DNA of 64,000 nucleotides from Pseudomonadota bacterium (GTDB lineage Bacteria > Pseudomonadota > Alphaproteobacteria > Rhizobiales > Pleomorphomonadaceae): NCBI GenBank assembly GCA_018262575.1, contig JAGSYU010000007.1, positions 1 through 64,000 on the forward strand, given 5' to 3'. Below the pieces are notes generated by a model. It was not told where the DNA came from. It was given only the letters and a program-made list of their open reading frames with translations, and did no database searches. The first letter of the stretch is position 1. The number at the start of each line of letters is the position of its first letter. The translations under genes and the position numbers were made by a program. This document shows, in pieces, positions 1 through 64,000 of this stretch.

Positions 1-124
1 GCTCTGGACCTATGGTGCCGGCAGCCCGTTCTGGGTCGGCGTTTATCTGACGGTGATGGCTGGTCTCACCTTCACCGCGCTTTTCCTTGGCAAGGAAACC
101 AGCGGCGTCGACATCGACGCCTGA
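1..124 (+). CDS. MFS transporter, C-terminal end (partial)
   Basis: The reading frame is open at the left edge (codons start at base 2) and ends with TGA at 122-124, giving the last 40 residues of a protein. They contain one hydrophobic segment (FWVGVYLTVMAGLTFTALFL) followed by a short polar tail ending in TSGVDIDA. This layout and the tail resemble the last membrane helix of metabolite:H+ symporter (MHS) members of the major facilitator superfamily. The substrate cannot be told from this fragment. A good intrinsic terminator follows, so it closes its transcript. Confidence 0.6.
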   Translation, partial: LWTYGAGSPFWVGVYLTVMAGLTFTALFLGKETSGVDIDA

Positions 125-148
125 GCGGCAGTCGCAAAGACATCGAAA

Positions 149-175
149 GCGGTCGCCATAGGCGGCCGCTTTTTT
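149..175 (+). terminator. Rho-independent terminator
   Basis: A 9-bp stem (149-157 with 161-169, one G-U pair) with an ATA loop is followed by six T (170-175). It lies 25 bases after the MFS stop codon. Confidence 0.85.
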
Positions 176-211
176 GTTGCGCGCCTCACAATCGTCTCCT
201 AAAAGAGACGT

Positions 212-778
212 ATGGATACTTTAGAGGACGATACTGGCGTTCGACTCGCCGCCCGCCTCCGCCGTGAGCGCGAGGGGCGCGGCTGGTCGCTAGCCGATCT
301 CGCGGCACGCTCCGGCGTGGGCAAGGCGACCATCTCCAAGATCGAACGGGGTGACGCATCGCCGACAGCGGGTGTGCTGGTCCGCCTCGCCGCCGCCTTC
401 GACCTGACGCTGGCGAGCCTGCTCGTCCGGGCCGAGGCCGGCGCCGACCGGCTGATCCGCGCCGCCGACCAGCCGGTGTGGCGCGACCCCGATACGGGTT
501 ATCTCAGGCGGCAGGTGTTCCTTCGCCCCGACCATCCGCTGGAGATCGTCGAGGTGACGATGCCGCCAGGGAAAAGTGCCGTGTTGCCAGCGGCGTCCTA
601 CGCCTTCATCCGGCAGGTGGTCTGGCTAACCGAGGGCGACCTCGTCGTCACCGATCCGGACGGTCGGCACGTGCTCGCGGCCGGCGATTGCCTGGGTTTC
701 GGCCCGCCGGCCGACGTCACCATTTCCAACGAAAGCGACGCGCCCGCCCGCTATATCGTGGCGCTCGCAAGGAGCTGA
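212..778 (+). CDS. XRE-family transcriptional regulator with cupin domain
   Basis: 188 residues. Residues about 10-70 form an XRE/Cro helix-turn-helix (LAARLRRERE, SLADLAARSGVGKATISKIERG), and residues about 105-186 form a cupin-like sensor domain. Proteins of this HTH-cupin class usually repress or activate a neighbouring catabolic or resistance gene in response to a small molecule bound by the cupin. The GNAT gene begins one base after its stop, with its ribosome-binding site AAGGAG inside this gene, so the two are cotranscribed and the acetyltransferase may be the regulated function. The ligand is unknown. Confidence 0.85.
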   Translation: MDTLEDDTGVRLAARLRREREGRGWSLADLAARSGVGKATISKIERGDASPTAGVLVRLAAAFDLTLASLLVRAEAGADRLIRAADQPVWRDPDTGYLRRQVFLRPDHPLEIVEVTMPPGKSAVLPAASYAFIRQVVWLTEGDLVVTDPDGRHVLAAGDCLGFGPPADVTISNESDAPARYIVALARS

Positions 779-779
779 C

Positions 780-1298
780 ATGCCCGATTTTACCGTTCGT
801 CCGCTCGGCCCGGATGCCGCCACCGTCAACGCGCTCGCCGCGCTGATCGTCGAGACGGTGGCCGGCGGTGGCTCGGTGAGCTTCATGCATCCGCTAGCCA
901 TGGACGACGCACGCGCCTTCTGGCAGGGGGCGCTTACCGCCGCCGCCGAGGGCCGGCGCATGGTACTCGGCGCTTTCGACGGCGATGCGCTCATTGGTAC
1001 GCTGACGCTGCTGCTTGACTGCCCACCCAACCAGCCGCATCGGGCCGAGTTCGCCAAGATGATGACACAGCCAAGCCAGCGCGGCCGTGGCGTTGCCACG
1101 GCACTGATCAACGAGGCCGAAGGAATCGCCCGCGCCAGAGGACGGACGTTGATCGTGCTCGACACGGCGAGCGACGGCGGCGCCGGACCACTTTACGAGC
1201 GCTGCGGCTTCCGCCTCGCCGGTGAGGTGCCGAACTATGCGTTGAAGCCGCACGGCGGCCTGACCGGCACGCTCTATTATTACAAGGAACTGGCTTAG
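780..1298 (+). CDS. GNAT family N-acetyltransferase
   Basis: 172 residues with a GNAT fold. The acetyl-CoA pyrophosphate loop is visible as QPSQRGRGVATALINEAE (about residues 97-114; R/Q-x-x-G-x-G/A), and the C-terminal LYERCGF segment is typical of motif B. It would transfer acetyl from acetyl-CoA to an amine; the acceptor cannot be predicted. It is translationally coupled to the upstream XRE-cupin regulator (1-base gap). Its 3' end overlaps the convergent TrmH-type gene by 4 bases. Confidence 0.85.
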   Translation: MPDFTVRPLGPDAATVNALAALIVETVAGGGSVSFMHPLAMDDARAFWQGALTAAAEGRRMVLGAFDGDALIGTLTLLLDCPPNQPHRAEFAKMMTQPSQRGRGVATALINEAEGIARARGRTLIVLDTASDGGAGPLYERCGFRLAGEVPNYALKPHGGLTGTLYYYKELA

Positions 1299-2122
1299 TT
1301 CAGCTGGCCGCGCCTCAGTTCGTAGAGCATGACGCCGGTCGCCACCGCCAGATTGAGGCTGTCGGCACGACCGGCCATCGGGATCTTGACGCGCACGTCG
1401 CAGGCCGCCGTCATCTCCTCGGTCATGCCGGCCTGCTCGTTGCCCATCACCAGCATCGTTGGCGCCTGGCTTTCGACCTGGCGATAGTCATGCGTCGCCT
1501 TGAGATGGGTACCAACGAGGCGGATGCCGGTCGTTCTCGCCCAGGCGACAAAGGCATCGCGACCGGTCTTGACCAGCGGCACGTGGAACAGCGAGCCCAT
1601 GGTGGCGCGCACCGCCTCGAAGGAGAACGGGTCGCAGGTTTCGCCGACCAGAACGACACCCTTGGCACCCACCGAATCCACGGTGCGAATAATGGTGCCG
1701 AGATTGCCGGGGTCGCGCACCTGTTCCAGCGCCACCCAGACCTCGCCCTCGCCCACCTTGACGTCGGCGAGCGGCTTCAGTCGCTGACCGAACACACCGA
1801 CCACCATCTGCGGATTGTCACGATGGGTGATCTTGGCCAGCACCGCCTCGCCCATCTCCAGCACGTCGCCGCCGCGCGCGCGCACGGCGGCGGCGGCCTT
1901 GGCAACATGCGGCTGGTCGCGCACCGCTGGCGCGTAGGCGATAGCGGCGATCGGCCAATTCTCCTCCAATGCGTCGGTGACCAGCTTCAGTCCCTCGCCC
2001 AGGAAGCGCCCCGTTTCCTCGCGCGCCTTCTTCATGGCGAGCGCCCGGATATCCTTGACGATCGGGTTGGTGAGCGAGGTGATCTGCCGGACAGCGCCGG
2101 GTGCCTTGTCCCTGTTGGTCAT
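1295..2122 (-). CDS. TrmH/SpoU-family RNA 2'-O-methyltransferase
   Basis: 275 residues of a SPOUT methyltransferase. The N-terminal substrate-binding part (about 1-100) has the ITSLTNPIVKDIRAL start common to TsnR/RlmB-like enzymes. The trefoil-knot SAM domain shows all three motifs: EQVRDPGNLGTIIRTVDSVG, LVMGNEQAGM and IPMAGRADSLNLAVATGVMLYE. It methylates a ribose 2'-OH in rRNA or tRNA; the target nucleotide is not predictable. The next gene, another RNA methyltransferase, ends 3 bases upstream of this start, so the two form a leftward operon for RNA modification. Confidence 0.9.
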   Translation of the reverse strand: MTNRDKAPGAVRQITSLTNPIVKDIRALAMKKAREETGRFLGEGLKLVTDALEENWPIAAIAYAPAVRDQPHVAKAAAAVRARGGDVLEMGEAVLAKITHRDNPQMVVGVFGQRLKPLADVKVGEGEVWVALEQVRDPGNLGTIIRTVDSVGAKGVVLVGETCDPFSFEAVRATMGSLFHVPLVKTGRDAFVAWARTTGIRLVGTHLKATHDYRQVESQAPTMLVMGNEQAGMTEEMTAACDVRVKIPMAGRADSLNLAVATGVMLYELRRGQLN

Positions 2123-2125
2123 GGC

Positions 2126-3211
2126 TCAGGCTCCGAGAAATCGTGAGAACATCGATGTGGCGAGCAGCCGGCCCGGCCGCGTGGGGTCGCCGGTTTCGCG
2201 GACGGCGAGCTCGCCCGACGACAGCACACCCGGCCGGTGGCCGAGGAGGTCGGCGGTGATCTCGTGGATGGACAGGAATGAGGCGCGGATGGCGTAGGCG
2301 GTCAGCACCGCGAAGGCCGGCCCGGGCGCCAGTATTTGCCGCGTCAGATCGAGAAGGTGCGGCAGGTCGGCTTCGAGCGACCACACCTCGCCGTCCGGCC
2401 CGCGGCCAAAGCGTGGCGGATCCAGCAGAATACCGTCGTAGTGCTTGCCTCGCCGCACCTCGCGCTCGGCGAACTTGACGGCATCGTCGACGATCCAGCG
2501 GATCGGCGCGGCGTCGAGACCGGCCAGCGCCTGGTTCTCGCGTCCCCAGGCCACCGACTTTTTCGAGGCGTCGACGTGCGTCACCTCGGCGCCGGCCTCG
2601 GCGGCGATCAGCGAGGCAATGCCGGTATAACCGAACAGATTGAGCAGCTTCGGCCGCTCCGGCCCGCGATGGGCTTTCAACCGCTCGACCATCCAGCTCC
2701 AGTGGGCGATCTGCTCGGCAAAGATGCCGACGTGGCGGAAGGCGGTCAACTGGCAGACAACGGGAAGGCCCATCACCCGCATCTCCCAGGCGGTCCCGAT
2801 GCCCGGCCCGGTCCGCCAGCGTCCAGGGCCATCCTCCTCGACGTCGCCGGTAAAGGCGGCACCGGCGGACGCCCAGACCGACGGTGCAAGCCGACGCGGC
2901 CCCATGGCCTGCGGCTCCGGCCGCACCACCGTCAGGTCGCCATAGCGCTCGAGCTTCTCGCCCTCGCCCATGTCGAGCAGGCGATAATCGTCCCAGCCAT
3001 CAGTAATAACCAGCGCGGCCACCTCTTCCGAGGCAAGGCGCGGACCGAGCACGGCCGGCATCGGCCGCTTGAGGGCGGCGGCGGCGGATGGGCGGGCAGG
3101 GCCGCGCACTTCGGGCCGCACCGTTTGCTTTGCCGTTTCCCCAGCCACCTCAGGCTTGTGGGCGCGGCCGGTGCGGAAGGGCGGTTTCGGGGAGAAGGGC
3201 GGCTTGGCCAA
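2126..3211 (-). CDS. Class I SAM-dependent rRNA methyltransferase (RlmI/RlmK-like)
   Basis: 361 residues. The Rossmann SAM-binding core has [20 protein letters not shown] (motif I), an acidic VDASKKSV loop (motif II) and [13 protein letters not shown] (motif IV; the DPP signature of amino-N or C5 nucleotide methylation). This matches the COG1092 family that methylates 23S rRNA cytosine or guanine. The first 60 residues are a basic, proline-rich, low-complexity extension; a later start is possible and would not affect the catalytic domain. It is the first gene of a leftward pair with the TrmH-like methyltransferase. Confidence 0.85.
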
Positions 3212-3391
3212 TGCGGGGCGTCCGGACAGGAAGGGATCTTTGGCTCTTATACACGGCCGCCGATCGGAATGAAGCGCCGCTTTCCCGCCTGTTCATCGAT
3301 CGCCGCCCTTTACGGGACTTCCCCGACAGGGCTACAAGGGCGCAACCTCGCGGAGCCCATCGCTCCGCGGCCGACATCTACGGAGAACAGC

Positions 3392-4114
3392 ATGCGCCCG
3401 TCCCGCCGCGCCCCCGACGAGTTGCGTCCCGTCAGCCTTGAGCGCGGCGTGTCGCGCCACGCCGAAGGCTCCTGCCTTGTGAAGTTTGGCGATACGCACG
3501 TACTCGTCACCGCCTCGGTCGACGAAAAGGTGCCGCCATGGCTGCGGGGTGGCGGCAAGGGCTGGGTGACCGCCGAATACGGCATGCTGCCGCGTGCCAC
3601 CGGCGAGCGCATGAAACGCGAGGCGGCAGCCGGCAAGCAGTCGGGCCGCACCCAGGAGATCCAGCGGCTGATCGGCCGCAGCTTGCGCGCCGTCGTCGAC
3701 CTGATCGCCCTCGGCGAGCGGCAGATCATCATCGACTGCGACGTCATCCAGGCTGACGGCGGCACCCGCACCGCCTCGATCACCGGTGCCTACGTGGCGC
3801 TCTATGACGCCATCGAGTGGATGCGCCGACGCAATTTGGTGCCAGCCCAGGCCAAGGTGCTGCGCGACCACGTCGCCGCCATCTCCTGCGGCATCTCCGA
3901 TGGCGTGCCGGTGCTCGACCTCGACTATATCGAGGACTCCGCGGCCGAGACCGACGCCAACTTCGTGATCACCGGCTCCGGCGGCCTCGTCGAGATCCAG
4001 GGCACCGCCGAGGGCGCCCCGTTCTCCGAAGACGAACTGCATCAGTTGCTCGCGCTGGCCAAGGGCGGCATCGCCAAGCTGATCGACCTGCAGAAAGCGA
4101 CCATCGCGTCCTGA
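3392..4114 (+). CDS. rph: Ribonuclease PH
   Basis: 240 residues, the usual RNase PH length. It is a phosphorolytic 3'-5' exoribonuclease that trims tRNA 3' ends. Characteristic segments are [19 protein letters not shown] at the N terminus, [37 protein letters not shown], and [23 protein letters not shown]. The ATG at 3392 is preceded by GGAGAA, and upstream in-frame extension has no RNase PH similarity. rdgB begins 11 bases downstream and hemW follows, a common alphaproteobacterial trio. Confidence 0.97.
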
Positions 4115-4125
4115 AAGGGCTTGAT

Positions 4126-4791
4126 ATGACCGACCAGCGCCGTATCGACGGCAAACGCCTCGTGGTTGCCACCCACAACAATGGCAAGCTCCGGGAGTTC
4201 TACTTCCTGCTGGGCGGCCTTTCGATCGACCTCGTCTCGGCCGGCGATCTCGGCCTGCCGGTGCCGGTCGAGGACGGCGAGACTTTCGTCGACAATGCCC
4301 GCATCAAGGCGCTGGCAGCCGCCCGCGCTGCCGGCGAGGTGGCGCTTGCCGACGATTCGGGCCTCTGCGTCGAAGCCCTGGATGGCCGGCCCGGCGTTCA
4401 TACCGCCGACTGGGCCGGGCCGAACCGTGACTGGTCGATGGCCATGCGCCTTGTCGAGGAAGAACTCTACAAGGCCGGCGCCGCGACGCCGGACAGGCGG
4501 CGAGCGACCTTCGTGTCGCTGCTGTGCCTCGCCTGGCCGGACGGACATACCCAGGAATATCTCGGCACGCGCGATGGCACGCTGGTCTGGCCGCCACGCT
4601 CGGCCGATTTCGGCCACGGCTATGACCCCGTCTTCATGCCGGACGGCGAGAGCAAGACCTTCGGCGAGATGACCGAAGCGGAAAAGCACGGCTCGATCTG
4701 GGACGCGCCGGGGCCGCTGTCGCACCGCTCGCGGTCGCTGAAGCTGCTCGTCGAAGGCGCGTTCCCCGTCGGCTTCGGACCGCGTGGGTGA
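4126..4791 (+). CDS. rdgB: Non-canonical purine NTP pyrophosphatase (dITP/XTP)
   Basis: 221 residues of the Ham1/RdgB family, which hydrolyses dITP, dGTP analogues and XTP to monophosphates and keeps deaminated purines out of DNA. Visible motifs: VVATHNNGKLREF (substrate loop near the N terminus), ADDSGLCVEALDGRPGVH (metal and base binding), FGYDP-type segment as GHGYDPVFMPDG, and SHRSRSLKLL at the C terminus. It sits 11 bases after rph, and its stop is 4 bases before the hemW start, so the three are one transcript. Confidence 0.96.
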   Translation: MTDQRRIDGKRLVVATHNNGKLREFYFLLGGLSIDLVSAGDLGLPVPVEDGETFVDNARIKALAAARAAGEVALADDSGLCVEALDGRPGVHTADWAGPNRDWSMAMRLVEEELYKAGAATPDRRRATFVSLLCLAWPDGHTQEYLGTRDGTLVWPPRSADFGHGYDPVFMPDGESKTFGEMTEAEKHGSIWDAPGPLSHRSRSLKLLVEGAFPVGFGPRG

Positions 4792-4795
4792 ACCG

Positions 4796-5998
4796 ATGAG
4801 CGAGCGGGATCTTCTTTCGGGGGTGGAAGCGGCGGCCCAGGGCACGCCGGACATCGGCTTTGGTGTCTATATCCATTGGCCCTTCTGCGCCCGCAAGTGT
4901 CCCTATTGTGACTTCAACAGCCACGTCCGGCCGAAGGGCATCGACGAGGCCGGCTATCTCGCCGCCATGGAGCGGGAGATCGCCGCCCATGCCCGCCTTA
5001 CCCCCGGCCGTACGGTAACCTCGGTGTTCCTCGGCGGCGGCACGCCGTCGCTGATGAAGCCGGAAAGCGTCGGCCGTCTTCTCGACCTGATCGGTCATCA
5101 TTGGCAGATGTCGGCCGAGGCCGAGATCACGCTGGAGGCCAACCCGTCATCGGTGGAGGCCGAACGCTTCCGCGGGTATCGGGCGGCCGGCGTCAACCGC
5201 CTGTCGCTCGGTGTGCAGGCGCTCAACGATGCCGACCTCAAGTTTCTTGGCCGGCTGCACAATGTCGACGAGGCGCTCCGTGCGCTGGAGCTGGCGCGTG
5301 AGACTTTCCCGCGCCTGTCCTTCGACCTGATCTACGCCCGCCCCTACCAGAGCCTGGAAGCCTGGGAGGCGGAACTTCGGCGCGCCATAGGCTTTGCCGC
5401 CGATCACCTGTCGCTCTACCAGCTGACCATCGAGCCGGACACTGCCTTTGAGAAACTGTATGCCGCCGGCAAACTCGTGGTGCCGGATGCCGACGCCGCT
5501 GCCGACCTGTACGAGCTGACGCAGACGATTGCCGGCGCCGCCGGCCTGCCGGCCTATGAGATCTCCAACCACGCCGCGCCGGGCGGCGAGAGCCAGCACA
5601 ATCTCCTTTACTGGCGGTATGGCGAATATATCGGCCTCGGCCCTGGCGCTCACGGCCGCATCGTTCACGGTGATGACCGCGGCCGCCTTGCCACCGTCGC
5701 CGAGCGCAACCCGGAAGCCTGGACAAAGCGCGTCATGGAAATCGGCCACGGCGTGATCGAAACCGAAGAAATCTTCGGCGAGACGGCTGGCGACGAAATG
5801 CTGCTGATGGGCCTCCGCCTCGTCGAAGGCATCGACGTTGCCCGCTACCGGCGGCTTGCCGGCCGTGGCTTTGACCCGGCGCGGGTTTCTGATCTGGTCG
5901 CGCACGGTATGGTGGAAGTGCTGCCGGATGGCCGCATCCGCACCACACCGGGCGGCGCCTTCGTGCTCGACGCCGTGGTCGCCGACCTCGCCGCCTGA
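4796..5998 (+). CDS. hemW: Heme chaperone HemW (radical SAM, formerly CPO-like)
   Basis: 400 residues. The radical-SAM cluster motif CARKCPYCDFN (CxxxCxxC) lies near residue 30, followed by FLGGGTPSLM and the NPSS segment that binds SAM. A C-terminal HemN-like domain contains YEISNHA and GLGPGAHGR. HemW homologues bind haem and deliver it to haem proteins; they are often misannotated as oxygen-independent coproporphyrinogen oxidase. The ATG at 4796 is chosen over an in-frame GTG at 4784 because it follows the rdgB stop and matches the usual start. No terminator was seen before the convergent oxidoreductase gene. Confidence 0.93.
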   Translation: MSERDLLSGVEAAAQGTPDIGFGVYIHWPFCARKCPYCDFNSHVRPKGIDEAGYLAAMEREIAAHARLTPGRTVTSVFLGGGTPSLMKPESVGRLLDLIGHHWQMSAEAEITLEANPSSVEAERFRGYRAAGVNRLSLGVQALNDADLKFLGRLHNVDEALRALELARETFPRLSFDLIYARPYQSLEAWEAELRRAIGFAADHLSLYQLTIEPDTAFEKLYAAGKLVVPDADAAADLYELTQTIAGAAGLPAYEISNHAAPGGESQHNLLYWRYGEYIGLGPGAHGRIVHGDDRGRLATVAERNPEAWTKRVMEIGHGVIETEEIFGETAGDEMLLMGLRLVEGIDVARYRRLAGRGFDPARVSDLVAHGMVEVLPDGRIRTTPGGAFVLDAVVADLAA

Positions 5999-6014
5999 AC
6001 GCCGACGGACCTAA

Positions 6015-7385
6015 CTAGAGCCTCGACATCGGTTTCGGCTTCGAGCCATCGGAGAAGCGCGACAGGCGGAAATGCGTCGGATCGACAAACGGCGTCGTTC
6101 CCGTGACGAGATCGGCAACCAGCCAGCCGGCGCCCGGACCGATGCCGAAGCCGTGACCGGAGAAGCCGGTGGCGATGATCAGACCGGAGAGGCCGGCCGC
6201 CTCCGAGATCACCGGTACCACGTCCGGCGTTACGTCAATGAAACCGGCCCAGGCCTGGACGATGCGCGTCTCCTGGAAGCCCGGAAAGCGCCGCTTCAGC
6301 TCGGTCATGGTTCGCCGCAGGAAGCGGAGATCGGGTTTCGGATCGAGGACGCGGGTCTTCTCGTAAGGCGACGTCCTGTCGAGCGCCCGTGTTGGCCAGT
6401 CATCGATCTCACGGAAGAAGCGCGAGCCGAAGGACAACGACACGTGCTGCCAATCGGAGGCCAGCGCCGGCAGGAAATCGAGGGTGAAGCGGACATGGTC
6501 GGGCGTGAGATCGGCGACATTGGCAACCCCGTTTGCCACCGTCAGGCCGCCGTCGGCGCGCTTGCGAATACCGATGACGTCATCCCAGATGCCAGCGTCG
6601 GGACCGCCGGCCACAGGATTGGTGCGCGACACCGTCGAGCGCATCTTAAGCTGCGGCAGCGTGACGCCGAGATCCTTCAAAAAGCGCCGCGACCAGGCGC
6701 CGGCGGCCAGCACCACGCGCTTGGTCTGGATGGTGCCGCGCTCGGTGACCACCGACACGATCTCACCGCAGGCGGTCTCGAGGCCGCGCGCCGCGCAGTC
6801 GGTGAGAATGACGGCGCCCTTGGCGCGAGCGGCCAGCGCAATGGCTGACGCCGCCTTCTGCGGTTCGGCGCAGCCGTCGCTTGGGCACCATAGGCCGGCC
6901 GGCGGTGGCGAGCGGTCATCCTTCATGATGCCCCTTACCGCCTCGCCCTCGATCACCTCGGCGCCGATGCCGTGCTCGGCCGCCGCCTTGACCCAGGCCC
7001 GATAGCCGTCGATATCGCGTCCACGGCGGGCGGCAAAGAAAATGCCGGTTTCCCGGAAGCCGGTATCGCCAACGCCGTGGGCGGCCATTTCCCGCCAGAG
7101 CCGCAGCGCCTCGCGAATGAGGTCAAACTCGCGCGGATCGCGATCGGCTTGCCGAACCCAGCCCCAGTTGCGGCTCGACTGCTCGCCGCCGACGTGCCCC
7201 TTTTCGAGGAGCACCACCTTGAGGCCTCGTTCGGATAGATAAAGCGCCGAACTGGTACCGATGATGCCGCCGCCGATAATCACGACATCGGCCTCCTTTG
7301 GCACGACGATATCGGACGGAACGGGATCGACCTGCGGACCCATCACTTGAAACTCCCCAAAGGCGCCGGTCATCATCGGCAGCAT
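6015..7385 (-). CDS. FAD-dependent oxidoreductase, DAO (D-amino-acid/glycine oxidase) family
   Basis: 456 residues. The dinucleotide-binding motif VVIIGGGIIGTSSALYLSERG lies at about residue 35, followed by the E-K-G of the FAD ribose site and SSRNWGWVRQ, which characterises a DAO subgroup with non-covalent or unusual flavin sites. The C-terminal GFSGHGFGIGPGAGWLVADL segment is the second FAD contact. It probably oxidises a secondary or D-amino acid amine; the substrate is not predictable. It is divergent from a nitrilase-family amidase, and a near-perfect 20-bp palindrome sits just upstream of its start codon. Confidence 0.85.
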   Translation of the reverse strand: MLPMMTGAFGEFQVMGPQVDPVPSDIVVPKEADVVIIGGGIIGTSSALYLSERGLKVVLLEKGHVGGEQSSRNWGWVRQADRDPREFDLIREALRLWREMAAHGVGDTGFRETGIFFAARRGRDIDGYRAWVKAAAEHGIGAEVIEGEAVRGIMKDDRSPPPAGLWCPSDGCAEPQKAASAIALAARAKGAVILTDCAARGLETACGEIVSVVTERGTIQTKRVVLAAGAWSRRFLKDLGVTLPQLKMRSTVSRTNPVAGGPDAGIWDDVIGIRKRADGGLTVANGVANVADLTPDHVRFTLDFLPALASDWQHVSLSFGSRFFREIDDWPTRALDRTSPYEKTRVLDPKPDLRFLRRTMTELKRRFPGFQETRIVQAWAGFIDVTPDVVPVISEAAGLSGLIIATGFSGHGFGIGPGAGWLVADLVTGTTPFVDPTHFRLSRFSDGSKPKPMSRL

Positions 7386-7387
7386 CG

Positions 7388-7407
7388 CTTTCGTTTTAAA
7401 CCGAAAG
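7388..7407. promoter_or_regulatory. Candidate operator palindrome upstream of the DAO gene
   Basis: CTTTCGTTTTAAACCGAAAG matches its own reverse complement at 18 of 20 positions. It begins 2 bases upstream of the leftward oxidoreductase start and would overlap its ribosome-binding region, as expected for a repressor site. The regulator is unknown. Confidence 0.5.
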
Positions 7408-7541
7408 TCGGGCCAATCCAGTCCGGCAGCTTCCGAAGGGCGCCTGCGAGGGAGTATTTTTTTGCTTAGGCGACCGTCGCTTGAGCGGCGGGTGTTCGGC
7501 CTGTATGCCTTGGACTATCCTCCTGTTCTCCGGAGCCGCCG

Positions 7542-8327
7542 ATGCTTCTCGCCGCCTTGCAGATGCAGTCCCACCCATCCGACGTCGCTGCCAACCTCGA
7601 CCGGCTGGAGCGGGCAGCCGCTGACGCGGCGGCCGGCGGCGCTCGCCTGTTGGTGACCCCCGAACTCGGCCTCGTCGGCTACGGCGCCGGCTCCGATCTG
7701 CCGCTTCTGGCGGAGCCGGCCGATGGGCCGCTGGCCGGCAGCGTCGCGGCGATCGCCCGCCGACATTCCCTGGGCATCGTCGCCGGCTTTGCCGAGCGCG
7801 ACGGAGAGACAGTATACAACAGCGCGCTGTTCGTTTCCGGCGACAGCTGCGCGGTCTATCGCAAGAGCCAGCTCTACGGCCTCTACGAGAAGCGCTGGTT
7901 CCGTGCCGCGCCGCCGTCGACGGTGCTCGTCCGCCATGACGGGCTGAGCTTCGGCTTGCTGATCTGCTACGACGTGGAATTCCCCGAGAACGTCCGCCGC
8001 CTCGCCCGGGCGGGCGCCGACGCCGTGCTGGTACCGACGGCCTTGCCGCAAGGTGGATCAGGCGACTTCATCGCCAGCCACATGATCGCCGTGCGCGCCT
8101 TCGAGAATCAGGTCTTTGTCGCCTATGTCGACAATTGCGGCCGCGACGGCGATTTCGCCTATGCAGGCCTCTCCCGCATCGCTGCACCCGATGGCGCCAT
8201 CCTCACAGCACCAGGTGACCGCGGCGAAGCGCTGCTGTTCGCCCGCCTCGAGCCCCAAGCCTATGCGCGCTCACGTGCCGAGAACACCTATCTTTCTGAC
8301 CTCAAAGCCTGCACGAACGGCGGCTGA
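7542..8327 (+). CDS. Carbon-nitrogen hydrolase (nitrilase superfamily amidase)
   Basis: 261 residues. The catalytic Glu-Lys-Cys triad is visible: E in TPELGLVGYG, K in YRKSQLYGLYEK, and C in GLLICYDVEFPENVR, at the usual spacing. Members hydrolyse amides or nitriles to acids and ammonia. The short form and the CYDVEFPE signature fit aliphatic or omega-amidase-like branches rather than the NAD synthetase or apolipoprotein acyltransferase branches. It is divergent from the DAO-family oxidoreductase, so the two may act on the same nitrogenous compound (inference). CTCCGGAG precedes the ATG. Confidence 0.88.
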   Translation: MLLAALQMQSHPSDVAANLDRLERAAADAAAGGARLLVTPELGLVGYGAGSDLPLLAEPADGPLAGSVAAIARRHSLGIVAGFAERDGETVYNSALFVSGDSCAVYRKSQLYGLYEKRWFRAAPPSTVLVRHDGLSFGLLICYDVEFPENVRRLARAGADAVLVPTALPQGGSGDFIASHMIAVRAFENQVFVAYVDNCGRDGDFAYAGLSRIAAPDGAILTAPGDRGEALLFARLEPQAYARSRAENTYLSDLKACTNGG

Positions 8328-8345
8328 TCGCAGCGCGATCGCGCC

Positions 8346-8384
8346 GAAAAGACAAACGGCGCGTCCCTTTCGGAAACGCGCCGT
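8346..8384 (-). terminator. Terminator of secB
   Basis: A perfect 9-bp stem (8356-8364 with 8376-8384, ACGGCGCGT/ACGCGCCGT) is followed, on the minus strand, by TTTGTCTTTTC. It lies between the convergent amidase and secB genes and serves leftward transcription best. Confidence 0.75.
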
Positions 8385-8408
8385 CACGTCGGGTCCTGAG
8401 CGTTCGCC

Positions 8409-8897
8409 TCAGTTGGCGGCGCCCTGCTGCTGCTGCGCCTGCTGCAGGCGGGCGAGATACTGCTGGTAGAGGGCGACGAAATCGATCGGGTCGATCAGGA
8501 GCGGCGGGAAGCCGCCGCGGATGACGGCATCGGCGATGATCTGACGCGCGAAGGGGAACAGAAGGCGCGGGCCTTCGATGTTGACGTAGGGGTGCAGATG
8601 CTGGGCCGGCACGTTCTGCACGGTGATGAGGCCGCCATAGGCCAGCTCGACGTTGAAGACCACCTCGTCGCCGATCGCTGCCTTGGCCTCGAGATGCAGC
8701 TCGATTTCGTAGTCGCTCTGGCTGCGCTGGCGGGAGTTGACGTTGACGCCGATGGAAATTTGTGGCGCGGTCTCGCGCGCTCTCAAGCTGTCAGGCGCCT
8801 TCGGGTTCTCAAAGGACAGGTCTTTGACATACTGGGCGACGACGCTCATCGACGGCTGGGCTTCAGCGGCGCCATTCTCGGGCTGAACCGAACTCAT
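8409..8897 (-). CDS. secB: Protein-export chaperone SecB
   Basis: 162 residues. SecB is a tetrameric cytosolic chaperone that holds preproteins unfolded and hands them to SecA. Family segments seen: QYVKDLSFENPKAPDSL, an INVNSRQ-type segment as GVNVNSRQ, YEIELHLEAKA, and YGGLITVQNVPAQHLHPYVNIEGPRLLFPFARQII near the C terminus. The ATG at 8897 has GGAGGAG 8 bases upstream; an upstream in-frame extension is not conserved. In related genomes secB is next to dnaQ and fxsA/timA; here dnaQ is 19 kb away. Confidence 0.96.
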   Translation of the reverse strand: MSSVQPENGAAEAQPSMSVVAQYVKDLSFENPKAPDSLRARETAPQISIGVNVNSRQRSQSDYEIELHLEAKAAIGDEVVFNVELAYGGLITVQNVPAQHLHPYVNIEGPRLLFPFARQIIADAVIRGGFPPLLIDPIDFVALYQQYLARLQQAQQQQGAAN

Positions 8898-9026
8898 TCT
8901 CGCACTCCTCCGGCCAGCCGGGGCGACGATGCCCGCAAGGGTGACCCTTTGTTTTGGACCGGCCACAGACAGCCGTTTCCTGGATTTTTCTGCGGGTCCG
9001 AGCGCTATCAGGCTTGACGGACGAGA

Positions 9027-9536
9027 TCAAGACCGATCGCCTCCCTCATCCGGTGGGGGGATTGAAGGGCCGCCCTGCCAGGGCGAATCGCCTCTGCCGC
9101 GACTTTTCCATTCGCCCTCGTCGAGGTCGACGACGCCATCATCCGCCGGCCGGCGGCCTGCCGACGAAACGGTCGACACCGTGAGGCGCGCGGCGATCGC
9201 CGCGATGATCAGCCGCCGAATCGGAGCGAACAGCAGCAGGAAAGCCAGCACGTCGGACAGGAAACCCGGCAGGATCAGCAGGATGCCTGCGACGAGGACG
9301 ACGAAGCCTTCAAGCAGCGTGCCGGCCGGCATGCGGCCGCCGGACAGTTCGGCCTGAACGCGGCGCAGAAGACCGAAGCCAACATAACGGAACAGCGCCA
9401 GGCCGCCAAAGGCGGCGAGCAGCACGAGGCCGACAGTATTCAGGACACCAAGGTAGCCACCGACCCAGACGAGCGCGGCGATCTCGGCAATCGGCCAAGC
9501 GACAAGAAGGAGCGGCACGTAGGGCGAAAGGCGCAT
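9027..9536 (-). CDS. fxsA: FxsA family membrane protein
   Basis: 169 residues from the start chosen here. The N-terminal half contains four hydrophobic segments (PYVPLLLVAWPIAEIAALVWVG; GVLNTVGLVLLAAFGGLALF; GFVVLVAGILLILPGFLSDVLAFLLLF), and LLILPGFLSDV is the FxsA signature. FxsA is an inner-membrane protein whose overproduction relieves F-plasmid exclusion of phage T7; its normal role is unclear. The C-terminal tail is polar. An alternative ATG at 9569 adds 11 residues, and neither start has a strong Shine-Dalgarno. Divergent from timA. Confidence 0.88.
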   Translation of the reverse strand: MRLSPYVPLLLVAWPIAEIAALVWVGGYLGVLNTVGLVLLAAFGGLALFRYVGFGLLRRVQAELSGGRMPAGTLLEGFVVLVAGILLILPGFLSDVLAFLLLFAPIRRLIIAAIAARLTVSTVSSAGRRPADDGVVDLDEGEWKSRGRGDSPWQGGPSIPPPDEGGDRS

Positions 9537-9773
9537 GGCGGTTCCGGTTCGGTCGGTATTTTCGGCCATGATGCGCCGGCCAGCCAGCCTGGCGCAAGGG
9601 TGGCTGTCCACTCTCGATGGTCGAAGCGACATGAGCAGCGGTCCGAACGCCCAAATCGCCCTAGATTCACCGCATGTCCGTCTTTCCCTCGCCGCCGCCG
9701 TCGCCTACATAGGCAGACGATACAGAATGCGATGTGCGCCCTCCCGGCGCCAACTGAGGGAAACGATGCTCGG

Positions 9774-10475
9774 ATGAACGCCTTTCTCGATCTCACCAGC
9801 CTCATCTTCCTCGTCATTGCCGTCGTCATCTTCTGGCGCCTCAGGAGCGTGCTCGGCACCCGTACGGGCAACGAGAAGCCCCCCGTCGATCCCTTCGCCG
9901 GCCGCAAGGCGGAAATCGAGCCTCCCACAGCCGGGGACAACGTGGTGACGCTGCCGCGCGAAGGGCGGCCCGACCCGCGCGAGGCGGTGTTTGCCCGCAT
10001 CGAAGAAGCGGTCCCGGCGGGCAGTGCCAATACAGGCCTCAAGGCGATTGCCGCAGTCGACCGCGGCTTCGACCTCGACGGCTTCATGGGTGGCGCGAGC
10101 GCCGCCTACGAGATGATCGTTTCTGCCTTCGCCGCGGGCGACCGCGCGGCCCTGAAGCCGCTGCTGTCGCGCGAGGTGTTCGACGGCTTCTCCGGCGTGA
10201 TCACCGAGCGCGAAGGACGCGGCGAGAAGATCGACTTCACCTTCGTTGGCATCGACAAGGCGGACGTGGCCGATGCCGGGCTCGAAGGCGGAGTGGCGCA
10301 AATCACCGTACGCTTCTCCTCGCAACTCATCTCGGTGACCCGCGGTCGCGACGGCTCGGTGGTCGAGGGCGACCCGCAGAAGGTCGCCGAGGTAACCGAT
10401 GTCTGGACCTTCGCCCGCGAAGTGAGGGCGGCGGATCCGAACTGGAAGCTGGTCGCCACCGACGCCGGGGGCTGA
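9774..10475 (+). CDS. Tim44/TimA-like membrane-associated protein
   Basis: 233 residues. A single N-terminal membrane anchor (FLDLTSLIFLVIAVVIFWRLRSVLG) is followed by a linker and a C-terminal Tim44-like domain (about 90-230; GFDLDGFMGGASAAYEMIVSAFAAGD, then LLSREVFDGFSGVI). It is the bacterial relative of the mitochondrial import subunit Tim44. Alphaproteobacterial TimA has been proposed as a membrane scaffold, but its function is not established. TGAGGG lies 12 bases before the ATG. The mltA, Smr and XRE genes follow with 1-8 base gaps, one rightward operon. Confidence 0.87.
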   Translation: MNAFLDLTSLIFLVIAVVIFWRLRSVLGTRTGNEKPPVDPFAGRKAEIEPPTAGDNVVTLPREGRPDPREAVFARIEEAVPAGSANTGLKAIAAVDRGFDLDGFMGGASAAYEMIVSAFAAGDRAALKPLLSREVFDGFSGVITEREGRGEKIDFTFVGIDKADVADAGLEGGVAQITVRFSSQLISVTRGRDGSVVEGDPQKVAEVTDVWTFAREVRAADPNWKLVATDAGG

Positions 10476-10482
10476 CAGCATC

Positions 10483-11574
10483 TTGGCCGACACTTCTCCC
10501 GCCGCCCGCCTCGTGGCGGCCGCCTTCACCGATCTTCCCGGATGGGCCGACGACGACCACACTGCCGCCTATGCGGCCTTTCGTCGCTCGTCCGTTCGCC
10601 TCGGCGACAAGGTCCCGACGGCCAAGGCGCTGGGCCCGGACGGCGCCGCACTGGCCCAAAAGGGTCGCTTGGCTCTCGCGCTCGGCGATCTCGATGCCGC
10701 CGCTGCCCGCGCCTTCTTCGAAACGCACTTCCGGCCGTTTCGCATCGAACCGCTCGTCGGCGAGGGCTTCGTCACCGGTTTCTATGAGCCAGAGGTAGAG
10801 GCGCGACGTCAGCCTTCACTCGCTTTTCCGGTGCCTCTTCTGGCGCCTCCTGATGGCTTGCGCGAACTCACCGACGGTGACGACCGGCGCAACCTCGATC
10901 CGACGCTGACCTGGGCGCTGGAGGACGGGCGCGGCCGGCTCGCCGCTTGCCCGGATCGGGGAGCGATCATGGCCGGCGTGCTCGACGGGCGCGCGCGGCC
11001 GGTTGCTTATGTAAAGAACGCCGTCGAGGCCTTCTTCATCCACGTGCAGGGTGCAGCGCGGCTCCGTCTGCCGGATGGCAGCCTGATGCGCGTCACCTTT
11101 GCAGCCAAGAGTGGCCACCCCTATTTTTCAGTGGCTCGGCTGATGCTGGAACGCGGCGTCGTAGCGAGCCCAGCAGAGGCTACCGCCGACGCGCTTCGTG
11201 CCTGGCTCGACGGCCTCGACCCCAGGGAACGGCGGGCAGCGCTTGCTCGCAACCGCTCCTACATTTTCTTCCGCGAGGCAGCCGTCGCTGACTTGACCCT
11301 TGGGCCGATTGCCGCAGCCGGCGTTCCGCTGACACCGGGCCGCTCGCTCGCCGTCGATCGCTCGCTGATCACCTTCCATGCACCGGTGTTCGTCGAGGCC
11401 GATCTCGCTACCGGATCGTTCCGCCGCCTGATGGTAGCGCAGGACACCGGCTCGGCGATCGTCGGGCCGGCACGGGGCGACATCTTCTTCGGCTCAGGCG
11501 ACGCCGCCTTCGCGCTGGCGGCGCGGGTGCGCGACCCAGCCCGCTTCACCCTGCTCGTGCCGCGGGAGGACTGA
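10483..11574 (+). CDS. mltA: Lytic murein transglycosylase A (MltA)
   Basis: 363 residues from a TTG start 7 bases after timA. It contains the MltA barrel (GFVTGFYEPEVEARR; AYVKNAVEAFFIHVQGAARLRLPDG) and the C-terminal 3D domain with the catalytic aspartate in AQDTGSAIVGPARGDIFFGSG. MltA cleaves the MurNAc-GlcNAc bond of peptidoglycan to 1,6-anhydro products. Unlike E. coli MltA, no lipobox or signal peptide precedes the domain and no earlier in-frame start is available, so the export route is unclear. Confidence 0.92.
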   Translation: MADTSPAARLVAAAFTDLPGWADDDHTAAYAAFRRSSVRLGDKVPTAKALGPDGAALAQKGRLALALGDLDAAAARAFFETHFRPFRIEPLVGEGFVTGFYEPEVEARRQPSLAFPVPLLAPPDGLRELTDGDDRRNLDPTLTWALEDGRGRLAACPDRGAIMAGVLDGRARPVAYVKNAVEAFFIHVQGAARLRLPDGSLMRVTFAAKSGHPYFSVARLMLERGVVASPAEATADALRAWLDGLDPRERRAALARNRSYIFFREAAVADLTLGPIAAAGVPLTPGRSLAVDRSLITFHAPVFVEADLATGSFRRLMVAQDTGSAIVGPARGDIFFGSGDAAFALAARVRDPARFTLLVPRED

Positions 11575-11577
11575 TCG

Positions 11578-12135
11578 ATGTCCCGCCGCAAGAACCGGTC
11601 ACTGGCCCCTGAGGAGGAGGAACTCTGGCGGGCAGTCAAGAAGACCGTGACACCGCTCCGTCCTGAAAAGGCGGTGCCACCACCGGCCCTTGCCGCCGCA
11701 GAGCCGGAACCTGAGCGGTCGCTCGTTCACCTGTCGCCAGCCGTCGCACCTGCTGCGTCATCGAAGCCCGCGCTGCCGAAGCTGCATCCCCTCGGCAAGC
11801 GGGAGCGGCAAGCCGTCAATCGCGGCCGTACGGCTATCGACGGACGACTTGACCTGCACGGCTACCGGCAGGACGAAGCGCATGCCCGTCTTTCTGGCTT
11901 TCTCTCCCACGCGCAAAACATGGGCTGGAAAGTGGTGCTGGTGATCACCGGCAAAGGTCGACCGGGAGGAGATTTCCAGAGCCTGCACGATCACGAGCGT
12001 GGTGTGCTGCGGCGCGTCGTGCCACTTTGGCTGAGCCTGCCGGAATTCCGGCGGGTCGTGCTCGGCTACGAGGATGCCGGACCGGTGCACGGCGGCGATG
12101 GCGCGCTCTACGTGCGTATCCGCAAGAGGAAGTAG
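11578..12135 (+). CDS. Smr (MutS2 C-terminal) domain protein
   Basis: 185 residues. A charged, proline/alanine-rich N-terminal half (about 1-80) is followed by an Smr domain: DGRLDLHGYRQDEAHARLSGFL (LDLHG motif) and VVLVITGKGRPGG (TGKG motif). Smr domains are nucleases or nucleic-acid-binding modules acting on branched DNA or on stalled-ribosome mRNA. Stand-alone Smr proteins at this position, after mltA, are conserved in Hyphomicrobiales, but their substrate is not established. It starts 3 bases after mltA. Confidence 0.9.
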   Translation: MSRRKNRSLAPEEEELWRAVKKTVTPLRPEKAVPPPALAAAEPEPERSLVHLSPAVAPAASSKPALPKLHPLGKRERQAVNRGRTAIDGRLDLHGYRQDEAHARLSGFLSHAQNMGWKVVLVITGKGRPGGDFQSLHDHERGVLRRVVPLWLSLPEFRRVVLGYEDAGPVHGGDGALYVRIRKRK

Positions 12136-12136
12136 C

Positions 12137-12490
12137 ATGACCCCGTTCGGTGCTCGCTTGCGCGAAATCCGCGAGGCGCGCGGCATGACCCTGAAGTCGA
12201 TGGCCGCGGCGATCGGCGTGTCGCCGGCCTATCTGTCGGCGCTCGAGCACGGGCGTCGCGGCCGACCGACCTGGGATCTGCTCCAGCGGATCATTGGCCA
12301 CCTCAACATCATCTGGGATGAGGCCGAGGAGCTTGAGCGGCTGGCCGACCTGTCACATCCACGCGTCGTCATTGATACTGAGGGCTTGTCACCGAAGGCG
12401 ACCGAACTCGCCAACCGCCTTGCCGAACGCATCGGTGGCCTCGGTGAGGAAACCCTCGACCGACTGATCGACCTGCTCGGCAAGCGCTGA
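12137..12490 (+). CDS. Small XRE-family DNA-binding protein
   Basis: 117 residues. A helix-turn-helix occupies residues about 5-60 (FGARLREIREARGMTLKSMAAAIGVSPAYLSALEHGRRGRP). The remainder has helical EEAEELERLADLSHPRVVIDT-like sequence that is conserved in this family but has no assigned function. The ATG overlaps the operon one base after the Smr stop. It may be an autoregulator of the timA-mltA-Smr operon (inference from position). Confidence 0.85.
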   Translation: MTPFGARLREIREARGMTLKSMAAAIGVSPAYLSALEHGRRGRPTWDLLQRIIGHLNIIWDEAEELERLADLSHPRVVIDTEGLSPKATELANRLAERIGGLGEETLDRLIDLLGKR

Positions 12491-12503
12491 ACCCTGACGG
12501 GAA

Positions 12504-13673
12504 TCAGCCGCCCACCGCCCGGATCGGCAGCGTCAGAAGATAGGCCGGCAGCGTCACCACCGCGCCGGCCGTATTGCCGACCAGGTTGCCGAACGATCCG
12601 GTGAGACCACGCGCGGTCTCCGAGAAACTGCCGCGCGCCGTCGCCAGCCGATCGCCGCGCCTGAGGCGGTCGCCAAGTCGGCTCACGAAATCGGGCAGGG
12701 CGACGGCGAATTTGTTATGGGCCAGGGAATCGGTGGCCTCGGTGGTCGAGAGATCGACGACGATAACGCCGAGGTCGGCGATGGCTTCCTTGTCCTCCGT
12801 ATAGGCGCCGAGACGCGGCTTCTCACCGGCGATCAACCCGGACAACCAGAGCGCCTGATCGTCAGAGGAGGAAAACAGCACGAAGGGATATTTCGGCCGG
12901 CCAATCACCCGCATCTCCGCCTTGAAGACGTCGACGTCGATGTCGGGGGCGGCCAAGATCACCGTGCGAAGCTTGCCGCCGAAATCACCATCGCCGGCCA
13001 TCTTCGCCTGGCGTAGCGCTTCGATGGTTGCCCAATTCCCCATGGAGTGGGCGAAAACGTAGAGATCCTCGACGCCGCTGCCGGAGGCTAGGCGCAGCAG
13101 TTCCTCGAGACCATCGCGGGCGATGGTGGCGCTATCGCGGTCGTAGACGTAATCGAAAACCGAACCGCGCGACGCCCAGGTGAACAGCACCGTCACGCCG
13201 TCAAAACCGGTGTCGTGGACGATCTGGGTGGCGCGGAACACCGCCTCGTCGAAATCGGTGTTGAAGCCGTGGACGATCACCGCCACCGAGCGCCGGCCCT
13301 TGGGCAAGGCAGCCAGACGGGCGGCAAGACGCGCCTTGAAGGCATCGGCGCCGTCGACATAGGCAAGCGAGCGCGCCACGAACTGCGTTTTCGGGTCGCC
13401 TGGCAGCGGCGACGGCCACTCGATATTTCCCGTCTGGTGGCTCGGTGGCACCGAAATCGACAGATCGGCAAAGTCGAGTCTGCTCGCCCGCTCACCGTTG
13501 AACATCGCCGGCCCCTCCGTCGCCCGCTCGCGCATGGCTGCCACCAGCAGCGTTTGCTCCGTGGCCTCCGGCGCCAACGCGGTCGCCACCTCGAGGGCAC
13601 CACCGTCGGGGCGCGATCCGGCGCAGGCGGCCAGGAAAAGAAGCGGAAGGAGGAGGGCGAAACGAAAACGCAT
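12504..13673 (-). CDS. Alpha/beta hydrolase lipoprotein (DUF900 family)
   Basis: 389 residues. The N terminus is a lipoprotein signal (FALLLPLLFLAAC; acylated Cys17). The hydrolase domain shows VIVHGFNTDFDEAVFRATQI (oxyanion loop) and FAHSMGNWATIEALR with the nucleophile Ser in GHSMG-like AHSMG, as in DUF900 esterase-like proteins. The C-terminal hydrophobic LPAYLLTLPIRAVGG segment could contact a membrane. It would be anchored in the periplasm; the substrate is unknown. The start at 13673 is set by the signal peptide. It is convergent with the XRE gene. Confidence 0.88.
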   Translation of the reverse strand: MRFRFALLLPLLFLAACAGSRPDGGALEVATALAPEATEQTLLVAAMRERATEGPAMFNGERASRLDFADLSISVPPSHQTGNIEWPSPLPGDPKTQFVARSLAYVDGADAFKARLAARLAALPKGRRSVAVIVHGFNTDFDEAVFRATQIVHDTGFDGVTVLFTWASRGSVFDYVYDRDSATIARDGLEELLRLASGSGVEDLYVFAHSMGNWATIEALRQAKMAGDGDFGGKLRTVILAAPDIDVDVFKAEMRVIGRPKYPFVLFSSSDDQALWLSGLIAGEKPRLGAYTEDKEAIADLGVIVVDLSTTEATDSLAHNKFAVALPDFVSRLGDRLRRGDRLATARGSFSETARGLTGSFGNLVGNTAGAVVTLPAYLLTLPIRAVGG

Positions 13674-13843
13674 GACGATCCAACTACGAGTGTGGCCTTC
13701 TTCTAGCCGAGCGAGAACGACAAGGCCATGCCCTGAGCTCACCGCGCTGGACAACGGCCGGCGGGAAATGCCATGACAGCCGGGATTTTCCATCCTGTCG
13801 CCACCGGTTCGCTCCGGCCGCCGACATGCCGGAGCCGTCATCC

Positions 13844-15217
13844 ATGTCTGCCGTCAAGATCGCCGATGTCGCGGAAGCCGAGGCTTTCCTCGCCGCCAAT
13901 CCCGACGTCGTCCAGTTCGAGTGCTTCCTGACCGACTGCTCGGGTGTGCAGCGCGGCAAGCTGTTGCGCCGGTCCGAACTCCTTGGCGCCTATCGGACGG
14001 GGCGGCCGCTACCTTGCTCGGTGCTGTCGCTCGACATCAAGGGGGCCGACGTCGAGGAAACTGGCCTGCTTTGGGAGATGGGCGACGCCGACCGCATGTG
14101 CCGTCCGGTGGCCGGCACGCTCGTCCGCTCGCCCTGGCGGAAGACACCGACGGCGCAGTTCATCCTGACTTCGTTCGAAGGCGACGGATCGGGCTCGGCC
14201 AGCGATCCGCGCCATGCGCTGGCCCGGGTGGTCGATGAAGCGGAAGTGCTCGGCCTCCGGCCAGTCGCCGCCGTCGAACTGGAGTTCTACCTGCTTGACG
14301 GACGCGCGGCAGCCGAGGGCAGGGTAACGCCGCCCGCCGCGCCGAACGGGTTCCGCCAGACCGATCTCCAGGCCTATCTCGTCCAGGATCTTTCCGACTT
14401 TTCCGGCTTCCTCGAGGCAGTCTACGCCGCCGCCGAAGCGGCTGGCCTGCCGGCCCGCACACTCATCTCGGAGTACTCGCCAGGCCAGTTCGAGATCGTG
14501 CTGGAACACCGTACCGACGCGCTCCGGGCTGCCGACGACGCCATCCTGTGGAAGCGGCTCGTCAAGGGCGTTGCCGAGTGCCACGGCTTCGTCGCGACCT
14601 TCATGGCCAAGCCCTACGCGGACTTCGCCGGCTCCGGCGCCCATTTCCACGTCAGCCTCTGCGATGCAACCGGTCATAACCTCTTTGCGGGCAGTGAGCC
14701 CGAGGGCAACACACTGCTCCGCCAAGCCATCGCCGGCCTTGAGGCGACCATGGCCGAGTGCATGGCGATCTTCGCTCCCAATGCCAACAGCTATCGTCGT
14801 TTCAAGCCCAATTCCTACGCGCCGCTCGGCCCGGCCTGGGCGATCGACAACCGCTCGGTGCCGATCCGTATCACCGGCGGTCCGCCGGAAACGCGCCATC
14901 TCGAGCAGCGCGTCGCCGGTGCCGACGCCAATCCCTATCTGGCGCTTGCCGCAGTGATCGCCGGCATGCTCGAGGGTATCGAAGGAAAGCGCGAACCGTC
15001 GAAGCCGATCACCGGCAACGGTTACGAACAGGTGGCCCCATCGCTGCCGCGCTTCTGGCCGGAGGCGCTCCGCCGCGCCCGCCGTTCAGATTTCCTGAAG
15101 CGACGGCTCGGGGAACGCTTCACCGACATCTACCTGACCATCAAGGAAGCCGAGTGCGACCGTTTCTTCGCCGAGGTCAGCGACCGCGACGTTCATTGGT
15201 ACCTGAGGCTGGCGTGA
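13844..15217 (+). CDS. Glutamine synthetase family protein (gamma-glutamylpolyamine synthetase-like)
   Basis: 457 residues. Glutamine synthetase motifs are complete: AVELEFYLLD (metal Glu), GSGAHFHVSL, NSYRRFKPNSYAPLG (ATP region) and ETRHLEQRVAGADANPYLALA. The N-terminal beta-grasp domain is present. This short type without adenylylation region resembles PuuA/GlnA3-like ligases, which join glutamate to putrescine or other amines using ATP, rather than the housekeeping GlnA. The ATG at 13844 has GGAG at 13831; an ATG at 13826 would add six residues. No polyamine catabolic genes are next to it, so the substrate is uncertain. Confidence 0.85.
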   Translation: MSAVKIADVAEAEAFLAANPDVVQFECFLTDCSGVQRGKLLRRSELLGAYRTGRPLPCSVLSLDIKGADVEETGLLWEMGDADRMCRPVAGTLVRSPWRKTPTAQFILTSFEGDGSGSASDPRHALARVVDEAEVLGLRPVAAVELEFYLLDGRAAAEGRVTPPAAPNGFRQTDLQAYLVQDLSDFSGFLEAVYAAAEAAGLPARTLISEYSPGQFEIVLEHRTDALRAADDAILWKRLVKGVAECHGFVATFMAKPYADFAGSGAHFHVSLCDATGHNLFAGSEPEGNTLLRQAIAGLEATMAECMAIFAPNANSYRRFKPNSYAPLGPAWAIDNRSVPIRITGGPPETRHLEQRVAGADANPYLALAAVIAGMLEGIEGKREPSKPITGNGYEQVAPSLPRFWPEALRRARRSDFLKRRLGERFTDIYLTIKEAECDRFFAEVSDRDVHWYLRLA

Positions 15218-15226
15218 GGACACGCC

Positions 15227-16213
15227 TCAGTCCTTGTTCTTGCCGTCCTTGATCTTCAGGGACTTCGGCCCCTTGCCGAGGATCTTGTCGTCGATCTCGC
15301 CGATGGCGGCCAGATTCTTGCGATCGTAGTCGAGTTTCGACAGCAGGTGGCGGATCGCGTTGAGGCGGGCCCGCTTCTTGTCGTTGGAGCGGACAACGAT
15401 CCACGGACTGAGATCGGAATGGCTGGCCTTCAGCATACGGTCACGGGCGACCGTGTACTGGTCCCACATGGCGAGCGCCTTGAGGTCGACCGGGGATAGC
15501 TTCCAGATCCGCAGGGGGTCGTGGCGGCGATCGTGAAAGCGCTTGAGCTGCATCTCGCGGCCAATATCGAGCCAGATCTTGATCAGCACGATGCCGTCGT
15601 GAATCAGCATGCGCTCAAAATGCGGCACCTCCTCAAGGAAGAGTTCGGCTTCCTCAGCCGTGCAGAAGCCCATCACCGGCTCGACCACAGCACGATTGTA
15701 CCAGGAGCGATCGAAGAACACGAGCTCGCCCCGAGTAGGCAACTCCTTGACATAGCGTTGAAAATACCATTGGCCCCGCTCGACGTCGGAGGGCTTGGCC
15801 AGCGCCACGTGGCGAGCCGAGCGCGGGTTCATGTATTCGAGGAAGGTGGCGATGGTGCCCCCCTTGCCGGCAGCATCGCGGCCCTCCAGGAGCACGACGA
15901 TGCGTTGCCCGGTATCATTGGCCCATTTCTGCAGCTTGACCAACTCGATCTGCAGCACCCGCAGTTCTTCGAGATAGGCCTTCTCCTTCAGGCTTTCGTT
16001 ATAGGGATAGCCGCCGGAGCCCAGCGCCTCCATTTCGATCTCCTCGGGGAGATAGGGATTGTCGAGATCGAAGGTGAGCTTGCCGAGCGTGATCGGCGGA
16101 GCGTCAGGCGCCTGTGTCGCCAGCACGGCGGCCCCCTCTCGAGCGGCGATCAGTTCGACATTCGACACGAAGCGACGCGTCAGGTCGTTCGTCGATTTAT
16201 CTTTCTTTCCCAT
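15227..16213 (-). CDS. ppk2: Polyphosphate kinase 2
   Basis: 328 residues. The PPK2 core has Walker A VLLEGRDAAGKGGTI, PSDVERGQWYFQRYVKELPTRGE, and Walker B FFDRSWYNRAVVEPVMGFC, with a lid segment near HDGIVLIKIWLDIGREMQLKRFHDR. PPK2 transfers phosphate between polyphosphate and nucleoside di- or monophosphates. The ATG at 16213 has GGGGGAAAG upstream, so the upstream in-frame extension is rejected. The gene is divergent from phoR, and the shared 117-bp spacer holds inverted Pho-box-like half-sites, so phosphate control is likely. Confidence 0.93.
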   Translation of the reverse strand: MGKKDKSTNDLTRRFVSNVELIAAREGAAVLATQAPDAPPITLGKLTFDLDNPYLPEEIEMEALGSGGYPYNESLKEKAYLEELRVLQIELVKLQKWANDTGQRIVVLLEGRDAAGKGGTIATFLEYMNPRSARHVALAKPSDVERGQWYFQRYVKELPTRGELVFFDRSWYNRAVVEPVMGFCTAEEAELFLEEVPHFERMLIHDGIVLIKIWLDIGREMQLKRFHDRRHDPLRIWKLSPVDLKALAMWDQYTVARDRMLKASHSDLSPWIVVRSNDKKRARLNAIRHLLSKLDYDRKNLAAIGEIDDKILGKGPKSLKIKDGKNKD

Positions 16214-16276
16214 CGGCTTTCCCCCAGAATCCGCGCATTCGTCGGCGGCGCGGGCGCAGTGAACCGCGCTACAAGC

Positions 16277-16303
16277 GTCATAAAAGACGTTTATCAATAT
16301 GAC
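16277..16303. promoter_or_regulatory. Candidate inverted Pho half-sites between ppk2 and phoR
   Basis: GTCATA at 16277-16282 and its inverted copy TATGAC at 16298-16303 (read on the minus strand as CTGTCATA) face each other across 15 bases. CTGTCAT is the alphaproteobacterial PhoB half-site. The arrangement is not the canonical 11-bp direct repeat, so this is only a candidate. Confidence 0.4.
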
Positions 16304-16330
16304 AGACTCCGCGTTTCCGCTTAAGGACAA

Positions 16331-17707
16331 ATGAACGATATGAGCCCGACGCCGGACAGGCCGGACAACAGTGACGCGTCGCGAGACGGACGGGGGCGCC
16401 TCGCCGAAGCGTTCGCCGAAGGACGCCTGCAGACGGTGCTTGCCGCGGCAGCCGTATTCTGGCTGGTCATGCTGTTGGCCACCGACCTTTCACCGGCCAT
16501 GGCGCTGATGGGCTTTCTCGCCACCGCCGCCGCCGCTTTCTCGGTGCTGCCAACTGGCGAGAAGGTGGCGCCGCCACGGCCGACAGACCGACTGCCGGCC
16601 CGACGTTGGCCGGACACCGGAATGAAGCTGTTGCTCGACGGCATGGATGAGCCGGCCTTTCTCACCGATGCCGACGGTACATTGCGCTACCAAAACACCG
16701 CTGCCGCTGCCGAATTTGGTCCGGCCCGCGTCGGTGATCCACTCGCCTTCCGGCTGCGCATGCCGGAAATCCTCGATGCGGTTCAGCGCGCCGGACGTGG
16801 AGAAAGCCTGCCGTCGGTGCGCTTCGTCGAGCGCGGCGGCGGCGAGCGACACTTCGTTGTTCGCTGTTCGCCGCTGCGCCTGCCACGCCCCGAACCACGC
16901 CGACGGCCAGATTTCGTGCTGCTTCGCTTTCGCGATGAGAGCGAGGCCGTCCGCCTCGACCGCATGCGCACCGACTTCATCGCCAACGCAAGCCACGAAC
17001 TCAGGACGCCGCTCGCCTCGCTGACCGGCTTCATCGAGACATTGCTTGGCCCGGCCCGGCGCGACGAAGCCAATCGCGAGCGGTTTCTGACCATCATGCT
17101 GGAGCAGGCCAGGCGCATGGCCCGACTGATCGACGACCTGATGTCGCTGTCGCGCCTTGAGATGAAAGCCCACGTCCGCCCGACCGGCGCCGTCGACCTT
17201 GCCGAAGTGCTTCCGTCGGTGGTCGACATGCTGACACCCGTGGCGGCCGCCCGAGACGCGACGATTCTCATGGAAGGCAGCCCGGCTGCCGCCGCCGTTG
17301 CCGGCGACCGCGATGAACTGACACAGGTCTTTGCCAATCTTGTCGAGAACGCCGTCAAATACGGCCGTGACGGTGGCCGCATCACGCTGACGCTCACGGA
17401 AGAGGCCGGCGACGATGGCCGACCCGGTTTTCGCGCCAGCGTGGCCGATGATGGACCCGGCATTGCCCCCGAGCACCTGCCACGCCTGACCGAACGCTTC
17501 TACCGGGTGGACGCGGCGCGAAGCCGCGAGCAGCGTGGTACCGGGCTCGGTCTCGCCATCGTCAAGCATATCGTCAACCGCCATCAGGGACGCCTGATCA
17601 TCAGATCGGAGGTTGGCGCGGGTACAGCGGTCAATGTCTGGCTACCTCGTCGGCTCAACCTATCGGGCGCCGAGATGACGAGAGACACCGGAGTGCTCGT
17701 CCCCTGA
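16331..17707 (+). CDS. phoR: Phosphate regulon sensor histidine kinase PhoR
   Basis: 458 residues. Two N-terminal hydrophobic segments (about 35-80) anchor it in the inner membrane. A PAS-like domain (about 95-215; LLDGMDEPAFLTDADGTLRYQNTAA) precedes the HisKA phosphoacceptor FIANASHELRTPLASLTGFIETL (His in SHELRTPL). The HATPase domain has NLVENAVKYGRDGG (N box), VADDGPGI (G1) and RGTGLGLAIVKHI (G2). PhoR phosphorylates PhoB when phosphate is low; here phoB is the last gene of the same cluster. Confidence 0.95.
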   Translation: MNDMSPTPDRPDNSDASRDGRGRLAEAFAEGRLQTVLAAAAVFWLVMLLATDLSPAMALMGFLATAAAAFSVLPTGEKVAPPRPTDRLPARRWPDTGMKLLLDGMDEPAFLTDADGTLRYQNTAAAAEFGPARVGDPLAFRLRMPEILDAVQRAGRGESLPSVRFVERGGGERHFVVRCSPLRLPRPEPRRRPDFVLLRFRDESEAVRLDRMRTDFIANASHELRTPLASLTGFIETLLGPARRDEANRERFLTIMLEQARRMARLIDDLMSLSRLEMKAHVRPTGAVDLAEVLPSVVDMLTPVAAARDATILMEGSPAAAAVAGDRDELTQVFANLVENAVKYGRDGGRITLTLTEEAGDDGRPGFRASVADDGPGIAPEHLPRLTERFYRVDAARSREQRGTGLGLAIVKHIVNRHQGRLIIRSEVGAGTAVNVWLPRRLNLSGAEMTRDTGVLVP

Positions 17708-17750
17708 ACACTCTAAAATTCGAATTCCAATGTCTTTTCAGTTGATTATA

Positions 17751-17779
17751 TTGTCACAATAGTGTCGCTCAACCGTCAT
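17751..17779 (+). promoter_or_regulatory. Pho box (three 11-bp repeats) upstream of pstS
   Basis: Three 7-mers, TTGTCAC, GTGTCGC and CCGTCAT, are separated by 4 bases each (17751-17757, 17762-17768, 17773-17779), the 11-bp period of PhoB sites. The nearest consensus is CTGTCAT. It lies 107 bases before the pstS start, between phoR and pstS. Confidence 0.8.
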
Positions 17780-17886
17780 AGAAGGGTAGTGCCAGGCCGC
17801 TAGGGTCCGCGGCGTGATGGGGACGAGACAGCCACCGGCTTTCAGGGCTCCGACCGTCACGATCCTAAACCGTTAGGAGTACTCCC

Positions 17887-18918
17887 GTGAAATTCTCCAC
17901 CGCCGCCAGCGCCATCGTGCTCGGCCTTTCCGCCACCGGCACCGCCTTTGCCGCCGAGCAGATCCACATCGCCGGCTCTTCCACCGTTCTGCCTTATGCG
18001 AACATCGTCGCCGAAGCGTTTGCCGAGGCCAACCCGAACTTCAAGGCGCCGATCGTCGAAGGTGGCGGTACCGGCGCCGGCCTGAAGGAGTTCTGCAAGG
18101 GTGTCGGCGATGACACCACCGACATTGCCGACGCTTCCCGGGCCATCAAGGCCGAGGAACTCAACGCCTGCAAGGCGGCCGGCGTCACCGAGGTGCAGGA
18201 AATCCGCATCGGCTATGACGGCATCGTCTTTGCCTCCGACATCAAGGGCCCCGACTTCACCTTCGAGCCGGCCGACTGGTTCAGCGCCATCGGCGCCAAG
18301 GTGTTGAAGGACGGCCAGCTCGTCGACAACCCCAATGCCAAGTGGTCGGACGTCAAGGCCGGTTTCCCGGACTGGGAGATCGCCACCTACATCCCCGGCG
18401 AGAAACACGGCACGCGCGAAGTATTCGAGCTCAAGGTCCTTCTGGAAGGCTGCAAGGCCACCAAGGCTTATGACGCCTTCATCGCCTCGGGTCTCGCCAA
18501 GGCGGATGCAGAGAAGGCCTGCGCCAAGGTCCGCAAGGACGGCAAGGCGGTCGACATCGACGGCGAGTACAACGAGACGCTGGCCCGCATCGACTCCAAC
18601 AAGACCGGCATCGGCGTGTTCGGCCTCGCCTTCTACGAGAACAACAAGGACAAGCTGAAGGTCGCGACCATGTCGGGCATCGCCCCGTCGGTCGAGACTA
18701 TCGCCAAGGGCGAGTATCCGGTGTCGCGGCCGCTGTTCTTCTACGTGAAGAAGGCTCACCTCGGCGTCGTTCCGGGCCTCAAGGACTATGTCGAGTTCTT
18801 CCTCGCCGACCAGATGATCGGCCCGCGTTCGCCGGCCGTCGCCAAGGGCCTCGTCCCGGCCCCGAAGGACGAGCGCCAGAAGGTGTTGGCCGACTTCCAG
18901 GCCGGCAAGACCCTCTGA
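17887..18918 (+). CDS. pstS: Phosphate ABC transporter substrate-binding protein PstS
   Basis: 343 residues. The start is GTG at 17887, with TAGGAG 10 bases upstream. A Sec signal peptide (about 1-22, ending GTAFAA) precedes the mature start EQIHIAGSSTVLPYAN, the phosphate-binding GSSTV loop. Other ligand segments are DIADASRAIKAEE and ETIAKGEYPVSRPLFFYVKKAHLG near the C terminus. It captures periplasmic phosphate for PstCAB. It is preceded by a Pho box and followed by a strong stem-loop, a common way to make more PstS than the membrane subunits. Confidence 0.97.
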   Translation: MKFSTAASAIVLGLSATGTAFAAEQIHIAGSSTVLPYANIVAEAFAEANPNFKAPIVEGGGTGAGLKEFCKGVGDDTTDIADASRAIKAEELNACKAAGVTEVQEIRIGYDGIVFASDIKGPDFTFEPADWFSAIGAKVLKDGQLVDNPNAKWSDVKAGFPDWEIATYIPGEKHGTREVFELKVLLEGCKATKAYDAFIASGLAKADAEKACAKVRKDGKAVDIDGEYNETLARIDSNKTGIGVFGLAFYENNKDKLKVATMSGIAPSVETIAKGEYPVSRPLFFYVKKAHLGVVPGLKDYVEFFLADQMIGPRSPAVAKGLVPAPKDERQKVLADFQAGKTL

Positions 18919-18936
18919 TCGGTCTGACTTGAACAG

Positions 18937-18969
18937 GGAAGGGCCTCTTGCCGGAGGCCCTTCCTTCTT
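18937..18969 (+). terminator. Stem-loop between pstS and pstC (attenuator-like)
   Basis: A perfect 11-bp stem (18937-18947 with 18954-18964) is followed by TTCTT. It probably terminates part of the transcripts after pstS and also protects the 3' end of pstS mRNA. Confidence 0.75.
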
Positions 18970-19009
18970 GTGCCGCCGCGCTGGGCGGACGAAACATCGG
19001 GGAGGCCGT

Positions 19010-20467
19010 ATGGGTCCGCTCTGGCTGCTCGCGTTGATCGCGGGTCTTTCCTTCTTCGGCTTTGTGCTCGGCCACTGGAAGTCGGTCGTCCTGTCGGGCA
19101 AAGCGCGTGGCGCGCTCGCCGCCCGGCCCGGCTATTACGGCGCCTACGTGCTGATCTGGACGGCGATACCGGCGCTCCTCATCCTCGTCGCGCTGTCGGT
19201 CGGCAGGCCGTTTCTCATCGAGCACACCGTGCGCGTCAATCTGCCCGCGCAAGTGCTGACCAATGCCCAGCAGCTGTCGCTCGAGGTCTCCGGCGTAGAG
19301 CAAGTGGCTGCCGGCCTCAAGCTCGTGACCCCCGAAGAGCTTGAGGACATCCGCATCGGCGTCGTCGCGGCGCGTTCGGTGTTCGCCCGCCATGGACTGC
19401 CGCTCGGCGAAGACGTCAAGCCTTACCAGTTGATGGCTGCGGGAACGCTCAACCTCGTCTCGGACGGTCTCGACACCGCCATCGACGCGGCGGTGGTCGC
19501 TGCCCTCGCTTTCGGGCTGATCTTCGCCTTCGTGCGGGTAAAGCCGCGCCTCAGGGCCCGCAATCTCGTCGAGAATACCATTCTCGCACTCATGATCGCT
19601 GCGTCCTCGGTGGCCATTCTCACCACCGTCGGCATCGTTCTCAGCCTGCTGTTCCAGGCCCTACAGTTCTTCTCGATGGTGTCGCCGGCCAACTTCTACC
19701 TCGGCACTGTCTGGGATCCGCGTTTCGCCGCCGCCGGATCGACGGAAAGCGGCCAGTTCGGCTTCCTGCCGCTGTTCTGGGGTACGCTTTACATCTCCTT
19801 CTTCGCCATGCTGGTTGCCGTGCCGATCGGCCTCTACTCGGCGATTTACATGGCCGAATATGCGGGCTCGAAGGTGCGCTCGACCGCCAAGCCGTTGATC
19901 GAGATCCTGGCCGGCATTCCAACCATCGTCTACGGCTTCTTCGCCCTGACCACCGTCGGGCCGCTCATCCGCGACTATGTCGCCTTGCCGCTCGGCCTTG
20001 GCACGTCCGGCAATAATGTGCTCACCGCCGGCCTGGTGATGGGCATCATGATCATCCCCTACGTCTCCTCCCTATCCGACGACATCATCACCGCGGTGCC
20101 CCGCTCGCTGCGCGACGGCTCGCTGGCCCTCGGCGCCACCCGTTCGGAAACCACGCGGCTGGTGATCCTGCCCGCGGCGCTGCCCGGCGTGGTCGGTGCG
20201 GTGCTGCTCGCCATGTCGCGCGCCATCGGCGAGACGATGATCGTCGTGCTGGCGGCCGGCGTCGCCGCCCGCGCCTCGCTCAATCCCTTCGAGGAGATGA
20301 CCACCATCACCGTGAAGATCGTCAATCAGCTGACCGGCGACCTTGAATTCACCAGCCCGCAGACGCTGGTCGCTTTTGCACTTGGCCTCACGCTGTTCGT
20401 CATCACGCTTGGCCTCAACGTGCTGGCGCTGACCATCGTCCGCAAGTACCGGGAGCAGTACGAATGA
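19010..20467 (+). CDS. pstC: Phosphate ABC transporter permease PstC
   Basis: 485 residues, the long alphaproteobacterial form. An N-terminal region with two membrane segments and a periplasmic loop (about 1-190) precedes the permease core (about 235-480). The core contains SAIYMAEYAGSKVRSTAKPLIEILAGIPTIVYGFFAL and the EAA-type loop GSLALGATRSETTRLVILPAALPGVVGAVLL. It forms the channel with PstA. The ATG at 19010 has GGAGG 5 bases upstream. pstA begins inside its last codons (4-base overlap). Confidence 0.95.
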   Translation: MGPLWLLALIAGLSFFGFVLGHWKSVVLSGKARGALAARPGYYGAYVLIWTAIPALLILVALSVGRPFLIEHTVRVNLPAQVLTNAQQLSLEVSGVEQVAAGLKLVTPEELEDIRIGVVAARSVFARHGLPLGEDVKPYQLMAAGTLNLVSDGLDTAIDAAVVAALAFGLIFAFVRVKPRLRARNLVENTILALMIAASSVAILTTVGIVLSLLFQALQFFSMVSPANFYLGTVWDPRFAAAGSTESGQFGFLPLFWGTLYISFFAMLVAVPIGLYSAIYMAEYAGSKVRSTAKPLIEILAGIPTIVYGFFALTTVGPLIRDYVALPLGLGTSGNNVLTAGLVMGIMIIPYVSSLSDDIITAVPRSLRDGSLALGATRSETTRLVILPAALPGVVGAVLLAMSRAIGETMIVVLAAGVAARASLNPFEEMTTITVKIVNQLTGDLEFTSPQTLVAFALGLTLFVITLGLNVLALTIVRKYREQYE

Positions 20468-21801
20468 CCGAAGCCGCCTCCCACCTCCCGGCCTCCCGAC
20501 TGGGCGGCTCGGACATCCGGACCATCTCCAAGGTCGACGTGGGCCTCAAGCGCCGCTACGCCGCCGAACGACGCTTTCGTGCCTTTGGCCTCGCTGCGGT
20601 CACCATCGCCATCTGCTTTCTCGCCGTGCTGTTCGGCTCGATCATCGGACGAGGCTACACTGCTTTCCAGCAGACGCGCATCACCATGATGGTTGATTTT
20701 GACGCCGGCATCATCGCGCCGGATGGCGATCGGACATCCGCCGCGGTCATGTCGGGCGACTCCTTCCGCTTCGACGACCTGATCGCTGCGTCGCTCCAGA
20801 GGACGCTGGAACTCGACCCCAACGACGAGGACGGCCTTTACGACGGCCTCGACCTCCTTTCCAAGGGCTCCGCGCCGTTGCTGCGGACGATGATCGCCAA
20901 GGATCCCTCGCTGATCGGGACCAAGAGGACCGTCGACTTTTACGCCACCGGCGATGTCGACGCCTTCGTCAAGGGCTCGATCCGGGCCGATATCCCCGAA
21001 AGTCAGCGTCTCATCAAGGACAAGCACATCGCGCTCATCGACAGGCTGGAAAAGGAGAAGGCGCTGCATCTGGCCTTCAACACGGGCCTGTTCACAAACG
21101 GCGCCTCGACAAGGCCGGAGATGGCTGGCGTCGGCGTGGCGCTCGTCGGCTCGCTTTACATGATGCTGGTGGTTCTGGCGCTGTCGCTGCCGCTTGGCGT
21201 CGCCGGATCGATCTATCTTGAGGAATTCGCACCCAAGAACCGCTGGACCGACGTGATCGAGGTCAACATCAACAATCTCGCCGCCGTGCCATCGATCGTC
21301 TACGGCCTCTTGGGCCTCGCGGTGTTCATCAACTTCGCCCATCTGCCGCGCTCGGCAAGCCTGGTCGGTGGCCTGGTGCTGACGCTGACCACGCTGCCCA
21401 CCATCATCATCGCCACCCGCGCCGCACTGAAGGCGGTGCCGCCGTCGATCCGCGAGGCCGGCCTCGGCGTTGGCGCGTCGAAAATGCAGACCGTCTTCCA
21501 CCACGTGCTGCCGCTCGCCATGCCGGGTGTTCTCACCGGCACCATCATTGGTCTCGCCCATGCGCTTGGCGAGACGGCACCGCTGCTGATGATTGGCATG
21601 AAGGCGTTCATCGTCGACTATCCGACGACACCTTTCGACCCGGCGACGGCGCTGCCCACCCAGATCTACATGTGGGCCACCGAGCCAGAGCGCGCCTTCT
21701 CCGAGCGGACCTCGGCGGCGATCATCGTGCTGCTCGTCTTCCTGCTCGCCATGAACAGCATTGCCATTGTCCTCCGCCGCGCCTTCGAGCGCCGCTGGTA
21801 A
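20464..21801 (+). CDS. pstA: Phosphate ABC transporter permease PstA
   Basis: 445 residues. One N-terminal membrane segment and a large periplasmic loop (about 60-215, including [16 protein letters not shown]) precede the permease core (about 220-440). The core has [45 protein letters not shown] and the EAA loop [32 protein letters not shown]. It is the second membrane subunit of the Pst importer. It overlaps pstC by 4 bases (ATGA), indicating translational coupling; pstB follows after 22 bases. Confidence 0.95.
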
Positions 21802-21823
21802 CCCGCTTCCGGGAGTTTCCGCT

Positions 21824-22642
<819 letters not shown>

Positions 22643-22665
22643 CCGGAAACGGCAGGAGATTTCGC

Positions 22666-23373
22666 ATGGAACATACTGTTTCCGCCTATGACGACGACCT
22701 TAAGGCGATCGCCCGCATGGTCACTGAGATCGGCGGCCTCGCCGAGCGCGCGGTGGGCGATTCGGTTGAAGCCCTGACCCGCCTCGACGTCGCCCTCGCC
22801 CAGCGGGTGATCGCCGGCGACAAGGAACTCGACCGATTGCAGCGCGACATCGAGGACAAGGCGATCCTGGTGATCGCCCGTCGCCAGCCGATGGCCAGCG
22901 ACCTCAGGGAAATCGTCGGCGCGATGCGCATCGCCAACGACCTTGAACGGGTGGGCGACCTCGCCAAGAACATTGCCAAGCGCGTTGTCGCCATCAACGG
23001 CGTCTTCCCGCACAAGCAGCTGATCACCGGCGTCGAGCATCTGTGCGAGATCGCGCTGCAGCAGCTCAAGAGGGTGCTTGACGCCTATGCCAGCCAAGAC
23101 GATCAGGCGGCTGGCGCCGTTCGCCAGCGCGACGACGAGATCGATGCGCTTTACACCTCGCTGTTCCGCGAACTCCTCACCTACATGATGGAGGACCCGC
23201 GCAACCTCACCTTCTGCATCCACCTGCTGTTCTGTGCCAAGAACATCGAGCGGATCGGCGACCACGCCACCAACATTGCCGAATCGGTGCACTATGTGGT
23301 GACGGGCCGGTCCTATGAAGACGAGCGGCCGAAGGCCGACGCCTCGATCGCCAGCACCATTGCAGGATCCTGA
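22666..23373 (+). CDS. phoU: Phosphate signalling protein PhoU
   Basis: 235 residues, two PhoU three-helix bundles. Each repeat shows a metal-binding E/DxxxD-type motif: RIANDLERVGDLAKNIAKR in the first and KNIERIGDHATNIAESVHYVVTG in the second. PhoU couples the Pst transporter to PhoR and keeps the kinase in its inhibitory state when phosphate is plentiful. It lies between pstB and phoB in one operon. GGCAGGAG precedes the start. Confidence 0.96.
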   Translation: MEHTVSAYDDDLKAIARMVTEIGGLAERAVGDSVEALTRLDVALAQRVIAGDKELDRLQRDIEDKAILVIARRQPMASDLREIVGAMRIANDLERVGDLAKNIAKRVVAINGVFPHKQLITGVEHLCEIALQQLKRVLDAYASQDDQAAGAVRQRDDEIDALYTSLFRELLTYMMEDPRNLTFCIHLLFCAKNIERIGDHATNIAESVHYVVTGRSYEDERPKADASIASTIAGS

Positions 23374-23396
23374 TTTTTCGAGAACTGAGGACGGCC

Positions 23397-24092
23397 ATGG
23401 CCAAGGTGATGATCGTCGAGGACGAGGAGGCGGTGTCGCTGATGCTGCGCTACAACCTCGAAGCCGAAGGCTTCGAGGTGGAGCAGGCTTTCCGGGGCGA
23501 TGAGGCCGATATTCGCCTCAAGGAGATTACCCCCGACCTTCTGTTGCTTGACTGGATGCTTCCCGGTCTCTCGGGAATCGAACTCTGCCGCCGCCTGCGG
23601 GCACGGCCGGAGACTGAGCGACTGCCGGTGATCATGCTGACGGCGCGCGGCGAGGAATCGGAGCGGGTCCGCGGGCTTGCCACCGGCGCCGACGACTATG
23701 TGGTAAAGCCCTTCTCGGTTCCCGAACTGATCGCCCGCGTCAAGGCGATGCTGCGGCGCGCCAAGCCGGAGACGGTATCCAGCCTCTTGACGGCCGGTGA
23801 CATCGAGCTCGACCGCGAAACGCGACGCGTCCGCCGTTCGGCACGGGAGATCCACCTCGGGCCGACCGAATTCCGGCTGCTGGAATTCCTGATGCAGTCG
23901 CCAGGCCGGGTGTTCTCGCGCGAGCAACTCCTCAACGGCGTCTGGGGTCACGACGTCTACGTCGATGAGCGCACCGTCGATGTTCACGTCGGCCGCCTCA
24001 GAAAGTCGATCAACCGTGGCCGCGCCCGCGACCCGATCCGTACGGTGCGCGGTTCCGGCTATTCCTTCGACGAGAAGTTCGCCGTCGCCTGA
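23397..24092 (+). CDS. phoB: Phosphate regulon response regulator PhoB
   Basis: 231 residues. The receiver domain (about 1-120) has the acidic pocket VEDEE, phosphoacceptor Asp in LLLLDWMLPGLSGIEL, and the K of VVKPFSVPELIARV. The winged-helix OmpR-type domain (about 130-228) has REIHLGPTEFRLLEFLMQSPGRVFSREQLLNGVWG and DERTVDVHVGRLRKSI, close to PhoB. Phosphorylated by PhoR, it would bind the Pho box at 17751. It is the final gene of the ppk2/phoR-pst cluster. Confidence 0.95.
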   Translation: MAKVMIVEDEEAVSLMLRYNLEAEGFEVEQAFRGDEADIRLKEITPDLLLLDWMLPGLSGIELCRRLRARPETERLPVIMLTARGEESERVRGLATGADDYVVKPFSVPELIARVKAMLRRAKPETVSSLLTAGDIELDRETRRVRRSAREIHLGPTEFRLLEFLMQSPGRVFSREQLLNGVWGHDVYVDERTVDVHVGRLRKSINRGRARDPIRTVRGSGYSFDEKFAVA

Positions 24093-24214
24093 GCTCTTGT
24101 CCTGCTTCAATCGTCGGCAGGCGGGAGGTCGCCGTCCGAGGTGGCTTCTTGTCGCTTACCTTCCGCGCCACGATGGTCTAGGTTCCCTCCGACCATGCTG
24201 GAGAGGGGCCTGAC

Positions 24215-25420
24215 ATGCTGGCGGGCAAGCGCATTTTGATCATCATCGGTGGCGGCATCGCCGCCTACAAGGTGCTGGACGTGATCCGGCGTCTCAAGGA
24301 GCGCGGCGCCGAGGTGCGGGCAATCCTGACGCGTTCGGCCAAAGAATTCGTGACTCCGATGACCGTGGGCGCTCTCTCCGGAGAGAAGGTGTTCAGCGAG
24401 CTGTTCGATCCCACCGAGGAGCAGGACATCGGCCACATCGTGCTGTCCCGCGATACCGACCTGATCCTGGTGGCGCCGGCCACCGCCAATCTTATGGCCC
24501 GCATGGCGAATGGCATCGCTGACGAACTCGCCACCGCCAGCTTGCTTGCCGCAGCCGCGCCGATCATCATCTGTCCGGCCATGAACCAGCGCATGTGGGC
24601 GCACCCCGCGACACAGCGCAACGCCGCGCGGCTTGCTGCCGACGGCATTCGCTTCATCGGGCCGGCCGAGGGGCGGATGGCCGAACGCGGCGAGGCCGGC
24701 GTCGGCCGTCTTTCCGAACCGATGGAGATCGTCGCCGGCGTTGAGGCCTTTTTCGCCGAGGCAGAGCAGCCCAAGGCGCTGGCCGGCCGGCATGTGCTCG
24801 TCACATCCGGCCCGACCATCGAACCGATCGACCCGGTCCGCTTCATCACCAACCGCTCCTCGGGCAAGCAGGGTCACGCCGTTGCCGCCGCTGCTGCCCG
24901 CGCCGGTGCGCGCGTGACGCTCGTCTCCGGCCCCGTCTCAATCCCTGATCCTCCAGGCGTCAGCGTCGTCCGAGTCGAAACAGCCCGTGAGATGTTCGAG
25001 GCGGTGTTCGCCGCCCTGCCAGCCGACATTGCCGTGATGGCCGCCGCCGTCTCCGATTGGCGGCCGTCCGAGGTAGCGGGCGAGAAGATCAAGAAGGTGG
25101 CTGGCGGTCCGCCACCGCTGTCCTTCATCGAAAACCCAGACATTCTGGCGACGCTCGGCCACACCGCGCAGAGGCCGGCCATTGTGGTTGGATTCGCCGC
25201 CGAAACAACCAACGTCGAGGCGAATGCCGCTCGCAAGCTCGCGGCCAAGGGCGCCGACTATATCGTGGCCAACGACGTGTCGCCGCAGGGTGGCGTGTTC
25301 GGTGGTGACCGCAACAGCGTCCGCATCCTGTCGGCGTCTGGCGTCGAGGTTTGGCCGACGCTTGCCAAGGACGAGGTCGCCGACCGGTTGATCGGGATGA
25401 TCGCCGAGCGGCTTGGCTAA
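24215..25420 (+). CDS. coaBC: Bifunctional phosphopantothenoylcysteine decarboxylase / phosphopantothenate-cysteine ligase
   Basis: 401 residues. The N-terminal flavodoxin-like CoaC half (about 1-185) has [26 protein letters not shown], the decarboxylase [20 protein letters not shown] and [16 protein letters not shown]. The C-terminal CoaB half (about 190-400) has [39 protein letters not shown] and IVANDVS. It carries out two consecutive steps of coenzyme A synthesis. The 122-bp gap after phoB suggests its own promoter. dut follows after 49 bases. Confidence 0.97.
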
Positions 25421-25428
25421 GCTCTTTT

Positions 25429-25449
25429 CGATTCGCTTCCGCAACAAGC
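25429..25449 (+). repeat. Origin-region 21-bp motif, copy 1
   Basis: Contains the exact core GATTCGCTTCCG and lies in the coaBC-dut spacer, ending 20 bases before the dut start. It is the most distant copy, about 6 kb left of the putative oriC. Confidence 0.6.
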
Positions 25450-25469
25450 CTGCTTTTCAAGGATTTTCG

Positions 25470-25916
25470 ATGGTCGACGTCACCCTTCTCCGCCTGCCAC
25501 ATGCCCATGGTCTGCCGTTGCCGGCCTACCAGAGCGAGGATGCAGCAGGCCTAGACCTTGTCGCCGCCGTGGAGGAGCCAATGACATTGCTCCCGCTCGG
25601 CCGAGCATTGGTGCCAACCGGTCTCGCGCTGGCCCTGCCGCGCGGCTACGAGGCGCAGGTGCGGCCCCGCTCTGGGCTTGCCGCAAAACACGGCGTCACT
25701 GTTCTCAATTCGCCTGGCACCATCGACGCCGATTACCGCGGTGAGGTGAAGGTGATCCTTGTCAACCTGTCCGACACACCGTTCACCATTGGCCGGGGTG
25801 AGCGTATCGCCCAGATGGTGATCGCGCCGGTCAGCCATGTTCGATTGGTGGAAGCCGAGACCCTTGACGCGACAACCCGAGGAACCGGCGGCTTCGGATC
25901 AACGGGGCGTTCGTAA
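25470..25916 (+). CDS. dut: Deoxyuridine 5'-triphosphate nucleotidohydrolase (dUTPase)
   Basis: 148 residues. All five trimeric dUTPase motifs are visible: [12 protein letters not shown] (1), [12 protein letters not shown] (2), [20 protein letters not shown] (3, with catalytic Asp), [13 protein letters not shown] (4) and [11 protein letters not shown] (5). It converts dUTP to dUMP and pyrophosphate, preventing uracil in DNA. The ATG at 25470 has AAGGAT upstream; an upstream TTG would add 19 non-conserved residues. Adjacency to coaBC is common in proteobacteria. Confidence 0.97.
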
Positions 25917-25950
25917 GATAGGGGCAATTCGTTCTCTCAATTTGCCTATC
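25917..25950 (+). terminator. Stem-loop after dut (possible terminator)
   Basis: GATAG..CAA at 25917-25927 pairs with TTGCCTATC at 25942-25950 with a two-base bulge. There is no following T tract, so it may be a processing hairpin rather than an intrinsic terminator. Confidence 0.35.
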
Positions 25951-26067
25951 TATGGTATCATTTTCCAATCCCATTGCGGGTTGCGACCTCGGTTGACTGG
26001 TGGCGTTCTGCGGTCGTCGGTAGAATGGCGTCAATTCTACAGAACCATGCACCAGCGAGGACATCCC

Positions 26068-27033
26068 ATGAGTGATCTTTCCCGCCGCGGTCGCGGCAAG
26101 ATTTACGCTTCGATTACCGATACCGTAGGCGACACTCCGCTTGTCCGCTTCGACAAGCTCGCCAAGGAGAACGGCGTCAAGGCGACCATTCTCGGCAAGC
26201 TCGAGTTCTTCAATCCGATCGCCTCGGTCAAGGACCGTATCGGCGTGGCGATGATCGAAGCGCTGGAGGCACAAGGAAAGATCAAGCCCGGCGAATCCAC
26301 CCTGATCGAGCCGACCTCGGGCAACACGGGCATCGCGCTCGCCTTCGTTGCCGCCGCCAAGGGCTATCGGCTGATCCTGGTCATGCCGGAATCGATGTCC
26401 ATCGAACGACGTAAAATGCTGAAGCTGCTCGGCGCCGAACTCGAACTGACCGAGGCGGCCAAGGGCATGAAGGGCGCCATTGCCAAGGCCGGCGAGTTGG
26501 CCGCCAGCATTCCCGGTGCCGTCATCCCGCAGCAGTTCGAAAATCCGGCCAATCCGGAGGTGCACCGCATCAGCACCGCCGAGGAGATCTGGAATGACAC
26601 CGAGGGCAAGGTCGACATCTTCGTTGCCGGCATCGGCACGGGTGGCACGATCACCGGCGTCGGCCGGGTGCTGAAGGAACGCAAGCCCGGCGTGAAGGTG
26701 GTTGCCGTCGAGCCAACCGAGAGTCCAGTGCTGTCGGGCGGCAATCCTGGCCCGCACAAGATCCAGGGCATCGGTGCCGGCTTCGTGCCGTCGGTTCTGG
26801 ACACCAAGGTTTATGACGAAGTTCTGCCGATTCCCTCGGAAGAGGCCCTGGCTACCGCCCGCCAGGTGGCGAAGCTCGAGGGCGTGCCGGTCGGCATCTC
26901 CTCGGGCGCTGCGTTGGCGGCGGCGGTCAAGCTTGGTCAACGGCCGGAAAACGCTGGCAAGACCATCGTGGTGATCGTGCCGTCCTTTGCCGAACGCTAC
27001 CTTTCGACGGCGCTGTTCGAGGGGCTCGCCTGA
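26068..27033 (+). CDS. cysK: Cysteine synthase A (O-acetylserine sulfhydrylase)
   Basis: 321 residues of a fold-type II PLP enzyme. The PLP lysine is in [19 protein letters not shown], the substrate loop is [12 protein letters not shown], and the phosphate-binding loop is [17 protein letters not shown]. It joins O-acetylserine and sulfide to make cysteine. The C-terminal residues needed for CysE binding are not assessed. The ATG at 26068 has GCGAGG upstream, and an upstream ATG adds 7 residues. Its last 37 bases overlap the convergent Nudix gene. Confidence 0.95.
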
Positions 27034-27563
27034 TCCTCGTCCGGCTTGCCGGACGTTGTGGGTGCTTTTTCAGTGGCCGGTGCCTTCAGGGTGCCGGCCG
27101 CTTTCTTTTTGGCGAGATCGACGAAGAAGGCGAGGATAAGGTCACCAACACCAGCATCCGATACCAGCGCCGCCGCATCGACGGGATTGAAGAAGCGCAC
27201 CTCGCGCTGGCCTTTTTCCTGCCAGTCATCGAGCTGACGCTCGATCGCCAGCGGGAAAACCTCGACCAGCACCTTCTCCTGGCGCTTGGGAAATTGCTTG
27301 ATGTAGGTGAAGCGACCGACCGGCTTCGGCGCGGCGCTGCCGATCAGGCCCGCTTCCTCCATCGCCTCCGTCTCGGCGCTCTCGTGCCTCTTGAGGCCTT
27401 TGATCGGCCAGCCCTTGGGCAATATCCAGCGGCCGCTGTCGCGGGTGGTGATCATCACCACCTCGTAACCGTGCGCCGTCAGACGGTAGGGCAGGGCGGC
27501 GACCTGTCGGAATTTCTCGAGCGTCGCCTTAGCCACTGCCAACCCCTTCGGAGACTTGATCAT
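26997..27563 (-). CDS. Nudix hydrolase (DIPP-like)
   Basis: 188 residues. A Nudix fold occupies about 20-140. The box reads [30 protein letters not shown]: the LPKGW and EEAG elements are present, but the arginine of the usual REUxEE is replaced by threonine (T-E-A-M-E-E). The LPKGWP opening resembles diphosphoinositol-polyphosphate or diadenosine-polyphosphate hydrolase relatives found in Hyphomicrobiales. The Lys/Ala/Pro-rich C-terminal tail is low complexity and is encoded in the overlap with cysK. Substrate unknown. Confidence 0.85.
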
Positions 27564-27685
27564 CTGGCGTCTCCCATGCCGAATTGGATGGAGGGAAAGC
27601 GTCGGGGCGCTCTATGACATAATTCGCCGGCTAAGAACACCCATCGAGTCGATCGGGAAAAACCCGGCTATCCGCTGACGGCGAT

Positions 27686-28405
27686 TCAGGCTGTCTCTGT
27701 TCGCTCGCCGTCGTCAAAATAGGTGCTCCAGAGCGCCTTTTCGCCGATGGTGGCGATGAAGGCGGCATGCGCCTGCGCTTCGAGGGGAGAAAGGCGCGGC
27801 GGCAGTGGCACGGGGCGCGGCCGAAGGGCGACGCGGCCGCCCGTTTCTCCTGACGTCGCCGATTGCACGGACACCGTAAGGTCGAGGCCGGCCTGCCGTC
27901 CGCCGGTCAGCTCGAGATAGACTTCGGCCAACAGTTCGGCGTCGAGCAGAGCACCATGCTTGACGCGCTTCGACCGGTCGATGCCATATCGGTTGCAGAG
28001 TGCATCCAGGCTGGCCGGTGCGCCTGGATGCTTGCGACGGGCCATCATCAGCGTGTCGACGACCCGTTCGGTTCCGAAGGTCAAGCGGCCCGTGGCCTTC
28101 AGCTCGTAGTTGACGAAGCCCATGTCGAAGCTGGCGTTGTGGGCAACCAACTGGGCGTCGCCAACGAAGGCAACAAAGGCGTCGGCAACATCGTCAAAGC
28201 GCGGCTTGTCGGCAAGGAATGCGTCGGACAGGCCATGGACGTCGAACGCCTCCTTGGGCACCGATCGACCTGGATTGATATAGACGTGGAAATTGCGGCC
28301 GGTCGGGAAACGGTTGACGACCTCGACGCAGCCGATCTCGACGAGGCGGTCGCCGGTCTTGGGGTCTAAGCCGGTGGTTTCTGTATCGAAGATGATTTCG
28401 CGCAT
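27686..28405 (-). CDS. dnaQ: DNA polymerase III epsilon subunit (3'-5' exonuclease)
   Basis: 239 residues. The DEDDh exonuclease motifs are complete: FDTETTGLDP (ExoI), LVAHNASFDMGFVNYEL (ExoII) and KHGALLDAELLAEVYLELTGG (ExoIII, with catalytic His). It proofreads for the replicative polymerase. The C-terminal tail (about 185-239) would bind the alpha subunit. The start at 28405 is set by the conserved MREIIFDTETTG. It is the last gene of the leftward origin-flanking run ppsR-maf-aroE-coaE-dnaQ. Confidence 0.95.
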   Translation of the reverse strand: MREIIFDTETTGLDPKTGDRLVEIGCVEVVNRFPTGRNFHVYINPGRSVPKEAFDVHGLSDAFLADKPRFDDVADAFVAFVGDAQLVAHNASFDMGFVNYELKATGRLTFGTERVVDTLMMARRKHPGAPASLDALCNRYGIDRSKRVKHGALLDAELLAEVYLELTGGRQAGLDLTVSVQSATSGETGGRVALRPRPVPLPPRLSPLEAQAHAAFIATIGEKALWSTYFDDGERTETA

Positions 28406-28473
28406 GGTCGAATCCTGCCTGCCGGCAAGACGGATTTCAAGGAAATCCGGCCCGCTTGTCCCCCGGCAATTGC

Positions 28474-29055
28474 TCAAGTCAGCAAATGACCGAGAAATGC
28501 GGCAACTGCCGCCCTGGCTGTCTCAAGGCCGTCGCCCGTCGGGATAACGAAATCGGCGCGTGCCCTTTTTTCAGCGTCGGACGTCTGACGGGCAAGGAGC
28601 GCTTCGAATTTATCTTCGGTCATGCCGGGCCGGGCGAGCACGCGCGCCCGCTGGACCTCGGCCGGTGCCGAGACGACCACCACCTTGTCGACATCGCGAT
28701 GACGGCCGGTTTCAAAGAGAAGGGGAATGTCGAGCACCACGGCGGACGCGTCGGCGGCGCGCGCCCGCTCGAGAAAATCGGCTTCTGCCCTCTGCACTGC
28801 CGGATGAACGATGGCTTCCAGCCGGCGGAACGCGTCGACATCGCCGGAAAGCCGTTCGGCGAGGCGGGCACGGTCCACCCGACCGTCCATGGTCGTACCG
28901 GGGAAAACTGCCTCAATCTCTGCGACAAGCGGGCCATCATACAGAGCGTGCACGGTGGCATCGGCATCGAACACCGGCAGACCGGCTTCCCGGAACAGGC
29001 CAGCAGTGGTGGTCTTGCCCATGCCGATCGAGCCAGTGAGACCGATGACGATCAC
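28474..29055 (-). CDS. coaE: Dephospho-CoA kinase
   Basis: 193 residues. The P-loop [21 protein letters not shown] lies at the N terminus; the substrate region [12 protein letters not shown] and lid [31 protein letters not shown] are typical of CoaE. It phosphorylates dephospho-CoA, the final step of coenzyme A synthesis. It overlaps the upstream aroE stop by 4 bases, so it is translationally coupled. Confidence 0.96.
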
Positions 29056-29870
29056 AGGTCGGCCTCGATTAACGCGCGAAGCTCGGCCGTCACCGTCGGC
29101 TGGCGGCCGAACCAGCGGGCAAAGCCGGGTACCGCTTGATGGAGCAACATGCCGAGGCCGTCCACGGTGCGCAGACCGCGCGTTGCAGCACCGGCCAGGA
29201 AGGGCGTCATGAGTGGCACGTAAACAATGTCGGTCACCACGGTGCTGCCCGGCACAACACGCATGTCGAGATCAATGGCACCGTCGCCCTTCATGCCTAA
29301 CGAGGTTGTGTTGACGATAAAACCGGCTGTTGCCGCATATCGATTCGCTTCCGAAAGGACGGCTGCGGACGCCCGGCCAGGATACCGGCCGGCCAGCGCT
29401 TCGGCGCGCGACAGCGTGCGATTGACGACCCGTACCGTGAAGCCACGGTCGACAAGAGCATCCACGACGGCAGAGGCGGCGCCACCGGCACCCAGCACCA
29501 GCGCTTCACCAGGCGCAGCGTCCCAGCCGGGAGCGCGCTCATCAAGATTGGCGACAAACCCGGTACCGTCGGTGTTGTCGGCGCAGAGCCTGCCATCTTC
29601 GACCCACAGCGTGTTGGCAGCGCCGATCCGCTCGACTACCGGCTCGCGGTGACTGGCGGCGCGCGCTGCAATCTCCTTGTAGGGAATGGTGACGTTGCCA
29701 CCAGCAAGGCCGCTGTCGGCGAAACCTTTGAAGAAGCCATCAATCCGGTCAGGTTCGATCGCCTGGCGGCCATAGGCGCCATCGATGCCGAATGTCGTTA
29801 GCCAATGGCCATGGATCAGCGGTGAGCGTGACTGGCTCACCGGCCACCCGATGACAGCAGCGCGGATCAT
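29052..29870 (-). CDS. aroE: Shikimate dehydrogenase
   Basis: 272 residues. The substrate-binding N-terminal half has [19 protein letters not shown] (SxS shikimate motif) and [15 protein letters not shown] with catalytic Lys. The NADP half has [20 protein letters not shown] (GAGGA) and [12 protein letters not shown]. It reduces 3-dehydroshikimate with NADPH in aromatic amino acid synthesis. It overlaps maf upstream and coaE downstream by 4 bases each. A copy of the origin-region 21-bp motif lies inside it at 29341-29361. Confidence 0.96.
29341..29361 (+). repeat. Origin-region 21-bp motif, copy 2
   Basis: Carries the exact core GATTCGCTTCCG followed by AAAGGACG. It lies within aroE on the opposite strand (encoding part of LSEANRY), about 2 kb left of oriC. 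Confidence 0.55.
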
Positions 29871-30454
29871 CCTTCGATCATCCTTTCCTCGCGCAGGAAT
29901 TCCAGCAGCGGCAGGAGCGGCAAGCCGAGAATGGTAAAGTGATCGCCCTCAACAGCCTCAAACAGCTGCACACCATAGCCTTCGAGCTGATAGGCGCCGA
30001 CAGACCCCAGCGCCGCTTCGCCGACCACGGCGAGATAGTGGCTGATAAAGCGCGTCGACAATGGCCGCATAGTCAGCCGGGCGCTATCGACAGCCCGATG
30101 CAGCACCTCGCCGTTGCGGGCAAGCGACAGGCCAGAATGGAGCACGTGCATGCGGCCGGAGAGCCGACCGAGCTGTCGGCCGGCTTCCTCGCGGTCGCGT
30201 GGCTTGTGGAAGCGTTCCTCACCCAGTGACAACGTCTGATCGGCGCCTATGACCAGGTCGCCCGGCCGACGTAGCGACACCTCGATCGCTTTGACATCGG
30301 CGAGTGCCTGCGCGACGTCTTCGGCGGAAAGGCCGATGAGGTCCTCTTCGACAACGCGCTCGTCGACGTCGGCCGGAATGCGCTTGAAGATCAGCCCGGC
30401 ACCGGTCAGGAGGGCGGCGCGAGCGGCGCTTGCTGAGGCAAGGACGAGGCTCAT
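29867..30454 (-). CDS. maf: Maf family nucleotide pyrophosphatase
   Basis: 195 residues. The N-terminal LVLASASAARAALLTGAGL is the Maf nucleotide site, followed by ADVDERVVEEDL and GADQTLSLGEERFHKP with the catalytic acidic residue. Maf proteins hydrolyse non-canonical or methylated NTPs; the detailed specificity (dTTP/UTP versus m7GTP) is not certain, though the sequence leans to the YceF type. It starts 3 bases after ppsR ends, in the conserved origin-flanking order ppsR-maf-aroE-coaE-dnaQ. Confidence 0.93.
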   Translation of the reverse strand: MSLVLASASAARAALLTGAGLIFKRIPADVDERVVEEDLIGLSAEDVAQALADVKAIEVSLRRPGDLVIGADQTLSLGEERFHKPRDREEAGRQLGRLSGRMHVLHSGLSLARNGEVLHRAVDSARLTMRPLSTRFISHYLAVVGEAALGSVGAYQLEGYGVQLFEAVEGDHFTILGLPLLPLLEFLREERMIEG

Positions 30455-30457
30455 CTT

Positions 30458-31315
30458 TCAACCAGCGTCAGAAAACGGATCAAGCACCTTGCCGTAGCGG
30501 TGTTGGTCCCACAGGGCGAGGATGGCGGCGGCGGTTTCTTCGATTGATCGGCGGGTGACGTCGATCATCGGCCAACCATGCTCCGTGCAGAGACGTTTGG
30601 AATAGAGGATCTCCTGGGCAATCGATGCCTTGTCGACATAGGTCGAATCCTGGCTCTTATCGGCAAGCGCCAGCAGACGATTCTGCCGGACATGCATGAT
30701 GCGCTCGGCGGTGGCGATCAGGCAGACCACCAGCGGCCGCCGGGCAGCAATCACCTTTTCAGCAATCAGGATGCCCGGCACCAGCGGCACATTGGCCGTG
30801 CGGATGCCACGATTGGCGAGATAAATGGACGTCGGCGTCTTCGAGGTGCGGCTGATGCCGATCAGGATGACGTCGGTTTCTTCGATATCGTCAGGCAAGG
30901 CGCCGTCATCATGGGCGAGCGTGAAGTTCAGCGCGTCGATGCGCTTGAAATAATCGGCGTCCATGGCGTGCTGGGCACCGGCCTTGCCGATCGCCTGCAC
31001 ATTGAAGAACGAGCGAAACACATCGAACACCGGGCGCAACACGTCGATGCAGGGAATGGCCGCCGCTTGGCAAGCCTCTTCGAGGCGGACAGCGAGATCC
31101 TGCTGCACCAGCGTGTAGAGGACGATACCTGGCGCCGCCTCGATGTCGGCAATGACACGCTCGATATGACGCACGGAGCGGACCAGCGGATAAATGTGTT
31201 CGATCGCCACCATCGATTCATATTGGGCGGTGGCCGCTCGACCAACAGCCAGTAGCGTTTCGCCAGTGGAGTCGGAAACGAGGTGAATATGGAAATAGGT
31301 CTGGCCGCGCTTCAT
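30458..31315 (-). CDS. ppsR: Bifunctional kinase-pyrophosphorylase (DUF299; PEP synthase/PPDK regulator)
   Basis: 285 residues of the DUF299 family. The start FHIHLVSDSTGETLLAVGRAA and the P-loop-like GISRTSKTPTSIYLANRG are diagnostic, with VIAERIM-like nucleotide contacts after it. The family phosphorylates a threonine of pyruvate phosphate dikinase or PEP synthase using ADP and removes it with phosphate. The target gene is not in this window. In Caulobacter and Rickettsia the homologue borders the chromosomal origin opposite hemE, and the same order is found here. Confidence 0.93.
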   Translation of the reverse strand: MKRGQTYFHIHLVSDSTGETLLAVGRAATAQYESMVAIEHIYPLVRSVRHIERVIADIEAAPGIVLYTLVQQDLAVRLEEACQAAAIPCIDVLRPVFDVFRSFFNVQAIGKAGAQHAMDADYFKRIDALNFTLAHDDGALPDDIEETDVILIGISRTSKTPTSIYLANRGIRTANVPLVPGILIAEKVIAARRPLVVCLIATAERIMHVRQNRLLALADKSQDSTYVDKASIAQEILYSKRLCTEHGWPMIDVTRRSIEETAAAILALWDQHRYGKVLDPFSDAG

Positions 31316-31393
31316 GGCCGGCGTGCTCCGAATGGAAGGCGGAGCAGCATCTCAGATGGCACCACGCTTGGCGAGTTCTTTTTTAGCGATTTT

Positions 31394-31406
31394 AATCAAT
31401 TACTTG
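31394..31406 (+). promoter_or_regulatory. IHF-binding consensus in oriC
   Basis: AATCAATTACTTG fits WATCAANNNNTTR at every defined position. IHF bending sites are a feature of the Caulobacter origin. Confidence 0.65.
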
Positions 31407-31424
31407 GCTTCCTCTCTCCTGTCG

Positions 31425-31433
31425 CTGTCCACA
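31425..31433 (+). promoter_or_regulatory. Weak DnaA-box-like 9-mer
   Basis: CTGTCCACA, two differences from TTATCCACA. Listed because it falls in the origin gap near other boxes. Confidence 0.35.
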
Positions 31434-31458
31434 ACTGGTCGCCTCAAACGTGGATGGG

Positions 31459-31467
31459 CGTGGACAA
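31459..31467 (-). promoter_or_regulatory. Weak DnaA-box-like 9-mer
   Basis: CGTGGACAA on the plus strand, two differences from the complement TGTGGATAA. Confidence 0.35.
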
Positions 31468-31500
31468 AAGGGGCCTGGAAAGTCACCTCCGACTGCCCCC

Positions 31501-31509
31501 TGTGGGTAA
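31501..31509 (-). promoter_or_regulatory. DnaA box (8 of 9)
   Basis: TGTGGGTAA is one base from TGTGGATAA, the complement of the DnaA box TTATCCACA. Confidence 0.55.
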
Positions 31510-31569
31510 GCCTGAAATCCGTCAACAGGCGGGCGAAAATGGCCTCGTCCTAACGGCTCCTGTGGGCAC

Positions 31570-31578
31570 TGTGCAAAA
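31570..31578 (-). promoter_or_regulatory. DnaA box (relaxed consensus)
   Basis: TGTGCAAAA is the complement of TTTTGCACA, which fits TTWTNCACA exactly. Confidence 0.55.
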
Positions 31579-31591
31579 GCGACGCTGGCGC

Positions 31592-31606
31592 TTAACCATT
31601 CATTAA
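31592..31606 (+). promoter_or_regulatory. CtrA-binding box 1
   Basis: TTAACCATTCATTAA is a full TTAA-N7-TTAA CtrA site. The second box 35 bases on differs from it at one position. Confidence 0.65.
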
Positions 31607-31626
31607 CTCTTCGCCAGTCATCCCCA

Positions 31627-31641
31627 TTAACCTTTCATTAA
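31627..31641 (+). promoter_or_regulatory. CtrA-binding box 2
   Basis: TTAACCTTTCATTAA is a full TTAA-N7-TTAA CtrA site in the same orientation as box 1. Confidence 0.65.
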
Positions 31642-31670
31642 GAATTGCGGCATTCCGCCATCCGTTAAAG

Positions 31671-31679
31671 TTTTCCACA
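31671..31679 (+). promoter_or_regulatory. DnaA box (relaxed consensus)
   Basis: TTTTCCACA fits TTWTNCACA and differs from TTATCCACA at one base. The identical 9-mer recurs beside the perfect parS at 36478-36486. Confidence 0.6.
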
Positions 31680-31847
31680 AAAGCCACAGGCTGGTGGCTT
31701 CGATCCGCCCAGCGTCGGTAGCCGAGAACCTCTCGTATGGTTCGGATTGTGGAGGAACGACAATCCCTGCTATCCCTCGCCTATAAGAAAAAGAAAGACT
31801 CTCTAAATAGGATTCTTACCTTGGAAACGGCGACCGGCGCGACCACG

Positions 31848-32897
31848 ATGAAGGCTGGTAAAGCGACGAGCGAACGTCGCCTCCTCAGGGTCCTCGATGG
31901 CGAGATACTCTGGCCCCCACCGGTCTGGATGATGCGCCAAGCCGGTCGCTATCTTCCCGAGTATCGGGCGACGCGGGCGAAAGCAGGTTCGTTCCTCGAT
32001 CTCTGCTATGCGCCCGCTCTTGCGACCGAGGTGACGCTGCAGCCGATCCGTCGCTTCGGCTTCGACGCAGCGATCCTGTTCTCCGATATCCTGGTCATGC
32101 CCCACGCTCTCGGCCAGAAGGTGTGGTTCGTCGAAGGTGAGGGTCCGCGGCTCGAGCCGATTGACCTTGGTCGTCTTGATCTTGACCCGGATCGTGTTTT
32201 GCCGCGGCTCGAACCGGTCATCGAGGCGGTGGCTGGCATCCGGGCGAAGCTCCCTGAGGAGACGGCACTCCTTGGCTTCTGCGGGGCACCCTGGACGCTG
32301 ATCACCTACATGATTGCCGGCCGGGGCACGCCGGATCAGATGCCGGCGCGACGGGCGGTTTTTGCCGATCCCAACGGTATCGACCGCCTGGTCGATATCT
32401 TGGTGGCGGCATCGATTGATTATCTCGTTGCCCAGCTCAGGGCTGGTGCCGATGCGGTGCAGATCTTCGATACCTGGGCCGGCGGGCTTGACGATGCCGG
32501 CTTTTGCCGTCTGGTGATCGAACCGACTCGACGCATTGTCGAGGGTGTTCGCGCTAAGGTACCGGGTGCGCGAATAATCGGTTTTCCGAAAGGGGCAGGC
32601 GGACATCTGCCGGCCTTTGTGCGGCAGACGGGGGTCGATGCTGTCGGTGTCGACTGGCAAGCCTCGCTTGATTTTGTCCGAGATGCCGTGCAGCCGCTCG
32701 CCGCCGTACAGGGCAATCTCGACCCGCTGCATCTGATTACCGGAGGGGACGCGCTTGACACCGCCGTCGATCGCATCCTCGATCGACTTGGCAAGGGAAG
32801 GTTGGTTTTCAACCTTGGACACGGCATCACGCCGGATGGATTGATTGACAACGTCGCGCGCATGCTGGCTCGGGTGCGCGGGGCCGGAGGGCGGTGA
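31848..32897 (+). CDS. hemE: Uroporphyrinogen decarboxylase
   Basis: 349 residues. Diagnostic segments are [21 protein letters not shown] (N-terminal signature with substrate arginines), [20 protein letters not shown] (active-site Asp), [18 protein letters not shown] (second signature) and FNLGHGI near the end. It converts uroporphyrinogen III to coproporphyrinogen III in haem synthesis. The ATG at 31848 is preferred by family length; an in-frame TTG at 31821 and GTG/ATG codons further up would add a basic leader inside the origin. The stop overlaps the hemJ start (TGATG). Confidence 0.95.
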
Positions 32898-33331
32898 TGG
32901 GCCTTGCCTATGAGTGGATCAAGATCGGTCACCTGTTTTCGGTGATCGCTTGGATGGCCGGTATTTTCTATTTGCCGCGTCTTTTCGTCTACCACGCCGA
33001 CGCCGTGGCCGGCTCGGTACAGTCTGAAACCTTCAAGGTGATGGAACGCCGGCTCCTCAAGGGAATCATGCGGCCGGCCATGTATGGCACCTGGGGGTTT
33101 GGCTTTTGGCTCGGTCTGAAGGGGGGATGGTTTGTTGGCGTCTCCTGGCTGTGGCTGAAGCTTCTTTTTGTGCTTGGCCTCACCGTTTATCACTATCAGC
33201 TTGATGCTTGGCGCAAGGCCTTCGCACAAGACGCCAACCGGCACGCCTCGCGCTTCTTCCGGATGATGAACGAGCTGCCGACACTGCTGTTGTTCGCCAT
33301 TCTGGTGCTGGTGGTCGTGAAGCCGTTCTGA
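32897..33331 (+). CDS. hemJ: Protoporphyrinogen IX oxidase HemJ
   Basis: 144 residues with four membrane helices. The N-terminal KIGHLFSVIAWMAGIFYLPRLFVYH carries the conserved histidines of HemJ, and ERRLLKGIMRPAM and YHYQLDAWRKAFAQ are also characteristic. HemJ is a membrane haem-containing enzyme that oxidises protoporphyrinogen IX to protoporphyrin IX. The start overlaps the hemE stop by one base, so haem genes are coupled. The alternative in-frame GTG at 32894 adds one residue only. Confidence 0.92.
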   Translation: MGLAYEWIKIGHLFSVIAWMAGIFYLPRLFVYHADAVAGSVQSETFKVMERRLLKGIMRPAMYGTWGFGFWLGLKGGWFVGVSWLWLKLLFVLGLTVYHYQLDAWRKAFAQDANRHASRFFRMMNELPTLLLFAILVLVVVKPF

Positions 33332-33513
33332 GGGTGGTCGGCCGGCGAGAATAGCCTGCCGGCTTGCCGCGCCGGATGGAACAGAGTATAGCGAACGTCG
33401 TCCCTCACTTCGCGGGCAGGCGTCTTTCGGACGAGAAGTCCGGAAAGGTCTTCCTGTGGCGGCTCCCCGCCGTCACTGCCAGCTCGCGTCTTTCGGAAAA
33501 GATCATCGATGCG

Positions 33514-33541
33514 TATCCCCACAAGGGGAGCTTTGTCTTTT
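33514..33541 (+). other. Small hairpin with T-rich tail in the rho leader
   Basis: TCCCC (33516-33520) pairs with GGGGA (33525-33529) and is followed by GCTTTGTCTTTT. It could be a weak attenuator of rho; the stem is only 5 bp. Confidence 0.25.
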
Positions 33542-33582
33542 CGATCTCATTTCCATTTTTCCAGCCAAGAGATGCCTCGTCC

Positions 33583-34848
33583 ATGTCGGAGATGAAACTC
33601 CAGGATCTCAAGAAAAAGACCCCCACCGAACTTCTGGCCGTCGCCGAGGAGGTCGAGGTAGAGAACGCCTCGACCATGCGCAAACAGGAACTGCTGTTTG
33701 CCATCCTGAAGCAGCTTGCCGACCAGGAGGTCGAGATCATCGGCGAGGGCGTCGTCGAAGTGCTGCAAGACGGTTTCGGTTTCCTGCGCTCGCCCGACGC
33801 CAACTATCTGCCGGGTCCCGACGACATCTACATTTCGCCGGCACAGATCCGCCGCTTTTCGCTCAGGACCGGCGACACTGTCGAAGGACAGATCCGCAGC
33901 CCAAAAGAGGGGGAGCGCTATTTTGCGCTGCTCAAGGTCAACACCGTCAATTTCGAGGACCCGGAGAAGGCGCGCCACAAGGTGCACTTCGACAACCTGA
34001 CGCCGCTCTATCCTGACGAGCGCTTCCGCATGGAAGTCGAGGGCGTGCCGTCGAAGGATTTTTCGGCCCGCGTCATCGATATCGTGGCGCCGCTCGGCAA
34101 GGGCCAGCGTGCGCTGATCGTGGCGCCGCCGCGGACCGGCAAGACGGTGCTGTTGCAGAACATCGCCCACTCGATCACGTCCAACCACCCGGAATGCTAC
34201 CTGATCGTCCTGCTGATCGACGAGCGCCCGGAAGAGGTGACCGACATGCAGCGCTCGGTGCGGGGTGAGGTGGTGTCCTCCACCTTCGACGAGCCGGCGA
34301 CGCGTCACGTTCAGGTGGCGGAAATGGTCATCGAGAAGGCCAAGCGTCTGGTTGAGCATGGCCGCGACGTCGTTATCCTGCTCGATTCGATTACCCGCCT
34401 CGGCCGTGCCTACAACACGGTGGTTCCATCTTCCGGCAAAGTGCTGACCGGCGGTGTCGACGCCAACGCGTTGCAGCGGCCCAAGCGCTTCTTCGGCGCC
34501 GCCCGTAACATTGAGCAAGGCGGTTCGCTGACCATCATTGCCACGGCGCTGATCGACACCGGCAGTCGCATGGACGAGGTGATCTTCGAAGAGTTCAAAG
34601 GTACCGGCAACTCTGAAATCATCCTTGACCGCAAGATCTCCGACAAGCGTGTGTTCCCGGCGATCGATATCCAGCGCTCCGGCACCCGCAAGGAAGACCT
34701 GCTGGTGGTTCCGGACAAGCTCAAGAAAACCTTTGTGCTCCGGCGTATCCTCAATCCGATGGGGACCACCGACGCCACGGAGTTCCTGCTGGACAAGCTT
34801 CGGCAGACGCGGACCAACAGCGATTTCTTCGATTCCATGAACACCTGA
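33583..34848 (+). CDS. rho: Transcription termination factor Rho
   Basis: 421 residues. The N-terminal domain ([34 protein letters not shown]) and the RNA-binding cold-shock-like domain ([37 protein letters not shown]) are followed by the hexameric ATPase: Walker [18 protein letters not shown], Walker [17 protein letters not shown], and the Q/R loops through [22 protein letters not shown]. It is an RNA-dependent helicase ending transcription. The ATG at 33583 gives the standard length; the 251-bp leader has no other gene. Confidence 0.97.
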
Positions 34849-34859
34849 CAGCGCGCCGG

Positions 34860-34875
34860 TGTTTCACGTGAATCA
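34860..34875. promoter_or_regulatory. parS site 1 (15 of 16)
   Basis: TGTTTCACGTGAATCA differs from the ParB centromere consensus TGTTTCACGTGAAACA at one base. It begins 12 bases after the rho stop. A copy of the 21-bp origin motif follows 13 bases later. Confidence 0.85.
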
Positions 34876-34887
34876 GTGACCGCCGAT

Positions 34888-34908
34888 CGATTCGCTTCCG
34901 TTCCGCAT
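34888..34908 (+). repeat. Origin-region 21-bp motif, copy 3
   Basis: Exact core GATTCGCTTCCG in the rho-mnmE spacer, 12 bases downstream of parS site 1. Confidence 0.6.
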
Positions 34909-34924
34909 CAGGACAACACGACAG

Positions 34925-34943
34925 AGGGCCCCACTGGGGCCCT
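34925..34943. terminator. Stem-loop in the rho-mnmE spacer
   Basis: A perfect 8-bp stem AGGGCCCC/GGGGCCCT with an ACT loop. No T tract follows, so it is at most a weak terminator or RNA-end protector. Confidence 0.4.
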
Positions 34944-35029
34944 TCGCCATTTCAGACCCGTGACCAAGCTCTCCCCGGGCGCGTCGTGATGAGCTGCCCG
35001 AAGTCGCAAGCTTGCTGAAGGATTGAGTC

Positions 35030-36328
35030 GTGGCCGATACGATCTTTGCGGTGTCGTCAGGTGCCCTGCCAAGCGGAGTAGCCGTACTGCGCGTGTCAGG
35101 TCCCGCCGTTCGATTCACACTCGAAACGACGATCGGCGGCCAGCCAGTACCGCGCCGCGCCGCGCTGACGACGATTCGCGGGGCGGCCGGCGAAGTGATC
35201 GACCGCGGCCTGGTGCTGTTCTTTCCGGGACCCAGCAGCTTTACCGGCGAGGACGTGGCCGAATTCCATCTGCATGGTGGCCGCGCCGTGGTGGCCGCCT
35301 TTCTGGCTTTCCTTGGGAGCTTGCCGGGACTGAGGTTGGCCGAGGCCGGCGAATTCACCCGTCGGGCTTTTGAGAATGGCCGGCTCGATCTGACGGAAGC
35401 CGAAGGACTTGCCGACCTGATTGCCGCCGAGACGGACGCTCAACGGCGACAAGCCTTACGTCTTGCCGGAGGCGCATTCCGCGCGCGGGCGGAGGACTGG
35501 CGGCGGCGCCTCGTCGACCTCCGTGCACACATTGAGGCCGACCTCGACTTTTCCGATGAACAGGATGTTCCGGAGGACATCTCGGCCGACCTTGGTAAAG
35601 GCATTGCCGGGTTGCTGGCGGAGATGGAACGCGAACTCCTGGCCGGCCGACGGGGTGAACGCGTTCGTGACGGTTTTGACGTGGTGGTGCTTGGCGCGCC
35701 AAATGCCGGCAAGTCCAGTCTCGTGAATGCTATGGCCGAACGCGATGTCGCCATCGTCACCGATATTCCCGGCACTACCCGGGACCTTTTGGAAGTTCGC
35801 CTTGATCTTGGTGGCTATGCGGTAACTCTGGTCGACACCGCCGGGATCAGAGAGGGTGGCGACGTCATTGAAGCGGAAGGCATGCGACGGGGCCGCGCAC
35901 GCGCTGCAGCAGCTGATCTCATCCTGTGGCTCGACGAGGGTGGTGGCGACCCGCCTGGGGAGATGACCGCGCTTGGTGTTCCGGTCCTCACCCTCCGGAC
36001 AAAAGCCGATCTGGAGCCGGTTGGCGGCGCGGCGCCAGCGATATCGGTTTATGACCGCGCATCGATCAACTGGCTTCTCGACCGTCTATCGCGGGAGGCT
36101 GCTGATCGACTTGGTGGCGAAGCGCCGCTGGTCAGCCGAATGCGTCAGCGACAGTGTCTTGAACGGGCGGCTGAGGCGTTGAGGGAGGCGCAATCGCCGG
36201 GCTTGCCTGGCGAGGTTGTTGCGGACCGGTTGCGTCAGGCGGGAGATGCGATGGGCCGGTTGACCGGTCGCATTGACGTTGAAGAGGTTCTTGGCTCGAT
36301 ATTCTCGACCTTTTGCATCGGTAAGTGA
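35030..36328 (+). CDS. mnmE: tRNA uridine-5-carboxymethylaminomethyl GTPase MnmE
   Basis: 432 residues from a GTG start. The formyl-THF-binding N-terminal domain (DTIFAVSSGALPSGVAVLRVSG; FTGEDVAEFHLHGGRAVVAAFL; AGEFTRRAFENGRLDLTEAEGLADLI) precedes a helical domain with an inserted G domain: VVVLGAPNAGKSSLVNAM (P-loop), DIPGTTRDLLEV, VDTAGIREG, and TKAD. The C terminus is FCIGK with the catalytic Cys. With MnmG it modifies the wobble uridine of tRNAs. A parS site and a 21-bp motif lie in the spacer on each side. Confidence 0.96.
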   Translation: MADTIFAVSSGALPSGVAVLRVSGPAVRFTLETTIGGQPVPRRAALTTIRGAAGEVIDRGLVLFFPGPSSFTGEDVAEFHLHGGRAVVAAFLAFLGSLPGLRLAEAGEFTRRAFENGRLDLTEAEGLADLIAAETDAQRRQALRLAGGAFRARAEDWRRRLVDLRAHIEADLDFSDEQDVPEDISADLGKGIAGLLAEMERELLAGRRGERVRDGFDVVVLGAPNAGKSSLVNAMAERDVAIVTDIPGTTRDLLEVRLDLGGYAVTLVDTAGIREGGDVIEAEGMRRGRARAAAADLILWLDEGGGDPPGEMTALGVPVLTLRTKADLEPVGGAAPAISVYDRASINWLLDRLSREAADRLGGEAPLVSRMRQRQCLERAAEALREAQSPGLPGEVVADRLRQAGDAMGRLTGRIDVEEVLGSIFSTFCIGK

Positions 36329-36329
36329 T

Positions 36330-36350
36330 CGATTCATCTCCGAAACGAAT
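36330..36350 (+). repeat. Origin-region 21-bp motif, copy 4
   Basis: CGATTC then ATCTCCGAAACGAAT; it diverges in the core but keeps the palindromic right half CGAAACGAAT. It starts 2 bases after the mnmE stop. Confidence 0.5.
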
Positions 36351-36451
36351 TGCCGGTGTCGGGTCGGACGCTTGCCTAAGGCCGTTCGTCAGGCTCGATT
36401 TGCGTTCGAGGCGACCGCAAATCGGGGGGCCGATTCTGAGAAAATTAACGG

Positions 36452-36467
36452 TGTTTCACGTGAAACA
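36452..36467. promoter_or_regulatory. parS site 2 (perfect)
   Basis: TGTTTCACGTGAAACA matches the ParB centromere consensus at all 16 positions. It is 2.8 kb from parA and 4.6 kb from the CtrA boxes in oriC. Confidence 0.96.
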
Positions 36468-36477
36468 CTCCACAGGC

Positions 36478-36486
36478 TGTGGAAAA
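36478..36486 (-). promoter_or_regulatory. DnaA-box-like 9-mer beside parS
   Basis: TGTGGAAAA is the complement of TTTTCCACA, the same 9-mer found in oriC at 31671. It starts 11 bases after parS site 2. Confidence 0.4.
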
Positions 36487-36492
36487 GTATTC

Positions 36493-36513
36493 GGATTCGC
36501 TTCCGAACCGAAT
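36493..36513 (+). repeat. Origin-region 21-bp motif, copy 5
   Basis: Exact core GATTCGCTTCCG within a longer perfect inverted repeat (CGGATTCG at 36492-36499 and CGAATCCG at 36509-36516). It lies 25 bases downstream of parS site 2. Confidence 0.65.
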
Positions 36514-36709
36514 CCGGAAATCCGGCTTTCTTGACCAGAACCAAGCTCCGGAAAGGCGGAAATCTGCGCTTTCGGCTTTGACCTGGCCTGCTGATTTGGC
36601 CTAATAAGACCGCCCCGTTTCTTAACGCCCTTTGGCGATGCGCGCCGGAATCCCGGGCGCACCCCGCCATTTTGACCGCATCACGCAGGTAGGCACGATT
36701 TTGGAATTG

Positions 36710-38590
36710 ATGGTGAGTGACCAGAACCGCTTCGACGTGATCGTCATCGGCGGTGGACACGCCGGCGCCGAGGCGGCGCATGCGGCGGCACGCAGCGGTG
36801 CCAGAACTGCGCTGGTAACGCATAATTTCTCAACGGTTGGCGCCATGTCCTGCAATCCGGCCATTGGCGGTCTTGGCAAAGGTCATCTGGTGCGTGAGGT
36901 CGATGCCCTTGATGGCCTGATGGGGCGTGTCGCTGATGCTGCCGGCATCCAGTTCCGCCTGCTGAATCGACGCAAGGGGCCGGCGGTGCGAGGGCCTCGA
37001 GCTCAGGCCGACCGCGCGCTTTATAAGGCGGCAATGCAGGCCGAACTGACGACCGCCGATCTGACGGTGATCGAAGGGGAGGCCGACGATCTTGACGTGG
37101 CGAATGGCCGGGTAACCGCGGTGATCATGGCCGACGGCCGACGCCTCGCCACTGGCGCGGTGGTGCTGACCACTGGCACCTTTCTATCCGGCCTTATTCA
37201 TCTCGGACCCAAAACGACGCCCGCCGGTCGCATCGGCGAGAAGCCGGCGCTTGGTCTGTCCCAAACGCTGGCGCGATTGGGTCTCCGCCTCGGCCGCCTC
37301 AAGACCGGGACGCCGCCGCGCCTGGATCGCAACACTATCGATTATGCGGCGCTGGAGTCGCAGCCAGGCGACGATGAACCTGAGCCTTTCTCGACGCTGA
37401 CCGCGGCAATTACTCGGCCGCAGGTTGCCTGCCATATAACCCGCACGAGCGATGCCACACACCAGGTGATCCGGGACAACGTGCATCGCTCGCCCATGTA
37501 TTCTGGCCAGATCGGCAGCCGCGGTCCGCGTTATTGTCCGTCGATCGAGGACAAGATCGTTCGCTTCGGTGACCGCGACGGCCATCAGATCTTCCTCGAA
37601 CCGGAAGGACTCGATAGCGACCTCGTCTATCCGAACGGTATCTCGACCTCATTGCCGGAGGACGTGCAGGACGCCATCATCGCCTCCATTCCTGGCCTCG
37701 AGCACGCGCGCATCGCCCAGTATGGCTACGCGATCGAATATGATCACGTCGATCCGCGCGAGCTGCTGCCGACGTTGGAGGCCAAGAAGCTGACTGGTCT
37801 CTATCTGGCCGGTCAGATCAACGGGACGACGGGCTACGAGGAAGCGGCAGCGCAGGGTCTCGTTGCCGGGCTCAACGCGGCGCGACGGGCCGGCGGGGCG
37901 GACGGCGTGGTGTTCGATCGGGCCGAAGCCTATCTCGGTGTGATGATCGATGATCTCGTCACCAAGGGGGTCAGCGAGCCCTATCGGATGTTCACGTCGC
38001 GCGCCGAATACCGGCTGTCGCTTCGCGCCGATAACGCTGACCAGCGGCTGACGGCACGCGGGCTTGCCCTTGGCATCGTCAGCACGTCGCGCGCTACGGC
38101 CTTCAATGGCAAAATGATGGCTCTCGAGACGGCGCGGCAGCTGGCGCGTTCTCTGTCGCTGAGTCCCCGCGAGGCGGAAGGCCACGGGCTTGCCCTTAAC
38201 CGGGATGGCGTACGCCGTACGGCCTACGAACTTCTATCGTACCCGGATATGTCGTTGGTGCGTCTATCGGCCATCTGGTCCGAACTCGGCCGCTTCGATC
38301 GCGTGACGGTAGCGGCCCTCGAGACCGAGGCCCTTTACTCTGTCTATCTCGACCGCCAGGACGCCGACATTGCTGCTTTCCGTCGCGACGAAGCGCGCGC
38401 GCTGCCGGACGACCTCGACTATGGCGCGGTAACCGGCCTTTCCAATGAGGTGCGACAGAGGCTCGCCGCGGTCCGGCCGGCGACACTTGGACAGGCCGGC
38501 CGCATCGATGGCGTGACACCGGCGAGCCTGACGCTGCTGATCGCGCATCTGCGCAAGCGGGCGGCACAGGTCAGCGGGGAGGTGGCCTGA
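36710..38590 (+). CDS. mnmG: tRNA uridine-5-carboxymethylaminomethyl FAD enzyme MnmG
   Basis: 626 residues. The FAD motif is [23 protein letters not shown]; further signatures are [25 protein letters not shown] and [13 protein letters not shown] near the N terminus and [24 protein letters not shown] in the second FAD contact. The C-terminal helical domain binds MnmE and tRNA. ATG at 36710 was chosen because the family starts shortly before the FAD motif. The stop overlaps the rsmG start by one base. Confidence 0.96.
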
Positions 38591-39297
38591 TGGGTGGCAA
38601 ACCGGCATTTCCCGTTCTGAACGATGCCGATGGCCTTGACGCCGTGCGCACCATCCTGCCGCTCGATGCCGCCATGGAAGCTCGCTTCATTGCGTATGTC
38701 GATCTCGTTCGAAAATGGCAGCCAGTCAAGAATCTGGTCGCGTCCTCGACGCTCGCCGACATATGGCGCCGGCACGTGGCCGATGGCGCGCAGGCGCTGG
38801 CCGCCTTGCCTGAGGCAAGACGCTGGCTTGATCTTGGGTCGGGGGCCGGGTTTCCGGGCCTCGTCACCGCCATTCTGCTCGCTGATGTCGACGGTGGAGC
38901 GGTGACGCTGGTGGAGTCCAATGGACGCAAGGCGGCCTTCCTGCAGACTGTGGCGCGCGAGTTGAAGCTGCCGGCCAAGATCGTTTCGGTGCGAATCGAG
39001 TCGCTTCCGGAACGAATGGCCACAAGCAGCGATCGATTCGACGCCGTATCGGCGCGGGCGCTGGCATCGCTCGATCACCTTCTGGCCTATGCCGAACCAT
39101 GGCTGACGACCGGGGCGACCGGCGTTTTCCACAAGGGACAGGATTTTGCGGCGGAGCGCCAGCAAGCCGCTCTGTCCTGGAGCTTCGATCTGATAGAACG
39201 GCAGAGCCGGATAGAACCCGACAGCCGTATCGTCCTCGTCGATCATGTCCGCCGGCTGCCGGCTGCCAGCCTTTCAAAGCAGGATGTCCGCCGATGA
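38590..39297 (+). CDS. rsmG: 16S rRNA (guanine-527-N7)-methyltransferase RsmG
   Basis: 235 residues, slightly longer than usual. FIAYVDLVRKWQPVKNLVASSTLADIWRRHVADGAQ and the SAM motif WLDLGSGAGFPGLVTAILLAD identify RsmG (GidB), with VSARALASLDHLLAYAEPWL near the end. It methylates G527 of 16S rRNA. It is coupled to mnmG (1-base overlap) and parA (4-base overlap). A copy of the 21-bp origin motif lies inside at 38997. Confidence 0.94.
   Translation: MGGKPAFPVLNDADGLDAVRTILPLDAAMEARFIAYVDLVRKWQPVKNLVASSTLADIWRRHVADGAQALAALPEARRWLDLGSGAGFPGLVTAILLADVDGGAVTLVESNGRKAAFLQTVARELKLPAKIVSVRIESLPERMATSSDRFDAVSARALASLDHLLAYAEPWLTTGATGVFHKGQDFAAERQQAALSWSFDLIERQSRIEPDSRIVLVDHVRRLPAASLSKQDVRR
38997..39017 (+). 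repeat. Origin-region 21-bp motif, copy 6
   Basis: GAGTCGCTTCCG followed by GAACGAAT. One base differs from the core (GAGTC in place of GATTC, still a GANTC site). It lies within rsmG (encoding part of RIESLPERM). Confidence 0.55.
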
Positions 39298-40127
39298 ACC
39301 ATCTGCCCCAAAGCCCCCGTGTATTGTCGCTGGCCAACCAGAAGGGTGGCGTCGGCAAAACCACGACGGCCATCAACCTTGGCACAGCGCTGGCCGCCAT
39401 CGGCGAGGAGGTGCTGATCATCGATCTCGATCCGCAGGGCAACGCCTCGACCGGGCTCGGAATCGACCGCAAGTCGCGCAAGGTATCGACCTATGACGTG
39501 CTGATCGGCGAAGCCGAACTTCGGGAGTCACTGGTCCCGACTGCGGTGCCGCGCCTTACCGTGGCGCCGTCGACTCTGGACAATCTTGGCGTGGAACTGG
39601 AGATCGCCAGTGCGGGGGATCGCGCCTTCCGGCTCAGAAAGGCAATCGCTCGGCATGTCGAGGCGCTGGAGGAGGCCGGCAGCCGCGAAAAGCGCTTCAC
39701 CTATGTGCTGATCGATTGTCCGCCGTCGCTCAATCTTCTCACCATCAACGCGCTGTCGGCGTCGCATTCCATCCTGGTGCCGCTGCAGTGCGAATTCTTC
39801 GCGCTCGAGGGCCTGTCGCAGTTGCTGTCCACGGTCGAGCAGGTCAAGCGCAGCCTCAATCCGGAACTCGGCATCCACGGTATCGTGCTGACCATGTATG
39901 ACGGCCGCAACAATCTCAGCGCCCAGGTGGTGCAGGATGTGCGCACCAATATGGGCGATGCTGTTTACGAGACGATCATCCCGCGCAACGTCCGCGTTTC
40001 CGAGGCGCCGTCTTACGGCAAGCCGGCGCTGCTCTACGATCTCAAGTGCACGGGCAGTCAGGCCTACCTGAAGCTGGCCTCGGAAATCATTCAGCGCGAG
40101 CGGCGTTTCCGCGCCGTGGCGGCGTAA
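39294..40127 (+). CDS. parA: Chromosome partitioning ATPase ParA
   Basis: 277 residues. The deviant Walker A LANQKGGVGKTTTAINLG, A' motif IIDLDPQGNASTGLGI and Walker B VLIDCPPSLNLLTINAL define ParA. It binds DNA non-specifically as an ATP dimer and moves ParB-parS complexes to the cell pole. Start ATG overlaps the rsmG stop (ATGA). parB follows after 16 bases, the standard chromosomal parAB operon. Confidence 0.97.
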   Translation: MNHLPQSPRVLSLANQKGGVGKTTTAINLGTALAAIGEEVLIIDLDPQGNASTGLGIDRKSRKVSTYDVLIGEAELRESLVPTAVPRLTVAPSTLDNLGVELEIASAGDRAFRLRKAIARHVEALEEAGSREKRFTYVLIDCPPSLNLLTINALSASHSILVPLQCEFFALEGLSQLLSTVEQVKRSLNPELGIHGIVLTMYDGRNNLSAQVVQDVRTNMGDAVYETIIPRNVRVSEAPSYGKPALLYDLKCTGSQAYLKLASEIIQRERRFRAVAA

Positions 40128-40143
40128 GCAGGAAGGGAAAGTC

Positions 40144-41028
40144 ATGAGCAGCGTCAGCGACGAGAGCGGACGTCGGCGGCTCGGCCGGGGACTGGCGGCG
40201 CTGATCGGCGACGCCAGCTCCGAATTCGAGGTGGTTGAGCGGGTGCGCGGCATCCGCAAAGTGGCGATTGATCTCATTCGGGCCAATCCCAAGAACCCGC
40301 GGCGGCTGTTCAAGGAGGAGGATCTTGCAGAACTGGCCGGCTCCATCCGCCAGCACGGCATGATCCAGCCGGTGGTGGTGCGACCGGCGCCAGGGGGCGG
40401 CAACGGGTATGAACTGATCGCCGGCGAGCGTCGCTGGCGGGCGGCACAGATTGCCGGCCAGCACGAGATTCCGGTCGTCATTCAGGATGTCACCGATCGC
40501 GAGGCGATGGAAATCGCCATCATCGAGAACGTTCAGCGGCAGGATCTCAATCCGCTCGAAGAGGCCATGGGCTACGATCAGCTCATTCAGGAATTTGAAT
40601 ATACGCAGAATGATCTCGCTGCGGTGATCGGCAAAAGTCGCAGTCATGTCGCCAACACGCTGCGCCTTCTCAAGCTGCCGGAAACGGTGAAGCAATATCT
40701 CAATGATGGGGCGCTGACCGCCGGCCACGCCCGCGCCTTGATCGCCGCGCCCGATCCCGCAGGGCTTGCCAAGCGGATCGTCGAGGAGGGACTGACGGTG
40801 CGGTCGGCCGAGACGCTGGCCCAGGCGACGATTTCCGAACCGCATGGTCGGGCCAAGACGCCGAAGCCTGACAAGGACGCCGATACCCGGGCCATTGAGA
40901 AACGCCTGTCCGATGCATTGGGGATCGCTGTCGAGATTCGCCACAAGCCGAATGGCTCCGGCGAGATGCGGCTCCGCTATGTCAGCCTTGACCAGCTCGA
41001 CGACGTCATTCGCCGGCTGGAAGCTTAG
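40144..41028 (+). CDS. parB: Chromosome partitioning protein ParB
   Basis: 294 residues. The N-terminal CTPase domain has IRANPKNPRRLF and the GERRWRAAQIAG box; IENVQRQDLNPLEEAMGYDQLI follows. The central HTH (YTQNDLAAVIGKSRSHVANTLRLLKLP) recognises parS, and the C-terminal domain dimerises (GSGEMRLRYVSLDQLDDVIRRLE). ParB loads at parS and spreads as a CTP-dependent clamp. The cognate parS sites are at 34860 and 36452. Confidence 0.97.
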   Translation: MSSVSDESGRRRLGRGLAALIGDASSEFEVVERVRGIRKVAIDLIRANPKNPRRLFKEEDLAELAGSIRQHGMIQPVVVRPAPGGGNGYELIAGERRWRAAQIAGQHEIPVVIQDVTDREAMEIAIIENVQRQDLNPLEEAMGYDQLIQEFEYTQNDLAAVIGKSRSHVANTLRLLKLPETVKQYLNDGALTAGHARALIAAPDPAGLAKRIVEEGLTVRSAETLAQATISEPHGRAKTPKPDKDADTRAIEKRLSDALGIAVEIRHKPNGSGEMRLRYVSLDQLDDVIRRLEA

Positions 41029-41039
41029 ATTTCCGGCAT

Positions 41040-41060
41040 CGATTCGGCTCCAAACGATTC
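41040..41060 (+). repeat. Origin-region 21-bp motif, copy 7 (degenerate)
   Basis: CGATTCGGCTCC then AAACGATTCG. It keeps GATTCG and the spaced inverted half but has an altered core. It begins 12 bases after the parB stop. Confidence 0.45.
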
Positions 41061-41069
41061 GTAAACGAA

Positions 41070-41110
41070 ACGCCCCGATGAACACTCATCGGGGCGTAAT
41101 TATTTCGGAT
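41070..41110. terminator. Terminator between parB and the PatB-like gene
   Basis: A perfect 12-bp stem (41070-41081 with 41086-41097) with an ACAC loop is flanked on both sides by AT-rich tails (TAATTATTT to the right, CGTTTCGTTTAC read leftward), so it can serve both convergent transcripts. Confidence 0.8.
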
Positions 41111-41150
41111 CCGGTTAGAACCGACTGTTAGTGTCCGTCGCCGACGATTG

Positions 41151-42299
41151 TCAGCGCTGAGATAGCGCCCTTACCATACGGTCGATGCCATCATCGAGCA
41201 GGGCGCGCGGGCAGCCGAAGTTAAGGCGGACGTGCTGGTCGTCACTCCCGAAGCTCGGGCCGGGGTTGAAGGCAACCTTGGCTTTATCGAGGAAGAAGCG
41301 GTAGGCGTCGCCCAGGTCGAGAGCCGAACAGTCGAGCCAGGCGAGATAGGTTGCCTCCGGGGCATTGATCCGAATTTCTGGAATCTCCTGGCCGAGGCGG
41401 GTGACCAGATGGTCCCGATTGGCCTTAAGATAGGAGAGAAGCGCCTGCTTCCACGACCGGCCATACCGCAATGCGGCTTCGGTGGCGACGAGACCAAGCA
41501 CGTTGGCGCCTTCGCTCATTCCTAGGTTGGCGCCGATGAAGCGGCGGCGCAGATCGGCGTCGGGAATGATGGCGTAGGCGGTTTTAAGACCGGCAATGTT
41601 GTAGGTCTTGCTGGCGGCCATCAGGGTGACCGTGCGGCGAGCAACCTCCGGCGACAACGCGGCGATCGGCACATGCTTGCTGCTGCCGTAGACGATGTCG
41701 CAATGAATCTCATCCGAAATGATCACTGCGCCGGAGGCGAGGCAGGCGTTGGCAATGGTTTCGAGTTCGGCCCGCGTCCGCGTCCGGCCGGTGGGATTGT
41801 GCGGGTTGCACAGCAGGAAGGCGGCGGCATCCCCCAGCGCGTCGGTCAGGCGGTCGAGGTTGACAGACGAGCCGTCGGCAACCGGCCGTAGCGGTACGTC
41901 GACACGGGCGAGATCCCAATTGCTGGCCGCGGCGAGGATGGGCGGATAAACGGGCGTTTCCACCACCAGGCGGTCGCCGGGCTGGGTGACGGCCTTGAGT
42001 GCCTGGTTGAAGCCGGGCACCACGCCGGGCAGGAACACGACGTCGGCCGGCGATATAGACCACCCATAGAGATCCTGCATGTCGGAGGCGATTACATCGC
42101 GCAGCGTTGCCGGACCGGGACCGCCATAGCCGAACACAGGGTGCTCAAGACGGTCGCGCAAGGCCGCGGCGATCGGTTCGGCCACGGGGAAGTCCATGTC
42201 GGCCACCCACATCGCCAGCACGCCGTCCGGATAGCGGTCCCATTTGGACGTGGGCACCTGCCGTCGGTCGATGACGGTGTCGAAGTCGTGGGCGGTCAT
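41151..42299 (-). CDS. PatB/MalY family PLP-dependent cystathionine beta-lyase-like aminotransferase
   Basis: 382 residues of a fold-type I PLP enzyme. DFDTVIDRRQVPTSKWDRYPDGVLAMWVADMDFPVAEPI is the PatB/MalY start; LCNPHNPTGRTRT and the PLP lysine in MAASKTYNIAGLKTAYAII follow; VRLNFGCPRALLDDGIDRM is the C-terminal arginine contact. Family members cleave cystathionine or other C-S bonds, and some transaminate. The precise reaction is not predictable. No sulfur-metabolism neighbour is adjacent. Confidence 0.9.
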   Translation of the reverse strand: MTAHDFDTVIDRRQVPTSKWDRYPDGVLAMWVADMDFPVAEPIAAALRDRLEHPVFGYGGPGPATLRDVIASDMQDLYGWSISPADVVFLPGVVPGFNQALKAVTQPGDRLVVETPVYPPILAAASNWDLARVDVPLRPVADGSSVNLDRLTDALGDAAAFLLCNPHNPTGRTRTRAELETIANACLASGAVIISDEIHCDIVYGSSKHVPIAALSPEVARRTVTLMAASKTYNIAGLKTAYAIIPDADLRRRFIGANLGMSEGANVLGLVATEAALRYGRSWKQALLSYLKANRDHLVTRLGQEIPEIRINAPEATYLAWLDCSALDLGDAYRFFLDKAKVAFNPGPSFGSDDQHVRLNFGCPRALLDDGIDRMVRALSQR

Positions 42300-42403
42300 G
42301 AAGAAAATGTCCTTATCGCGGATGTGGATCTGGCGAGACTAGACCCAAAGGCTGGCGTTGATCCAGCCCTTCGGACCCTGATGGAACGGCGATAGAGAAG
42401 AGG

Positions 42404-42799
42404 TCAACCGAACCGCTTCGGCTCGATGAGATCCCAGCGGTTGCCGTAGAGGTCCTCGAAGACAGCGACGGTGCCGTAAGCTTCGTGGCGAGGTGCCTCC
42501 AGGAAGCGGACGCCGCGGGCCGAGAACTGCGCATGATCGCGGGCGAAATCGTCGGTTTCGAGGAAGAGGAAGACACGGCCACCGGTCTGGTTACCGATGT
42601 GTGCCACCTGTTCCGGGCCGTCGGCGCGGGCGAGCAGCAAGGCGGTACCGCTGCCAGCCGGACTGACCCGCACCCAGCGCTTGCCATCGCCAAGCGGTGT
42701 GTCGTCGAGCAGTGAGAACCCAAGCGTGCCGACATAGAAGGCAATCGCCTCGTCATAGTCGGCGACCACGAGCGCCAGGCTGGCGATGGTCCGGTTCAT
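42404..42799 (-). CDS. VOC (glyoxalase/bleomycin-resistance) family protein
   Basis: 131 residues, a single pair of beta-alpha-beta-beta-beta modules. [41 protein letters not shown] and [17 protein letters not shown] are the standard VOC halves, the latter with the metal or substrate Glu. The fold serves isomerases, dioxygenases and drug-binding proteins, so no reaction is assigned. Its start overlaps the yciB stop by 4 bases. Confidence 0.85.
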
Positions 42800-43392
42800 G
42801 CGGGGTCTTTCGGAACGTCCGGCCGCTCGATGGCGTGGCGCGACAGAAGCGGCAGCTGAGCGATTGAGAACAGCAGCGTCAGCGGCATGATGCCCCAGAC
42901 CTTGAAGGCGACCCAGAATTCGGTGGTCTGGGTGCGCCAGACCAGTTCGTTGAGGACGGCGAGCAGAAAGAAGAACAGGCCCCAGCGGATGGTCAGCTTG
43001 CGCCAGCCCGCGTCATCGAGGTGGAACGCGCCATCGAAGACGTATCCGAGCAGCGTCTTGCCGAACGCGAGGCCGCCAAGCAGCGCGCCGCCGAACAGAA
43101 CGTTGACGATGGTTGGCTTCATCTTGATGAAGGTATCGTCATGGAGCACCAGTGTCAGCGTACCGAAGACGGCGACGACGATGCCGGTGACGAGCGGCAT
43201 GACGGCGAGGCGCCGGTTGATCATCCAGGAGGCAACGAGCGCCACGGCCATCGCCGCCATGAAGGCGCCGGTGGCGACAAAGATGCCGAAGCGGCCGTTG
43301 GCAAAGAAAAAGACGAGAAGCGGGCCGAGCTCCAGCGTGAGTTTGAGCCAGGGGTTCTCGGCCTTGCGGCCTGCGGCGGGCACGTCGGACAT
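42796..43392 (-). CDS. yciB: Septation protein A / inner membrane protein YciB (IspZ)
   Basis: 198 residues with five to six membrane segments. [32 protein letters not shown] near the N terminus and [56 protein letters not shown] are family signatures. YciB homologues affect septation and envelope integrity; the molecular role is unresolved. The gene is coupled to the downstream VOC gene, 28 bases after lolA. Confidence 0.92.
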
Positions 43393-43420
43393 CGGTCACT
43401 CCTGGCGGCGGCGCACACTG

Positions 43421-44092
43421 TCACCGGTATTTGGAATAGTTGATCTGGAACCACTCAGGGTTGGTCTGGGTGCCGACCTTGGTCTCGTAGATGGCAACCG
43501 TGGTGTCGTAGCCCTGATCGTCAGTCACCGTCCACTGCTTCAGTTCCGTGGTGCGGGCATCAAAATACAGCGTCAGATGGCTGGTGACAAAGGTGCCGGG
43601 GTCTTTCAAGCGAATGACGATGAAATCGGAGTCGGCGCTGACCGACTGCACCACCGCTTCCTCGAGAAGGTTGATGTTCTTGTCGAGCAGAAAGCGCAAC
43701 GGCGTTTCCGACAGAAGATACAGCGTCTGCGACTGCATCGCCTTGTCGTCAACTGCCACCGTCCGGCCATCGACGGTGATATCGAGCTGAGCCGGCGGAT
43801 AGTAGCGGAAGCGCATCTTGCCGGGACGGTCGATGACGAAATAGCCGGTCGTCTCGCCGCCGTCGGGCGCTGTCTGCAGGAACTTGCCCTCGAAGGTGGT
43901 GATCGCGTTGAAATAGCGGTTGACCGCCTGCACCGTGGCGAGCTGCTCGGGTGAGAGATTGGCAAGGTTGGGCTTGGCGGCCACCTCCGTTGCCGTAAAG
44001 GGCACCGTCGTGGCGGCGAGCGCCAGCGTCAGGCCGGCGGCGGCTAGGCCGTTCAGGAACGCGCGGCGCCCTGTCCTCAGCGTTTGAAACAT
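43421..44092 (-). CDS. lolA: Outer-membrane lipoprotein carrier LolA
   Basis: 223 residues. The mature region (from about residue 45) has LATVQAVNRYFNAITTFEGKFLQTAPDGGETTGYFVIDRPGKMRFRYYPP, typical of LolA, the periplasmic chaperone that carries lipoproteins from LolCDE to the outer membrane. The N terminus TGRRAFLNGLAAAGLTLALAA has an RR-x-F-L pattern, so export may be by Tat rather than Sec. ATG at 44092 has GAGAGGG upstream; a longer frame to 44146 lacks such a site. Confidence 0.9.
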   Translation of the reverse strand: MFQTLRTGRRAFLNGLAAAGLTLALAATTVPFTATEVAAKPNLANLSPEQLATVQAVNRYFNAITTFEGKFLQTAPDGGETTGYFVIDRPGKMRFRYYPPAQLDITVDGRTVAVDDKAMQSQTLYLLSETPLRFLLDKNINLLEEAVVQSVSADSDFIVIRLKDPGTFVTSHLTLYFDARTTELKQWTVTDDQGYDTTVAIYETKVGTQTNPEWFQINYSKYR

Positions 44093-44323
44093 CGCGGACA
44101 CCCTCTCCGTTGTCGCCAGTGTCGCCCGCGTGGGGCGTTTCGGCAAACGATGGTCCTCACTTAAAGGTCAGAAGATGGCGAAACAAGGTGGCGCTTCCTC
44201 CGTCGCCTTGACAAGACGGCCGGTGATGCCAAAGACAGGCATCAGAGGCGGATGACGCGGATTGTCTCCGACCTTGTCTGGCCGCTGGCCCGGACGGCTT
44301 TGACGGAGGATGGAGAGGCAAGC

Positions 44324-44998
44324 ATGACCATTTCCGAAGCGCTTGGACGGGTGCGGGCGGTGATCGAGGGTGCCGAGGAGGAGGCCGGCCGGCCGGCCGG
44401 CGCGGTGACGTTGATCGCCGTTTCCAAAACCTTCCCGGAGGCCGATGTTCGCGCCGCCATCGCAGCCGGGCAGTTTGTCTTCGGTGAAAACCGGGTCCAG
44501 GAGGCAGCCACTAAGTTCCTGGCGGTGAAGGCGGACTTTCCGGCCATCGAGCTGCATCTGATCGGGCCGTTGCAGTCCAATAAGGTGCGCGAGGCGGTTA
44601 GCCTCTTCGACGTTATTCACAGCGTCGACCGCGAGAAGATCGCCGCTGCGCTGGCGGGTGAAATGCGGGTTCAGGGCCGCTTCCCAAAACTGCTCGTCCA
44701 GGTCAACACCGGCGAGGAGCCGCAGAAAGCCGGCGTTGCCCCCCGTGAGACGGTGGACTTCGTGAAGCGCTGCCGCGACGTCCACGGGCTTTCCATTGCG
44801 GGGCTGATGTGCATTCCGCCGGTCGGCGATCCGCCGGCGCCGCATTTCGCCCTGCTCGACGAACTGGCACGGCGGGCCGGCGTTGCCGTCCGCTCGATGG
44901 GCATGTCGTCGGATTACGAGACGGCGATTGGCCAAGGCGCGACGCACGTGCGCGTCGGCAGCGCCATCTTCGGCCACAGGGATTATGGCGCCGCCTGA
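44324..44998 (+). CDS. YggS family PLP homeostasis protein
   Basis: 224 residues of a fold-type III PLP-binding protein. LIAVSKTFPEADVRAAIAAGQFVFGENRVQEAATK carries the PLP lysine (VSK), and HLIGPLQSNKVREAVSLFDVIHSVDREKIA and GMSSDYETAIGQGATHVRVGSAIFG are signature segments. YggS/PipY proteins buffer cellular PLP; they have no established catalytic reaction. ATG 44324 follows GGAGAGGCA. Its 3' end overlaps convergent ccmG by 16 bases. Confidence 0.93.
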   Translation: MTISEALGRVRAVIEGAEEEAGRPAGAVTLIAVSKTFPEADVRAAIAAGQFVFGENRVQEAATKFLAVKADFPAIELHLIGPLQSNKVREAVSLFDVIHSVDREKIAAALAGEMRVQGRFPKLLVQVNTGEEPQKAGVAPRETVDFVKRCRDVHGLSIAGLMCIPPVGDPPAPHFALLDELARRAGVAVRSMGMSSDYETAIGQGATHVRVGSAIFGHRDYGAA

Positions 44999-45567
44999 GC
45001 GGCGAGCGCCGTGTCGATGGCCGGCATCAGCTCGGCGGCGATGCGCGTTGGCGTCAGCGGCCCGACCAGCTTGGCGGTGATGCGGCCGTCAGCCACCACG
45101 AAGGTTTCCGGCACCCCGTAGACGCCCCAGTCGATGCCAACGCGACCGTTCCGGTCGGCGCCGATGGCTGTATAGGGATTGCCGAGACCATTGAGGAAGC
45201 GCAGCGCCTGGTCGTCGGCATCCTTGTAGTTGAGGCCATAGAGGCGGATACGCCGGTCGTTGGCCAGCTCGGTCAACAGAGGATGCTCGGCGCGGCAGGG
45301 CGCGCACCAGCTGGCGAAGACGTTGACGACGGAAACGCCCTTTTCAAGGTCGGCGGACGACAGGCCCGGAACAGGCTCGCCGTTTCGGGTTAGGCCGGCG
45401 ATGGCGTCGAGATGGAAGTCGGGCACCGGCTTGCCAATCAGGGCCGACGGCACCTCCGAAGGGTCCCCGGCACCGAGCTGGGCATAGAACAGGCCGGCGA
45501 GGGCAAGGAACAGGGCGAGCGGAACGAGCGCCAGCAGGCTCGTGCGCCGACGCGTCGGCGTGCTCAC
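44983..45567 (-). CDS. ccmG: Cytochrome c biogenesis thiol:disulfide oxidoreductase CcmG/DsbE
   Basis: 194 residues from a GTG start. One membrane anchor (LLALVPLALFLALAGLFYAQL) precedes a periplasmic thioredoxin fold with the CxxC active site FASWCAPCRAEHPLL and GVYGVPETFVVADGRI (cis-Pro). It reduces apocytochrome c or CcmH during haem attachment. The start overlaps the ccmD stop (GTGA). Confidence 0.94.
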   Translation of the reverse strand: MSTPTRRRTSLLALVPLALFLALAGLFYAQLGAGDPSEVPSALIGKPVPDFHLDAIAGLTRNGEPVPGLSSADLEKGVSVVNVFASWCAPCRAEHPLLTELANDRRIRLYGLNYKDADDQALRFLNGLGNPYTAIGADRNGRVGIDWGVYGVPETFVVADGRITAKLVGPLTPTRIAAELMPAIDTALAAQAAP

Positions 45568-45776
45568 GTTGGCGTTTCCTGGGGTGTCTCGGGTGCCAGG
45601 CGGGCGGCCGAGCGGGCCGAACGGCGCGTCAGCCCGCGCGCCTCGAGGGCGGCTAGCGTGTTCTGCAGCCGGCGATGATCGAGGACGACCCAGAGCGTCA
45701 GTCCCAGAGCGGCGACCGCCGCCGCCCCGTAGCTCAGGAGGATGAAGCCGGCATAGGGACCGAGAGCGGCGATCAT
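45564..45776 (-). CDS. ccmD: Heme exporter subunit CcmD
   Basis: 70 residues: one membrane helix (LGPYAGFILLSYGAAAVAALGLTLWVVLDHRRL) and a basic tail. The helix followed by DHRRLQNTLAALEARG is the CcmD pattern. CcmD releases haem-loaded CcmE from the CcmABC complex. It overlaps both ccmC (4 bases) and ccmG (3 bases). Confidence 0.88.
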   Translation of the reverse strand: MIAALGPYAGFILLSYGAAAVAALGLTLWVVLDHRRLQNTLAALEARGLTRRSARSAARLAPETPQETPT

Positions 45777-46501
45777 CGGGCGGCTCCAGCAGCGGTAAGG
45801 CCAAGGGCGCGGATGCGGCGGCGCAGGATCTCGTTGCGCATGGCGGCCAGATGCAACGTCGCGAGGAGGGCGGTGAAGGCGAACGCCATGACGGCAAGCG
45901 GCAGCAGCATGGCAGTGTCGATTGTCGGGCCGTCGATTCGGAATACCGAGGCGGGCTGATGCAGCGTGTTCCACCAGTCGACGGAGAACTTGATGATGGG
46001 CAGGTTGACCGTGCCGACCAGAATCAGGATGGCGGCGGCGCGGGCACCACGCGTCGGGTCTTCAATGGTGCGCCAGAGGGCGATCAGGCCGAGATACATG
46101 ATGAACAGCACCAGCACCGAGGTGAGGCGGGCATCCCATTCCCAGTAGGTGCCCCACATCGGCCGGCCCCACAGGGAGCCTGTGACGAGGGCCAGCGCCG
46201 TGAAGGTGGCGCCGATCGGCGCGGCAGCGCGGGCGGCGACGTCAGCGAGCGGGTGTCGCCAGACCAGCGTTCCGAGCGCGGAGACGGCCATGATGCCGTA
46301 GGTCAGCATGGAGAGCCAGGCGGCCGGCACGTGGATGTACATGATCCGGACCGTCTCGCCCTGGAGATAGTCGGCCGGCGAGCGGATAACCAGTGCGAGG
46401 CCGATAGCGAACAAGGCGAGGGTGAGACCGGCAAGCCAGGGAATCAGGCGGCCGGCAAGCGCCAGAAAACGGGTGGGATTGGCCAGATCGACGAGGGACA
46501 T
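45773..46501 (-). CDS. ccmC: Heme exporter / heme handling protein CcmC
   Basis: 242 residues, six membrane segments. The tryptophan-rich haem-binding motif WGTYWEWDARLTSVLVLFIMYLGLIALWR is present, with YIHVPAAWLSM before and FSVDWWNTLHQPASV after. CcmC loads haem on CcmE. It begins a ccmC-ccmD-ccmG run; the ccmA and ccmB genes that normally precede it are not in the window between ccmC and ftsY. Confidence 0.95.
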   Translation of the reverse strand: MSLVDLANPTRFLALAGRLIPWLAGLTLALFAIGLALVIRSPADYLQGETVRIMYIHVPAAWLSMLTYGIMAVSALGTLVWRHPLADVAARAAAPIGATFTALALVTGSLWGRPMWGTYWEWDARLTSVLVLFIMYLGLIALWRTIEDPTRGARAAAILILVGTVNLPIIKFSVDWWNTLHQPASVFRIDGPTIDTAMLLPLAVMAFAFTALLATLHLAAMRNEILRRRIRALGLTAAGAAR

Positions 46502-46623
46502 GCTTGCCTCGGAGCGGGGGGCGCCAGTCGCGGCTTTGACGTATTCCAGATTGCACAGATAACGGCTCGAGCGGCCGGCGGCAATCCGGTGCGGTCCGAA
46601 GGCGCCGCTGGCCTGAGCGTTGG

Positions 46624-47676
46624 TCAGTCGCCGAGCCCGGCGATGGCTCGGGCAAAGTCGCGGGCCGCGAAGGGCTCGAGGTCATCGATACCCTCGCCAA
46701 CGCCGATGAAGTGCACGGGCAGGCCGAACTTCTCGGCGATAGCGACCAGGATGCCGCCCCGTGCGGTACCGTCGAGCTTGGTCATGACAAGGCCCGTGAC
46801 GCCGGCCGTCCGGCCAAAGGCCTCCACCTGGGAGATGGCGTTCTGACCGGTGGTGGCGTCGAGCACAAGGAGCACGTCGTGTGGCGCCGTGGGGTCGATC
46901 TTGCGCAGGACACGAACGACCTTCTCAAGTTCGGCCATCAGTTCGGCCTTGTTCTGCAGACGGCCGGCGGTATCGATCATCAGGACGTCGATGCCCTCGG
47001 CCTTCGCCTGGGTCAGCGCCTCGAAGGCGAGGCCAGCCGAATCGGCGCCGACTTCGCGGGCGACGATCGGTACGTGCGCCCGTTCGGCCCAGACCTTCAA
47101 CTGGTCGATGGCGGCGGCCCGGAAGGTGTCGCCGGCGGCCAGCATGACCTTTCGTCCCTCGGCGGTGAACTTCGACGCCAGCTTGCCGATGGTTGTGGTC
47201 TTGCCGGAGCCGTTGACTCCCACCACCAGGATCACCTGCGGCGCCGTATCCACCTTCAGCGCGAAGGGTACGGCGACCGGTGCGAGGACCTTCTCCACCT
47301 CTGCGGCAAGAATGGTCCTTACGTCGTCGTCGGTGACGTCCTTGCCATAGCGCTCGGCCGACAGGCGATCGGCAATGGCCGAGGCGACGGCGATGCCGAG
47401 GTCGGCCTGGATCAACACGTCCTCGAGTTCCTCAAGCGTGCCGGCGTCAAGCTTGCGCTTGGTGAAGATGGAGACAATGCCGCCGCCGATCGCCTGCGAT
47501 GAGCGCGACATGCCGCTCGTCAGGCGATGGTACCATGACGGACGGGCGACGGCCGGCTCAGGGGCGACGACCGGTGCCTCGGTTGGTGGTTGCCTTTCTT
47601 CCTCTGGCGCGACGGGCGCTTCGCGTCCGCCGCCGAACCAACGGCCGATGAGGCTGGGCTTCTTGTCGTCCGACAT
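46624..47676 (-). CDS. ftsY: Signal recognition particle receptor FtsY
   Basis: 350 residues. A short acidic/proline-rich A region (about 1-60) precedes the N domain (LDAGTLEELEDVLIQADLGIAVASAIADRL) and G domain: VVGVNGSGKTTTIGKLASKF (G1), AAGDTFRAAAIDQLKVW, MIDTAGRLQN (G3), TKLDGTARGG (G4) and FIGVGEGIDDLEPF (G5). It receives Ffh-ribosome complexes at the membrane; ffh itself is at 51039. mtaB lies upstream (118-bp gap). Confidence 0.96.
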   Translation of the reverse strand: MSDDKKPSLIGRWFGGGREAPVAPEEERQPPTEAPVVAPEPAVARPSWYHRLTSGMSRSSQAIGGGIVSIFTKRKLDAGTLEELEDVLIQADLGIAVASAIADRLSAERYGKDVTDDDVRTILAAEVEKVLAPVAVPFALKVDTAPQVILVVGVNGSGKTTTIGKLASKFTAEGRKVMLAAGDTFRAAAIDQLKVWAERAHVPIVAREVGADSAGLAFEALTQAKAEGIDVLMIDTAGRLQNKAELMAELEKVVRVLRKIDPTAPHDVLLVLDATTGQNAISQVEAFGRTAGVTGLVMTKLDGTARGGILVAIAEKFGLPVHFIGVGEGIDDLEPFAARDFARAIAGLGD

Positions 47677-47794
47677 GTTGTTCGTCCTTTGCCTCGGGTG
47701 GCCTTGCGGCGTTCGCCAATCTGATCGGAATACCGGGTCGGCGACTGCTCCGAGCATGACCTGAGCATCCACTCTTCGATCAGGCTAGGCCAGC

Positions 47795-49057
47795 CTATTT
47801 GGCGAATGCTCTCGAGATGAGTGCGCGGTCGGTCCGGCCAGTGACCACGGCTGATATGATCTCGCCGGGCGCGCCACGGTCGATTTCGGTAAGTGTGAAC
47901 TGTTCGGTGCGGCCGAGTCCGTTTTTCTCGACGAGCACGGCGTGACGGCGGCCGACCTCGGCTTCGAGATGGGTACGAAAAGCGGTGTCGCCCTTTTCAC
48001 GCAATCTAGACGAGCGTTTTTTTATTTCAGCACGCTCTACCTGTGGCATGCGGGCGGCGGGCGTGCCGGGGCGGGGCGAATAGGGGAAGACGTGCAGGTG
48101 GGTAAGGCCGCAATCGTCGACGATGGCGAGCGAGTTCTGGAACATCGTCTCGGTTTCGGTCGGAAATCCGGCGATGATGTCGGCACCAAACACCATGTCG
48201 GGCCGGAGGCGTCGGGCTTCGTCGCAGAAGCGGATGGCGTCGGCCCTGAGATGGCGACGCTTCATGCGCTTCAGGATCAGGTCGTCACCATGTTGGAGCG
48301 ACAGATGCATGTGCGGCATCAGGCGCTCCTCCTCGGCGATGGCCGCCATCAGGTCGGGGTCGGCTTCGATCGAGTCGATCGAGGAGATGCGAAGACGGGA
48401 CAGCTCCGGCACTTCCTTCAGGACGACGCGGGTCAGGCGGCCGAGGCGGGGGCTGCCCGGAAGATCGTCGCCGTAAGAGGTGAGATCGACGCCGGTCAGC
48501 ACCACCTCGGCATAGCCATTCTCGACGAGACGGCGCACCTGGGCGACCACGTCGCCCATCGGTACCGAACGGGAGTTGCCCCGGCCAAAGGGGATGATGC
48601 AGAAGGTGCAGCGATGGTCGCAGCCGTTCTGCACCTGCACGAAGGCGCGGGTGCGACCCTCGAAGCCATCGACGAGGTGCAGCGCCGTCTCGCGCACGCT
48701 CATGATGTCGTTGACGCGCGTCTTCTCCTCGGCCGACACGCCGAAGTCCGGGATCGCCTGGTAGGCCGCCTCGGTGAGCTTGTCGGCGTTGCCGACCACG
48801 AGGTCGACCTCGGCCATGCCGGCGAACAGCTCGGGCGATGTTTGGGCGGCGCAGCCGGTGACGACGATGCGGGCCTCGGGGTTGGCGCGCCGGGCGCGGC
48901 GGATCGCTTGTTTTGCCTGCCGCACCGCCTCGCCGGTAACGGCGCAGGTGTTGACCAGCACGGCGTCCGAAAGACCCGCGTCGACCGCCTTCTGTCGCAT
49001 CACTTCCGACTCCGCCGTGTTGAGGCGGCAGCCGAAGGTGATCACCTCGATCGCCAT
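47795..49057 (-). CDS. mtaB: tRNA N6-threonylcarbamoyladenosine methylthiotransferase MtaB
   Basis: 420 residues. The MTTase domain has ITFGCRLNTAESEVM and VNTCAVT and VVTGCAAQ (cluster cysteines); the radical-SAM domain has NGCDHRCTFCIIPFGRGNSRS (CxxxCxxC); a TRAM domain ends the protein. It adds a methylthio group to t6A37 to give ms2t6A. ATG 49057 is set by the conserved start. In related genomes dapF is the immediate neighbour; here a methyltransferase gene lies between. Confidence 0.95.
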   Translation of the reverse strand: MAIEVITFGCRLNTAESEVMRQKAVDAGLSDAVLVNTCAVTGEAVRQAKQAIRRARRANPEARIVVTGCAAQTSPELFAGMAEVDLVVGNADKLTEAAYQAIPDFGVSAEEKTRVNDIMSVRETALHLVDGFEGRTRAFVQVQNGCDHRCTFCIIPFGRGNSRSVPMGDVVAQVRRLVENGYAEVVLTGVDLTSYGDDLPGSPRLGRLTRVVLKEVPELSRLRISSIDSIEADPDLMAAIAEEERLMPHMHLSLQHGDDLILKRMKRRHLRADAIRFCDEARRLRPDMVFGADIIAGFPTETETMFQNSLAIVDDCGLTHLHVFPYSPRPGTPAARMPQVERAEIKKRSSRLREKGDTAFRTHLEAEVGRRHAVLVEKNGLGRTEQFTLTEIDRGAPGEIISAVVTGRTDRALISRAFAK

Positions 49058-49145
49058 GCTTTGGTTCCGATGCTCGCGTTTCAGACCGGCTATATGGCGG
49101 AAAGGCGCGGAAATTGCCAGAGCCGAAACCGCATGGCGGGGTGCC

Positions 49146-49988
49146 TCAGCCCGGACATCGGGCACGAAGGACGTGCGGGCCGAAATCGCCGCCGCTGGTC
49201 GGTGCCTCGCCGAGATAGAGTTGCCGGAGCTGGCGAAGATCGAGGTCCTCGATATCGGCAAGGCCGAGGTCAGCAAGCTCGCTGGCGAGCGCCTCCGGCG
49301 TGACGAGGCCGAGCCAGGGTTCGCCAATCTTCTCTGCCTCGATCATCTGCGCCTCGGTAACGGCGCGGCCCTCCGGCGATTGGCGGTCCGGCGGCGTGGA
49401 ATAGTCGAGGACGATTTCCGGGGTCGCCAGGCCGGCCACGAAGCCGAGAAGCGCCTGTCGCACCGCCGCTGGCAGGTAGACGGCGACGCCGAGCATCTGG
49501 AAGAAGGTCGGCTCGTCAGCCTGCCAACCCGCCGCGGCAAGTCCGCCGGCGAGGTCGCTGTCGCCGAAGATGGCCGGCACCAGCGAAAGGCCAACAGGCA
49601 ATCTCGGCCCGAAGCGCAGCAGGCGGCGGCGCTTGTCGGCCTGGGTAGTAGGATGGTCGACCTCGAAGATACGGAGGCCCGCTGCGCGATGGGGATTGCG
49701 GAGGCCGAGGGTATCGAGGCCGGCGCCCAGCACCACCACTTGGCGACATCCGCGAACCACCGCCTCGGCCAGTGCGTCGTCGGCATACCGGCTGCGGGCG
49801 GCCATGAGGAAGCGCATCGTCCTATAACCGGGCACAATCGGCAGGCCCATCATCAGTGGCGCGCCTTCGGGGCCGAGCATGTCCTCCGCGAAGGGGTCGT
49901 GAAACACCCGGCCGTCGTCATAGGCCTGGTGCGCCACTCGCAAGGCGGCGGTGACCAGGGCTGTCGCGCTTGCCGTGCCGCTTTGCAT
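49146..49988 (-). CDS. LCM-family (Ppm1) SAM-dependent methyltransferase
   Basis: 280 residues. SATALVTAALRVAHQAYDDGRVFHDPFAEDMLG and VVVLGAGLDTLGLR (SAM motif) with FEVDHPTTQADKRRRL are signatures of the leucine carboxyl methyltransferase-like bacterial family, often annotated as putative SAM-dependent methyltransferases. The natural acceptor is unknown; some relatives modify polyketides or proteins. It is located between dapF and mtaB, starting 12 bases after dapF. Confidence 0.85.
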   Translation of the reverse strand: MQSGTASATALVTAALRVAHQAYDDGRVFHDPFAEDMLGPEGAPLMMGLPIVPGYRTMRFLMAARSRYADDALAEAVVRGCRQVVVLGAGLDTLGLRNPHRAAGLRIFEVDHPTTQADKRRRLLRFGPRLPVGLSLVPAIFGDSDLAGGLAAAGWQADEPTFFQMLGVAVYLPAAVRQALLGFVAGLATPEIVLDYSTPPDRQSPEGRAVTEAQMIEAEKIGEPWLGLVTPEALASELADLGLADIEDLDLRQLRQLYLGEAPTSGGDFGPHVLRARCPG

Positions 49989-50000
49989 GGACGTTCCCTC

Positions 50001-50717
50001 TCAGGCGGCGGCTGGCGCGAAGATGTCCTCAGGCAACAAACCGTCGTGTTCGAACTCGGTGGCGCCGGTCATCAGGATGTGGTTGTCCGCCGTCCAGTCG
50101 ATGACGAGATCGCCGCCGGGCAGCGTCACGCGCACCGTGCGTCCGGTACGCCGCGTGCGGGCCGCCGAGACAGCCGCAGCGCAGGCGGCCGAGCCGCAGG
50201 CGCGCGTCAGGCCGGCGCCGCGCTCCCAGACCTTCAGCGTCAGCGCGTCCGGAGCCGTCACGTGGGCGAGCGAGATATTGGCGCGCTCGGGGAAGATCGG
50301 ATGGTTTTCAAGCATCGGGCCGATGGCGGCCAGATCATAGGCCTCGGTGTCGCCCACCCAGAAAATGGCGTGCGGATTGCCGATGTTGGCGACCGACGGT
50401 GAATGCAGGATCGGCGCGTCGATCGGCCCGATCTGCAGTTCGATGGCGCGGGTGTCGGCGAAGGGCTCGGCAAGCGGGATGTCGTTCCAGGCAAAGTTGC
50501 CGCAGGCAAAGCTTTCGGAGCCATCGATGTTGAAGATGCGCATGAAAGCGAGCGTGTCCGGCCGGCGTGGGGCGTAAAGCACCATCATCTGGTCGAAAGG
50601 CTCAAGAGCGCCAATGGCGCGGGCGGCTTCGGCTGTCACCGTCTCCGGACGGCCGCGCAGGTCGAGCACGACGATCTCGTTGCCGATGCCGTTCATCTTG
50701 ACGTAGGGAATGCTCAT
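50001..50717 (-). CDS. dapF: Diaminopimelate epimerase, shortened by an internal in-frame deletion
   Basis: 238 residues against about 275-300 for the family. The start ([18 protein letters not shown]), [15 protein letters not shown] with the first catalytic Cys72, and the second half ([42 protein letters not shown] with Cys174) are all recognisable. After CGN the sequence goes straight to FAWNDIPL. The roughly 50 residues that normally lie between (GTRC plus the central helix and several strands of the N-terminal domain) are absent without a frame shift. Activity is therefore doubtful, yet the enzyme is normally needed for lysine and peptidoglycan. Either another epimerase exists, or this is a natural variant or an assembly artefact. 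Confidence 0.85.
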
Positions 50718-51038
50718 CGCCGCTCTCTCAGTTCTCTGCCATTCTTAGCCGATTGGCGGCGACAGCGGAAGCGCCGGGTATTGTCCGGAGCTGCGGATGC
50801 GATGGATGTCGCTGCCATGGCTTATAGCCCAGAAGTCGGTTTTTCTTGACTTGGCGCCGCCTTGGCGCTAATGCCCCAACATTCTCGTCCTGTTGCGACA
50901 GCCGAGCCGCCGACCGGGGCACGATCCCGGAGGTCAACATCCGCCAGCGCGTCGCGCTCACGGATGTGCGCGGTGTTTGGTTTCGCGCCGGCCGGGGCCA
51001 TATGAGCGGTCCGACAGACCGTTCGACGAGGACCGCCG
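50718..51038. other. dapF-ffh divergent spacer
   Basis: This 321-bp non-coding region between divergent dapF and ffh should carry both promoters. TTGACT at 50846-50851, followed 17 bases later by TAATGC, is a possible but weak ffh promoter. No RNA gene, repeat or operator was recognised. Confidence 0.4.
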
Positions 51039-52589
51039 ATGTTTGAGAGCCTTTCCGATCGTCTTGCCGGCATTTTCGACAAGCTCACCCGCCGCGGTGC
51101 GCTGTCGGAAGCCGACGTCGCGGAAGCCATGCGCGAGGTGCGGCGGGCACTGCTCGAGGCCGATGTGGCGCTCGACGTCGTCAAGTCCTTTACCGACAAG
51201 GTCAAGAACCGCGCTGTCGGCATCGAGGTGGTAAAGTCGGTCACTCCCGGCCAGATGGTGGTCAAGATCGTCCACGACCAGCTCGTGGAGACGCTCGGTT
51301 CGGACGCCCAGCCGATTGATCTTGAGGCGCCGGCCCCGGTGGCCATCCTGATGGTCGGCCTGCAGGGCTCGGGCAAGACGACGACGACAGCCAAGATCGC
51401 CCGGCGTCTCACCGAGCGCCAGCGCAAGAAGGTGCTGATGGCCTCGCTGGATACCCGGCGTCCGGCGGCCATGGAGCAATTGAAGGTTCTCGGCGAGCAG
51501 AACGGCATCGACACGCTGCCGATCGTCGTCGGACAGTCGGCGCAGGAGATCGCTGGGCGGGCGATGATGGCCGCCCGGCTTGGCGGCTACGACGTGGTGC
51601 TGCTCGACACCGCCGGCCGCGTCACGGTCGATGACGCGCTGATGAATGAAGCGGCCGACATCAAGCGCATCGCCCAGCCGCATGAGGTGCTTCTGGTCGC
51701 CGACGCGCTGACCGGCCAGGACGCCGTCAACACGGCGCGCGCCTTTGATGGCCAGATCGGCATCACCGGCATCGTGCTGACGCGCGTCGACGGCGACGGC
51801 CGTGGCGGCGCGGCGCTTTCCATGCGCGCTGTCACCGGCAAGCCGATCAAGCTGATGGGTGTCGGCGAAAAGGCCGACGCGCTTGAGGATTTCCATCCGC
51901 AGCGGGTGGCCGACCGCATCCTCGGCATGGGCGACATCGTGGCGCTGGTCGAAAAGGCCGCTGCCAATATCGACGCCGAAAAAGCGGCCCGCATGGCCGC
52001 CAAGATGGGCAAGGGCGAGTTCGACATGAACGATCTCGCCGACCAGCTCGGCCAGATGCAGAAGCTTGGCGGCATGAGCGGCATTCTCGGCCTGATGCCC
52101 GGCATGGGCAAGATGAAGAACCAGCTCGCCGCTGCCGGCTTCGACGACCGCCTTCTGAAGCGGCAGCTCGCCGTCATCCAGTCGATGAACAAGAAGGAGC
52201 GGGTCAAGCCGGCCGTCATTGACGCCAAGCGCCGCAAGCGTATCGCCGCCGGCTCCGGCACCGATGTTTCCGATGTCAACAAGGTGCTGAAGATGCACCG
52301 GCAGATGGCCGACATGATGAAGGCCATGGGCAAGCAGAAGGGCGGCCTGTTCGGCGGCCTCGGCAAGCTTGGCGGCATGATGGGCGGCGGCCTGCCTGAT
52401 CCGTCGAAGATGGATCCGGCCCAGCTCGAGAAAATGGCCCGTGACATGGGAATGGGCGGGGGACTTGGCGGGCAGGGTGGTCTGCCAGGCGCGCTGCCGC
52501 CCGGTCTCTCCGGCCTGCCTGGTCTTCCCGGCGGCCGTCTGCCAGGGTTGCCCGGTCTTCCCGGTCTGCCGAGGGGGCCGAAGAAATGA
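51039..52589 (+). CDS. ffh: Signal recognition particle protein Ffh
   Basis: 516 residues. The NG domain has MVGLQGSGKTTTTAKIARRL (G1), LDTRRPAAMEQL, VLLDTAGRVTVDDAL (G3), TRVDGDGRGGAAL (G4) and LMGVGEKADALEDFHPQRVA. The methionine-rich M domain (about 330-450; GGMSGILGLMPGMGKMKNQL, MNKKERVKP) binds SRP RNA and signal peptides. The last 45 residues are a Gly/Pro/Leu-rich tail with repeated GLPG. It starts the ffh-cm-rpsP-rimM-trmD-rplS cluster. Confidence 0.96.
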   Translation: MFESLSDRLAGIFDKLTRRGALSEADVAEAMREVRRALLEADVALDVVKSFTDKVKNRAVGIEVVKSVTPGQMVVKIVHDQLVETLGSDAQPIDLEAPAPVAILMVGLQGSGKTTTTAKIARRLTERQRKKVLMASLDTRRPAAMEQLKVLGEQNGIDTLPIVVGQSAQEIAGRAMMAARLGGYDVVLLDTAGRVTVDDALMNEAADIKRIAQPHEVLLVADALTGQDAVNTARAFDGQIGITGIVLTRVDGDGRGGAALSMRAVTGKPIKLMGVGEKADALEDFHPQRVADRILGMGDIVALVEKAAANIDAEKAARMAAKMGKGEFDMNDLADQLGQMQKLGGMSGILGLMPGMGKMKNQLAAAGFDDRLLKRQLAVIQSMNKKERVKPAVIDAKRRKRIAAGSGTDVSDVNKVLKMHRQMADMMKAMGKQKGGLFGGLGKLGGMMGGGLPDPSKMDPAQLEKMARDMGMGGGLGGQGGLPGALPPGLSGLPGLPGGRLPGLPGLPGLPRGPKK

Positions 52590-52879
52590 CGACGCTCGAT
52601 CCGGTGATGGCCGAACTTCTGGAGCTGCGCGGCTCCATCGACAACATCGACGCGGCGCTGGTGCATCTCCTCGCCGAGCGTTTCAAGTGCACGCAGAAGG
52701 TTGGTCGGCTCAAGGCGGAGCATAGCCTGCCGCCGGCCGATCCGTCGCGCGAGAAGGTGCAGATCGAACGGCTCAGGGCGCTGGCTGCTGACGCCCGGCT
52801 CGATCCCGACTTCGCCGAGAAATTCCTGAACTTCATCATCACGGAAGTGATCAGGCACCACGAGGCCCTCCGCCGCTAG
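52586..52879 (+). CDS. Chorismate mutase (AroQ class)
   Basis: 97 residues, all-helical AroQ fold. [53 protein letters not shown] contains the catalytic arginines and lysine of the AroQ pocket, and the C-terminal helix has [14 protein letters not shown]. It rearranges chorismate to prephenate for phenylalanine and tyrosine. Its start overlaps the ffh stop by 4 bases. Placement between ffh and rpsP is usual in Hyphomicrobiales. Confidence 0.9.
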
Positions 52880-52941
52880 GCGATGCCTCACCCGTCAACC
52901 CGAGACAAGTCAACCTCAAGATACCAAGCTGGAGTAACCCG

Positions 52942-53301
52942 ATGTCCCTCAAGATCCGTCTCGCCCGTGGCGGCGCCAAGAAGCGCCCGCACTACTCGAT
53001 CGTCATCGCCGACGCCCGCTCGCCGCGCGACGGCCGCTTCATCGAGAAGATCGGCACCTTCGATCCGATGCTGGCCGATGATGCCGAGAACCGCGTCTCG
53101 CTCAACACCGAGCGCGCCAAGTACTGGCTCGACCAGGGCGCCCAGCCGACCGACCGCGTGCTTCGCTTCCTCGATAAGGCGGGTCTCGCCAATCGGCCGG
53201 ACCGCAGCAATCCCAAGAAGGCCGAGCCGGGCGAGCGGGCCAAGGAGCGCGCTGCCGAGCGTGCCGAGAAGGCTGCCGCCGTCGAGGCTCCGACCGAGTG
53301 A
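52942..53301 (+). CDS. rpsP: 30S ribosomal protein S16
   Basis: 119 residues. [39 protein letters not shown] and [29 protein letters not shown] are the S16 core; the Lys/Ala/Glu-rich C-terminal 35 residues are the alphaproteobacterial extension. S16 is an assembly protein of the 30S body. An efficient terminator 25 bases downstream separates part of its mRNA from rimM-trmD. Confidence 0.97.
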
Positions 53302-53325
53302 TTTCGGCCTGATACCATCTTTCAG

Positions 53326-53357
53326 GGACCGTCCCGCCCCGCGGGGCGGTCCTTTTT
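53326..53357 (+). terminator. Rho-independent terminator after rpsP
   Basis: A 12-bp GC-rich stem (53326-53337 with 53341-53352, one G-U) with a CCC loop is followed by TTTTT at 53353-53357. It probably gives partial read-through into rimM. Confidence 0.85.
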
Positions 53358-53375
53358 CATTGTCGGAGACCCGCC

Positions 53376-53921
53376 GTGGCCGAGCCGCAGAAGTCCATCC
53401 TGATCGCCGAGATCGGCGCCGCTCATGGCGTGCGCGGCGAAGTGCGCGTCAAGGCGTATACCGCCGATCCCCTGGGGATTGCCGATTACGGTCCGCTCCA
53501 TGACGGTCGAGGCGGCGTCTTCCGCGTGAAGTCGCTGAGGCATCTGAAAGACGACATGCTGGTCGTCGCCTTCGACGGCGTGACCGATCGGACCACTGCC
53601 GAAAAACTCACCCGCACGAAGCTCTACGTCGCGCGTTCGATGTTGCCGCCGCCGGACGAGGATGAATTCTACCACGTCGATCTTGTCGGTCTTGCCGTCG
53701 AGACAGTCTCCGGCGAGCCGGTTGGCACCGTGGTCGGGGTGGCCAACTTCGGGGCCGACGATCTCCTCGACGTACGGCGCCCGGGCGGTTCGTCGGTCTA
53801 TGTGCCGTTCAGCCGCGCCGTGGTGCCAACCCTCGATTTCTCCGCCGGCAAGGCAATCATCGTGCCCCCGGAGGGGCTCCTCGATGAGGGGGGTGAACCG
53901 GAGGGGGAGGAGGCATCGTGA
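53376..53921 (+). CDS. rimM: Ribosome maturation factor RimM
   Basis: 181 residues from a GTG start with GGAG 8 bases upstream. [25 protein letters not shown] is the N-terminal RimM signature; the PRC-barrel domain (about 95-170) has [23 protein letters not shown] and [27 protein letters not shown]. It helps assemble the 30S head with S19. It overlaps trmD by 4 bases. Confidence 0.95.
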
Positions 53922-54628
53922 CCGGCTTTGCCGCCGATGTGCTGACGCTCTATCCGGAGATGTTTCCCGGTCCCCTCGGGGCAAGCCTTGCCGGCCGGGC
54001 GCTCGCCGAGGGGGGCTGGTCTCTGAGAGCAACGCAGATTCGCGACTCGGCGGAAGGCCGGCACCGCAACGTCGATGACACGCCGGCCGGCGGTGGCCCC
54101 GGCATGGTGATGCGTGCCGACGTGCTCTCTCGCGCCATCGATGCGGTGTCGCCGCCCGACGATCCTCGGCCGCGCCTGCTGATGACGCCGCGTGGGGCGC
54201 CGCTTCGGCAAGCGCGCGTGCGGGAGCTCGCTGCCGGGCCCGGCGTCGTCGTTGTCTGCGGCCGCTTCGAGGGAGTCGACGAGCGGCTGATCGGCCGGCG
54301 CCGGCTCGAGGAGATATCGATCGGCGATTATGTGTTGTCGGGCGGCGAAGTGGCGGCCATCGTGCTCCTCGACGCCGTGGTGCGCCTGTTGCCCGGCGTG
54401 ATGGGCAACGACCTCTCCGGCCTAACCGAGAGCTTCGAGGGCGGGCTCCTTGAACACGCCCAGTATACCCGGCCGCCGGTCTTCGAGGACCAGGCCATTC
54501 CGCCGGTGCTGCTGTCGGGCGACCACGCCAAGGTGAACGCTTGGCGCCGCGCCGACGCCGAACGGACGACGCGCGAGCGGCGACCGGACCTATGGGCGGC
54601 GCATTGCGCGGCTGAAGGCCGGAAATGA
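53918..54628 (+). CDS. trmD: tRNA (guanine37-N1)-methyltransferase TrmD
   Basis: 236 residues from a GTG start (GTGA overlap with the rimM stop). The SPOUT knot motifs are [63 protein letters not shown] and [28 protein letters not shown]. It makes m1G37 and prevents frameshifting. rplS follows after 158 bases with its own start signals. Confidence 0.96.
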
Positions 54629-54786
54629 CGGCTTTTTGCCAAAGAATCTGGTGGGAAGTGGTCGACAAACCGGTCCGGCTCGTGTAGGAACCCGGCCGAT
54701 AGTTGATTGACGCATTCGCCCCTTCGTTCCAATGTGACGATGTCTCGGGCGCTCTGGTCGGCTCAGGAAGAAGAAGGAATTCAAAG

Positions 54787-55191
54787 ATGAGCAAGATCAT
54801 CCTGGAGCTCGAGGCTGAGCAGATGGCCGTGGTCAAGGCCCAGCGCGAGCTGCCCAAGTTTTCCCCCGGCGACACCGTTCGCGTCAACGTGAAGGTTACC
54901 GAAGGCACCCGCACCCGCGTGCAGGCCTATGAGGGCGTCTGCATCGCCCGCAAGGGTGGCGGCCTCAACGAGAGCTTCACCGTTCGCAAGATTTCCTATG
55001 GCGAAGGCGTCGAGCGCGTCTTCCCGCTCTACTCGCCGATGATCGATTCGCTCGACGTGGTGCGCCGCGGCAAGGTGCGCCGGGCCAAGCTCTACTATCT
55101 GCGCGACCTGCGCGGCAAGGCGGCCCGTATCTTCGAGGCGACCAACGCTCGCGCCCGCAAGCTCAACGACGACGCCAAGGCCGCCAAGTGA
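54787..55191 (+). CDS. rplS: 50S ribosomal protein L19
   Basis: 134 residues. [61 protein letters not shown] and [25 protein letters not shown] are the L19 core. It forms a bridge near the 30S-50S interface. ATG 54787 is preceded by GAAGAAGGAATTCAAAG; an earlier in-frame start is not conserved. A strong terminator follows at 55220. Confidence 0.97.
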
Positions 55192-55219
55192 ATTCAGCCA
55201 GCGGCTGACCGATATTTCT

Positions 55220-55249
55220 GGCCCGCGTGCATCCGCTCGCGGGCCTTTT
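55220..55249 (+). terminator. Rho-independent terminator after rplS
   Basis: A perfect 8-bp stem GGCCCGCG/CGCGGGCC (55220-55227 with 55238-55245) is followed by TTTTC. Confidence 0.85.
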
Positions 55250-55271
55250 CACGTCGGAGACCCAGAAGCCC

Positions 55272-56084
55272 ATGCGACAGGTCAAGATCGCCACCTGGAA
55301 CATCAATTCCGTCCGCATGCGTCGGCTCATCGTCGAGCGGCTGCTCAACGAGGCGGCGCCGGATGTGCTGTTCCTGCAGGAGACCAAGTGCCAGGATGGC
55401 CAGTTTCCGGCCGCCGATTTTCGCAAGCTTGGTTATGAGCATGTGGCGTTGAACGGTGGTCGCGGTGGCTACCACGGCGTCGGCATCGTGTCGCGCCTGC
55501 CGCTCAGCGATGTCCGTGTCCACGAATTCTGCGACAAGATCGGCGATCCGCGCCATATCTCGGCGGTCATCGGAGAAGGCAATGCCGCGTTCCGTGTCCA
55601 TAACTTCTACGTGCCGGCCGGTGGCGACGAGCCGGACGTCGCCGTCAACCCGAAGTTCGAGCACAAGCTGCGCTTCCTCGACGAAATGAAGGACTTCCTG
55701 CCAACCGCGGGGGAGGGGGTGCCGGATGTGGTGGTCGGCGATCTCAACGTTGCCCCGCATGAGCACGATGTCTGGTCGCACAAGGCGCTCCTCAAGATCG
55801 TCAGCCACACGCCGATCGAATGCGAGAAGCTTGAGGCGGTCCGGGCCGCTGTCGGTTACGTCGATATTGCCCGGCGGTTCGTGCCGCTTCAGGAAAAGCT
55901 CTATTCCTGGTGGAGCTACAGGGCCAAGGACTGGCGGGCGGCCGACAAGGGACGGCGGCTCGACCACATCTGGGCGCATCCGAGTCTCGCCGAGCGGATG
56001 AGCGACTTCCGCGTCCTGAAAGACGCGCGCGATTGGGACCGCCCCTCCGACCACGCGCCGGTGACGGTTACCATCGAAGTTTGA
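55272..56084 (+). CDS. xth: Exodeoxyribonuclease III (AP endonuclease)
   Basis: 270 residues of the EEP nuclease family. KIATWNINSVRMRRLIVERLL, LFLQETKCQDGQFP (metal Glu), GGYHGVGIVSR, VVVGDLNVAPHEHDVW (catalytic Asp-Asn) and the C-terminal DHIWAHPSL and RPSDHAPVTVTIEV with catalytic His are all in place. It cleaves DNA at abasic sites and removes 3' blocks. The natural C terminus is intact, although the convergent cNMP-binding gene breaks off at its stop codon. Confidence 0.95.
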   Translation: MRQVKIATWNINSVRMRRLIVERLLNEAAPDVLFLQETKCQDGQFPAADFRKLGYEHVALNGGRGGYHGVGIVSRLPLSDVRVHEFCDKIGDPRHISAVIGEGNAAFRVHNFYVPAGGDEPDVAVNPKFEHKLRFLDEMKDFLPTAGEGVPDVVVGDLNVAPHEHDVWSHKALLKIVSHTPIECEKLEAVRAAVGYVDIARRFVPLQEKLYSWWSYRAKDWRAADKGRRLDHIWAHPSLAERMSDFRVLKDARDWDRPSDHAPVTVTIEV

Positions 56085-56332
56085 TGTCCGACGAGGGCGC
56101 CGCGCCCCACCACCTCGGAAGCCGCCTCGGCGTCTCCCGGCGGGAATAAGGCAACTTCGCCCGAGGAAACCACGTGGGCGCAATCGGCCCGATCGCCAGC
56201 CGAATAGAGGCGCTGACCATCTCGGAAATCGCGGCTTTCCGCCGAAAATGCCAGAAGGCGCAACTTGTCCTCCGTGAAGTCGGAGAGCATAGGCACCGTG
56301 CCGAGCAGTTTGATATCGGTCTCGAGACTCAT
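55916..56332 (-). pseudogene. Cyclic-nucleotide-binding domain protein, 3'-truncated
   Basis: From ATG 56332, residues 1-82 (ending VVGRGALVG) are the first half of a CAP-family cNMP-binding domain: LGTVPMLSDFTEDKLRLLAF, FRDGQRLYSAGDRADCAHVVSSGEVALF. The GE(L/T)AL...R-x-A-T phosphate-binding cassette and the last helix should follow. Instead the frame enters the antisense strand of xth, and residues 83-138 are simply the complement of xth (stop at 55916). The conserved part ends at 56087, three bases from the xth stop. This looks like a 3' deletion joined to xth. In related genomes a full-length version lies next to xth and the CenR-like regulator. Confidence 0.6.
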
Positions 56333-56498
56333 GAATGGCCTGACGCGAGCGGGCGGGTGGCGACGGACCTGCCGGTCAAGCGCCACCCACGCGGCGCTTG
56401 ACGCAGATTCCCTAGCATGCCGCCCGCTGAAGGTTAACCGCCCAATCTCCGGCCCGCCGGTGGCGGCCGGGTTTTCCACGCCGAAGGGCTGCCAAAGC

Positions 56499-57182
56499 TC
56501 AAGGTACCAGCTTGTAGCCGCCGCCCTCGGTGATCAGAAGCTGGGCGTTGGCCGGGTCCTTCTCGATCTTCTGGCGCAGCCGATAGATGTGCGTCTCGAG
56601 GGTGTGGGTGGTGATGCCGGCGTTGTAGCCCCAGACCTCGTGCAGCAGCACGTCACGCGTGATCACCTTGTCTCCAGCCCGATAAAGGAACTTCAGGATC
56701 GACGTTTCTTTTTCGGTGAGGCGGATCTTGCCGCCCTTGCCGTCGACCAGAAGCTTGGCCGAGGGACGGAAGGTGTAGGGGCCGATGGTGAACACCGCCT
56801 CTTCCGACTGCTCGTGCTGGCGGAGCTGGGCGCGCACGCGGGCGAGGAGAACGGCGAACTTGAAGGGCTTGGCGACGTAGTCGTTGGCGCCGGCCTCAAG
56901 GCCGAGGATCTGGTCGCTGTCGGTGTCGTGGCCGGTCAGCATGATCACCGGCGCGGCGAATCCACCCTTTCGGAGGATTTTGACTGCCTCGCGTCCGTCC
57001 ATGTCGGGCAAGCCGACATCCATCAGCACGAGGTCGACGTGGGCAGAGCGGGCGGCCTGCATGCCCTTGGTGGCGGTTTCTGCCTCAAGCGGCTCGAATT
57101 CTTCGAACAGCGATAGCTGTTCGACCAGCGCTTCGCGGAGGTCAGGGTCGTCGTCGACGATCAGGATTTTTCGAGCGGTCAT
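56499..57182 (-). CDS. OmpR-family response regulator (CenR-like)
   Basis: 227 residues. The receiver domain has ILIVDDDPDLREALVEQLSLFEEFE, phosphoacceptor Asp in VDLVLMDVGLPDMDGREAVKIL, TGHDTDSDQILGLEAGANDYVAKPF. The winged-helix domain has YTFRPSAKLLV, IRLTEKETSILKFLYRAGDKVITRDVLLHEVWGYNAGITTHTLETHIYRLRQKIE and GGGYKLVP. The sequence resembles CenR, the essential envelope regulator of alphaproteobacteria, but the sensor kinase is not adjacent, so this name is tentative. ATG 57182 has GGGGAT upstream. Confidence 0.88.
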   Translation of the reverse strand: MTARKILIVDDDPDLREALVEQLSLFEEFEPLEAETATKGMQAARSAHVDLVLMDVGLPDMDGREAVKILRKGGFAAPVIMLTGHDTDSDQILGLEAGANDYVAKPFKFAVLLARVRAQLRQHEQSEEAVFTIGPYTFRPSAKLLVDGKGGKIRLTEKETSILKFLYRAGDKVITRDVLLHEVWGYNAGITTHTLETHIYRLRQKIEKDPANAQLLITEGGGYKLVP

Positions 57183-57356
57183 GTCATCCCCGTCAAAGAT
57201 GATCGCCGCCAGCGCCCGATACCTCGCCTTGAGGTGCATTGCGCAAGCTTGGCGATTCATCCGATCTCTGCCAGATTATCACGGCGGATCGGATACTTCA
57301 CAAAATTATACCGTCTGTCGGTCCTTCGCGACCAACTGTCAAGCAAGGCGGAAAAT

Positions 57357-57908
57357 ATGCACGGCAAGTTGAAACCGAAGGGGCTATCGCTCACGCGCCT
57401 TCACGTTCGCGTGAGGTCGTCTCATGCTACTCTCGGGCGGCTTTTCGGTGGCGGCGTCGACGTGGCGGCGATCATTGGCCGGTCGGGGTTGACGGCGCTG
57501 AAACGGGAGGGCGACGGAGCGAGCCCGCGCGGCCGCTTTCGCATCATCGGCGGCTTCTACCGACCGGACCGTTTTGGAGCGCCGCCGCGGTCCGGCATTC
57601 CGCTGCGTCCACTCCGGGCGGCCGATGGCTGGTGCGATGATCCCGCCGATCGCAATTACAACCGGCCGGTCCGACGGCCCTATCCGAACAGTCACGAGGC
57701 GATGTGGCGCAGCGACCATGTTTATGACGTGGTGCTGGTGCTCGACATCAACCTCAGGCCGCGCGTTCGTGGTCGCGGCAGTGCGATCTTCTTCCATCTG
57801 GCACGTCCGGATTCCGGCCCCACGGCCGGCTGCCTGGCCGTGAGCCGAGCCGATATGGTGAAACTCCTGCCGCGGCTGTCGACGCGGACGGTGATTGCTT
57901 TCGGCTGA
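57357..57908 (+). CDS. L,D-transpeptidase (YkuD) family protein
   Basis: 183 residues. SPRGRFRIIGGFYRPDRFG and the catalytic segment FFHLARPDSGPTAGCLAVSRADMVKLL show a YkuD-like domain with the nucleophile in TAGCLAV and a His ten residues before it; the usual SHGC is replaced by TAGC. Such proteins make or trim 3-3 crosslinks or attach lipoproteins to peptidoglycan. No signal peptide is visible in this frame, so export is unexplained. ATG 57357 follows AAGGCGG. Confidence 0.8.
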   Translation: MHGKLKPKGLSLTRLHVRVRSSHATLGRLFGGGVDVAAIIGRSGLTALKREGDGASPRGRFRIIGGFYRPDRFGAPPRSGIPLRPLRAADGWCDDPADRNYNRPVRRPYPNSHEAMWRSDHVYDVVLVLDINLRPRVRGRGSAIFFHLARPDSGPTAGCLAVSRADMVKLLPRLSTRTVIAFG

Positions 57909-57915
57909 GGCGGAA

Positions 57916-59145
57916 TCAGATCGGCTCGCCGGCCACGAGGCGGGGTACCGGTCCCGGCGCGCCGGCGGCGGCGTCGGCAAACAGGCGTTTGACCGATGGC
58001 AGCCGGTCGACCAGGCTGAGACCGAAATCGCGGATCAGCCGCAGTGGCATGACATCGTTGGAAAACAGTCGGTTGAGCCCGTCGGTCATGACGGCCATGC
58101 GCAGCGTGTCGAACCCACGCCAGCGTTGATACTCGTCGAGCACATCGGCGGCACCGGGATCCCGACCGGCCCGCAGCGCGCCGGCTACCACTTCGGCCAG
58201 TGCCGCTGCGTCCTTGAAGCCGAGGTTGAGACCTTGGCCGGCGATCGGATGGATGGCGTGGGCCGCATCACCGATCAGCGCCAGACGGTTGGCGGTAAAA
58301 CGGCGGGCTAGCGTCAAGCCGAGCGGGAAGGCTTGCCGCCGGCCGACGAGGCGCAGCTCGCCGAGGCGGTGGCCCAGGCGACGGACGAGCTCAGTGTCGA
58401 ACAGGAATGGCTCGCCGCAGACGAGGCGATCCGCGATGTCGGTTCGCTCTGTCCAGACCAGCGACGAGCGGCGGCCGCCCTTGAGCGGCAGCACGGCAAA
58501 GGGACCGGCCGGCAGGAAGTGCTCTTCAGCGCGACCTTCGTGCGGTCGGTCGTGCTCGATCGTGGCGACGACACCCGACTGGCCGTAGCTCCAGGAGTTG
58601 ATGCCAATGCCGGCTTCCGCGCGAAGGCGCGAGCGGGCGCCGTCGGCGGCCACCACCAGCGAGGCGACCAGCGCTCGACCGGAGCTGAGCCTCACGCGTC
58701 GGCCGCCCGGTGCCGGCTCGGTGGCCAACACACTATCGGGCGCCAGAAACTGGACGCCGTTGTGTTCGGCGGCGGCACCGAGTGCGGCGATCAGCGGACC
58801 ATTCGGCAGCATATGGGCGAGGGGATCGCCATCGTCCCGTCGCTCGAAGGTCAGGAAGACCGGGCGGATCAGATCGTCGAGGCGCGAATCGGTGACGATC
58901 ATTTCGCGCACCGGCTCAGCCTCGTTGGCGAGGCTGTCCCAGACGCCGAGAGCGGCAAGCATGCGGCGGCCGGCCGCCGCTACGGCGAAGGCGCGCAGAT
59001 CGCCGGACGCTTCGCGCCAGGGACGAGGGTCGGCGAGTGCCACGCGGGCGCCCGGCACCGAGGCGGCGATGGCGAAGGCGGCGGAAAGGCCGACGTAGCC
59101 GCCGCCAACGATCAGCACATCCACTCTTTCGACAGTCTCGGTCAT
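57916..59145 (-). CDS. UbiH/UbiF/VisC-family FAD-dependent hydroxylase
   Basis: 409 residues. GxGxxG FAD motif in VLIVGGGYVGLSAAFAIAAS, VVAADGARSRLRAEAGI (DG motif) and ALIGDAAHAIHPIAGQGLNLGFKDAAALAEVV (GD motif) define a ubiquinone-type aromatic hydroxylase. It would hydroxylate a ring position in ubiquinone synthesis; which position cannot be told, since alphaproteobacterial enzymes (UbiL, UbiM, UbiH) differ in specificity. Confidence 0.9.
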   Translation of the reverse strand: MTETVERVDVLIVGGGYVGLSAAFAIAASVPGARVALADPRPWREASGDLRAFAVAAAGRRMLAALGVWDSLANEAEPVREMIVTDSRLDDLIRPVFLTFERRDDGDPLAHMLPNGPLIAALGAAAEHNGVQFLAPDSVLATEPAPGGRRVRLSSGRALVASLVVAADGARSRLRAEAGIGINSWSYGQSGVVATIEHDRPHEGRAEEHFLPAGPFAVLPLKGGRRSSLVWTERTDIADRLVCGEPFLFDTELVRRLGHRLGELRLVGRRQAFPLGLTLARRFTANRLALIGDAAHAIHPIAGQGLNLGFKDAAALAEVVAGALRAGRDPGAADVLDEYQRWRGFDTLRMAVMTDGLNRLFSNDVMPLRLIRDFGLSLVDRLPSVKRLFADAAAGAPGPVPRLVAGEPI

Positions 59146-59275
59146 GTGTCTTCCCTTCCTTTTCGGCCGCGGGCGACAAGATCAGCATAGTAGGATCGCG
59201 GATAACGGCCAAGGACCGTGTGGCGACTTTATGAGCGGCAGACGCAGGGTCGATTGGATGGGTGGTGCTTCATAC

Positions 59276-59290
59276 GGGCAATTACTGCCC
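59276..59290. promoter_or_regulatory. Inverted repeat, possible enhancer site
   Basis: GGGCA-ATTAC-TGCCC is a perfect 5-bp inverted repeat with a 5-base spacer. It is about 165 bases before the putative sigma-54 promoter. Confidence 0.35.
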
Positions 59291-59442
59291 AACAGATAGG
59301 CAGTCTTGAACGGCAGACCTGATTTCAAGATGGGCACATTCGACTTTTTGCCAGAGAAATGGTCAGTGCATGTCGCCCAAGCGCTGCCAAAACCGGCGGA
59401 AACAAGGCGTTTGGTTAAGAGAAAGCAGAATCTGCCGTGTGA

Positions 59443-59892
<450 letters not shown>

Positions 59893-59902
59893 CCCCATCA
59901 GG

Positions 59903-59919
59903 AAGCCCGACTGGGCTTT
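59903..59919 (+). terminator. Small hairpin between PII-1 and amtB
   Basis: AAGCCC-GACT-GGGCTT followed by T. A 6-bp stem that may partially attenuate transcription into amtB. Confidence 0.4.
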
Positions 59920-60000
59920 CGAGGCACACCGCCTGTTGTTCTGGCCCCCAAGGCCGCAAACGCCGGGCGGACAGTCGACAACCGATCCAAGAGGATTTCG

Positions 60001-61347
60001 ATGAAGTATCTCAAGCCACTTCTCGCGGCCGCGCCGGTGCTGGCGCTATCGGCCGCCGCGGCTTTCGCCCAGGACGCCGTTGCGCCGGTGGTCGAGGCTG
60101 CTGCTCCGGTTCCCACCGCTGATCCCGGCCATACTGCCTGGATGCTGACCTCGACGGTGCTGGTCATCATGATGACGGTGCCGGCGCTGGCGCTGTTCTA
60201 TGGCGGTCTCGTGCGGTCCAAGAACGTGCTGTCGATCCTGATGCAGTGTCTGATCGGCTTCGCAGTGATGGCCATTCTGTGGATCACCTACGGCTATTCG
60301 ATCGCCTTCACCATGCCGGGCGAGGCGACTGCCCTGTCGCCGTTCATCGGTACGCTCGACAAGGTCATGCTGGCCGGTATTGCACCCGACTCGTTGTCGG
60401 GTTCCATTCCCGAGATCGTTTTCGTCGCCTTCCAGATGACCTTCGCCTGCATTACGCCGGCGCTGATCATCGGCGCCTCTGCCGAGCGCGTTAAGTTTTC
60501 GGCGGTGATCTTCTTCCTGGTTCTGTGGTTCACCTTCGCCTATCTGCCGATGGCCCACATGGTCTGGGGCGGCGCCGGTTCCTATCTCGGCGGTACTTGG
60601 GGAGCTCTCGACTTCGCTGGCGGCACCGTGGTGCATATCAACGCCGGTATCGCTGGCCTCGTTATCGCCATCATGGGCGGCAAGCGCATCGGTCTCGGCC
60701 GTGACAACTTCGCCCCGCACAACCTGGTGCTGACCTATATCGGTGCCATGATGCTGTGGGTCGGCTGGTTCGGCTTCAACGCCGGCTCCGAGCTTGCGGC
60801 CGACGGCATCGCCGGCTACGCCCTCATCAACACCATCGTTGCCACCTCGGCGGCCGCCATCGCCTGGCCGTTCGCCGAATGGCTGACCCGTGGCCACGCC
60901 TCGTTGCTCGGTGGCGCCTCGGGCGTGGTTGCCGGCCTCGTTGCGATCACTCCGGCCTGCGGCACCGCTGGTCCGTTCGGCGCTGTGATCATCGGTCTCG
61001 CCGCTGGCGCGATCTGCTTCTGGGCTGCGACTTGGGTCAAGTCCAAGTTCGGCTATGACGACGCGCTCGACGTGTTCGGCGTCCACGGCGTCGGCGGCAT
61101 CGTCGGTGCCATCCTGACCGGCGTGTTCGCCAATCCGGCGCTCGGCGGTCTCAAGGCCGATTACGCCGGCTTCGGCACCCAGGTCACGGCGCAGATCGTC
61201 GCCGTCGTCGTCTGCATCCTGGTGTCGGGCATCGTGTCGGTGATTGCTCTCACCATCGTCAAGGCGATCGTCGGCCTCAGGGTCACCGAGACGGCCGAGC
61301 GCGAAGGCCTCGACGTCACCACCCATGGCGAACGCGCCTACAACTGA
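60001..61347 (+). CDS. amtB: Ammonium transporter AmtB
   Basis: 448 residues. A signal peptide (about 1-22, ending AAFAQ) precedes eleven membrane helices. TVPALALFYGGLVRSKNVLSILMQC, the first pore His in GGTVVHINAGIAGL and the second in DVFGVHGVGGIVGAILTGVFA are diagnostic. It conducts ammonium into the cell and is gated by PII docking; both flanking genes encode PII. Its terminator is at 61377. Confidence 0.97.
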   Translation: MKYLKPLLAAAPVLALSAAAAFAQDAVAPVVEAAAPVPTADPGHTAWMLTSTVLVIMMTVPALALFYGGLVRSKNVLSILMQCLIGFAVMAILWITYGYSIAFTMPGEATALSPFIGTLDKVMLAGIAPDSLSGSIPEIVFVAFQMTFACITPALIIGASAERVKFSAVIFFLVLWFTFAYLPMAHMVWGGAGSYLGGTWGALDFAGGTVVHINAGIAGLVIAIMGGKRIGLGRDNFAPHNLVLTYIGAMMLWVGWFGFNAGSELAADGIAGYALINTIVATSAAAIAWPFAEWLTRGHASLLGGASGVVAGLVAITPACGTAGPFGAVIIGLAAGAICFWAATWVKSKFGYDDALDVFGVHGVGGIVGAILTGVFANPALGGLKADYAGFGTQVTAQIVAVVVCILVSGIVSVIALTIVKAIVGLRVTETAEREGLDVTTHGERAYN

Positions 61348-61953
<606 letters not shown>

Positions 61954-62080
61954 CGCGGTAACGCGGCGGCAAGGTTAAAGCGCGTTTAACCATGGATGCC
62001 TAGAGTGGCCGGCAGCAAGAAAGGTCCGGCCGCTTCCTTGGCGGCGGGCCGAATCACCCGTTGCCCGAGCCTTGGTGTTC

Positions 62081-63277
62081 ATGTCGTTCCCCGTGTCGCT
62101 CCCTCTGTCGCCTTTCCAGCGTCTCGGCCGGCTGATTGCCGGCGTTGAGCCGGGGCGCCCGCCGATTGATGTCTCGGTGGGCGAACCACGCCATCCGGTG
62201 CCGGATTTCGTCGGCCCGGTGCTTTCTGCCGCGCTTGCCGATTTCGTTCGCTATCCACCGATCAAGGGCACACCGGCCTTCCGCGCTGCCGTCGCCGGCT
62301 GGGCCGAGCGGCGATTCGGGCTTGCCGCCGGCACGATCGACCGCGATGACGGCGTGTTGCCGCTCAATGGCTCACGCGAGGGTCTGTTCCATGCGACGCT
62401 CACCGCCGTGCGCCTCGCCGGATCGGCCAAGGGCGCGCGTCCGGCCATCCTGCTGCCCAACCCCTTTTATGCGGTCTATGCCGCCGCCGCCGAGGCGGCC
62501 GGTGCCGAGCCGGTTCTGGTCGCCGCCAACCTCGAGGATGGCTTCCTGCCGCGCTTTGAGACGCTGCCGGTTGATCTTCTCGCCCGAACCGTTGCTGCCT
62601 TCCATGCCAGCCCGGCCAATCCGCAAGGGGCGGTGGCCGACCTTGAAAGACTGAATGGCCTCGTTCGGCTGGCGCGCCGCCATGGCTTTCTTTTGTTTTC
62701 CGATGAATGCTATTCGGAAATCTGGCGCGGCCGGGCACCGGACGGCGTACTCGCCGCGGCGCTCAGCGTCGGCGGCGATCTCACCGGCGTCGTCGCCTTC
62801 AACTCGCTTTCCAAGCGTTCCAATCTTGCCGGCGCCCGGTGCGGCTTCGCCATCGGCGATCCCGCCTTTCTGAGAAGCTGGGCGGCCCTGCGCAACGTCA
62901 CGGCGCCGCAGGTGCCGATGCCGATCCAGGCCGTGGCCGTGGCCGCGCTTGCCGACGAGGCGCACGTGATCGAAAACCGCCGCCTTTACGACCTGAAATA
63001 CGCGGCGGCTGCCGAGATTCTCGGCGACCGCTTTCCAGACCTCGTACCGCCCGGCGGCTTCTTCCTGTGGCTCGATGTGAGCCGCTGGGGCGGCGGTGAG
63101 GATGTGACGGCCCGGCTCTGGAAAGAGGCGGGCGTCAAGGTGGTGCCCGGCGGCTATTTGTCGGCGTCCGGTGCCGACGGCATCAACCCCGGCAGCGGTT
63201 TCATCCGCATCGCCATGGTTGAAAGCGTTGAGACAAGTTGCGAGGCGCTCAGCCGTCTCTCGGAGGTTCTGTCATGA
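62081..63277 (+). CDS. Class I/II PLP-dependent aminotransferase (DapC-like)
   Basis: 398 residues. IDVSVGEPRHPVPDFVGPVL, ASPANPQGAVADLERL, SDECYSEIWRG (PLP Asp and Tyr) and NSLSKRSNLAGARCGFAIG with the PLP lysine are typical of fold-type I subgroup I. The pattern resembles succinyl-DAP or N-acetyl-type aminotransferases and the aminotransferase often found before ftsK in Hyphomicrobiales. Substrate is not certain. In-frame TTG and GTG codons at 62072-62077 precede ATG 62081. The stop overlaps the ftsK start (ATGA). Confidence 0.87.
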   Translation: MSFPVSLPLSPFQRLGRLIAGVEPGRPPIDVSVGEPRHPVPDFVGPVLSAALADFVRYPPIKGTPAFRAAVAGWAERRFGLAAGTIDRDDGVLPLNGSREGLFHATLTAVRLAGSAKGARPAILLPNPFYAVYAAAAEAAGAEPVLVAANLEDGFLPRFETLPVDLLARTVAAFHASPANPQGAVADLERLNGLVRLARRHGFLLFSDECYSEIWRGRAPDGVLAAALSVGGDLTGVVAFNSLSKRSNLAGARCGFAIGDPAFLRSWAALRNVTAPQVPMPIQAVAVAALADEAHVIENRRLYDLKYAAAAEILGDRFPDLVPPGGFFLWLDVSRWGGGEDVTARLWKEAGVKVVPGGYLSASGADGINPGSGFIRIAMVESVETSCEALSRLSEVLS

Positions 63278-64000
63278 GAGCAGAGATGAGAACCAGTCCC
63301 CGGCTTCGCGAGTCCGGCGGTCGTCTCGACGGACCTTACGAGCCGCGACCGGCCAATGCCCGCCGTTCCGCCAATCTCAAGGACCTCGACCAGCGACAGC
63401 GGCGGGCGGCGCCAAGCCGCGAGGATCGCCTCCGGCAGGCCATGCTTCGCAACATCGCGGGCGCTTCCGGCCTGATGCTGATCGCCAGCGTCGCGACACT
63501 GTCGGCGGCGCTTGCCACCTGGTCGGTGGACGATCCGAGCTGGAGCCACATTGCCGAAGGGCCGACGCGCAACGTCATGGGATCGGCCGGCGCGGTGATC
63601 GCTGACTTGATCATGCAGCTCATCGGTCTCAACGCCGCGCTGTTCTTGGCGCCGGTTGTTATCTGGGGCTGGCAGCTGACCATCGGCCGCATCCCGCACG
63701 TGGCGCGAAATCGGCTGGTCGGCTGGCTGATCGGTACACTGATCGGCGCCGCCTTCATGGGTGCTCTGCCGCCAACCACCGGGTGGCCGTTGCCGACCGG
63801 TCTCGGCGGGGCTATCGGCGACCTCATGCTGCAATTGCCGGCCGCCTTCAACAACGGCGTTCTCACCGACACACTGCGCCTCATCGTGCTGATCGTGACG
63901 GGCCCGCTGGCGCTCGCCGCCATGATCTACGCGTCCGGCGTGCCTGGTCACCGTATCGCGGCCTCAGCGGCGTCCGTCGACGACGAGGACGACGACGAGG
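63274..64000 (+). CDS. ftsK: DNA translocase FtsK, N-terminal part (partial)
   Basis: The frame from ATG 63274 is open to the window edge (242 codons). A basic N-terminal tail (RQRRAAPSREDRLRQAMLRN) is followed by four membrane segments (GLMLIASVATLSAALATW; LIMQLIGLNAALFLAPVVIWGW; VGWLIGTLIGAAFMGAL; LIVLIVTGPLALAAMIY) and an acidic DDEDDDE linker. This layout is the FtsK/SpoIIIE membrane domain; the ATPase and gamma domains lie beyond the window. It coordinates division with segregation of the chromosome terminus. Confidence 0.85.
   Translation, partial: MRAEMRTSPRLRESGGRLDGPYEPRPANARRSANLKDLDQRQRRAAPSREDRLRQAMLRNIAGASGLMLIASVATLSAALATWSVDDPSWSHIAEGPTRNVMGSAGAVIADLIMQLIGLNAALFLAPVVIWGWQLTIGRIPHVARNRLVGWLIGTLIGAAFMGALPPTTGWPLPTGLGGAIGDLMLQLPAAFNNGVLTDTLRLIVLIVTGPLALAAMIYASGVPGHRIAASAASVDDEDDDE

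Follow-up and report, generated by a model that had tools for sequence, protein, structure and literature searches.

Two TTAA-N7-TTAA motifs in the gap between ppsR and hemE of a Pleomorphomonas genome are well supported as CtrA boxes at the chromosomal origin because sequence, conservation and genomic context all point the same way. Both 15-mers lie in the window (the whole 64-kb stretch of DNA analyzed), differ from one another by one base, share a strand and are offset by 35 bp from start to start; the coordinates, orientation, single-base difference and offset given in an earlier, sequence-only reading of this DNA were all exact. The pair sits in a divergent intergenic region; the hemE ATG lies approximately 207 bp downstream of it, and on the other side it is 277 bp upstream of ppsR. 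Features of the region are collected in Table 1.

Table 1. Annotated features in and around the ppsR-hemE gap, with positions in the window
Feature	Position	Strand	Basis or remark
ppsR homologue (COG1806/DUF299), origin-gap flank	30458..31315	-	NF003742 above cut-off
DnaA box TTACCCACA	31501..31509	-	One mismatch to TTATCCACA; conserved block in genus alignment
DnaA-like box TTTTGCACA, 5' of box 1	31570..31578	-	Within left arm of the inverted repeat around the pair
CtrA box 1 (predicted), TTAACCATTCATTAA	31592..31606	+	TTAA-N7-TTAA match; genus conservation
DnaA-like site TCATCCCCA, abuts box 2	31618..31626	+	TCATCCACA in relative G383, a deep genus member
CtrA box 2 (predicted), TTAACCTTTCATTAA	31627..31641	+	TTAA-N7-TTAA match; genus conservation
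DnaA box TTTTCCACA, 29 bp 3' of box 2	31671..31679	+	Sequence match; genus alignment
Conserved origin-gap element ATTGTGGA-N9-ATCCCTGCTATCC	31746..31775	+	Unchanged or almost unchanged across the family
AT-rich stretch (65% AT), candidate unwinding element	31776..31815	.	GANTC sites start at 31797 and 31811
hemE, origin-gap flank	31848..32897	+	TIGR01464 above cut-off; possible earlier TTG start at 31821

The ppsR-hemE gap as candidate chromosomal origin

The gap extends from 31316 to 31847 (532 bp), with ppsR on the minus strand and hemE on the plus strand. The mapped Caulobacter origin (Cori) occupies the gap between hemE and COG1806 (PMC1914354), and the candidate origin gap has the same arrangement, with hemE on one side and the COG1806/ppsR homologue on the other. 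For hemE itself, TTG 31821 or ATG 31848 is the likelier start, and ATG 31737 is unlikely because some relatives carry an in-frame stop there.

Cumulative GC skew across the window had a broad minimum at 24.5–32.5 kb, with the lowest point at 26.5 kb, so the gap is not pinned by skew alone. In relative G307, a single contig that was sampled in 20-kb pieces, skew was negative or near zero to ~600 kb and then mostly positive for several megabases, with a less tidy far end; the turn to positive values fell at ~601 kb and hemE lies at 605 kb, which places the sign change within about 5 kb of hemE. The gap contains DnaA-like boxes and an AT-rich stretch, and parts of it are AT-richer than the genome; GC content is about 60% in 2-kb windows around it. 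Taken together, skew, the DnaA-like boxes, the AT-rich stretch and the family-conserved element support the origin assignment well, and we regard positions 31316–31847 as the probable chromosomal origin and infer its exact position from these features. The sequence-only reading had placed the boxes inside the origin; the gap shared with Cori, the skew, the DnaA-like boxes and the AT-rich stretch all agree with this.

The ATTGTGGA-N9-ATCCCTGCTATCC element is a possible core origin signature, and several families besides this one carry a related version of it, ATCCCGGTAATCC. Two GANTC (CcrM) sites, at 31797 and 31811, were seen within or beside the AT-rich stretch near hemE. A search of the gap for IHF sites returned one WATCAANNNNTTR match at about 31394, distant from the CtrA boxes, and neither a sigma-70 promoter nor a terminator was found in the gap. 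An RNA element was ruled out, with no Rfam match within 28000–36000 of the window.

Rarity of the motif and its other locations in the genome

The host genome is an incomplete draft of 4.40 Mb in 295 contigs and is 86% complete. TTAA-N7-TTAA was matched three times in the 64-kb window, against 0 expected from dinucleotide shuffles, and 22 times in the 4.40-Mb draft, against 12 for a reversed control pattern. Two TTAAC-N6-TTAA boxes at a separation of 5–35 bp occur at one place in the draft genome, which is the pair described here. If all 22 genomic sites are taken as intergenic, and the intergenic fraction is assumed to be 12% of the genome, the gap would be expected to hold 0.022 sites and the probability of finding two there is ~2e-4.

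An identical copy of the box 1 15-mer is located 98 bp upstream of flgB, and the motif was also found upstream of flhA and of an ftsE-like gene (an ABC-ATPase in the ftsE position beside a zinc-ribbon gene). CtrA targets flagellar genes in every order that has been studied (PMC8116508), and ftsE is one of its targets in Brucella (PMC2877005). Because it recurs upstream of these three genes, the motif is very probably the CtrA box of the host genome. Other sites lie by a HAMP/4HB receptor fragment, a murein endopeptidase and an outer-membrane efflux gene, and further genomic matches are by genes without a known CtrA link; therefore, not every match is a CtrA target. The genome encodes a CtrA protein with 85% identity to that of Caulobacter, as well as ChpT and GcrA, and it was on these three proteins that CtrA and its phosphorelay were judged to be encoded.

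Conservation of the pair in the genus and family

The sequence-only reading counted a lack of conservation in close relatives among its grounds for refutation, and this check did not refute it. The organism is a Pleomorphomonas or a very near relative, and in the 14 sampled genomes of its genus both boxes were kept in all 14, each with at least 7 of 8 half-site bases and always 35 bp apart. Eight of the 14 have both boxes perfect; in the rest, a single half-site base differs in one box or in each of the two. Identity in the genus alignment was 0.969 for the 16 TTAA columns, 0.913 for the N7 columns and 0.765 for the remaining gap, and none of 20,000 random column draws matched the value of 0.969. 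By this alignment, both boxes are under constraint within a fast-changing gap.

None of the five other genera sampled in the family (f1) has a perfect box before hemE, which rules out the exact pair as a feature of the whole family. The simpler local reading of these sequences is that the pair was gained within f1 on the genus stem, because perfect boxes are missing before hemE in the five other genera.

DnaA-like sites around the pair

By sequence match, DnaA-like sites adjoin the CtrA boxes. TCATCCCCA contains TCCCCA, the core of the Caulobacter W-box. Wherever box 2 is perfect in the genus, TTTTCCACA begins 29 bp beyond it, with G203 carrying the form TTATCCACA. The CtrA pair is bracketed by the two 20-bp arms of an imperfect inverted repeat (CCTGTGGGCACTGTGCAAAA and TTTTCCACAAAAGCCACAGG, at 31559–31578 and 31671–31690, respectively), and these arms hold DnaA-like boxes. 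Because the DnaA-like boxes are imperfect matches to the E. coli consensus, their role is presumed. A small palindrome, GCGG-CATT-CCGC (31648–31659), is located between box 2 and TTTTCCACA, and most of the genus retains it. Cori has weak W-boxes and G-boxes, and its G-boxes adjoin CtrA sites (PMC4468827).

Predicted CtrA boxes before hemE across the Hyphomicrobiales

For the order and the family together, HemE places came from as many as 169 genomes, and the DNA before hemE was read in 143 of these. TTAA-N7-TTAA was present before hemE in 63 of the 143 genomes, representing 19 of 43 family codes. Family counts are the safer measure because genomes within a genus are related to one another. Spacers of 0–6 and 8–15 produced matches in 0–6 genomes and 0–5 families each, and other AT tetramers at spacer 7 were found in 2–7 genomes each. 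Across 104 gaps there were 49 sites, compared with 2.5 expected at each genome's own rate when all genomic sites are assumed to be intergenic. The motif is present in the origin gap beyond chance, and it is conserved there. Chance AT-richness as the source of the boxes was ruled out by the spacer and tetramer controls and by the comparison with genome rates.

Double boxes upstream of hemE recur, with other spacings, in families f22, f27, f44 and f6, and about 20 families have a site before hemE once the double-box families are added. The box is present in the gap before hemE in the named Methylobacterium loci. It was found at none of 13 named Rhizobiaceae loci, in agreement with the published results for Sinorhizobium and Brucella. 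Family f44 also has, at a place other than upstream of hemE, a conserved double CtrA box with starts 23 bp apart (loci L110-L111, L113-L122 and L124-L125, some twelve genomes from a single genus), and a conserved TTAACGATGTCTTAAC...TTAACAGGAGATTAA pair was seen in eight genomes of one genus in family f19.

The distance from box to hemE varies widely across families. Measured from the conserved gap element, the box tends to occupy a similar place within a family but not from one family to another. A homologous box position across families was ruled out by the differing distances to this element. On a tree built from PpsR and HemE only (129 rows, 335 columns and many weak branches), the box trait needs at least 22 changes, 11 of which are forced by well-supported branches; shuffled labels gave a mean of 42. 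Our reading is that boxes have been gained, lost or shifted repeatedly across the order, and it is possible that an old CtrA link was kept through turnover of its sites. The suggestion in the sequence-only reading that control was retained or regained is partly resolved by these data, with a local gain as the simpler reading within family f1.

Comparison with known origins

Cori of Caulobacter crescentus has the same hemE and COG1806 flanks, the same TTAA-N7-TTAA consensus and CtrA sites beside weak DnaA sites (PMC1914354; PMC4468827). It has five CtrA sites, whereas the candidate origin described here is predicted from sequence and has two perfect boxes, 35 bp apart, around one DnaA-like site. 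Because the family's other sampled genera lack the Pleomorphomonas pair, it is probably a separate gain. Rickettsia prowazekii and Wolbachia likewise have hemE-flanked origins with predicted CtrA and DnaA sites (PMC1914354), but they are intracellular bacteria of another order, and chance sites arise more easily in their origins because these are strongly AT-rich; here, GC content around the gap is ~60% and sites are rare genome-wide. In Hyphomonas neptunium, a budding alphaproteobacterium, a CtrA ChIP-seq peak lies beside the chromosomal origin (PMC7200025). That species is a close relative of Caulobacter outside the Hyphomicrobiales and its evidence comes from ChIP, whereas ours comes from the DNA sequence.

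Sinorhizobium meliloti and Brucella abortus belong to the same order, and both have an essential CtrA with a link to the cell cycle. They differ at the origin, which in S. meliloti has no CtrA motif and is unbound by CtrA (PMC4433202), and which in B. abortus is not bound by CtrA according to work cited in PMC2877005. The remark in the sequence-only reading that origin-bound CtrA is not generally reported for well-studied Hyphomicrobiales was right for these two species. A search of the open-access literature found no earlier report of CtrA at Hyphomicrobiales origins.

Possible action of CtrA at the origin

By analogy with Caulobacter, we think it probable that phosphorylated CtrA excludes DnaA at this oriC, and we infer both the binding and its effect. 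The two boxes would form a CtrA operator built into the chromosomal origin, and phosphorylated CtrA dimers would occupy both of them. Bound CtrA would then cover the DnaA-like site wedged between the boxes (31618–31626) and would probably interfere with the DnaA boxes that flank the pair, with the result that the DnaA initiation complex would be blocked until CtrA is dephosphorylated or degraded. Steric exclusion of DnaA is the simplest mechanism proposed for the five CtrA sites of Cori (PMC4468827; PMC1914354). When Cori lacks CtrA binding, replication is only mildly perturbed in the laboratory (PMC4468827); therefore, the effect of CtrA at the candidate origin could be small.

CtrA might instead act here mainly on transcription of hemE (or ppsR) and not on replication, although we consider this unlikely. 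In Caulobacter, CtrA represses a hemE promoter inside Cori, and the boxes described here are in a divergent intergenic region at distances of ~207 bp from the hemE ATG and 277 bp from ppsR. The search for a sigma-70-type promoter in the gap was negative, however, and no obvious CtrA-type -10 element follows either box; furthermore, the geometry that is fixed is the one with the DnaA-like boxes, whereas the distance between box and hemE varies across families. Somewhat less probable again is that the role of CtrA is positive or one of fine-tuning (through promoted origin transcription or stress-adjusted initiation, for example) and not that of a silencer. A review lists activation of transcription among the ways in which CtrA might act at Cori and reports that the CtrA sites there are most important when nutrients are combined with antibiotic (PMC4468827), but a DnaA-like site wedged between the two boxes fits exclusion better.

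That some factor other than CtrA binds the boxes, or that they are AT-rich origin sequence that arose by chance, is very improbable. Such an explanation could draw on the AT-richer parts of the gap and on the fact that CtrA binding is predicted only, but the enrichment is limited to a spacer of 7 and to TTAA halves, the identical 15-mer precedes flgB, and both boxes are under constraint.

Strongly enriched and correctly spaced sites in about 20 sampled families, together with the well-conserved Pleomorphomonas double site, stand against none in the sampled Rhizobiaceae. With these contrasts, gain and loss of direct replication control by a cell-cycle regulator can be put to a comparative test inside one order, with lineages on both sides. 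We lean slightly towards a view in which CtrA commonly controls the origin directly across the Hyphomicrobiales, its sites turn over fast from one family to the next, and the exceptions are the rhizobial models that underlie the opposite view.

Follow-up and report, generated by a model that had tools for sequence, protein, structure and literature searches.

About 220 nt were most likely deleted recently from cnb, as we call a small, widely conserved gene for a stand-alone cyclic-nucleotide-binding (CNB) protein, leaving an ordinary loss-of-function pseudogene next to an intact DNA-repair gene, xth; we give this reading a probability of about 0.78. The window, the 64,000-nt stretch of DNA that was analysed, corresponds to contig C11 in a draft assembly of 4.4 Mb (295 contigs, 86% complete) that is probably of metagenome origin. 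The nearest relatives of this genome are Pleomorphomonas species (Hyphomicrobiales), among them P. carboxyditropha, P. oryzae, P. diazotrophica and P. koreensis. The gene order around the locus is trmD, rplS and xth, followed by cnb and cenR on the opposite strand; trmD and rplS are what we take the first two open reading frames to be, and the OmpR-type regulator upstream of cnb is presumed CenR-like by resemblance. The features of the locus are as follows.

55272-56084, plus strand: xth, exodeoxyribonuclease III, intact, 270 aa (TIGR00633, 181 bits against a cut-off of 99; PF03372).
55916-56086, minus strand: out-of-family tail of the cnb frame, which reads the 3' end of xth in antisense over 55 codons, together with one junction codon and the stop.
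56082-56095, no strand: deletion junction, at which 214-226 nt of nine congeners are missing.
56087-56332, minus strand: retained 5' part of cnb, codons 1-82, recognized by identity to congeners, dN/dS and a partial PF00027 match; its last two codons could be junction-derived.
56400-56446, minus strand: conserved block in the cenR-cnb intergenic region, GGTTAACC ... GCTAGGGAA, retained in the window and probably the cnb promoter or a regulator site.
56499-57182, minus strand: intact OmpR-type, CenR-like response regulator gene upstream of cnb (PF00072 and PF00486).

The cnb open reading frame (56332 to 55916, minus strand) encodes a hybrid of 138 aa, in which 82 residues of the family (MSLETDIKLL...GRGALVG) are followed by HQTSMVTVTGAW..., read antisense to xth up to a stop codon at 55916-55918. 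The sequence-only reading had described a CNB domain that is normal to residue 82 and antisense xth thereafter, and both the open reading frame and the family alignment agree with it. Residues 1-82 share 80-93% amino acid identity with ten congeners and near 66% with two more divergent genomes of the same genus. Beyond codon 82 the normal continuation of the family is GGLALIVDGERT...; the congener proteins have 153 residues, of which the first 82 are alike and are followed by GLALIVDGERTMTAVARGRVETILIRRPLFRRMLDEFPEIAAGLHRRLSANVRDTTSRLMTVRDRLDRLGN or close variants. The cnb frame in the window is disrupted relative to the intact orthologues of close relatives. PF00027 (cNMP_binding) is matched in its N-terminal beta-roll half, at model positions 2-55 of 89 (54 positions), with 25.9 bits, below the gathering cut-off of 27.5, and without the cassette; an intact congener scores 50.7 bits over positions 2-88. 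The N-terminal helices and first beta-roll strands are present, with the conserved residues D6, L10, L24, AF28-29, G46 and G58. The possibility that the tail follows a conserved antisense frame was rejected: in the same register, the xth antisense of relatives reaches a stop after 10, 35, 38, 39 or 55 codons, and the openness of the frame simply tracks the codon usage of xth.

The end of codon 82 (56087) lies just 2 nt from the xth TGA (56082-56084), whereas the same distance is 216-228 nt in nine congeners, and therefore 214-226 nt are missing from the window. Alignment of the DNA with the congeners gave a single clean gap at the junction. Codon 81 encodes Val in the window, whereas the congeners have Leu or Ile there; the bases past the xth stop, TGATGTCCGACG, resemble the 3' flank of xth in one relative, TGATATCGGATGCG. 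Because codon 81 and the bases beside the xth stop fit either side, the breakpoint can be placed only to within about 10 nt. The 2-nt distance is in accord with the original placement of the break within three bases of the xth stop, subject to that uncertainty.

Both neighbors are intact. The window xth retains all 270 codons, ends in IEV followed by the stop, and is 88-93% identical to that of ten congeners at the amino acid level across residues 1-270; the CenR-like regulator is 94-98% identical in close congeners. The gene itself is placed as in the rest of the family, convergent with xth and on the same strand as the upstream cenR. In nine of the eleven same-genus loci in which both genes are readable, 0-12 nt lie between the stop codons of cnb and xth; the remaining two have 106 nt (P. 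koreensis) and 54 nt (another same-genus genome). The sequence-only reading had proposed that the 3' half of the gene and the intergenic region were removed without harm to xth; the loss of the 3' half and the sparing of xth hold, but in most of the genus the "intergenic region" amounts to just 0-12 nt. A neat cut at the xth stop is to be expected, because the convergent genes end so close to each other. To remove the cnb stop yet spare xth, a deletion would have to end within this gap, and no special mechanism would be needed.

Codons 83-153 of cnb may have been lost by non-homologous or short-homology recombination, along with the stop codon and the 0-12 nt that separate it from the convergent xth. 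The deletion would have halted at the xth stop because a longer one would damage xth. No direct repeats of more than 8 nt were found at the two deletion ends, as looked for in relatives. Relocation of the 3' half of cnb was also considered and rejected, since a search of the rest of its own genome did not find a copy (best E value 0.12).

The DNA upstream of cnb is retained. Ten Pleomorphomonas loci carry the block at 56400-56446 (minus strand ATTGGGCGGTTAACCTTC...CGGCATGCTAGGGAATCTGCGTC) almost unchanged, with variable DNA on both sides. Within it, the palindromic GGTTAACC resembles a CtrA-type half-site. An imperfect 20-nt inverted repeat, which is not conserved in the congeners, lies directly upstream of cnb (56350-56393). 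Searches of the locus for terminators, sigma-70 promoters and Rfam RNAs found none. With the promoter region and the first 82 codons left in place, the 138-aa hybrid could still be translated.

Comparison with relatives supported the proposal that the window cnb is a deletion product. A full gene of 151-157 codons is present in all 19 other family genomes searched, the copy in one of them (G009) being split across two contigs. In a survey of the order, 142 of the 149 sampled genomes had at least one match to the cnb family at E <= 1e-12, with paralogues mixed into the matches; among the matches listed, only that of the window genome ends mid-gene. The sequence-only reading had named as its refutation a set of relatives with the same antisense-overlapping product of 138 residues; the family and order searches (in the order, among the matches listed) found none. 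Contig breaks within or at the 5' end of cnb were observed in two other drafts of the genus, G009 (C162/C247) and G011 (C59/C116), the loci concerned being L002, L134, L003 and L137; these breaks may reflect strain variation there.

The phosphate-binding cassette (GE[LM]AL ... R), which follows residue 82, is absent and replaced by xth antisense, and the C-terminal IRRxLFRRxLxExP helix region is gone, with all of the conserved residues R92, I107, R109, L111, R114, E118, P120 and L141. Eight of the 18 positions that are invariant across ten family members are lost in the hybrid, and the last beta strands and the C-helix and C-terminal helices are also missing. The AlphaFold2 model of the hybrid had a mean pLDDT of 61.3, compared with 90.9 for an intact congener; residues 84-138 were almost all below 50, with values of 27-44 from residue 91 onward. 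Such a product would most likely misfold and then be degraded. PDB 5D1I, a stand-alone CNB protein of Brucella abortus, ranks first both by sequence, in a search with the family profile (E 1.1e-41), and by fold, in a comparison with the model of the intact congener (TM 0.92 by target, 44% identity). It retains both the cassette (GEMALI) and the helices, whereas the window cnb ends before both. Literature searches for a stand-alone CNB gene beside cenR, or for 5D1I, found nothing, and term searches of two CenR papers (PMC10746171, PMC9275681) returned no mention of the CNB gene.

Selection on the remnant was gauged by pairwise dN/dS across codons 1-82. Values for the window cnb against relatives were 0.03-0.11 (mean 0.046), and the mean among intact relatives was 0.091. 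The window cnb has no private amino acid changes at sites that are invariant in the other copies. A remnant drifting for most of its branch would gather many replacements. There is thus no sign of relaxed selection, with dN/dS at about 0.05, and a recent deletion would look the same. The absence of decay implies that the deletion is young, that it is a minority or unfixed variant, or that the assembly is in error, and it also fits residual function.

The possibility was also weighed that the junction is an assembly or population artefact, a chimeric or minority path in the draft, with the full gene present in most cells. The quality of the draft, the undecayed stump and the contig breaks at or in cnb in G009 and G011 speak for it. 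However, both flanks are syntenic and similarly diverged from the congeners, a search of the bin found no further copy of the 3' half, and a k-mer assembler would have had no repeat on which to misjoin, because no sequence longer than 8 nt is common to the two ends in relatives. The short shared sequence and the similarly diverged flanks favor a genuine deletion, present in some of the cells if not in all, and we regard an artefact as unlikely. The same undecayed codons 1-82, together with the unspoiled upstream block, could be taken as signs of a new protein with a function of its own, formed either by the whole 138-aa product or by the half-domain of 82 residues; it might, for instance, act as an interfering fragment and owe a stabilizing end to the antisense tail. 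A young deletion accounts equally well for the state of the stump; moreover, the form occurs in one genome only in the family and order searches (in the order, among the matches listed), the tail is read incidentally from the xth antisense, and the model is of low confidence from residue 84, all of which make a new function very improbable.

A related proposal, to which we give a shade less credence still, is that the half-domain was kept on purpose in a lineage role that does not involve nucleotide binding, the 82 residues and the antisense-encoded tail acting on a partner; a role of this kind is conceivable because the cassette is already degenerate in the genus. Finally, xth may have been swapped in by recombination from a donor whose 3' flank lacked cnb, so that the junction, which falls at the xth end, would be the recombination endpoint. 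Yet the window xth is 82-88% identical to that of the congeners at the nucleotide level, within the range among the congeners themselves (81.6-91.0%), and such a replacement is hardly credible.

The sequence-only reading had also stated that the product would lack the phosphate-binding cassette. This is the case, but the cassette is already non-canonical in the genus: the canonical GELAL is GGLAL or GGLSL in Pleomorphomonas and DGLML in P. koreensis. Most intact Pleomorphomonas copies (e.g. L033, 3001-3459) have Gly in place of the canonical Glu. A survey of L040-L060, mostly from Microvirga, showed Gln at this position in most Microvirga copies (GQAAL); other relatives retain GE. In CNB domains the cassette glutamate contacts the ribose. 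With this residue gone from the Pleomorphomonas congeners, cyclic-nucleotide binding was doubtful before the deletion, and binding of cAMP or cGMP by the intact congener proteins is itself doubtful on these residues. To speak of a loss of cNMP binding may thus overstate what the window lineage lost, and the stand-alone CNB proteins of this family may more than once have changed or lost their ligand.

On the deletion reading, the window cnb is a pseudogene of an ordinary kind, produced by a recent deletion, and the gene loss is real but unremarkable. Pseudogenes that arise by deletion between convergent genes likewise lose their 3' end and stop, spare the neighbor and continue in frame into its antisense; compared with these there is nothing specific here, except that the cut seems unusually neat owing to the spacing of 0-12 nt between the genes. 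Automatic annotation could label the 138-aa open reading frame a CNB protein, though it is a truncated remnant, and the case has little import beyond annotation. The short spacing of convergent genes by itself makes a deletion look precisely targeted. The locus also suggests that a gene with at least one family match in each of 142 of the 149 genomes sampled across the order can be lost in Pleomorphomonas.
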